From Verrucomicrobiota bacterium (GTDB taxonomy: Bacteria; Verrucomicrobiota; Verrucomicrobiia; Limisphaerales; JADLHS01), in the NCBI GenBank assembly GCA_025350905.1, contig JANXWY010000136.1, forward strand, positions 1 to 32,083: DNA of 32,083 nucleotides. Reading direction: 5' to 3'. Below the pieces are notes generated by a model. That model made no database searches. It was given only the letters and a program-made list of their open reading frames with translations, and was not told where the DNA came from. Positions within the stretch are counted from its first letter, which is position 1. Each line of letters begins with the position of its first letter. Both the position numbers and the translations under genes were made by a program. This document shows, piece after piece, positions 1 to 32,083 of the stretch.

Positions 1-215
1 GTTTTGAAAGCGTCGGCGGGATAGGCAACGAAAGTAATGGAGCTGATCTGCGCCCCGAACAGGGAGACGCCGGCTACCCAGCCGGGATAGGAGCGGTTGC
101 CGACAAAATAATCCTCGGTCGTTTTGACCCGCCGCGAGAAGAGCCAACCCACCACCACCATCGCGGCGAAGTAAAGGCCGATGACCAGCAGGTCGAGCCA
201 GCGCAACGAACTCAT
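1..215 (-). CDS. Sodium:solute symporter family protein, N-terminal part (cut by window edge)
   Basis: Only the first 71 codons are present; the gene runs off the left edge. The visible protein starts MSSLRWLDLLVIGLYFAAMV, a first membrane helix near residues 6-25. A short basic turn (SRRVKTTEDYFVGNRS) and a second hydrophobic stretch with GAQISSITFVAYPADAF follow. The helix, then 'TxEDYFVGNR', then 'SSITF' near residue 60 is the usual N-terminal pattern of SSS-family sodium:solute symporters, which import sugars, sialic acids or other organic acids with sodium. The ATG overlaps the TGA of the upstream gene by 4 bases (ATGA), so the two are probably translationally coupled. The substrate cannot be read from this fragment. 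Sugar acids are an inference from the sialidase-like and KdsB genes in the same unit. Confidence 0.8.
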   Translation of the reverse strand, partial: MSSLRWLDLLVIGLYFAAMVVVGWLFSRRVKTTEDYFVGNRSYPGWVAGVSLFGAQISSITFVAYPADAFK

Positions 216-1429
216 CGATCGGGTCTCATTTCGCTGGCACGCAGCGCTTGCAGCATTCGCTCACGGTTTAGTGGTTTTACCTCGCGCACAATCTTATCAC
301 GCATCGCTTTGCCTGGCTCCGTTTGCTGGGGATACGAGAGAAATTGCAAATCGAGGCCCAGCGCCCCCGCGCATTTCCAGGCCAGCAGCGGCCAGATGCT
401 GCCCAAGTCGCCAATCAAGGGCAGGCTGCCTTCGTGGCGCGCAAAGCCGGACATCTCCATGCGAAACGGCACCTTGAAGACTTTGGTTTTGGGCAGCCCA
501 TCCGCGATGGCCTGCTGCACCGCGCCGGCGCCGCGTTCAATTTCCCAAACGTGTTCCAGCGCCGGATCGAGATCAATGCGGATGAGGGTCTTGCCCGCCA
601 GGCTGTAACTGTAATGGCCCTGCCACGCGGACCACAAACCGTGTCCGGTATAGGTTTCAAAGGGCCCGTCATGGATCTCCTGGGTCAACGCGACGCCGGA
701 TTCAATGATCACGTCCGCCGTGGCGAGCAAATGCGCCAGCCGACTGGCGCGCTCGGTGAGCGTGAGACTGTCGCCAATGCACAAGCCCACCGCGCCGCCC
801 CCCACGAGCTGAGGAATCGTGACCAAGACGGGCAGGCCGCGTCGGGCGCCGATGCCGATCATGGTGCGTTCATCCGCGCCCAGTCCGGCCACCGCTTCAA
901 ACGATCGGCCATGTTCGCGCGCCAAGGTGAGAATTTCCTGGGCGAAATGTTCCAACCACAAACCCATGGGATAACCGAGGTTGCCGGCGGCCTTGATGAT
1001 CGTTTTGCCGGGCAAGCGCTTCAACTTCTCGATCAAGATCCAATCAATCGGAGTATGGTGGCCAATGGCCCGGATCGCAGCGTCCTCCATCAGGGTCAAT
1101 TCAAACTCGCCACCGCGCGGCAGGATGGCGGCGGGCAGTTCCAAGGATTCGCTGGGGCAACGCTTTACCAGGTCGAGCGTGCCGCCCATTTCGTGGGAGA
1201 CCACGGCTGAACTGGTGGTCACCCCGTCCACCAGGCCGGCCCGCATCAGCTCCGCGATCAAAGTGGTGACGCCTTCATGGATGTTCGGCCCGCTGCCGGT
1301 GATCACCACCACCTTGCCGCCGCGTTGCTTGGCGGCTACAATGTGGCCGACGGCTTCCTCGAAGCGTGTCTGCGTCGCAGCCGGGAGCTCGTCGAACAAG
1401 GATTGCAGGAGCAAGTCGTCGATGATCAT
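212..1429 (-). CDS. Uncharacterised protein, deoxyhypusine-synthase-like / TIGR00300-like fold
   Basis: A 405-residue soluble protein with no signal peptide or membrane helix. I do not recognise it firmly. Near residues 38-85 it has GGKVVVITGSGPNIHEG, then 'LIAELMRAGLVDGVTTSSA' and 'VVSHEMGG'. A Rossmann-like strand and glycine turn followed by '-VD-hhTs-A--H-h-' recalls the NAD-binding domain of deoxyhypusine synthase and of TIGR00300 (LOR/SDH-type) proteins. The similarity is judged by eye and is distant. Later conserved-looking stretches are GLGADERTMIGIGARRGLPV and LVGGGAVGLCIGDSLT. It lies 23 bases after kdsB and overlaps the symporter start by 4 bases, so it is in the middle of the sugar-acid unit. 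A role in handling an imported sugar acid is possible but unsupported by sequence. Confidence 0.75.
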   Translation of the reverse strand: MIIDDLLLQSLFDELPAATQTRFEEAVGHIVAAKQRGGKVVVITGSGPNIHEGVTTLIAELMRAGLVDGVTTSSAVVSHEMGGTLDLVKRCPSESLELPAAILPRGGEFELTLMEDAAIRAIGHHTPIDWILIEKLKRLPGKTIIKAAGNLGYPMGLWLEHFAQEILTLAREHGRSFEAVAGLGADERTMIGIGARRGLPVLVTIPQLVGGGAVGLCIGDSLTLTERASRLAHLLATADVIIESGVALTQEIHDGPFETYTGHGLWSAWQGHYSYSLAGKTLIRIDLDPALEHVWEIERGAGAVQQAIADGLPKTKVFKVPFRMEMSGFARHEGSLPLIGDLGSIWPLLAWKCAGALGLDLQFLSYPQQTEPGKAMRDKIVREVKPLNRERMLQALRASEMRPDR

Positions 1430-1452
1430 TCGTTGAATTCTGGGTTGCGGGT

Positions 1453-2229
1453 TTAGGTTAGCCCCCGTTCGTGCAGCATCGCTTCCGCGCGAACCACATC
1501 CTCCGCTGTGTCGACACTGAAGCCCGTGAAGGCATGGTCTTGGGCGCGGGTCTCCACGACGCGAAGTTTGTAACCGTGTTCCAACACCCGGAGCTGTTCG
1601 AGCGATTCAATCTGCTCGAGCGCGGTCGGCGCCAGGCGGGCCAGGGTGAGCAGGAATTCGCGGCGATAAACGTAAAGCCCCACATGTTCGAACACCGGGT
1701 GGGGCAATTCCTGTCGCGGATAGGGGATGAGGGAGCGCGAAAAATAGAGCGCGTTGCCGGCGCGGTCCACCACGACTTTCACCACGGCGGGGTTGGCGAA
1801 ATCCTCCCGCCGGGCGATGGGATGCATGAGGGTCGCCATCGGCAGCGTGGGGTCCTCCAACAGCGGTTGCAACGCTTCCGCGATCATCTCCGCATCCAGA
1901 AACGGTTGGTCACCTTGGAGGTTGACCACGATGGCCGCCTCGAGCTTCGTCACGGCTTCGGCCAGTCGGTCCGTGCCACTGGGGTGATGCGGCGAAGTCA
2001 TGATCACCCTACCACCCACGGCTTCCACGGTCCGGGCAATGCGTTCATCATCCGTCGCGACCCACACGGAGTCGAGGCAGGGTGCGAGCTGGCAGCGTTC
2101 GAGGACCCGTTGAATCATCGGCTTGCCCGCAATCAGCTCCAGCGCTTTGCCGGGGAGTCGCGTCGAGCCGTAGCGGGCCGGGATGATGCCGACGACGGTC
2201 GGCCGCGTTGCGTGGGTGGTTTGGGTCAT
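1453..2229 (-). CDS. kdsB: 3-deoxy-manno-octulosonate cytidylyltransferase (CMP-Kdo synthetase)
   Basis: KdsB activates the eight-carbon sugar acid Kdo with CTP to give CMP-Kdo, the donor used in lipopolysaccharide inner-core assembly in the cytoplasm. The 258-residue protein has the family's N-terminal nucleotide-binding loop IIPARYGSTRLPGKAL near residues 14-29. It also has WVATDDERI, SGTDRLAEA, the metal and nucleotide motif NLQGDQPF, and a C-terminal GFSVDTAEDVVRAEAM. The length is close to the usual ~250. The reading frame stays open upstream, but the start MTQTTHATRPT at 2229 fits the family and leaves 16 bases to the upstream gene; a longer start would run into that gene. It is odd that the gene sits with a sialidase-like protein and a symporter rather than with other Kdo or lipid A genes. 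Confidence 0.93.
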   Translation of the reverse strand: MTQTTHATRPTVVGIIPARYGSTRLPGKALELIAGKPMIQRVLERCQLAPCLDSVWVATDDERIARTVEAVGGRVIMTSPHHPSGTDRLAEAVTKLEAAIVVNLQGDQPFLDAEMIAEALQPLLEDPTLPMATLMHPIARREDFANPAVVKVVVDRAGNALYFSRSLIPYPRQELPHPVFEHVGLYVYRREFLLTLARLAPTALEQIESLEQLRVLEHGYKLRVVETRAQDHAFTGFSVDTAEDVVRAEAMLHERGLT

Positions 2230-2245
2230 GGATGGTTGAAGACGT

Positions 2246-2908
2246 TCAGTCAACGTTGCGGACAATCTCCAAGAACTCAAATTCAGCGCGGAAGCCATCG
2301 CCTTTGGGGCAGCACGCGTAGAGCCCGCAAGACAGCGGCGCAACGTTCGCAATGGGCAAATGCGTCAGCCGCAGGAGGCGCCAGTCAATAGATTCCATTG
2401 CGGAAAATTCGAGGGTGAAGTCCTGCGCCGCTTTGCGAATTCGCAGGCCAATCTCGCGGGCCGCCCGTGGAAAGTCTTGCACGGACCAGTCCGAAAAGCC
2501 CCGATTGGTAACCACCGCGCCAAGCTTGGCTGGGCCGCTGGGTTCATATTCAACCGAAGTTTTGATCCAACAGTTGGCATCGACCCGGATCATCAGGCCC
2601 GCCTGATCATACTGATCCACGGGCTGGTAGCGGACTTTGGTGGTGATCGTAAAATCACCGGAAATTTCGGCAAAGAGAAAGTGACCACTGTCGGCTCGGA
2701 AACCGTAGTGCGTTTGCTGCCAGAAGTCGGTCCGGGCGGCTGGTTGCACGACTAATGCGGGCCGCGACGGGTCCACCGCCCAGGTCGGTGGCGGATTTAA
2801 CCAACGCAGACGCGGATCCAGTGCGGACTGGATGAAACGTTCATCGAGGATGACGCCCGGCTTTTTGGTTAGTTGCACCTGAGAGTCACGCGTTACTGGG
2901 GCAAGCAT
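2246..2908 (-). CDS. DUF1349 domain protein (concanavalin A-like lectin/glucanase fold)
   Basis: A 220-residue protein of the DUF1349 family, whose members fold as concanavalin A-like beta-sandwiches. The molecular role of the family is unclear. Typical pieces are DFWQQTHYGFRADSGHFLF, then 'ISGDFTITTKVRYQPVDQYD', then 'QAGLMIRVD', 'WIKTSVEYE' and 'GAVVTNRGFSDWS'. The pattern F-h-x-V-x-x-x-P-x-x-x-Y-D-Q-A-G-L is the family's best known motif. There is no obvious signal peptide. The chosen ATG at 2908 overlaps the end of the upstream sialidase-like gene by 16 bases, so the two are probably coupled, and kdsB follows after 16 bases. A sugar-binding role beside the sialidase-like protein is inference. 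Confidence 0.85.
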   Translation of the reverse strand: MLAPVTRDSQVQLTKKPGVILDERFIQSALDPRLRWLNPPPTWAVDPSRPALVVQPAARTDFWQQTHYGFRADSGHFLFAEISGDFTITTKVRYQPVDQYDQAGLMIRVDANCWIKTSVEYEPSGPAKLGAVVTNRGFSDWSVQDFPRAAREIGLRIRKAAQDFTLEFSAMESIDWRLLRLTHLPIANVAPLSCGLYACCPKGDGFRAEFEFLEIVRNVD

Positions 2909-4083
2909 TCCCCGGCATCCCAGATGGTCGCGCCGATGAAGCGTTCGCGATTTTCATTCTCGTTGTAATAGTAAATCGTCACCAGCTTGCCATCGGGTCG
3001 CCGCAGGGTCCGCGGGTAGCCCAGGTCCCAACAGCCCCCATCGTCGCGGAGCACGATTTCTCGGCTCCAGGTTTTTCCTTGGTCAGCGCTCAAGCGCGCG
3101 CGGATGCCGAACGGTTTATAGCGGTGCCCGTAAGTTATGGCCAATCGGCCGTCCCGCAATTGCGTCAGGCTGGGGGGATTTTCCACCTTGAGAACGGGAC
3201 GACTCAGGAATTTCCAACTCTTCCCATCATCATGGGAGACGTAAAGGTCATTGCGCTGGTTGTAACGAATCGCGGTGAGAATAGTTCCGTCCTGCAAACG
3301 CACCGACGATGGCATGATGGCGTAATCCTTTTTCCATTTTGGCTCCGGGCAAATGAAGGACACAAAATCCCAGGACTTCGCGCCGTCACGGGTGCGCACG
3401 CAAATGACGCGCCCTTCCAATCGGTTCCTTTTTGCCGCCGTCAAGAACAGTGTTAGGTCATGGGGACCGTTGATCAGGTAATCCGTGCGGGCGGCAATGC
3501 CCGTCTGGCCAAAGTCGGGCAACTTGAATGGTCCGTCCCAATGGTGTCCGCGATCCAGCGAGGTGTAGAAGCGGGACTGGCCGGCGTCCACACTGGTCAT
3601 GCGTGCCGTAAGAATAAAATCCGGGTTGGTGAAATCAATTCCGCCGGGACAATCCGTCAAAGGTTTGCCGCCGGTGCCCGTGGGCACCCCGGCCACCAGC
3701 TCACCTGGTGGGGGTCGGAGGCCTTCAGGTTTTTCGAGGTGCCACGTTTCGCCGCCATCGAGACTGCGGGCCAGGACGTGCTCCGCCGGCCGATCGTAAT
3801 CAATCGCGTGTTCATCCTTGCTGATCCGATGGAAATAGCCGACCTCGAAACCGACCAGCATTTCGTTGCCCCACGACCACGCGCCATGGTTGGCCGGCCA
3901 ACCGGCGAAACGGCCGTCCTCTCGAAATACCGTCACCTGTTTGATCAACTGGGGCACCCTTTGCGCCGTCGCCGAGCCGGCATTCATAACCAGTAGGGCG
4001 CAAGTTAGACAAATGAAACCCAGGTCGTAAATCCGGAGGCTCCACCGGGAACCAGGAAATAACCTTGTATTGATTGGTCGCAT
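2893..4083 (-). CDS. Secreted sialidase-like protein with BNR/Asp-box repeats
   Basis: A 396-residue protein of the sialidase (neuraminidase) superfamily, predicted to be exported. The start MRPINTRLFPGS at 4083 gives a signal peptide with hydrophobic core LGFICLTCALLVM and a cleavage site near NAGSATA-QRVP (around residue 41). The frame is open further upstream to 4245, but that stretch has no signal-like character and would begin inside the loop of a strong hairpin (4229-4262), so the shorter start is preferred. Asp-box motifs are SLDGGETW, SLDRGHHW, SHDDGKSWKF and SADQGKTW, one per propeller blade. A classical FRIP arginine motif is not visible, so true sialidase activity is uncertain; the protein could act on another acidic glycan. 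It is the first gene of the five-gene unit down to the symporter. Confidence 0.85.
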   Translation of the reverse strand: MRPINTRLFPGSRWSLRIYDLGFICLTCALLVMNAGSATAQRVPQLIKQVTVFREDGRFAGWPANHGAWSWGNEMLVGFEVGYFHRISKDEHAIDYDRPAEHVLARSLDGGETWHLEKPEGLRPPPGELVAGVPTGTGGKPLTDCPGGIDFTNPDFILTARMTSVDAGQSRFYTSLDRGHHWDGPFKLPDFGQTGIAARTDYLINGPHDLTLFLTAAKRNRLEGRVICVRTRDGAKSWDFVSFICPEPKWKKDYAIMPSSVRLQDGTILTAIRYNQRNDLYVSHDDGKSWKFLSRPVLKVENPPSLTQLRDGRLAITYGHRYKPFGIRARLSADQGKTWSREIVLRDDGGCWDLGYPRTLRRPDGKLVTIYYYNENENRERFIGATIWDAGECLPQ

Positions 4084-4228
4084 TTGGGCCGGCAGCGTGA
4101 ATTTGTCGGCGACGAAATGCAACTTGATTTTATTTCTGAATGAAGAGTTGGCGATGATGCCGGCCGGCATGCGGATGCCTTCGCGGACCGCCCAGGACAT
4201 CGGTACGTCCCCATCGGCACAAAACCGG

Positions 4229-4262
4229 GATGGCTCTCGGCACAACTTTTCCGAGAGCCATC
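4229..4262 (-). terminator. Hairpin terminator after the CBM9-like gene
   Basis: A perfect 12-bp stem (GATGGCTCTCGG / CCGAGAGCCATC) surrounds a 10-base loop at 4241-4250. On the minus strand it lies 77 bases after the stop of the CBM9-like gene and is followed by CCGGTTTTG, a short T-run. This fits an intrinsic terminator that separates that gene from the sialidase-like operon. The T-run is modest. Confidence 0.7.
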
Positions 4263-4338
4263 AAACCAGGGCCGGGGGCAGAGCGACCTTTCGGCGGGTG
4301 CCTAAGAGGCGACTAGCCGGCTAATCGCACGGTTTGCT

Positions 4339-5268
4339 TTAGTCTTCCCCTTTGAACGTAATCGTTCCGTGTGGCCATTGCGCGAAAAACCAACGCGTCA
4401 CGCCTTGGGCTTGGGCTTTGGCGTCCGACCAACTCGGCAGGAAATTATTCGGGTCGGTGGTGATTTGACCCCATTCGAACGCCCACTGCTCGCCTGGCTT
4501 CGGCGCGAACGGGTGAAAGAGGGTGGACGGGGCGGCCCACGGCGCGCTGTCGGGCGCATTGAATTCTTCCCAGGCAATTCGCATCTCGAACACACAGCCT
4601 TTGGGGCCGGCATGCTGGGCGATTTGAATTCCCGGATGATCACAATCACGATAGTTGTAGTTGGGCGGGCAGGAATCGTTTACCGACCAATTGCCTTCGT
4701 TGCCAAAAATGTATCCCGTATGGGCTTCGAGAAAGAGTCCCATCACGTAATCGCCCGTTCGGACCGGGTTGCGGCGGGCAAACCCCTGGTCGATGTGCCA
4801 GGCAATTTGATAACCATCCGCCCGACACGGCTGGCACCAGTCCGGGTCGGTGCTGTCCATCACCACCGCACTCGGCTTGGGATTAAGGTAAAGGTTCACC
4901 GTGTCCTGCGTCCCGTCGTACGGGGGATCCCAGTAATAATCGGTGGGCGACTGCCACCCGGCATAGTCAATTTCTCCCAAAATGTACAAAGCCTCGTCAT
5001 CCCACAGCATCCGGAACCGTAACTGCTGGTTGTCGGGCCGTGGCCACTCCCGCATCAGGGTGAATCCATCGGCGGGGTCACTCGCACCACTCCATTCGTC
5101 GTGTGATTTTTCTCCATCAATGACTGGGGCATGGCTTTTATGCCCCGCCTCCGCATGGATCCGTTGCACAGTGTAATTTCTGCGCCCGGGTTTATCGGCC
5201 CGGGCTGGCGTGGCTGTGAAGGACAGGACTGCGGTCAGGGCCAGTAGGTAGCTATAGGTGTTTTTCAT
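4339..5268 (-). CDS. Secreted CBM9-like carbohydrate-binding protein
   Basis: A 309-residue exported protein. The start at 5268 gives a clear signal peptide, MKNTYSYLLALTAVLSF then TATPARA-DKPG. An in-frame extension to 5424 would bury this signal behind 52 polar residues, so it is rejected. The mature part begins with HAPVIDGEKSHDEWSGAS, then FRMLWDDEALYILGEI, 'DTVNLYLNP' and 'FEMRIAWEEF'. These are the strand signatures of the CBM9 / DOMON-like sugar-binding sandwich found in xylanases and in stand-alone proteins of this kind. No catalytic domain is present. Polysaccharide binding at the cell surface or outside is likely. The 5' leader (5281-5310) is almost free of G on the coding strand and there is no clear Shine-Dalgarno site. 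Confidence 0.85.
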   Translation of the reverse strand: MKNTYSYLLALTAVLSFTATPARADKPGRRNYTVQRIHAEAGHKSHAPVIDGEKSHDEWSGASDPADGFTLMREWPRPDNQQLRFRMLWDDEALYILGEIDYAGWQSPTDYYWDPPYDGTQDTVNLYLNPKPSAVVMDSTDPDWCQPCRADGYQIAWHIDQGFARRNPVRTGDYVMGLFLEAHTGYIFGNEGNWSVNDSCPPNYNYRDCDHPGIQIAQHAGPKGCVFEMRIAWEEFNAPDSAPWAAPSTLFHPFAPKPGEQWAFEWGQITTDPNNFLPSWSDAKAQAQGVTRWFFAQWPHGTITFKGED

Positions 5269-5771
5269 AACCGGTCGTTGTTTTTGGTTGTAGTTGTGGT
5301 TGTTGTTTTCAAGGACTGAGCCCCGTTCGGCGTCCGCCCGTAAATCTGGGTTTAAAAACCTTCGCTGCATTTTGTCGTTCGACAGGTCAGGCAGATGTTT
5401 AATTGCTTTCTGGCTGAATCCCACGCCCTCGTGGCGGAGTGCAGTTTTGAACGGCTGGGTTCAAAATTTTCGTTGCGCGTCAACCCTGTACTACCGGAAA
5501 TTGCAGCCAAGGTTACATCTAGGTTGAAAATTATTGCGGCGAAAACCTGCTGCCTGCGCCCTCAAAAACTAGAGGACGGTCTGAAGTGGTATGCCATCTA
5601 CGCACCCTCAAAGGTGATATGCGGCTAACTTCGTTTGCCTCGCTGAAAGAACCATCAACTCCCGGTGCGAGGTAAGTCGCACCGGGAACCGTGTGAAACG
5701 GCTGGCTAAATGGAGTGCTTCAAGGCTGGGCCAGGTTTGTTGGTCGTCCAAAGGGAACTGGACGCGAAACT
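5269..5771. other. Intergenic region, 503 bases, no supported gene
   Basis: Short open frames on the plus strand (for example 5395-5628) have no recognisable content, no ribosome binding site and no signal. The region holds the A/C-rich leader of the CBM9-like gene at 5281-5310 (minus strand) and a perfect hairpin at 5661-5686. Nothing else stands out. Confidence 0.6.
5661..5686 (-). terminator. Perfect 10-bp hairpin, possible terminator
   Basis: CCCGGTGCGA and TCGCACCGGG form a perfect 10-bp stem around the 6-base loop GGTAAG. It lies about 90 bases after the stop of the minus-strand gene ending at 5772. The minus-strand sequence after it is AGTTGATGGTTCTTTC, which is only mildly T-rich, so it could be a terminator, an mRNA 3'-end stabiliser, or an inverted-repeat protein site. 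Confidence 0.45.
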
Positions 5772-6317
5772 TTAGCGACCGTTTTTTTGTTCAGCGCCTC
5801 TAAATTGCAGGACCAGGTTTAAATCTGAATACAATGTCACCCACCGGCTCGGCACGGGGCCGGCGTTCACATCGGCACCCGGCGGAGGGTTGGGGCCGGG
5901 AGTGCCATACCAACCGGTGCCGGGCTTGTGCTTATTATAGCCGACTCGGAAATCGCCACTGTACAAAGGGCCGTAATCGTCGTGTTCGATCCAGACAATA
6001 TACAGGGCAGCATGCGTCGGGTCCGGCGCCTTTGGATCGGTGAATCGCCAACCCTGGTTGGGGATCTGGTTCGGGTACACTTCATACAGGTTATCCACCC
6101 CCAGCAGGTTTATGAGCGCGCCATAGTCCGAGGCGGGATTATTGACGATCGGTCCGATGTAGAGGTTATAATTCTCCGAGTTAAAGACTTCGACCGTGGG
6201 CGAGCCACCTTCTGACCCGTCGATGCGAACGACGGTGGGGCCCGCCATGAGTCGGCCCGGCAGCAACATGACCAGCGCGAGGGCGCTCGACCGAAGAATC
6301 CAATGGGTTATTTTCAT
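5772..6317 (-). CDS. Secreted protein of an unrecognised family (short paralogue)
   Basis: A 181-residue exported protein: MKITHWILRSSALALVMLLP then GRLMAG, with likely cleavage near residue 26. A Shine-Dalgarno-like AGAGGA lies 9 bases before the ATG. I do not recognise a named domain. Its mature part matches the C-terminal half of the next gene upstream (6579-7643) throughout: both have GP(I/L)VNNPA, GALI, L(L/F)GVD, RF(T/V)DP, AL-IVW(I/V)-HD, a glycine-rich GD(F/L)-(V/I)G(Y/F)N, and end with V(L/I)(Q/K)F(R/K)G. The two are therefore tandem paralogues with a shared beta-rich domain of about 130-140 residues. The aromatic and acidic content suggests an extracellular binding domain; that is inference. 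Confidence 0.8.
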   Translation of the reverse strand: MKITHWILRSSALALVMLLPGRLMAGPTVVRIDGSEGGSPTVEVFNSENYNLYIGPIVNNPASDYGALINLLGVDNLYEVYPNQIPNQGWRFTDPKAPDPTHAALYIVWIEHDDYGPLYSGDFRVGYNKHKPGTGWYGTPGPNPPPGADVNAGPVPSRWVTLYSDLNLVLQFRGAEQKNGR

Positions 6318-6578
6318 AGTTCTTTATCCTCTTCAGGCGTTTAGCCTGGATCTGTTGGTTGTTTGTTTTTGCGGTTTTTCTCACCCGGGCCAGGCGCGCA
6401 ATTCTACGCACCGCCCCGGGCAAAGTTTTTCGATTCTCACTCGCATTCCGAGTTCAACCGGAACCATTCATGGTTGCTGGCCGTAGTGCGAGGCACAGGC
6501 AGCGCCAAGGCTTTAGTTACCGGAGGGCCATTCCGTTTCCACCTCGTTCGGATTCGAGTGGTATCATCGGTCCTTCGG

Positions 6579-7643
6579 TCAGTTTTCCGGGCCTTTGAAC
6601 TTGATCACCAAGGTGGAGCTCGAATGGATCGTTTTCCATTTGGACGATACGGGGCCAAGGTTTTCGTCGCCGTGAATCTCTGGATTACTGTAGTGAACGC
6701 CCGGGAAGGCGCTATTAAACCCGATTTGGAGATCCCCGCCAAAGAAAGGCCCGTCGTAGTCGTGCTGAACCCAAACGATGTCCAGCGCATTGTTAAACGC
6801 GTTGGCCCCCAAACTCGGGTCCACAAAGCGGCCGCCCCAATCCGCCATGGCGCCGTAGGTGTCCACTCCAAAAAGCGTGATGAGCGCACCATCCTCCACG
6901 GCCGGGTTGTTCACTAGCGGCCCGGTGTTGATGTCGTACCCATTCGGTGCTCCCTTCACCTGAACCACGGGCGGGCCCACCGCCCGGTCATTGATGCTGA
7001 CGACAATCCGCCCGCCTTCGTCCTCGATTTCGACGAACTTGATGGTCCCTGAGCTGGCGAACGAAATGTTTCCCTGCCCGTCACCCTGTCCGGAACCTTG
7101 TAATTGCCCAGTCGCACCACGAAATGCTCCCGTGCCACCAGCGATCTGCTGCGTTACCTGAAAGCCGCTTGGGCCGTCAAGCCCAGTGAAGGTAGTGTAG
7201 AGTCGATCGTTGTTCGCGGTAGCAATAATTCTGGTCCCACTGAGCGGCGTCAACCAAGCACCGGTACCAACGTCATAGAAAGTATTTCCGCTATGGACAT
7301 AAATCAGCGTCTGAGCCGCACCCCCGGGTTGGATCGTCCCAGTGCCATAAAAAAGCTGATCCGAAGTACCGTCGCCATTGTCGGTGTAACTGATGGCCTG
7401 GGCTTGAAAAGACTCTTGAAAACGCACCCGGTCTTCGGCCGCGGCCCAATGGACGGCTCCCGCCAAGGTAGCGAGGCAGGCGAGCGGGAGGACCAGCAGC
7501 CGTGGTATCGCTCTCCCAAGCGAGCGGCAGTGGGTGAGGTGCTTCCGGTTTGTTCGGCTGCTCATTTGTAACTGCGTCTTGACTGCCTCACCGTCCGATT
7601 GGCGGTCGCGGGTGGCGAGTGATGCGTCGCACTCTTTGTTCAT
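6579..7643 (-). CDS. Secreted two-domain protein: allene-oxide-cyclase-like barrel plus family domain
   Basis: A 354-residue exported protein. The start at 7643 is supported by AAAGGA 7 bases upstream, but it leaves a long polar n-region before the hydrophobic core LLVLPLACLATLAG (around residues 49-62). A start at residue 27 (MSSRTNRKH) would give a more normal signal peptide. After cleavage near AVHWAAA-EDRV, residues ~75-215 form a glycine-rich repeat of strands ending in GGTGAFRGATGQLQGSG. That resembles the allene-oxide-cyclase-like or dirigent-type beta barrel. Residues ~220-354 are homologous to the whole mature protein of the next gene downstream. So this looks like a fusion of a barrel to a domain that also exists alone. 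The function is unknown. Confidence 0.8.
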   Translation of the reverse strand: MNKECDASLATRDRQSDGEAVKTQLQMSSRTNRKHLTHCRSLGRAIPRLLVLPLACLATLAGAVHWAAAEDRVRFQESFQAQAISYTDNGDGTSDQLFYGTGTIQPGGAAQTLIYVHSGNTFYDVGTGAWLTPLSGTRIIATANNDRLYTTFTGLDGPSGFQVTQQIAGGTGAFRGATGQLQGSGQGDGQGNISFASSGTIKFVEIEDEGGRIVVSINDRAVGPPVVQVKGAPNGYDINTGPLVNNPAVEDGALITLFGVDTYGAMADWGGRFVDPSLGANAFNNALDIVWVQHDYDGPFFGGDLQIGFNSAFPGVHYSNPEIHGDENLGPVSSKWKTIHSSSTLVIKFKGPEN

Positions 7644-8052
7644 AATTTATTCCTTTCATTTTGTTCGTTGTTGTTCTGCTCCCAAGATCGGATCCTATTT
7701 TGGTTTCCAGACTTAAATCGGTTACACCCGGCCGACTACGCAGGGCTTTAACCCCAAGCACTGCCATTGATTCAATAATCTCAGCCTCGCGAAAACCGTC
7801 AGCGCCGTGTGAATCCACCGCGTGCGATCCGGCGAAAAATGGTTCCGCTTTGGTTTATGATCTTCACTCGTGTACTACAGCAAAAAAGAGCAGAGATTAC
7901 ATAATAGTTTGGATTTTTCAGCCGAGCGATCCTCGGCAACCCATGGAGTTCAGGAAACTCCCCTCCGGGACCAGTTTTTAAAGCCCCGGTTCAATTTGAG
8001 TTGCGGATTCGTGCTTTCCCGCGCTAGGTCACAGCGATAGTCTGCAACCAGC
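7644..8052. other. Divergent intergenic region, 409 bases, no supported gene
   Basis: It separates the minus-strand secreted protein gene from the plus-strand ECF sigma gene and must hold promoters for both. I could not pick out a convincing -35/-10 pair. The CGCAACTTT-N13-CCCAGTAA element found further downstream is not present in front of the sigma gene. Near 7657-7678 the minus strand carries an AACAACAACGAAC-type leader for the secreted protein gene. Small open frames on either strand have no recognisable content. Confidence 0.5.
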
Positions 8053-8802
8053 ATGTCTGGCAGCGATCCACAGGAAACGCCGGCGACCCCGGGCCAGCAC
8101 TTCGCCACTACCCATTGGAGCGTGGTGCTGTCAGCGGGACACAGCACGCGGCCAGGCGCGCGCGTGGCTTTGGAGAAGTTGTGTCGCGCTTATTGGTATC
8201 CGCTCTATGCTTTTGTCCGGCGGCAAAACTGCAATCCCCACGACGCCGAAGACCTGACCCAGGCTTTTTTTGCGGCGTTACTCGAAAATCGTGGCCTCCG
8301 CGTGGCCAATCCCGAGCGCGGGCGATTCCGTTCGTTCTTGTTGACGCGGTTGAAAAATTTTCTGTCGGACGAACGCAAAAAACGCCAATCCCAGAAGCGG
8401 GGCGGGGGCCAGATAATTATTTCGCTGGATGCGGAATTTGCGGAGGAGCGGTTTGGCGCGGAACCCGCCACCGACCTGACTCCCGAATTGATGTTCGACC
8501 GGCGCTGGGCGATGACGATCATGGAGCAAACGGTCGGACGGCTGCGGAAGGAGTATCTCGCGGCGGATCGGGCGGAATTATTCGAGGAGTTGCGGCATTT
8601 TCAGCCTGGCGAAAAGGGTGGATGTTCATACGCGGAAGTGGCCGTGAGGTTGGGGTTGTCCGAGAGTGCGGTGAAGTCGGCCATCTGGCGACTCCGCCAA
8701 CGACATCGTGAACTCCTGCGCGAAGAAATCGCCCATACCGTGGCGACGCCTGTCGAAGTGGACGAGGAAATTCGTTACCTGATCTCGATGCTCAGCGGGT
8801 GA
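8053..8802 (+). CDS. RNA polymerase sigma factor, ECF type linked to Ser/Thr kinase
   Basis: A 249-residue ECF sigma factor. The N-terminus GQHFATTHWSVVLSAG is typical of the ECF group found with protein kinases in Planctomycetes and Verrucomicrobia. Region 2 runs over residues ~40-105, with YWYPLYAFVRR, DAEDLTQAFFAALLE and the -10-binding helix FRSFLLTRLKNFLSDERKK. Region 4 covers ~170-225, with YAEVAVRLGLSESAVKSAIW followed by RLRQRHRELL, the -35-binding helix-turn-helix. No anti-sigma factor gene is adjacent. Instead the kinase with WD40 repeats follows after 165 bases on the same strand, so phosphorylation by that kinase may control activity (known for this class in outline, inferred here). 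No promoter of its own could be identified. Confidence 0.92.
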   Translation: MSGSDPQETPATPGQHFATTHWSVVLSAGHSTRPGARVALEKLCRAYWYPLYAFVRRQNCNPHDAEDLTQAFFAALLENRGLRVANPERGRFRSFLLTRLKNFLSDERKKRQSQKRGGGQIIISLDAEFAEERFGAEPATDLTPELMFDRRWAMTIMEQTVGRLRKEYLAADRAELFEELRHFQPGEKGGCSYAEVAVRLGLSESAVKSAIWRLRQRHRELLREEIAHTVATPVEVDEEIRYLISMLSG

Positions 8803-8910
8803 GCCAAATCGTTGACGCGTTTTAGCGAGCTCGAAGCCGATTCCGCCCTGGTGCCGTGCTGCGGCGCTTCCGCCCGAGATTATTTTTGGCTCTCTTTTGC
8901 ATCGAAACGG

Positions 8911-8940
8911 CGCAACTTTTCACTCGCCGATTCCCAGTAA
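8911..8940 (+). promoter_or_regulatory. Candidate ECF promoter, site 1 (before the kinase gene)
   Basis: CGCAACTTT (8911-8919), 13 bases, then CCCAGTAA (8933-8940). The AAC core of the first block and the spacing fit an ECF -35/-10 pair. It lies between the sigma gene and the kinase GTG at 8968. The same two blocks with exactly the same spacing occur at 12237 and 14579, while the spacer and flanks here are unrelated to those sites. Confidence 0.55.
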
Positions 8941-8967
8941 CCATTGGATAACCGACGCTAACGGTCT

Positions 8968-11900
8968 GTGGCCGAAGCAAATTATTGCCCAGTCTGCCGG
9001 ACGGTGCTGCCTGCCAGCGCCCCCGATGGCTTTTGCCCGATCTGCGAGTTTCGTCGTGCGCTGGACGCACCGGCTGAGACCGGTGGCAGTCGACGTGAGG
9101 AGGTTCATTCTGAAAAATCCGAAACCCGAAACCCGAAATCCGAAATTGAGGCGGCTTCCCCCTCCTGGTCCGACTTAACAAAAATCCTTTACTTCGGCGA
9201 CTACGAGTTGCTGGCAGAGATTGCGCGTGGCGGCATGGGTACGGTCTTCAAAGCGCGACAGGTCAAGTTGAACCGGGTAGTTGCGATCAAACTCATCAGC
9301 GCTGGCGTGTTGGCATCCCACGAACTGGTCAAGCGGTTCAAGGCCGAGGCGGAAGCCGCCGCCGGACTGGATCACCCGAACATCGTTCCCATCCACGAAA
9401 TTGGGGAGCACGACGGGCAACACTTTTTCAGCATGAAGTTCATTGACGGCCGGACGCTGGGAGCAGCCCTTGGCCGCAAACCGATGCCGACGCGGCGCGC
9501 GGCGCTGTTGCTGATCAACGTGGCACGGGCGGTGCATTTCGCGCACCAACGCGGCGTGCTGCATCGCGACCTCAAGCCCAGCAATATTCTGCTCGACGCG
9601 CGAGGCGAGCCGCACCTGACCGATTTTGGCTTGGCCAAGTTCATCCAAAAAGACAGCACGCTCACGCATACCAATGCTGTACTCGGCACGCCGGCTTACA
9701 TGTCGCCGGAGCAGGCCCGTGGGGATACGAAAGCCGTTACCACGGCGGCCGACGTTTACGGCTTGGGCGCGGTGTTGTTTGAAACTCTGACGGGCACTCC
9801 GCCGTTTGCCGGGGGCACGTCACTGGAAACGATTCGGCAGGTGTTGGACGAAGAGCCGCGTCGTCCTTCGGCTTACAATCCCGAGGTGGATCGCGATTTG
9901 GAGACGATCTGCCTGAAATGTTTGGAGAAGGAGCCGGCCCGGCGTTACGGCTCGGCCGAGGCGCTGGCCGAGGACCTGGAGCGGTGGTTGCGGCGCGAGC
10001 CAATCCTGGCCCGGCCCGCGAGCCCGTGGGAAAAGACCGGCAAGTGGGTGAAACGAAAGCCGGCGCTGGCTGGCGCCCTAGCGACCGCTTTGCTGCTCTT
10101 GCTGATCGTGGCCATCGGCGCACCGATTGCGGTCGTGCGCATTAAAATTACCCAGAAGCGGAACGAGCAAAATCTCTACGCCCTGGGTGTGCGGTTGGCC
10201 AGCCAGGCGTTGGAACAACATGACTTGGTCGGCGCGCGGTTGCGGCTTCAAAGCATCGTGGCCTCACCCAAACAAAGAGCCATGCGGGGTTGGGAATGGC
10301 GTTATTTGATGAGCCAGTGCCATAGCGACGAACTCGCGCCGATCGGGCGCCATGAGGCCGGGATATCCGCAGTCACTTTCTCTCCGGACGACCAAACCAT
10401 CATCGCGATCGGCGAGGATGGGTTCGTAAAGTTGTGGGATGCCGTGAGTCGGACGGAAGTCGCGGGCTGGCAAGCACACACAAACCTGCTCAGGAACAAG
10501 CGGGACATGACGGGTCACAGTCTCGCCCTTTCACCGGATGGACTCACGCTGGCGACCGGCGGCGCCGATGGGCAGATCCATCTGTGGAATCTCGCTTCGC
10601 GGCAGAGGGTGGCGCGCGTAGGTTCCCTTCACCACTGGGTCAACGGGCTGGCGTTTTCGCGGGACGGTCGGATGCTGGCCGGCGCTTGCCAAAACGAAGT
10701 GGCCTTATGGAGCCTAACGAATCGTCCGCCGACCCAAGTGGTTCAATGGGCGGCGGAAATTCCTTTGGCGATTGGCGTGACGTTTTCGGCCGATGGCAAA
10801 CACCTGATCGTCGGCGGACTTTTGGATTCCCTTCACTGCTGGGACATCTCGAACCCCGAAATGCCTCTCAAATTCGACTGCTTCAAAGGGAGCTGCGCGC
10901 CGTCAGCCGTCTCGCCCGACGGAAAATGGCTGGTCGCCTCCGCGCCGGACGATCCGTCGGTTCGCTTGTGGAATCTCGAGACGGGGCAACCGTCACCGGC
11001 ACTGGGCGCGCGAGGCATCGACTATCTTTGCTTCGCGTTCTCTCCCGACAGCCGGGTGCTGGCATCTGGCTTGCGCAGTGGCGAAATCATTTTGTGGGAC
11101 ACGAGCGGCGAGCGCGAGCCCGTGACGCTCGTAGGCCATGAAGAGTTAGTCATCAGTCTGGCCTTCGCGCATAATGGAAAGAGGCTCGTTTCGGCCAGTG
11201 CCGACAAAACGGTGCGCCTCTGGGACGCTTCCATGCAGCCGCACAGCGAGCCGGTGATGCAGCACGGAACTGCGGCGTTTGGCGTTCGCTTCTCGCCGGA
11301 TTCGCGGTATCTCGCCAGCAGCGCGAAGAGTCCCGTGTCCACGACGAATCAATTGAATCCCTTCACGCTCAAGCTGTGGGCGACTAATGGAAACGCCTGG
11401 ACTGAAGTCGCGGTCGCAGCCAATGGCGGGGATTCCTTACAAAGCGCTATCAGCTTCTCGCCGGACGGAAAAGCGCTGGGAGTTGACGGCTCGGGGTCGC
11501 GATTCTACACGATGCCGGACCTCCAACTCATCACCAACGTTGCCACCGGAAGCCTCCCCGCTTTCTCTGATGACGGGCGCACGCTCGTGCATGCTGTCAT
11601 CGAGCGAGAGCGTTACCGCATTGTCCGCCGCGACTCGCCCACGGCGCCGGAAATCGTCATCGGTGAGCAACCGGCCCGCCCCACGGTGCTGGCGGTTTCA
11701 CCGGACGGCAGTCTCGCCGCCAGTTCCAGCGAAGAATCCGGCGGTGCTATCGACTTGTGGCAGGTACGGCAGCGCCACCATCTTGCCACCCTCAAAGGTC
11801 ATGAATATTGGGTTGTTTCCCTGACGTTCTCGCCGGATGGGAAAACACTGGCCAGCGCGAGTTGGGACGGGAAACTCGGTCTCTGGGATGTCGCGAGCCG

Positions 11901-12195
11901 GCAAAAGCTTGCGCTCTTGCGCGGGCACAACGGGGAGGTTTCTTGCGCCGCGTTTTCGCCGGACGGCCGCACGATCGTGACGAGCGGACGCGACGCGACT
12001 GTGCGCTTCTGGAATGTGGAGACGCGGCAGGAGATGTTCGTCCTGCGCGGCCGCAAGCTGAACGTCAATTCCGTGGCCTTTTCGCCAGACGGCCAATGGC
12101 TGGCCGCCGCTTGCCAAAACGGCGACATCCGCCTGTGGCGCGCTCCCGCGCTTGAGGAATTTCAAGTGAACAGCAGGCCGAGTCCAGGCAAATAG
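8968..12195 (+). CDS. Membrane Ser/Thr protein kinase with zinc ribbon and 14 WD40 blades
   Basis: A 1075-residue Hanks-type kinase with a GTG start at 8968. Residues 7-26 hold a small zinc-ribbon-like motif, CPVC...CPIC. The kinase domain is ~75-340: glycine loop [18 protein letters not shown] lysine, catalytic [20 protein letters not shown], and activation end [14 protein letters not shown] membrane helix follows at ~367-390 ([19 protein letters not shown]). Outside it lie about fourteen WD40 units from ~450 to 1065, such as [11 protein letters not shown]...KLWD and [20 protein letters not shown]. Fourteen equals two seven-bladed propellers. The kinase would be cytoplasmic and the propellers outside, so it could sense a signal and phosphorylate the upstream ECF sigma factor (inference). 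A four-unit heptamer repeat lies in the linker before the kinase domain. Confidence 0.93.
9119..9146 (+). repeat. Four tandem 7-base units CCGAAA(C/T) inside the kinase gene
   Basis: Units CCGAAAC, CCGAAAC, CCGAAAT and CCGAAAT follow without gaps. The 28 bases encode part of the linker [14 protein letters not shown] between the zinc ribbon and the kinase domain. The linker is low in complexity and not a conserved part of the kinase fold, so the repeat looks like an insertion tolerated because it keeps the frame open. Confidence 0.8.
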
Positions 12196-12236
12196 CGCCC
12201 CAGTCTCCGGCAGTCCAAGGGTCTTCGAAGATTCCG

Positions 12237-12266
12237 CGCAACTTTCGTCGGCTTTTTTCCCAGTAA
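12237..12266 (+). promoter_or_regulatory. Candidate ECF promoter, site 2 (before the HAF gene)
   Basis: CGCAACTTT (12237-12245), 13 bases, CCCAGTAA (12259-12266). It is identical in both blocks and in spacing to sites 1 and 3. Transcription from it would start near 12274 and give a leader of about 130 bases for the gene at 12407. Confidence 0.55.
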
Positions 12267-12277
12267 GGAGTGAATGC

Positions 12278-12295
12278 CTCGCTCGGATGAGTGGG
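12278..12295 (+). promoter_or_regulatory. Conserved RNA hairpin downstream of site 2
   Basis: CTCGCTC-GGAT-GAGTGGG can form a 7-bp stem with two G-U pairs. The second copy (14620-14637) is CTCGCTC-GGAT-GAGCGAG, fully Watson-Crick. Both differences keep pairing, which suggests the RNA structure matters. It would sit at the very 5' end of the transcript. Confidence 0.45.
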
Positions 12296-12406
12296 CGGCA
12301 GGTTTGGGCGGAGAACTCTGTGTGTTCGCCAAGGCCTGGTGAATTCCGTCAAGATAAACAACCAAAACTCCGATGAAGGCGCACGTCGCCTTAAGTAAGG
12401 AAAATT

Positions 12407-13360
12407 ATGAAACAGGAACTAAGAGAGCCAAATATCCGATTAACCAAGCAAACCCAGCGAGGTCTTGGATTAGTGCTGGCTGGCGTCATTCTTACAGCGG
12501 CGATGCTGGCTTACGGTCAGTCGCCCAGCGCCCAGGACTACAAAATAAGTACCGTTGACGTGCCGGCAGCCAACCGGGACATCCAGTTGACCCAGATAAA
12601 CAATGACGGAATGGTTGCTCAACAATACCAGAGTCCGGTCGGGGCGACGTTCCCGCAAGACCTCCACGCGGCGGTATTGCGCCATGGCGCGTGGACGGTG
12701 ATCAACGTGCCCGGAGCCGAATGGAGCGGACCGTCCGGTCTCAATTCTCACGGACAATTGGCCATCACCTTCGCGCGGGCCGACGGGATTATTCGCATGG
12801 CGATCTGGCAGCGAGGCACTCTGGTTTATCTGCCGGACCTCCCGGATTTCATGTACGGCGGAAATGGCTTCAACGATCGGGGGCAGATTGCGGGCAATGC
12901 CTTTTATCCTGACGGCAGTATCCATGGCTTTCTGGGCAGCAGTGCGAACTACGAGATCTTTGATTATCCAAACGTCGGCGCGTTGATCACGATCCCCGCT
13001 AAGATCAACAACGCCGGGATAGTTGTCGGCGAATACGATGCGACCTTTGGTCTGAGCGACGTCAGTGTCCACGCCTTCCTCAAGATTGGCAGCAAGGTTA
13101 TCGACATTGATCTGCCTGGAACCGAAGGCACGTCGGCCCTCAGCCTTAACAACCGTGGGGTCTTCGTGGGTTATTTCCTCCTCGGCGGCAAGCGGCACGG
13201 GTTCATCCGGCGCGGCGAGCACTGGAAAAGCTTTGATATTTCGGGCGCAGAGGAGACGTGGGTCTCGGACGTCAACGACCACGGCCAGTTGGCGGGAGTT
13301 TATCGCGATGCCCAGGGCATTACCCATGGCTACCTGGCGACACCATTCCGTAGCCACTAA
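12407..13360 (+). CDS. Secreted HAF-repeat protein
   Basis: A 317-residue exported protein. An AAGGA site lies 4 bases before the ATG, just after a small hairpin (AAGGCG-CACGT-CGCCTT, 12376-12392) that could expose or mask the site. The N-terminus has a polar stretch of about 22 residues, then the hydrophobic core LGLVLAGVILTAAMLAYG and cleavage near GQSPSAQ. The mature part holds repeats of the HAF family (probable extracellular repeat): INNAGIVVGEY...HAFL, LNNRGVFVGYF...HGFI, VNDHGQLAGVY...HGYL, plus earlier FNDRGQIAGNAF...HGFL. These repeats are thought to form a beta-propeller, with no known activity. The gene follows the kinase on the same strand behind candidate ECF promoter site 2, so it is a likely target of the sigma-kinase pair. 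Confidence 0.85.
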   Translation: MKQELREPNIRLTKQTQRGLGLVLAGVILTAAMLAYGQSPSAQDYKISTVDVPAANRDIQLTQINNDGMVAQQYQSPVGATFPQDLHAAVLRHGAWTVINVPGAEWSGPSGLNSHGQLAITFARADGIIRMAIWQRGTLVYLPDLPDFMYGGNGFNDRGQIAGNAFYPDGSIHGFLGSSANYEIFDYPNVGALITIPAKINNAGIVVGEYDATFGLSDVSVHAFLKIGSKVIDIDLPGTEGTSALSLNNRGVFVGYFLLGGKRHGFIRRGEHWKSFDISGAEETWVSDVNDHGQLAGVYRDAQGITHGYLATPFRSH

Positions 13361-13371
13361 ATGATCGGAAG

Positions 13372-13406
13372 GCTGAAGGCGAAGCGTTCAGCCAAGCGAG
13401 ACACCA
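13372..13406 (+). repeat. 35-base intergenic repeat, copy 1
   Basis: GCTGAAGGCGAAGCGTTCA followed by GCCAAGCGAGACACCA matches 14428-14462 without gaps at 29 of 35 positions. It lies 12 bases after the HAF gene stop. Copy 2 lies after the pseudopilin gene, just before the kinase-tail remnant. Its role is unknown. Confidence 0.6.
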
Positions 13407-13497
13407 GAAACAAGCTGACTGGCAGCCGGAATACACTCGCCAATAAACGCCGGATCAATATCAATAACACCGAACACCAAATTCGAGGACTCCGAAA

Positions 13498-14355
13498 ATG
13501 AAAACTTTTCCCCTTCGCCGACGCTCGCTCCATGGCTTCACCTTGATTGAGCTGCTCGTCGTCATCGCCATCATTGCGATCCTGGCCTCAATGCTCTTGC
13601 CGGTGCTGGGCAAGGCGAAACTGAAGGCGCAAGGCATCCAATGTATGAACAATCACCGGCAGTTGATGCTGGCGTGGAGGATGTACGTGGATGACAGCAA
13701 AGACGTCGTGCCCTTTGCGCAGTTCGACGACGCATGGATCTCAGGTCAACTGGACTTTCTTGGCTCCAACCCCAGCAACTGGGATCCGGAAGTGGACATC
13801 AAAAAGAGCGTACTTTGGCCGTACTGCGGTAAGGCGGTGGGAATTTTCAAATGTCCCGCCGATCAATCCGTGGTGAAGCCCACCACGGGACCGGCCAAAG
13901 GCACGACCGTCAGCCGGGTTCGAAGCATGGCGATGAACCTTTGGGTTGGTGGCGACGGCCCTCTCGGCGACGTTCCGTGGCAGGCCAGCTGGCGCGTGTA
14001 CCGGCGGCTCTCGGACATGATTGATCCGGGGCCGGCCATGACTTGGGTGTTCCTTGATATGCGAGAGGACAGCGTCAATACCGGCGGGTGCGGCACCTCA
14101 ATGGCCGGGTTTTCAAATCAACCGCAACTGCTGGAATGGGGCACCGACTGGCCGGCCAGCTACCATCATCGGGCAGGTGGCTTTTCCTTTGCGGATGGCC
14201 ATGCTGAAATTCACGGCTGGAAGGACCCGCGGACCATGCCTCCCATTGTTAAGGGCGACAATTCATTGTACAAAATGGGTCAAAATACTCCGGTCCCTTC
14301 GGCTGGCAACAAAGACATTATGTGGCTTCAAGAGCGATGCACCCGTCGGAAATGA
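13498..14355 (+). CDS. Type II pseudopilin-like protein with H-X9-DG motif
   Basis: A 285-residue protein with a prepilin N-terminal cleavage and methylation signal: basic [13 protein letters not shown], then [20 protein letters not shown]. Prepilin peptidase would cut between G13 and F14 and methylate the new N-terminus; the helix then anchors the protein. The rest is a long globular domain with 'FKCPADQS' and the C-terminal H-X9-DG motif in [16 protein letters not shown]. Such proteins occur in large paralogous families in Verrucomicrobia and Planctomycetes; their role, possibly in surface structures or secretion, is not settled. GAGGA lies about 9 bases before the ATG. No copy of the CGCAACTTT element lies in front of it, so it may be cotranscribed with the HAF gene 137 bases upstream. 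Confidence 0.92.
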
Positions 14356-14427
14356 GTCAAGCCGATAAGTTAACGGTCAGACGGAACGCCAATGAACGAG
14401 ATCTTTGCTTCAACCAATCGAAGCCGT

Positions 14428-14462
14428 GCTGAAGGTGAAACGATCAGGCGAGCGTGACACCA
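14428..14462 (+). repeat. 35-base intergenic repeat, copy 2
   Basis: It matches 13372-13406 at 29 of 35 positions without gaps. It lies 22 bases before the remnant of the kinase 3' end (14484), so it may be part of the same rearranged segment. Confidence 0.6.
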
Positions 14463-14483
14463 ATCCTTTTCCACGTCCGGGGG

Positions 14484-14537
14484 GCTTCCGCGCTTGGGGA
14501 AAGTCAGTTGGATGGCAGGCCGAGTCCGGCCAAATAG
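14484..14537 (+). pseudogene. Remnant of the 3' end of a WD40-kinase paralogue
   Basis: Eighteen codons ending in TAG read ASALGESQLDGRPSPAK, against [17 protein letters not shown] at the end of the complete kinase (12142-12195). The DNA is identical at 43 of 54 positions with no gaps. Upstream the match fades: the WD40 body is absent. It is either the stump of a deleted second kinase or the edge of a duplicated segment that carried the promoter. Confidence 0.7.
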
Positions 14538-14578
14538 CGTCTGCTCTTCCGGTCTTCAGGGTTCATTCAAATATTCTT

Positions 14579-14608
14579 CGCAACTTTCGTCGGATTCTTT
14601 CCCAGTAA
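14579..14608 (+). promoter_or_regulatory. Candidate ECF promoter, site 3 (before the peroxidase gene)
   Basis: CGCAACTTT (14579-14587), 13 bases, CCCAGTAA (14601-14608). Block sequences and spacing are the same as sites 1 and 2. The expected start near 14616 leaves a leader of about 100 bases before the gene at 14715. Confidence 0.55.
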
Positions 14609-14619
14609 GGAGTGAATGC

Positions 14620-14637
14620 CTCGCTCGGATGAGCGAG
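14620..14637 (+). promoter_or_regulatory. Conserved RNA hairpin downstream of site 3
   Basis: CTCGCTC-GGAT-GAGCGAG is a perfect 7-bp stem with a 4-base loop. The copy at 12278-12295 differs at two stem positions, both changed to G-U pairs. Confidence 0.45.
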
Positions 14638-14714
14638 CGGCGGGTTCGGGTCCATGACGCAGTGTCTGCCCTCAAACCTGCCAACGGAAACAAACCAAAA
14701 AACTGAGACCATTT

Positions 14715-15872
14715 ATGAAAACTCAAACGACACTATGGATCGCCGTTGGCTTCCTCGCGGCGGCGGTGAACAGTTTTGCCGAAGACGCGACGCCGGAAAA
14801 CCTGCGCGGCCAGTCAAAGACCGCGAGGTTCCTTTTTGACGAGGAAACTTTTGGTGGCAACGGTCGTACGTGTGTGACTTGCCACAGCAAGGAATCCGGA
14901 ACGGTTTCCATCCACGAAATTCAAGATCGCTTCGCGAATGACCCGAGCGACACGCTTTTCCGCCCGCCCGACAGCGATAGCCTCGACGGGAAGTCCTTTG
15001 CCCGCCTCCTCACCACCGGCACCATCAAGATTGATGTGCCACTGGCCCCCAATGTCAAGTTGGCCGCCAACCCATCGGCCACGAAAGCCACATTCTTTCG
15101 AGGCACGCCGACGGTGAAAAACGTGACCACCTTACAGCCATTCCTGATGTCCGATGGGCGTGAGTCGAGCGGCGATCTCGCGCACCAGGCATTGAGTGCG
15201 GTTCATCAACATGCGCAGAACACGATCGAGCCTACGGCGAAGCAACTTGAGCAGATCGCCGCGTTTGAACAGAGCGACGAGCGTTTCTTTTCGTCCGACG
15301 CACTCCAGAAGTTCGCCGCTGGTGGCCCCTCGCCGAAGCTGCCGCGGGGAAAGACCCCGGCCGAACGTCGCGGCCGGGAGTTCTTCAACGCCAACCGCCA
15401 ATGTGGTTTCTGCCACAGCGGACCGATGCTCGACTCGTCCAGCGAGTTCGACATCCTCATCGGTCCCGGTAGCCGTTTCCACGCCGCTGGCGCCGGCCTG
15501 CAATTGGGTCCCCTCGACCAGGCGTTTGATGCCGACGGCAACTTCATTCTAGAACCCACCAATCCCAATCCCAACCGCGCCTTCGAATTCATCGCGGCCG
15601 ACGGCTCCACAACCGTCATCGTCGCACCGGATCCTGGCCGAGCGCTCGTCACGGGAGATCCGAATGACGCCTTCAATTTCAAGATTCCGACACTCTGGGG
15701 CATCAAGAACACCGCGCCCTATTTCCACGATAACAGCGCCCGCACGCTGGAAGAGGTCGTGGAGCATTACAACCGACTCTTTCAATTCATCAACGATCAA
15801 ATCCCCGGCCTGTTTCCGCTGCTGACAGCGCAGGACCAAGCCGACGTCATCGCGTTCCTGAAACTCCTGTAG
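14715..15872 (+). CDS. Di-haem cytochrome c peroxidase family protein (MauG/CcpA-like)
   Basis: A 385-residue exported protein. Signal peptide MKTQTTLWIAVGFLAAAVNS then FA-ED, cleaved near residue 22. Two c-type haem sites are visible: CVTCH (C53, C56, H57) and CGFCH (C230, C233, H234). The C-terminal stretch FKIPTLWGIKNTAPYFHDNS then ARTLEEVVEHYN is a hallmark of the di-haem peroxidase/MauG superfamily. Members reduce hydrogen peroxide or oxidise protein or small substrates with electrons from cytochromes in the periplasm. The protein is somewhat divergent, with an aspartate- and proline-rich insert around DQAFDADGNFILEPTNPNPN. It is the last plus-strand gene and converges on gltD. Candidate ECF promoter site 3 lies about 107 bases upstream, so it may belong to the sigma-kinase regulon. 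Confidence 0.92.
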   Translation: MKTQTTLWIAVGFLAAAVNSFAEDATPENLRGQSKTARFLFDEETFGGNGRTCVTCHSKESGTVSIHEIQDRFANDPSDTLFRPPDSDSLDGKSFARLLTTGTIKIDVPLAPNVKLAANPSATKATFFRGTPTVKNVTTLQPFLMSDGRESSGDLAHQALSAVHQHAQNTIEPTAKQLEQIAAFEQSDERFFSSDALQKFAAGGPSPKLPRGKTPAERRGREFFNANRQCGFCHSGPMLDSSSEFDILIGPGSRFHAAGAGLQLGPLDQAFDADGNFILEPTNPNPNRAFEFIAADGSTTVIVAPDPGRALVTGDPNDAFNFKIPTLWGIKNTAPYFHDNSARTLEEVVEHYNRLFQFINDQIPGLFPLLTAQDQADVIAFLKLL

Positions 15873-16098
15873 CTTTAGGCCTCTCAACCAATCGAAATGC
15901 AGTCGCGAGACTTGAGATAAGTGCCTGGTCCTGGAGTTCGGCCGCACGCACGCTTGGCGCTCGCTCTGGCCGTAACGGTCAGCTGGGTATTAGCAATCTG
16001 TCGGCAAGAAGCAACGGTTACATGAAAACAATCGCCAGCCAGCGGGTGAAATTAACCGGCTTCCCTTCGCCGAAACATCAAAGGCGCTTCGCTTCGGT

Positions 16099-17583
16099 TT
16101 AGGGCAGACTGGTCTCCCCCATCAAGTATCGGTCGCACTCGCGGGCGGCGCCGCGGCCTTCGTTGAAGGCCCACACGACTAGACTCTGGCCGCGCCGGCA
16201 GTCGCCCGCGGCAAAGACGCCAGGGAGGTTGGTGGTGTATTTTTCGAACTCGGCTTTGGCGTTGCTACGCGGATCACGTTCGATGCCGAGTGATTCCAAC
16301 AGTGGTTGTTCCGGTCCGAGGAAGCCCATGGCGAGCAAGACGAGTTGCGCCGGCAGAACTTTTTCCGTTCCGGGGATGTTCTTCGGAATGAACTGACCTT
16401 TGTCGTTCTTCGTCCACTCCACCGCCACCGTATGGACGCCTTGGACGTGGCCGTTAGCGTCCGCTTCAAATTTCGTGGCGGTGGTGAGATAAACCCGCGG
16501 GTCCGCGCCGAACTTCGCGGCCGCTTCTTCCTGGCCGTAGTCCAGTTTGTACGTCTTCGGCCATTCCGGCCACGGATTGTCCTTGGCCCGATCCAACGGC
16601 GGCTTCGGGAGAATCTCCACCTGCACGAGGCTCTTGCAGCCGTGGCGCATCGCGGTGCCGACGCAATCGGTACCGGTATCGCCGCCACCAATGACGACCA
16701 CATCCTTGCCCGCCGCGTCGATGAAGCTGCCGTTCCGATGTCCGTCGAGCACCGCTTTGGTATTTGCGGTGAGATATTCCATGGCAAAGTGGACGCCGCC
16801 GAGGTTGCGGCCGGCAATGGGCAGATCACGCGGTTTGGTGGCGCCGGTGGCGAGCACCACGGCATTGAAGTCCTTTAAGAGATTTGCGGCCGGGAGATTG
16901 ACCCCGACTTCCGTGTTGCAGATAAACTTCACGCCTTCCTGCTCCAGCACGTTCAAACGGCGCAACACGACTTCCGTCTTGTCGAGTTTCATGTTGGGGA
17001 TGCCGTACATCAGCAGACCGCCGGGGCGGTCGGCGCGTTCGAAAACCGTGACGTGGTGACCGGCCCTGTTGAGCTGGGCCGCCGCACTCAAGCCCGCCGG
17101 GCCCGAGCCGATGACGGCGACGTTTTTGCCGGTGCGCTTTTTCGGCGGCTCCGCCGTGACCCAGCCGTTTTCCCAGCCGTGATCAATAATGGTGCATTCA
17201 ATGTTCTTGATCGTAACGGCGGGGTCGTTGATGCCGAGCACACAGGAGCCTTCACACGGCGCGGGACAAACGCGGCCGGTGAATTCCGGAAAATTATTCG
17301 TCTTGTGCAACCGCACCAGCGCTTCCTTCCACAGTCCGCGATAGACGAGGTCGTTCCATTCGGGAATGAGGTTGTGGATTGGGCAGCCGCTGGCCATGCC
17401 GCTGACGAGCTGCCCGGTGTGGCAGAACGGAATGCCGCAATCCATGCACCGCGCCCCCTGCTGGCGCAGGTCGGCCTCCGGCAAGTGGAGATGAAACTCC
17501 TTCCAGTCCGCCAGGCGCGCCGTCGCGGAACGATCCGCCGGCAGTGCGCGTCGAAATTCCAAGAATCCGGTTGGTTTACCCAT
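16099..17583 (-). CDS. gltD: Glutamate synthase [NADPH], small subunit
   Basis: A 494-residue flavoprotein that passes electrons from NADPH through FAD and iron-sulfur clusters to the large subunit, so that 2-oxoglutarate and glutamine give two glutamates. The N-terminal ferredoxin-like part has cysteines in [12 protein letters not shown] (C46, C49, C54) and [12 protein letters not shown] (C106, C110, C114) for two 4Fe-4S clusters. The FAD site is [20 protein letters not shown], followed by [15 protein letters not shown]. The NADPH site is [38 protein letters not shown] near the C-terminus is also typical. An AGGAG site lies 11 bases before the ATG. It follows gltB by 29 bases in one operon, in the usual BD order. 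Confidence 0.96.
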
Positions 17584-17612
17584 GGGTTTTTACGCTCCTG
17601 AAAAATGGTGAC

Positions 17613-20600
17613 TCAATTACCGGCGCGCGAATTTTCCTCGAACGCGGCCAGGATGGCCTCGTCGCCTGTCAACCCCCGCTCCTTTACCCGCTTGAGCGAT
17701 TCCAGCACGCGCTTGTAATCCTGGGGCATCACTTTCACAAATTTGCGGACGAACTTTTTCCAGTCCGCCAGGATTTTCGCCGCGAGCGTGCTCTGGGTGA
17801 ACGTCTGGTGACGTTGAATCATCTTCCAGACTTCCTCGATCTCATCCGGATCGGTCAATTTTTCCAAGCCCACCATTTCCAGGTTGCAGCGGTCGGCAAA
17901 ATTTTCTGCTTCGTCCAAGATATAGGCGGCCCCGCCGCTCATGCCGGCCGCAAAGTTGCGTCCGGTCGGACCGAGAATCACCACCCGTCCGCCGGTCATG
18001 TATTCGCAGCCGTGGTCGCCGATCGCTTCGACGACCGCGTTCACGCCAGAGTTGCGGACGCAAAAGCGTTCGCCCGCCATGCCGCGCAGGAAGGCCTCGC
18101 CGCTGGTCGCCCCATAAAACGCGACGTTGCCCACAATCATGTTGTCCTCGGCTTTGAAGGTTGCCGCTTTGGACGGATACACGATGAGTTTGCCGCCGCT
18201 CAAGCCTTTGCCAAAATAATCATTGGCGTCCCCTTCCAGCTCGAGCGTCATGCCGCGCGGCAGGAAACCGCCAAAACTTTGTCCGGCACTGCCGTTAAAC
18301 TTGAGCTGAATCGTGTCCTCGGGCAAACCGTTGGGTCCGTGCTTTTTCGTCACCTCGCTGCCGGTGATCGTACCAACCACCCGGTTGACGTTGCGAATGG
18401 GTAATTCAGCGCGCACTTTTTCGCCACGCTCAATCGCCGGCTGGCATAGGGCCAGCAGCGTGGTGAGGTCGAGCGATTTTTCCAGGCCGTGATCCTGGGC
18501 CTGTTGGCGAAAGCGTCCGACTTCCGGACCGACTACGGGTTGATGCAACAGCGGCGTCAGGTCGAGGCCGCTGGCCTTCCAATGCTCGATCGCCTTCCAC
18601 GGATTTAACTTGTCGGTGCGCCCGACCATTTCTTCAATCGTGCGGAAGCCGAGCCGGGCCATGATTTCGCGGAGTTCCTGCGCAATGAACCGCATGAAAT
18701 TCACCACGTTGTTCGGGTCGCCGTTGAACTTGGCGCGCAATTTCGGGTCTTGCGTCGCGACCCCGACCGGGCAGGTGTTCAAATGGCAAACGCGCATCAT
18801 GAGGCAGCCGAGAGTGACAAGCGGGGCCGTGGCAAAACCAAATTCCTCCGCGCCCAGCAAGGCGGCGATGGCGACATCCCGGCCGGTTTTCAACTGGCCG
18901 TCCGCCTCGACGTAAATCCGGCTGCGCAGATTGTTGAGCACGAGCGTCTGGTGGGCTTCGGCCAGGCCGAGTTCCCAAGGGCTGCCCGCATGTTTGATCG
19001 AGGACAGCGGTGACGCCCCCGTGCCGCCATCGTGGCCGCTGATGAGGACGACATCCGCGTGCGCCTTCGAGACGCCGGTGGCAATCGTCCCCACGCCGAC
19101 CTCGGACACGAGCTTCACGCTGATGCGCGCCTCGCGATTCGCATTCTTCAAGTCATGGATCAGCTCCGCCAGATCCTCGATGGAATAAATGTCATGATGC
19201 GGCGGCGGCGAAATCAGGCCGACGCCCGCGGTAGTGCCGCGCGTCCGGGCAATTTCCGGGAATACTTTCTTGCCCGGCAATTCGCCGCCTTCCCCGGGCT
19301 TCGCCCCTTGCGCCATTTTAATCTGCAGTTCCTTCGCGTTGACGAGGTAATGACTCGTGACGCCGAAGCGTCCGCTGGCGACTTGTTTGATGGCGGAATT
19401 CTTGGAGTCGCCGTTGGCTTCGAGCTGGTAGCGCGCCGGGTCTTCGCCGCCTTCGCCCGTGTTCGAGCGGCCGCCAATCCGATTCATCGCAATGGCGAGC
19501 GCTTCATGCGCTTCCTTGCTGATCGAGCCGTAACTCATCGCGCCGGTCTTGAACCGTTTGACGAGGCTCTCCACGGACTCGACTTCGTCAATGGGCAAAG
19601 GCGTCTCCGCCAACTTGAAATCGAGCAGGCCGCGCAGCGTGCAAAGATGTTTGGCCTGGTTGTTCACCAACTCACTGTATTCCGAGAAAATCTTGAAATT
19701 GCCGGTGCGGCAGGCGTTCTGCAACTTGTGGATCGTCTGCGGATTGAACAGGTGATACTCGCCGTTGTCGCGCCACTGATACTGGCCGCCGGTCTCGAGT
19801 TCCCCGTTGACCTGCCGGTCGGGAAACGCATGCCGGTGCCGGGTGAGGACCTCTTCCGCGATCACTTCCAGGCCGACGCCCTGGATGCGCGTCGGCGTCC
19901 AGGTGAAATACTTGTCCACGACTTCGCTGTTGATGCCGATGGCTTCGAAGACCTGCGCCCCGCGATAACTCTGAATTGTGGAGATGCCCATCTTGGCCAT
20001 GGTTTTCACCACGCCTTTGACGGCCGCCTTGATGAAATTTTTGACGGCGGTTTTGGCGTCGATTTTGACGAGCAGGCCTTGAGTGATGAGATCGTCAATT
20101 GTCGCAAACGCGAGATACGGATTGATGGCGCTGCAACCGTAGCTGATGAGCAGCGCAAAATGATGGACTTCCCGGGGTTCGCCGGACTCCAGCACCAGCC
20201 CGACGCGGGAACGTGTTCCCGTGCGAATCAGATGATGATGCAAGCCGGCCACCGCCAGCAAAGCCGGAATCGGGGCCAAGGTTTCCGAAATTCCGCGATC
20301 CGAGAGAATCAAGATCGTCGCCCCGTCTTTGATGGCGCGATCCGCTTCGGAAAAAACTTTGGCCAGCGCGGCGGCGAGCCCGTTGGCTTTGTCCGCCGCC
20401 GGAAAGAGCATGGGTAACGTCGCAGCTTTGAAGCCTTTGCGGTTGAGCTGGCCGACGTGGCGCAGTTTTTCCAACTCTGCGTTGGTCAGCAGGGGATGTT
20501 CGAGTTTGATCAGGGCACAACTTTGCGGCGTGGGATTCAACAGACCGCCGCGGGCGCCCACCATGGTTTCCGTCGAGGTGACAATCTCTTCGCGAATAGG

Positions 20601-22241
20601 ATCAATCGGCGGGTTCGTGACCTGCGCGAACAGTTGCTTGAAATAGTTGTAGAGCAGTTGCGGCTGGTTCGACAGGACGGCCAGCGGCGTGTCAGTGCCC
20701 ATGGAGCCGAGCGGTTGCACGCCGTCGTTTGCCATCGGGCCGACAATGAAGCGCAAATCCTCGAAAGTGTAGCCGAAGCACTGCTGGCGCTGCAAAATTT
20801 TGCGGTGTTCCGGTTCGGTGCCGTGCGGGGGCTCCGGCAGGTTTTCGAGCAGGACGTGATGTTTGTCGAGCCACTTCTGATACGGATGGGCGCTCGCGTA
20901 TTTTTTCTTCAGCTCTTCGTCGGCGATGATGCGACCCTGCTCCGTATCCACGAGGAACATGCGACCGGGCTGCAGCCGACCCTTGACGGCCACCCGCTCG
21001 GGCGCAATCGGCAACACCCCGGCCTCCGAGGCCATGATGACCAGGTCATCCTTGGTGACGTAATAACGCGAGGGGCGCAGCCCGTTACGGTCCAGGCAGG
21101 CGCCGATGCGGATGCCGTCGGTGAAGGCGATCGAAGCCGGACCATCCCACGGTTCCATGAGGCAGGAATGGAACTCGTAAAACGCGCGCCGCTCCGAGTC
21201 CATGCTCTCGTGATTTTCCCATGGCTCGGGAATCATCATCATCATCGCATGCGGCAGCTCGCGGCCCGCCATCACCAACAGCTCGACGCAGTTGTCAAAC
21301 ATCGTGGAGTCGCTGCCGTCGGTGTTGATCACCGGAATCACCTTCTTGATCTCGTCCCCGAACTGTTCGGACTTAAAGTTGTGCTGGCCGGCGTGCATCC
21401 AGTTGACGTTGCCGCGCAGGGTGTTGATCTCGCCGTTGTGCGCGATGTAACGGTTCGGGTGCGCGCGATCCCAGCTCGGAAACGTGTTGGTCGAAAACCG
21501 GGAATGCACCAAGGCCAGGGCCGTGAGCATGCGGGGGTCGCGCAAATCCGGGAAATATTGGGCCACCTGCTCCGGCATAAGCATCCCCTTGTAAATCGCC
21601 GTGCGCGCCGACAGGCTGGAAACATAAAACCAGCGGCCCCCCGCGATCTTGCCGCCATAACGGATCGCCTGCTCCGCGAGTTTGCGGATGACATACAGCT
21701 TGCGTTCAAACGCCGCGTCATCCTTGATCGCGGGGTTCCGCCCGATGAACCACTGCATCATGAACGGCTCGGAATTTTTCGCACTGTTGCCCAGCGACGA
21801 GTTATTGGTCGGAATGTCGCGCCAGCCGAGCAGCGTCTGGTCTTCCGCGGTCACGATGTTTGCGAGGAGGGTTTGAATCGCCGCGCGCTCCGCCGGATTC
21901 GGGGGCATGAACAGCATCCCGAGTCCGTATTGGCCGGCGGCGGGCAGTTTGAAGCCGAGCGCGCTGGTGACCGCCACGAGGAAATCGTGCGGCACTTGCA
22001 GGAGGATGCCGGCCCCGTCTCCGGTGTTGGTTTCACAACCACACGCGCCGCGATGGTCCAGATTGACCAAAATCTGGAGCGCGTCCGTGACGATGTCATG
22101 CGACTTGCGCCCCTTCATGTTGACGACGAAGCCGACGCCACACGCGTCATGCTCGAACTGCGGATCATAAAGTCCCTGCTTGGCGGGCGGGCCGAGCCGC
22201 ACCTTTTCGCCTGAATTCTGTTCGTTACTGCTGATGTTCAT
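17613..22241 (-). CDS. gltB: Glutamate synthase, large subunit
   Basis: A 1542-residue protein, normal length for the family. After a propeptide of 33 residues the class II amidotransferase begins at Cys34 ([10 protein letters not shown]), which becomes the N-terminal nucleophile that releases ammonia from glutamine. [19 protein letters not shown] follows. The central domain leads to the FMN-binding synthase domain, with [19 protein letters not shown] and [16 protein letters not shown], then [17 protein letters not shown]. The 3Fe-4S cysteines are in [15 protein letters not shown]. The C-terminal GXGXG beta-helix domain has GGKLIVYPS and [20 protein letters not shown]. The ATG at 22241 has only weak pairing to 16S rRNA. 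Together with gltD it forms the main ammonium assimilation enzyme. Confidence 0.97.
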
Positions 22242-22289
22242 TGCTTCTGCTTTGCCGTCCGGCCGACCAGTTTGTAAAAACCTGTTTAG

Positions 22290-22318
22290 CTTTTACAGGA
22301 TTGCCCAACGGGCGGCAA
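22290..22318 (-). promoter_or_regulatory. Possible sigma-70-type promoter of gltBD
   Basis: On the minus strand TTGCCG (22313-22318), 17 bases, TAAAAG (22290-22295), each matching 4 of 6 consensus positions. An AT-rich inverted repeat, TGTAAAA-N11-TTTTACA (22273-22297), overlaps the -10 and could be a regulator site. This is weak and based on sequence alone. Confidence 0.3.
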
Positions 22319-22504
22319 TAAATGATTGAGGCAATTTACGTTCGGGAAGCGGCGGTTGGTTCTCTCCTGAACGAGCGCAGCCACTACGCCCAAGCGGCCC
22401 GGCAGAAACGGTCGCCACTTCCGGTCACCGGGAAGATGATTGGTTTTGAACCAGGCGCTGGGCAGCATTAGCCGGTTGGCCGCGGCTCCGGCTCGCGGGT
22501 GCGG

Positions 22505-23536
22505 CTACCACTCGATTACCGCGGCGCCCCAAGTCAGCCCGGCGCCGAAAACCACCAGCAAAATCAAATCGCCCCGGTGGATGCGCCCGGAACTGACCGC
22601 TTCGTCCAATGCGATGGCCACCGAGGCGGCGGAGGTGTTGCCGTAGCGATCCAGGTTCACGAACAATTGGTCGGGGCGCGCGCCGAGCCGTTCCCCCACG
22701 GCGTCGATGATGCGGCGGTTGGCTTGATGCGGAATGATGCACTTGATCTTGGAAACTTCCAGATCGCAACGCCGCAGCGCTTCCGTGGCGGCACTCACCA
22801 TCGCCTGCACGGCGTGCTTGTAGGTTTCCTTGCCTTCCATCCGCAAATAATGCAGCCGGGACGCGACCGATTGGGCCGTGGCCGGACACCGGCTGCCGCC
22901 GCCGGGCATGTGGAGCAATTCGGCCTTGCTGCCATCGGCGCCCATGACCGCCGTCAGCAGGCCGTGGGAGTTGGCGCGATTTTGCAAAACGGCCGCGCCC
23001 GCGCCATCCCCGAACAGGACGCAGGTGTTGCGATCCTGCCAGTCCACGATGGAGGAAAGTTTCTCGGCGCCGATGACGAGCACGGTGTCGTACGTGCGTG
23101 ACATGATGAACTGTTGCGCGATTTCGAGTCCGTAGATGAAGCCGGAGCACGCGGCTTCGAGGTCGAACGCGGCGGCGCGGAGCGCGCCGATTTTCTGCTG
23201 CACCAGGCACGCCGTGGACGGGAACACCATGTCCGGCGTGATGGTGGCCACGATGATGAGGTCAATTTGCTCGCCGGTGACGCCGGCGCATTTCATCGCG
23301 CGTTGGGCGGCCTTGGCCGCGAGGTCGGAGGTGAATTCATCCTTGGCGGCGATGCGGCGTTCCTTGATGCCGGTGCGCGAAGTGATCCACTCGTCGGTGG
23401 TGTCCACCATGGTGGCCAGTTCGAAGTTGGTGAGCGCCTTGGCCGGCAGGTAGGCACCGACGCCGGTGATGGAAACGCTGCGGCCCTGATAATTGTAGCG
23501 GGCGCGGGGATTCTTGAATTTGGGGGAGGCACTCAT
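22505..23536 (-). CDS. fabH: Beta-ketoacyl-ACP synthase III
   Basis: A 343-residue enzyme that condenses acetyl-CoA (or a branched acyl-CoA) with malonyl-ACP to start fatty acid synthesis. The catalytic triad is visible: Cys130 in DLEAACSGF, His270 in IIPHQANRRI, and Asn300 in DRYGNTSAAS. TTDEWITSRTGIKERRI near residues 46-62 and GDGAGAAVL are typical of FabH. An N-terminal extension of about 15 residues (MSASPKFKNPRARYN) precedes the usual start of the fold. The ATG overlaps the plsX TGA by 4 bases, so the two are probably coupled. It is the last gene of the rpmF-plsX-fabH cluster. Confidence 0.96.
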   Translation of the reverse strand: MSASPKFKNPRARYNYQGRSVSITGVGAYLPAKALTNFELATMVDTTDEWITSRTGIKERRIAAKDEFTSDLAAKAAQRAMKCAGVTGEQIDLIIVATITPDMVFPSTACLVQQKIGALRAAAFDLEAACSGFIYGLEIAQQFIMSRTYDTVLVIGAEKLSSIVDWQDRNTCVLFGDGAGAAVLQNRANSHGLLTAVMGADGSKAELLHMPGGGSRCPATAQSVASRLHYLRMEGKETYKHAVQAMVSAATEALRRCDLEVSKIKCIIPHQANRRIIDAVGERLGARPDQLFVNLDRYGNTSAASVAIALDEAVSSGRIHRGDLILLVVFGAGLTWGAAVIEW

Positions 23537-24567
23537 ACGGTAACCGTTACGGCGGTGGGGGCGGCCAGGCGCTGGTTGGCGGCCGCGATCTGGCGCAAGA
23601 TGATTTCGTTCAGGCCATGTTGGACTTCTTCGGCGGCGACCCGGATGGCGCTCATGATCGCCCGTTCGCGCGACGAACCGTGGGCCTTGATCACATTGCC
23701 GTTGAGGCCGAGCAACACCGCGCCGCCATGGACTTCCGGGTCAAGTCGCCGTTTCAGGGAGCGGAACGCGCCGCGGGAAAGGAGGGCCCCGAATTTGCGA
23801 ACGGGCGTGGCAGTTAATTCCGTCTTGAGCATTTGCATCATGGCGGAGACGAGGCTCTCGGCGGTCTTCAACACGACATTGCCGGTGAAACCGTCGGTCA
23901 CCACAACGTCCACCGCGTCATTAAACAGATCAAATCCTTCGACGTATCCGATGTAGTTCAGATCCAGCAAGGCGCACTGCCGGGCCGCTTCCCGCGTGAG
24001 CTCGTTACCCTTGGATTCCTCGGCGCCGTTGCTGAGCACTCCCACGCGCGGTTTGGTGATCCCGAGAATCTCCCGGGCATAGACGTCCCCCATCACGGCA
24101 AACTGGGCGAGGTGCTGGGGTTCGCAAACCGGATTGGCCCCGGCGTCGAGCAACACAAAATCGCCGGTGCGTGACGGCATGCGCACTGTAATAGCGGGGC
24201 GTTCCACGCCATCGAGCCGGCGGAGCTTCATGGACCCGGCGACCAAGGCGCCGGTATTGCCTGAGGAGATGACCGCGTCCGCCTTGCCGTCGCGCACGAG
24301 TTCAATCGCGCGGACCATCGAAGAATCCTTTTTTCGACGAATGCCCTCGACGGGACTGTCCTCCATCGTGAGCACTTCGGAGGCGTTGACGATTTGCGCC
24401 CGCGGGTCGTTGAGCCCGGCGGCGCTCAAGGCCGGGCGGATTTTATCTTCCTGGCCGACCAGCAGCAAAGTGGTGATGCGAGGGTCGGCTTCGAGTGCGA
24501 GTTTGACGCCACCGATGACGACCGCGCAACCGTGGTCGCCGCCCATGACATCCACTGCGATTCGCAT
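23533..24567 (-). CDS. plsX: Phosphate acyltransferase PlsX
   Basis: A 344-residue peripheral enzyme that turns acyl-ACP and phosphate into acyl-phosphate, the donor for the first step of phospholipid synthesis with PlsY. The start MRIAVDVMGGDHGCAVVIGG is characteristic of the family, as are 'VEGIRRKKDSSMVRAIELV', 'DAVISSGNTGALVAGS', 'LLDAGANPVCEPQHLAQFA' and 'GFTGNVVLKTAE'. The length is normal. It lies 48 bases after rpmF and overlaps fabH by 4 bases, an arrangement seen in many bacteria. Confidence 0.96.
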   Translation of the reverse strand: MRIAVDVMGGDHGCAVVIGGVKLALEADPRITTLLLVGQEDKIRPALSAAGLNDPRAQIVNASEVLTMEDSPVEGIRRKKDSSMVRAIELVRDGKADAVISSGNTGALVAGSMKLRRLDGVERPAITVRMPSRTGDFVLLDAGANPVCEPQHLAQFAVMGDVYAREILGITKPRVGVLSNGAEESKGNELTREAARQCALLDLNYIGYVEGFDLFNDAVDVVVTDGFTGNVVLKTAESLVSAMMQMLKTELTATPVRKFGALLSRGAFRSLKRRLDPEVHGGAVLLGLNGNVIKAHGSSRERAIMSAIRVAAEEVQHGLNEIILRQIAAANQRLAAPTAVTVTV

Positions 24568-24615
24568 AGCTGAGGGAACGCGGTCACGCCTGGCGGGGCG
24601 ACGGGCGCACCGCCA

Positions 24616-24804
24616 TTACGCGCCCGCGGTGACGGTCAGAACCTGGCGTCCCTTGTAAAATCCGCAGGCGGGGCAGACGCGATGCGGCAGGCAGGGGGCC
24701 GCGCATTGCGAGCAGACGCCGAGTTGGGGCAGTTTCAACACGCTGTTGTAGGCGCGGCGCATGTGCTGACGGCTCGTGGACGGTTTACGTTTGGGAACAC
24801 CCAT
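24616..24804 (-). CDS. rpmF: 50S ribosomal protein L32
   Basis: A 62-residue basic protein: MGVPKRKPSTSRQHMRRA is the standard L32 start (VPKRKTSKS...RR). A zinc ribbon follows, with CSQC and CPAC pairs (residues ~31-49), then GFYKGRQVL. It lies 3 bases after the DUF177 gene and just upstream of plsX, the conserved order yceD-rpmF-plsX-fabH. The four cysteines are all kept, so this is the zinc-binding form. Confidence 0.96.
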   Translation of the reverse strand: MGVPKRKPSTSRQHMRRAYNSVLKLPQLGVCSQCAAPCLPHRVCPACGFYKGRQVLTVTAGA

Positions 24805-24807
24805 AAA

Positions 24808-25296
24808 TTACTCGTTTCTAACTTTCAGTTTGTTCAGTTCAGCCCACGCCGACGGTTCGGTCCGACTCAGGCTGCTCGGCTTTGCTTTTTCCGGGTCCGG
24901 TTTCTTTAGACCACCGCACTCCGGTTGGCACAACGGATGTTGCGGCAACTCAAGGAGAATATCCTCCCGGAAAAACGGCGTCAAGTCCACGGAATCGCTG
25001 GTGATCGGGACGGTATCCTCGCCGGCGAGCGCCACCAGGCAGGTCCATTCGGGCAATTGTAGCTGGTATTCGAAGGGTTTCAGGCAGCGTACGCACTCGC
25101 AGGCGAGCGGCAAAATCAGTTGCCCCCGCACGAGCAGGTTTTCCTCGAGCTTCTGAACGACGAGCGCGTAGCGCAGCGGCTTTTCGGTGCGGATCATTTC
25201 ATCGCGCAGGTCGAGATCCAGTTCGGCGACCGGCAACTCGCCTGCGAGGGTGAGATCGTCCCGCTCCAGATGCCGCAGGTTGAGGAGGAGCGCCAT
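24808..25296 (-). CDS. yceD: DUF177 / YceD family protein
   Basis: A 162-residue protein of the DUF177 family, almost always found just upstream of rpmF and linked in other organisms to 23S rRNA accumulation. The family marks are visible: LPLACECVRCLKPF (CxxC), then DSVDLTPFFREDILLELPQH and PLCQPECGGL, which add more cysteines. The N-terminal half has alternating hydrophobic strands (LTLAGELPVAELDL). It starts 8 bases after the coaD stop. The symbol rests on family and position. Confidence 0.88.
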   Translation of the reverse strand: MALLLNLRHLERDDLTLAGELPVAELDLDLRDEMIRTEKPLRYALVVQKLEENLLVRGQLILPLACECVRCLKPFEYQLQLPEWTCLVALAGEDTVPITSDSVDLTPFFREDILLELPQHPLCQPECGGLKKPDPEKAKPSSLSRTEPSAWAELNKLKVRNE

Positions 25297-25304
25297 GGTG
25301 ATGC

Positions 25305-25793
25305 CTAGGTCTTTTCCGTCGCGAGCTGGGCGGCGAGCGCAGTGCGCACATGCGGCGGGACGAACGGGCTGACGTCGCCGCCGAGGCGCGCGATTTCCTT
25401 CACGATGCGCGAACTGAGAAAGGTGTAGGTGTCCTTCGGCATCATGAAAATGGTTTCAAAGTTTTCGTTGAGCTTGCGGTTCATCAGCGCCATCTGAAAC
25501 TCAAATTCAAAATCCGAAATTGCCCGCAGGCCGCGCAGCACCGCCTGCGCAGACTGCCGTTGCACATATTCCACGAGCAGTCCGTCGAAGGTGTCCGCCT
25601 CCACATTCGGCATGCCGCGAATGGCTTCATGCACGAGCGTGAGCCGTTCCTCCGATGTGAACAGCGGGTGTTTACTTTCACTCTTGGCGACGGCGACGAT
25701 GACACGGTCAAAAAGCCGGGTCGCGCGTTGCACGACGTCGAGATGACCATTGGTAAACGGATCAAAGCTGCCCGGATAAATCGCTGTGCGCAT
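25305..25793 (-). CDS. coaD: Phosphopantetheine adenylyltransferase
   Basis: A 162-residue enzyme that joins 4'-phosphopantetheine and ATP to give dephospho-CoA, the fourth step of coenzyme A synthesis. The start MRTAIYPGSFDPFTNGHLDV carries the nucleotidyltransferase (T/H)xGH motif. 'AVLRGLRAISDFEFEFQMAL' and 'MNRKL' are the phosphopantetheine-binding part, and FLSSRIVKEIARLGGDVSPF is the second nucleotide motif. The frame is open for 15 further codons (to 25838), but the family starts at MRTAIYPGSF, so 25793 is chosen. Its place just before yceD-rpmF-plsX-fabH ties CoA supply to lipid synthesis. Confidence 0.95.
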   Translation of the reverse strand: MRTAIYPGSFDPFTNGHLDVVQRATRLFDRVIVAVAKSESKHPLFTSEERLTLVHEAIRGMPNVEADTFDGLLVEYVQRQSAQAVLRGLRAISDFEFEFQMALMNRKLNENFETIFMMPKDTYTFLSSRIVKEIARLGGDVSPFVPPHVRTALAAQLATEKT

Positions 25794-25871
25794 CCAAGGC
25801 AGTGTAATGAAGCCACCGCGGATGTCGAGGAAGAGCACGCCCGTTGACTTGGCCAGCGTCAGCCCCGCCGC

Positions 25872-28232
25872 TCAAGCCTCGGCGTTCGTCGCGGCGGGCA
25901 GTCGCCATGGAACTTCAAAATTGCGGACCGGTTTTTGAAATCCCTTCGGCGTGGTCGGCGCTTGCTCAATGCAGGTGGCGGCGAGTGTGGGGTCGTCGCG
26001 CAGGATTTGCTGATACGTGGTCTCCCCAATGATGATGCGGCCGTGACCGGAAATGGATTCGAGCCGGCTCGCCAGGTTTACTTCGCGGCCAAACACAGTG
26101 TAATTGAGAATGTGCGCATCCGAACCCATCAACCCCACCGTGACGATGCCGGAATTGATCCCCGTCCCCAAAGCCAGGATCGGCAGCAAGGGTTTCACAG
26201 CGAGACCGGCGGCGAGCCGGGCCGGGTTCTCCAATTCGTTAGCCTGGTTTTTGGCCGCCCGCTGCCGATTCAACTCGTGGATGGCGCGTTGGGCTTCCAT
26301 CGCCGCCCGCACGCAGGTCAGTGCGTGGTGGCGGTGTGGGGTGGGCGCGCCCCAAAAGGCCATGACGCAGTCGCCGATGTATTTGTCCAGGGTGCCATCG
26401 TGTTTCTTGACCATGTCAGCCACGGTCGCGAGATAGGCATTCACCGTGTGTAAAGTTTCGCGGGCCAATTCGTTGAAGGCGGCTTCGCCGTCCGCGGCGG
26501 TGAGCTTCCGGGCCCGGATGGTTTCGGCCGCTCGTTCCTGGGCCGTGTCGGTGAGCTCGGTAAAGCCGCGGACATCGGCGAACAGCACCGTGACTTCACA
26601 GCGCGCGCCGCCGAGCGAAAGGCGCTCCCGCCCCAGCAATTCCTTGGCGATGTTTGGCGAAACCACCCGGGAGAAGATGGATTTCACCCGCCGCTGTTCC
26701 CGTTGCTCGAACACCGCGCGATAGGTGACCAACAGGACGTAATTAACCAGGATCGCGCCCACGACCGGAAGCACCAGCGGCAACCAAAAACGGTTGTGCA
26801 CGAAAAGAAAAACACAAACTCCCGCATAACCGGCCGTCAACAAAAGCACACCCAGAAGTCCGGGGAGCACCTGCAGTTGCCAGGACAAGCGCGCGGCCAA
26901 AATCCCCAGCAGCACAATCAGCCCAAGTTCCCAACCCAGGGAGGTCGGACGGATGAACCGGTCGGTGATGACGGCGTTGGCCACATTCCAATGCTTGCTC
27001 ACGAGCAAGGTGCTCTTCTCAAGGGGGGTGGCGCCGTGGTCGGTCAGATCGTTGCCCGTGGCGCTGGAGCCGATCACCACCAGCTTGTCTTTCCAAAAGT
27101 TGGTTTGGCCGCCTCCCTGGCCGTCCAAGCGGAGGCGGTCCAGCCGGAGGAGATTTTCAAACGCATCCGCGGTCAGGCGCGGATCCGTGGGAGGGAGCTC
27201 CCAATTGATGTAAAAGAAACCATTGGCATCCACGGGCAACGTTCGGACCACATTGTTCGGTCCCCGGAGCACGATCTTGCCCCGCGGGAGGTCGACCTCG
27301 GCCGCCGCGAGATCAAGGTTCAAGGTGCGCGCCGCGAGCACGATCCCCATATGCCAGACGCGGTCCACCGTAAAGGCTTTTGAACGCTGTGCGGTGCCGG
27401 GCGGAGGTGGGTCGCTGGTGAAAACGGCCAGGTCGAAATTATTCTGCGCGTCCACGGGCACCTTGATGTCGTCCAGGCCATTGGTGCGCAGGAGGACGAC
27501 GAAGCCCGGCTCCAGGCGCACGCGGCTAAGGTTCACGCCAAAGGTTTTATCGGCCGCCACCTGCAGAAACGCCGGATGCCAGCGACGATAATCGTGAAAG
27601 GCCCGCGCGCGCCGCAGCACACCATCCGAGTCCGCTTCGGCGGCAATATCACCGAGCGACCACGCATTGGTGGCAAAGAGGGTCAGCGGTAAAACTCCGC
27701 GTTCGGCCGCGAGGATCGCCATCCCCGAGCGCTTGAGTTGCCACGCGAAGTAATCATCGGACTCCACCATGGTGTACGTCTGGCCGTGGTCTTCAAACGT
27801 GGTAGCGGTTTGTTCCGGGTGGAGTTGCTCCAGAAATTTCGGAACGTCTGGCCATTCCGCTGCGGCTACGGGCACGGGGGACTGATCATAGCGTGGTCCG
27901 GAAAAAAGTACGTCGAAGGCGATGGCTTGCGCGCCCTGCGCGGAAAGCTCTCGCAACACCCGGCCATAAATGTGTCGCGGCCAGTAAAGCCCAAACCGAA
28001 AGCCGAGGGAGCCGTCATTGAGCGCGGCGATGCTGTCATCGCCGATAGCAACGAAACCAAGATTCGTAGCGACGGGCTGGGGAAAGCGAGCCGCGATGCG
28101 TGCCCGCCCGTCATAGGTCATGCGCTCCAGCCGGTCAACAGAATCGAACTGGCTGAGGCGGGCCAGACAAACCAGCACGATGACGCCGACCGCGATAATT
28201 ACGGGCGGGTGTTTATGGGGCCGGTATTTCAC
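25872..28232 (-). CDS. CHASE2-domain class III adenylate/guanylate cyclase
   Basis: A 786-residue membrane protein with a GTG start at 28232. Residues 10-25 (PVIIAVGVIVLVCLARLS) are the first membrane helix. A periplasmic CHASE2 sensor domain follows (~30-400), with FVAIGDDSIAAL, GAQAIAFDVLFSGPR and FWKDKLVVIGSSATGNDL, then three close helices (~430-510). The class III cyclase domain (~540-740) has VTVLFADVRGFTELTD and KYIGDCVMAFWGAP, each with a metal-binding aspartate, and YTVFGREVNLASRLESISG. It should make cAMP or cGMP in response to an outside signal; the ligand is unknown. The gene follows a FecR protein gene, with a strong hairpin terminator ending about 10 bases before the GTG. No Shine-Dalgarno site is visible. 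Confidence 0.92.
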   Translation of the reverse strand: MKYRPHKHPPVIIAVGVIVLVCLARLSQFDSVDRLERMTYDGRARIAARFPQPVATNLGFVAIGDDSIAALNDGSLGFRFGLYWPRHIYGRVLRELSAQGAQAIAFDVLFSGPRYDQSPVPVAAAEWPDVPKFLEQLHPEQTATTFEDHGQTYTMVESDDYFAWQLKRSGMAILAAERGVLPLTLFATNAWSLGDIAAEADSDGVLRRARAFHDYRRWHPAFLQVAADKTFGVNLSRVRLEPGFVVLLRTNGLDDIKVPVDAQNNFDLAVFTSDPPPPGTAQRSKAFTVDRVWHMGIVLAARTLNLDLAAAEVDLPRGKIVLRGPNNVVRTLPVDANGFFYINWELPPTDPRLTADAFENLLRLDRLRLDGQGGGQTNFWKDKLVVIGSSATGNDLTDHGATPLEKSTLLVSKHWNVANAVITDRFIRPTSLGWELGLIVLLGILAARLSWQLQVLPGLLGVLLLTAGYAGVCVFLFVHNRFWLPLVLPVVGAILVNYVLLVTYRAVFEQREQRRVKSIFSRVVSPNIAKELLGRERLSLGGARCEVTVLFADVRGFTELTDTAQERAAETIRARKLTAADGEAAFNELARETLHTVNAYLATVADMVKKHDGTLDKYIGDCVMAFWGAPTPHRHHALTCVRAAMEAQRAIHELNRQRAAKNQANELENPARLAAGLAVKPLLPILALGTGINSGIVTVGLMGSDAHILNYTVFGREVNLASRLESISGHGRIIIGETTYQQILRDDPTLAATCIEQAPTTPKGFQKPVRNFEVPWRLPAATNAEA

Positions 28233-28242
28233 CGGGCAGAAC

Positions 28243-28282
28243 TAAACAAAAAAACCAGAGCAATTCAAGGCTGCTCTGGTTT
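28243..28282 (-). terminator. Strong intrinsic terminator after the FecR gene
   Basis: On the minus strand an 11-bp perfect stem (AAACCAGAGCA / TGCTCTGGTTT, 28252-28262 with 28272-28282) has a 9-base loop and runs straight into TTTTTTTGTTT. It begins 46 bases after the FecR stop and ends about 10 bases before the cyclase start, so it could also act as an attenuator for the cyclase. Confidence 0.88.
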
Positions 28283-28328
28283 GGGGAAAGCAAAGACGGG
28301 TTACGCGCCCGGCGCCACGATTTCGAAA

Positions 28329-29201
28329 TCAAGGCACGATCGGAGGAGGGGGAATAACCGGGGGCGCGCTGGGGGAAACCGTCGCCCGTCCCACGTTCAC
28401 CGCTTCCCGGCCCAGGGTTTCGTAACGAACAAATTGGGTGCCGGGTCCCGCCGAGAAACCATAGCTGGTATCCGCCGAAAGCGATTGAATCGTACTTAGC
28501 AGCGGAACGCTGATCGGACCGTAATCACCGCTGCCGCTATCGAATTGAAATCCGCCGGGAATAACTTTGGTGTTCATCTTATTGCCATCACCCGGATAAG
28601 CCATGACTGCGGAACCTGTGCCGACGATGATCTTCCCGCTCGCATAGATCAAAACAAACGTTCCGCGGATACCGGCGATACCGTGGGGCAATTTAACTTC
28701 GAACCGGGAAGCGGCCGCTTGCTTCTTGACGGAACAGAAAATGGAGCCGGTGCGCAAATCGAGTTCCGTTTCGGTGACGCGGTCGGCTCCGGTATCGGTC
28801 GCTGTCAGTTTGTCGAGCGCCAGGACGGAGTCATTTTGCACGCGTACGACGTCATGCTCCGCCGCCTTGTTGCCACCACCACCACCACCGCCCGCGGCAC
28901 TTGCGGCTGACGAACTGCTAGCGGGACGAGGCATGCTCACCGCTTCGGCCGTGGCATCCTCATTCAGCACGATGTCGGCGTAGGAGTCGGCCGCCGTTTG
29001 CACCACGGAACCAGGCCGCAGAATGACGCCCACCTTGAGCGGTTGCCAAACCTTGTTTCCCGTGGAGTAACGGGCGGCGCCCTTGATGCGCACGACCTTG
29101 CCCGTGCGTTCTTTGGTGGATTGCGCGGTTGCGCTGGCGACCAGCACGAGTGAAACCATGCCAGTTACCAACCAAGTGAGGGTCTTGTTCGTTAGTTTCA
29201 T
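28329..29201 (-). CDS. Secreted FecR-domain protein
   Basis: A 290-residue exported protein. Signal peptide MKLTNKTLTWLVTGMVSLVL then VASATA-QSTK. The FecR domain starts with GKVVRIKGAARYS, then LKVGVILRPGSVVQTAADSY, and later 'LDLRTGSIFCSVKKQAAASR' and 'FEVKLPHGIAGIRGTFVLIY', the typical FecR core. A low-complexity insert of Ser, Ala and a run of glycines (~95-112) splits the domain, and the tail ends in a proline-rich PPVIPPPPIVP. No TonB receptor or sigma gene is next to it, so it is unlikely to be a classical iron regulator. FecR domains beside CHASE2 cyclases occur in several phyla. A good promoter (29240-29267) lies about 40 bases upstream. Confidence 0.88.
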   Translation of the reverse strand: MKLTNKTLTWLVTGMVSLVLVASATAQSTKERTGKVVRIKGAARYSTGNKVWQPLKVGVILRPGSVVQTAADSYADIVLNEDATAEAVSMPRPASSSSAASAAGGGGGGGNKAAEHDVVRVQNDSVLALDKLTATDTGADRVTETELDLRTGSIFCSVKKQAAASRFEVKLPHGIAGIRGTFVLIYASGKIIVGTGSAVMAYPGDGNKMNTKVIPGGFQFDSGSGDYGPISVPLLSTIQSLSADTSYGFSAGPGTQFVRYETLGREAVNVGRATVSPSAPPVIPPPPIVP

Positions 29202-29239
29202 AGTGGCTTTGAATAGAGATTTTTGTGACTTACCACTTC

Positions 29240-29267
29240 AGTCTAGGAGTGAGTGGCAACCTGTCAA
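29240..29267 (-). promoter_or_regulatory. Sigma-70-type promoter of the FecR gene
   Basis: On the minus strand TTGACA (29262-29267, consensus) is followed after 16 bases by TAGACT (29240-29245, 4 of 6). AT-rich sequence just upstream (AGAAAAATCTACTAAAATTC) could act as an UP element. Transcription would start near 29232, leaving about 30 bases before the ATG at 29201. Confidence 0.6.
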
Positions 29268-29490
29268 CCGAATTTTAGTAGATTTTTCTAGTCCGTCGGG
29301 CGCCCGGCCAAGCTCACGCAGCCCCGCCGCAAATAATCCCATTTCCCCGTCAGCGAATTGGATACAGAGGAGCAACGGAGGCAAATGCAGCGAGGGAAAT
29401 TTGATCCCAAACAGCTGCAGGATGGCGGTCCCTGTTTCGCTTGCCGGGCCAACTTCCAGTGCGCCAATGGTCAGGGGCAATTCTGCCGGC

Positions 29491-31278
29491 TTACCAACCG
29501 GCGGCCTCGCCGCCGGCGCGCGGATCGGCGGCGCCTATGAAGCCGTGTCGGTCTGGGGTGCGCGCGACGATGTGCGAGACCGAAAGCGCTTGGAATTGCT
29601 GAACCTTATGGCCGCGTTGTTCGAGCCCAGCCTTCACATTTTCCGCTAACGCCTGCTCAACCATTAATTCACCCGGCGACCATTGCTGATGAATCCGCGG
29701 CGCGGCGATGGCTTCCGCCGGGCCCCGGCCCAAGTCCAGCAGCGCGACCAGTTCCAGCAACACCGTCGAAATGATTTTCGGCCCGCCCGCCGCCCCAAGC
29801 GCTATGATCGGCTCGCCATGCTGCAGCACAATCGTGGGACTCATGCTGGACAGCGGTCGCTTGCCCGGCCCAACCGCGTTGGCTTCCGCTCCAATCAAAC
29901 CAAAGGCATTCGGCACGCCGGGCTGGACTGAGAAATCATCCATCTCATTGTTCAGCACCACTCCGGTGCCGGGAATTACCACCTTCGATCCAAAACTCGT
30001 ATTGATGGTGGCCGTGCAGGCGACCCAGTTGCCCGCCGCATCGGCCACGGAGAAATGCGTCGTGTGCTTTTTGAACCAGTCGTTTTCCCAACCCGGTGGC
30101 AGGCCGTGCGCGGGCACTTCGATCGTGTGGCTCAAGTTGATTTTCTTCGCGAGTGAGGTCGCGTAATTTTTTGCGATCAAGCCGCGGGGCACTTTCGCGA
30201 AGTCCGGATCACCCAGCCAATGCGCCCGGTCGGCGAAGGCGAGTTTCATGGCCTCGGCGATGACATGCAGCCGCGTGGCTTCGTCCATTGTTTTCAGATC
30301 GAACCGCTCCAGAATGTTTAGCATCTGGATGACATGCACGCCGCCCGAGCTGGGCGGCGGAAAGGACACGATCTTGTAGCCACGATACGTCGTCGTGACC
30401 GGCTCGCGCAACGCGACCTGATAATGCGCAAAGTCCGCGGCGGTCATGAGTCCACCATTGGCTTGCATCCATTTGTCTGTGGCCGCCGCGAAGGGGCCGC
30501 GATAAAACCAATCGCACCCTTGGTTCGCGATCGCACGATAGGTCGCCGCGAGATCGGGCTGCTTGAGCATGTCGCCCGGACCCAACGACTGGTCGGCCTT
30601 GAAAAAAATGGCCCGGGCCGGAGCGAACTGCCGCAGGTCCTTCGCGACGGAACTGAGCCGCGCGGCATACGCCGCGTTCAATTCGAATCCGTCCGCCGCC
30701 AGCTTCGCGGCCGGCAGCACCAACTCGCTAAGTTGCTTTTTCCCGAAATGCCGAACGGCATAATCGAAGGCCGCCAGTTCGCCCGGCACGCCGCTGGCCA
30801 GGGCCCCGGTCTGGCTCAGGGCGGTGTCGCCCTTGCCAGCGCGCAGGAACATGTCGCGCGTGGCGCGCGCCGGGGCCATTTCCCGGCCGTCAATCGCCAC
30901 AATCTTTCCCTTCGCCAGCCGGATGAGCATGAAGCAACCACCGCCCAGGCCGGAGTTCGCCGTGTCTGTCACGCCGAGCGTGAGGCCGACCGCCACCGCC
31001 GCATCAATCGCATTGCCGCCGGATTTAAGCACGTTCACCCCCGCTGCCGTCGCGAGGGGGTTACCCGACGCCACCATCCCGTGCTCGGCGCGAGCGGATT
31101 CAACGGCGGTGGCAGATTGAACGAGCAAGCCGAGACGGAGCGCTGCAAGCGCAAGCAGCGGTTTGAAAAGTAGCCGCCGACGTAAGGCGGCTCTGATTTT
31201 TTCCGCGCGCCGGGTCGGGCAACCCACAAATTTGAGCCTCGTTACCTCGGAGGCTACTTTGACAGAAAAAGCTCTCAT
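29491..31278 (-). CDS. ggt: Gamma-glutamyltransferase
   Basis: A 595-residue enzyme of the N-terminal nucleophile family that cleaves gamma-glutamyl bonds (such as glutathione) and transfers the glutamyl group or hydrolyses it. It is made as a precursor that cuts itself before the threonine of TTHFSVADAAGNWVA (near residue 405). Other marks are MVASGNPLATAAGVNVLKSG, GNAIDAAVAVGLTLGV, NSGLGGGCFML, LNNEMDDFSVQPG and PLSSMSPTIV. The start at 31278 overlaps the glutamate dehydrogenase stop by 4 bases. It leaves a long basic n-region before the hydrophobic core LLFKPLLALAALRLGLLVQS, so a later start near residue 35 is possible. Export to the periplasm is likely. Confidence 0.93.
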   Translation of the reverse strand: MRAFSVKVASEVTRLKFVGCPTRRAEKIRAALRRRLLFKPLLALAALRLGLLVQSATAVESARAEHGMVASGNPLATAAGVNVLKSGGNAIDAAVAVGLTLGVTDTANSGLGGGCFMLIRLAKGKIVAIDGREMAPARATRDMFLRAGKGDTALSQTGALASGVPGELAAFDYAVRHFGKKQLSELVLPAAKLAADGFELNAAYAARLSSVAKDLRQFAPARAIFFKADQSLGPGDMLKQPDLAATYRAIANQGCDWFYRGPFAAATDKWMQANGGLMTAADFAHYQVALREPVTTTYRGYKIVSFPPPSSGGVHVIQMLNILERFDLKTMDEATRLHVIAEAMKLAFADRAHWLGDPDFAKVPRGLIAKNYATSLAKKINLSHTIEVPAHGLPPGWENDWFKKHTTHFSVADAAGNWVACTATINTSFGSKVVIPGTGVVLNNEMDDFSVQPGVPNAFGLIGAEANAVGPGKRPLSSMSPTIVLQHGEPIIALGAAGGPKIISTVLLELVALLDLGRGPAEAIAAPRIHQQWSPGELMVEQALAENVKAGLEQRGHKVQQFQALSVSHIVARTPDRHGFIGAADPRAGGEAAGW

Positions 31279-32083
31279 GGAAACAGCCCGCGCACCCGCT
31301 TGGCTTCTTGTACGCGTTTGATGCCGACGCACAGGGCTGCCATGCGCATGGAGATTTTCTCTTTGCGGCTCTGCGACAGGACTTGCGTGTAGGCCGTTTC
31401 GAGAATGCGAAATAATTTGTCAGTCACTTCTGTCTCGCCCCAGAAAAAGCTCTGCAAATCCTGCACCCACTCAAAATATGAAACCACCACGCCCCCGGCA
31501 TTGCACAGGATATCGGGAATCACGAACACGTCGCCGCGTTGTTCCAGAATGGCGTCCGCCTCCGGCGTGGTCGGGCCGTTCGCGCCTTCGGCCAGGATGC
31601 GGCATTTGATATTGGCGGCGTTGCGGTCGGTGATCTGGCGCTCCATGGCGGCCGGCACTAGAATATCACAGGCCGAGACCAACAATTGTTCGTTGGTAAT
31701 GGGCTCGGCCTCCGGGAACCCCGCCACGGTGCGCTGCGCTGCCACATGGGCGTCCAGTTTACGCAGATCCAAACCGTTGGCGTTTTGCACGCCGCCAAAT
31801 GCATCGGTGATGGCCACGATCTTCGCACCGTAGCGGGCCAGCGACAAGGCGGCGATGGCCCCCACGTTCCCGTAACCCTGCACCGCGACGGTCGTGCGTG
31901 CGAGATCCAGGCCGATCGTGTCGCAGGCGCGATTGATCAGATAAGCAACGCCGCGCCCGGTGGCTTCCCGCCGGCCCTGCGAGCCGCCGAGGCCGATCGG
32001 TTTTCCGGTGACGATGCTCGGAACGGTATAACCCATGTGCACCGAATAGGTGTCCATCATCCAGGCCATGACCTGTTCATTCG
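31275..32083 (-). CDS. Glu/Leu/Phe/Val dehydrogenase (glutamate dehydrogenase), C-terminal part
   Basis: The gene enters from the right edge, and about 269 codons are visible. The first residues, NEQVMAWMMDTYS, are the family's mid-protein motif just after the catalytic part. Next comes VTGKPIGLGGSQGRREATGR, then the nucleotide-binding Rossmann loop VAVQGYGNVGAIAALSLA, ILVPAAMERQIT, 'ILAEGANGPTTPEAD' and 'IPDILCNAGGVVVSYFEWVQ'. The enzyme interconverts glutamate and 2-oxoglutarate plus ammonia with NAD(P). The sequence points to the hexameric type with ~420 residues. Its stop overlaps the gamma-glutamyltransferase start (ATGA), so glutamate released by that enzyme may feed this one. The cofactor cannot be read with certainty. 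Confidence 0.94.
   Translation of the reverse strand, partial: NEQVMAWMMDTYSVHMGYTVPSIVTGKPIGLGGSQGRREATGRGVAYLINRACDTIGLDLARTTVAVQGYGNVGAIAALSLARYGAKIVAITDAFGGVQNANGLDLRKLDAHVAAQRTVAGFPEAEPITNEQLLVSACDILVPAAMERQITDRNAANIKCRILAEGANGPTTPEADAILEQRGDVFVIPDILCNAGGVVVSYFEWVQDLQSFFWGETEVTDKLFRILETAYTQVLSQSRKEKISMRMAALCVGIKRVQEAKRVRGLFP

Follow-up and report, generated by a model that had tools for sequence, protein, structure and literature searches.

A second kdsB beside a gene of predicted deoxyhypusine-synthase fold in a verrucomicrobial gene block: a possible route for acquiring Kdo-type sugar acids

The window analyzed here, 32,083 nucleotides of DNA from a Verrucomicrobiota bacterium, is an entire contig (G000:C427) which carries near its start a block of five genes, all encoded on the minus strand (Table 1), with the symporter gene being cut by the contig end. 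An earlier note had described these genes as closely packed, and this is borne out by the coordinates, as the genes share one strand and are joined by overlaps or gaps of at most 23 bases. The five-gene block is real. Since neither promoter-like sites (2 in positions 1-5000, shuffle mean 1.4) nor terminator-like sites (6 in the same stretch, shuffle mean 6.2) differ notably in number from shuffled sequence, the operon call rests on packing, strand and recurrence.

Table 1 Genes of the block and the next gene upstream, with positions in the window
Feature	Position	Strand	Evidence and spacing
BNR/sialidase-like protein, 396 aa	2893..4083	-	BNR_2
DUF1349 protein, 220 aa	2246..2908	-	PF07081; 16-base overlap with sialidase-like gene
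KdsB-type CMP-ulosonate synthetase, 258 aa	1453..2229	-	TIGR00466; 16-base gap from DUF1349 gene
405-aa protein, predicted deoxyhypusine-synthase fold, kdsB partner	212..1429	-	AF2 model; 23-base gap from kdsB
SSS symporter, 5' part, 71 aa visible	1..215	-	SSF; 4-base overlap with 405-aa gene
CBM9-like gene, next upstream on the strand	4339-5424		255 bases away; 21.3 bits, below the cut-off of 23.4 (Pfam)

The most constant partner of kdsB in the loci compared is the gene of the 405-aa protein, which the earlier note had passed over. Among the best-scoring 80 of 305 loci of this family, kdsB adjoins the 405-aa gene in 47, on the same strand and within about 0.65 kb (30 times upstream, 17 times downstream); in another 25 the gene lacks an adjoining kdsB despite adequate flanks, and eight cannot be judged. 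The ORF caller applied to these neighborhoods is greedy: in GC-rich DNA it calls some antisense frames, and in some loci it missed the 405-aa gene. In Hydrogenedentota, the proposed grouping of kdsB with symporter and sialidase-like genes recurs far above control DNA: within 5 kb of 35 loci (45 listed before removal of repeats; flanks totaling 284 kb, many of them not reaching 5 kb), kdsB was found at 27, SSS symporters at 16, sialidase-like genes at 11 and GntR regulators at 9, compared to 0, 0, 1 and 0 places, respectively, in 40 control stretches (406 kb) taken from Hydrogenedentota contig starts of 1.8-15 kb and chosen by contig number. Similar gene pairs recur across several groups of bacteria, of which a few seem to lack the outer coat that kdsB normally serves. 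In five Synergistaceae loci (L061, L066, L079, L082, L091) the gene order is kdsA-kdsD-waaA-405-aa gene-kdsB, and in genomes without waaA the pair is accompanied by DHDPS-family genes (L052, L084, L088 and L093 by Pfam, L080 by sequence clustering), TRAP genes (L052 and L080) or a YhcH-family gene (L088). Regulators of IclR type were also noticed near the pair on reading the sequence alone. Neither the gene pair nor a Kdo uptake operon is announced among the matches listed in the open-licence PMC literature.

The 405-aa protein matches no Pfam family at E 0.01, and a search of solved structures by sequence returned nothing meaningful. Its AF2 model (pLDDT 91.2, pTM 0.92), in contrast, finds partners in the PDB with a best Foldseek E of 6.3e-7, and superposes on 7cmc with Z 16.8 and 3.9 A over 254 residues. 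Deoxyhypusine synthases and ornithine cyclodeaminases make up the fold matches listed (Z 16-17, 10-18% identity), and a weak N-terminal sequence similarity to these families, the latter of ArgZ/AgrE type, is found as well. At the same time, the protein lies far below the curated cut-offs of both, scoring 15.5 vs 304 bits for deoxyhypusine synthase (TIGR00321) and 19.2 vs 411 bits for ornithine cyclodeaminase (TIGR00300), and its neighbors are Kdo genes. It belongs to an unnamed family, its deoxyhypusine-synthase fold being predicted with high confidence. L054, which contains a masked stretch, was omitted from alignment A2 and the fold job and retained in A1; a search of the plasmid collection found no relative of the protein. 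As TIGR00300 carries nickel-pincer (NPN) naming in NCBIfam, LarC (PF01969) was used as marker for the making of this cofactor. It was detected in 69 of 80 genomes, and 10 of the 11 draft genomes without LarC possess the 405-aa gene, so that an obligatory NPN dependence of the family seems disfavored. The terms 'nickel-pincer nucleotide' and 'ornithine cyclodeaminase' are not mentioned together in the open-licence PMC literature searched.

The KdsB of the block scores 202 bits for CTP_transf_3 (cut-off 22.6, Pfam) and 220.7 bits for TIGR00466 (curated cut-off 155.2), its nearest solved chain being 1gq9 (7.4e-62), the E. coli capsule enzyme KpsU. It is a second copy, since a housekeeping kdsB lies beside pyrG, so that the counter-case set out in the earlier note, a sole kdsB with strict Kdo specificity and constitutive expression, does not hold. 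In a tree built from 57 of 80 KdsB frames (leaving out same-locus or same-sequence copies, one short fragment and one fused frame), the 43 KdsBs linked to the 405-aa gene require 2 label changes vs a shuffled mean of 12.8, with 0 of 500 shuffles as low. Judged by their sequences, the KdsBs from linked loci cluster almost exclusively with one another, on a branch distinct from the housekeeping KdsB of the genome. They also co-vary with the 405-aa family (Mantel r 0.83 over 40 pairs, a value reached in 0 of 2000 permutations). Compared to known KdsB/KpsU CMP-Kdo synthetases, the block enzyme has the family score and the conserved residues, while it differs by its separate tree group, its tie to a new partner gene and the absence of one loop present in the housekeeping KdsB of the genome. 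Residues conserved in both the 43 linked and 12 housekeeping KdsBs include R19, K28, D107, R165, H182, E211 and Q212, and six positions separate the two sets at the thresholds used (a comparison made additionally without L053_5246 and L073_4622). The suggestion that the second copy may prefer another ulosonic acid, while conceivable, finds no support, as residues conserved in the housekeeping enzymes are kept and the linked branch provides the sole KdsB found in Synergistaceae genome G040, which has kdsA, kdsC and waaA, and in Hydrogenedentota genome G048, which has waaA.

The 70-aa symporter fragment of the window reaches 19.4 bits for SSF, below the cut-off of 22.8 (Pfam). However, the 527-aa symporter of L014 from a nearby genome, 87% identical over the 71 residues visible in the window, passes the SSS model (208.8 vs 184 bits), and its nearest solved chain is 5nv9 (SiaT, 7.5e-68). 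Ranking by nearest solved chain is by itself not specific as a test of the symporter, since SiaT comes first for the looser L093 just as it does for L014 and L010. The carboxylate clamp of SiaT consists of S60, T63 and R135 (PMC5931594). In linked-locus symporters, S60, T or S63 and R135 are each present in 14 of 14, vs 8, 6 and 3 of 9, respectively, in controls chosen from 40 plasmid symporters listed (196 records). The proposed uptake step thereby gained support, as all linked-locus symporters tested keep the carboxylate-binding arginine; the window fragment itself covers clamp positions 60 and 63, with arginine 135 lying beyond the contig end. Of the residues around the Neu5Ac tail in SiaT, Q82 and Q250 are found in 0 of 14 linked symporters and N247 in 3 of 14, where the pairing at helix 2 (positions 78 and 82) varies with the alignment, a second one shifting it by one residue. 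Relative to SiaT, the linked symporters thus have a changed predicted sugar pocket.

The sialidase-like protein shows the sequence signs of an Asp-box/BNR propeller (BNR_2 58 bits, cut-off 31.4, Pfam). GH33 sialidases are characterized by a catalytic arginine triad, a Tyr/Glu pair and an Asp. The nearest solved chain to the window protein is the uncharacterized 5hx0 (2.6e-13), whereas solved sialidases give weak local alignments (8ub5, 3.3e-4; 8um0, 3.6e-4). By eye, its N-terminus resembles a signal peptide. Used as query, it finds a single relative among these loci, in L058 (27% identity); the sialidase-like gene recurring near the pair belongs to another subfamily, and no sialidase-like gene was seen beside the pair in the related genome G036 (L010). 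The DUF1349 protein (PF07081; 190 bits, cut-off 32.4, Pfam) has counterparts of 42% identity in L033 and L054, again close to the pair. The overall reading of release, uptake and CMP-activation of an external sugar acid is partly supported: the kdsB is a second copy, kdsB recurs with symporter and sialidase-like genes above control, and the symporter arginine is retained in linked loci, while sugar release by the sialidase-like protein of the window is putative.

Kdo is normally described as being made de novo by means of kdsA, for LPS or capsule. The pair is present in five genomes without a waaA match and without kdsA above cut-off. Among 50 Hydrogenedentota genomes, including G046, which was picked for having the 405-aa gene, this gene occurs in 28 of 37 without kdsA above cut-off vs 5 of 13 with kdsA (Fisher p 0.021, falling to 0.008 when the split G095 match is scored as presence; kinship ignored). 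A tie between kdsA loss and the operon is suggestive there and was not upheld in the family of the window, where kdsA above cut-off is also missing from genomes lacking the 405-aa gene (G002, G004, G007, G008, G011).

Taken together, we tentatively favor, at somewhat below an even chance, an operon through which a Kdo-type ulosonic acid is acquired and activated with CMP, the 405-aa enzyme contributing a step yet to be defined and Kdo being the likeliest substrate. Judging from homology and the binding residues of its relatives, the SSS symporter would import the sugar acid, and the branch KdsB, given its family and conserved residues, would join it to CMP. The 405-aa enzyme would work on this sugar either ahead of its activation or afterwards, probably in an NAD-dependent reaction if the predicted fold is a guide. 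The sialidase-like and DUF1349 proteins, whose activity is putative, may work outside the cytoplasm on a sugar-bearing glycan. The product may feed LPS in bacteria with waaA; in those without, the pair mostly comes with an aldolase gene, and its role may lie in uptake and breakdown or in another glycan. Sialic-acid scavenging operons combine the symporter SiaT, a lyase and a CMP-sialate synthetase. The block resembles them by its CMP-sugar synthetase, an SSS/SiaT-type importer with the carboxylate-binding arginine in relatives, and aldolase and YhcH genes in some relatives, but differs by a KdsB-type synthetase and an added deoxyhypusine-fold enzyme. Counting against the acquisition reading are the oddity of a CMP-sugar synthetase in a breakdown operon, the 25 loci without adjoining kdsB, the different subfamily of the recurring sialidase-like gene and the fact that clamp positions 60 and 63 are common in control symporters, too.

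Alternatively, the 405-aa enzyme might modify Kdo or CMP-Kdo, giving an ulosonic acid for which the linked KdsB has become specific or which it has come to tolerate. This is in line with the near-exclusive, co-varying KdsB group and with the position of the pair within the Synergistaceae lipid A/Kdo operon despite kdsA there and KdsC in 6 of 7 genomes. Co-variation is, however, also predicted by shared descent, and with six separating positions at the thresholds used and conserved-core residues common to both KdsB sets, we consider this unlikely. A purely catabolic operon, in which KdsB and its partner prepare an imported sugar acid for an aldolase, appears even less probable. It would account for the DHDPS-family, TRAP and YhcH-family genes and the IclR-type regulators (identified by reading) beside some pairs, but no aldolase gene lies in the five-gene block or, with two aldolase queries, within 5 kb of the 35 Hydrogenedentota loci, and the Synergistaceae copy sits among biosynthetic genes. 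This explanation is further weakened because we know of no breakdown route using CMP activation. Finally, substitution of the 405-aa protein for the Kdo-8-phosphate phosphatase KdsC could explain why KdsC is unmatched at E 1e-5 in the window genome, G006, G036 and Hydrogenedentota G046, G047 and G048. Yet, KdsC scores above cut-off in 6 of 7 Synergistaceae and one Bacteroidaceae genome (G045) searched, all of which have the 405-aa gene, and its fold relates the 405-aa protein, among the matches listed, to deoxyhypusine synthases and ornithine cyclodeaminases. Because of the coexistence in Synergistaceae, such a replacement is unlikely, and we regard it as highly improbable.

In the acquisition reading, the combination of a second kdsB with an importer and an uncharacterized enzyme points to an unstudied scavenging or processing of Kdo-like sugar acids. 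It is possible, if rather doubtful, that the 405-aa family represents an undescribed enzyme of Kdo metabolism and that, joined by a KdsB of its own and an importer resembling SiaT, it would allow kdsA-less bacteria to use scavenged Kdo or a Kdo relative for building or decorating their surface glycans. If such an uptake-and-activation cassette is indeed conserved, some bacteria would recycle Kdo, and the presence of kdsB in genomes without detected waaA or kdsA above cut-off would be accounted for. The protein family, whose representative in the window stays below all Pfam cut-offs, would then also gain a role open to testing.

The tight packing described in the earlier note for the five genes at the start of the window was borne out: no overlap or gap between adjacent genes exceeds 23 bases. 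Since the window is the complete contig, the symporter gene is truncated at the contig end, and the portion holding arginine 135 is absent. The sialidase-like protein falls outside the recurring subfamily and, used as query, found one relative (27% identical). The search for another kdsB proposed in that note was also answered positively: the draft genome (6.27 Mb, 95.5% complete) carries a second copy on contig C390, which is 48% identical to the window KdsB and adjoins a gene reading as pyrG. Among 38 genomes sampled from the order, two KdsB matches over the cut-off occur in four (G000, the window genome, G001, G031 and G036) and the gene for the 405-residue kdsB partner in five (G000, G001, G006, G026 and G036). 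Three of the four double-KdsB genomes carry this partner gene (Fisher p 0.0045, with relatedness left in).

Features of the window
Feature	Position	Strand	Remark
SSS symporter gene	1-215	-	
Partner gene of kdsB	212-1429	-	405 residues
kdsB	1453-2229	-	
DUF1349 gene	2246-2908	-	
Sialidase-like gene	2893-4083	-	
First paralogue	5772-6317	-	
Second paralogue	6579-7643	-	
ECF-type sigma factor gene	8053-8802		adjoins kinase-WD40 gene
Protein kinase domain, then WD40 repeats	8968-12195	+	
CHASE2 sensor with adenylate/guanylate cyclase domain	25872-28232	-	adjoins FecR-domain gene

Elsewhere in the window, two neighbouring genes share a domain (40% identity over 153 residues) and, judged by sequence, are tandem paralogues; neither gave a Pfam family at E 0.01.

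No Pfam family matches the partner protein at E 0.01 either. Its aligned relatives (n=60) are 54-72% identical to it, and their records are labelled as several phyla. Structure prediction for the partner protein was confident (pLDDT 91.2), and the fold matches listed as best are deoxyhypusine synthases together with ornithine cyclodeaminases, ArgZ/AgrE among the latter. As the AgrE-NAD complex is one of these matches, an NAD-like cofactor is plausible for the modelled protein.

A scan of genome contigs gave 305 stretches encoding relatives of the partner protein. In the best 80 of these 305, with relatedness between genomes left in, kdsB lies on the same strand within about 0.65 kb in 47 loci and is not so placed in 25, and eight cannot be judged. 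Three settings recur. The first combines the pair with SSS symporters and often with sialidase-like or GntR genes; the records that show it are labelled Verrucomicrobia, Hydrogenedentota and Planctomycetota. The second comprises five genomes (G049, G050, G051, G056 and G057) in which waaA gave no match and no kdsA passed the cut-off; a DHDPS-family gene stands beside the pair by Pfam in loci L052, L084 and L088 and by clustering in L080, from a fourth genome, some loci contain TRAP or YhcH genes, and the neighbourhood of L064 is not clearly readable. In the third, found in Synergistaceae, the pair is embedded in a lipid A/Kdo operon that also contains kdsA, kdsD and waaA. Locus L093 unites kdsB, partner, sialidase-like, aldolase and symporter genes. 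The 35 Hydrogenedentota loci gave 27 for kdsB, 16 for SSS genes, 11 for sialidase-like genes and nine for GntR genes, against zero, zero, one and zero places in 40 control stretches (406 kb) taken from Hydrogenedentota genomes. As the queries were near relatives of these genes, neither set includes more distant SSS or sialidase genes. Metagenome bins, where stray contigs are possible, are the source of many loci; L068 and L070 agree in length, contig number and match position yet are labelled Phycisphaerales and Synergistales, which points to a bin with a stray contig.

The solved sialic-acid symporter SiaT is the closest chain to a full-length symporter relative (7.5e-68; next 1.4e-34). It is also closest to the looser L093 symporter (2.6e-64), and nearest-chain ranking alone is therefore not specific. 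Comparison of residues is more telling. All 14 symporters of such loci keep arginine 135, the residue that pairs with the sialic-acid carboxylate (PMC5931594); of nine controls, three have it, and it is missing from PutP, PanF and four others. The three controls that have it stand beside a DHDPS-family gene, stand beside an N-acetylmannosamine-6-phosphate epimerase gene, and are 46% identical to SiaT, respectively. Positions 60 and 63 discriminate less well (kept in 8/9 and 6/9 controls). Arginine at 78, tryptophan at 247 and aspartate or glutamate at 250 are common to 11 of the 14, a pattern that fits a sugar acid other than Neu5Ac as substrate. A Rufibacter plasmid (L188) encodes an arginine-135 symporter next to genes for a DHDPS-family protein, L-fucose isomerase and a GH127 protein, which may form a further sugar-acid cluster.

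The earlier note had further supposed that, given a second copy, the window KdsB may prefer another ulosonic acid; the comparison of KdsBs argues neither for nor against a changed substrate. Linked KdsBs, encoded beside the partner gene, separate from housekeeping copies in the tree with two label changes (shuffle mean 12.8), the dividing branch having modest support (86/69), and the sole unlinked KdsB on the linked side, L073_4622, lies 1.6 kb from a partner gene. Conserved residues are common to both groups. Linked KdsBs do not have a loop present in the housekeeping KdsB of the window genome, and the nearest solved chain, 1gq9, aligned there gap-free, is also without it.

Among 50 Hydrogenedentota genomes, the partner gene is present in 33 and a kdsA above the cut-off in 13; the partner gene occurs in 28 of the 37 without such a kdsA versus five of the 13 with it. 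Where a weaker KdsA match falls in a frame of about 340 residues or more, it is probably a DAHP synthase, judged by length and score. In genome G048, the linked KdsB is the only one found, and waaA is present with no kdsA over the cut-off. Hence, as a correlation across draft genomes of unstated completeness, the pattern of Kdo genes in Hydrogenedentota suggests scavenging.
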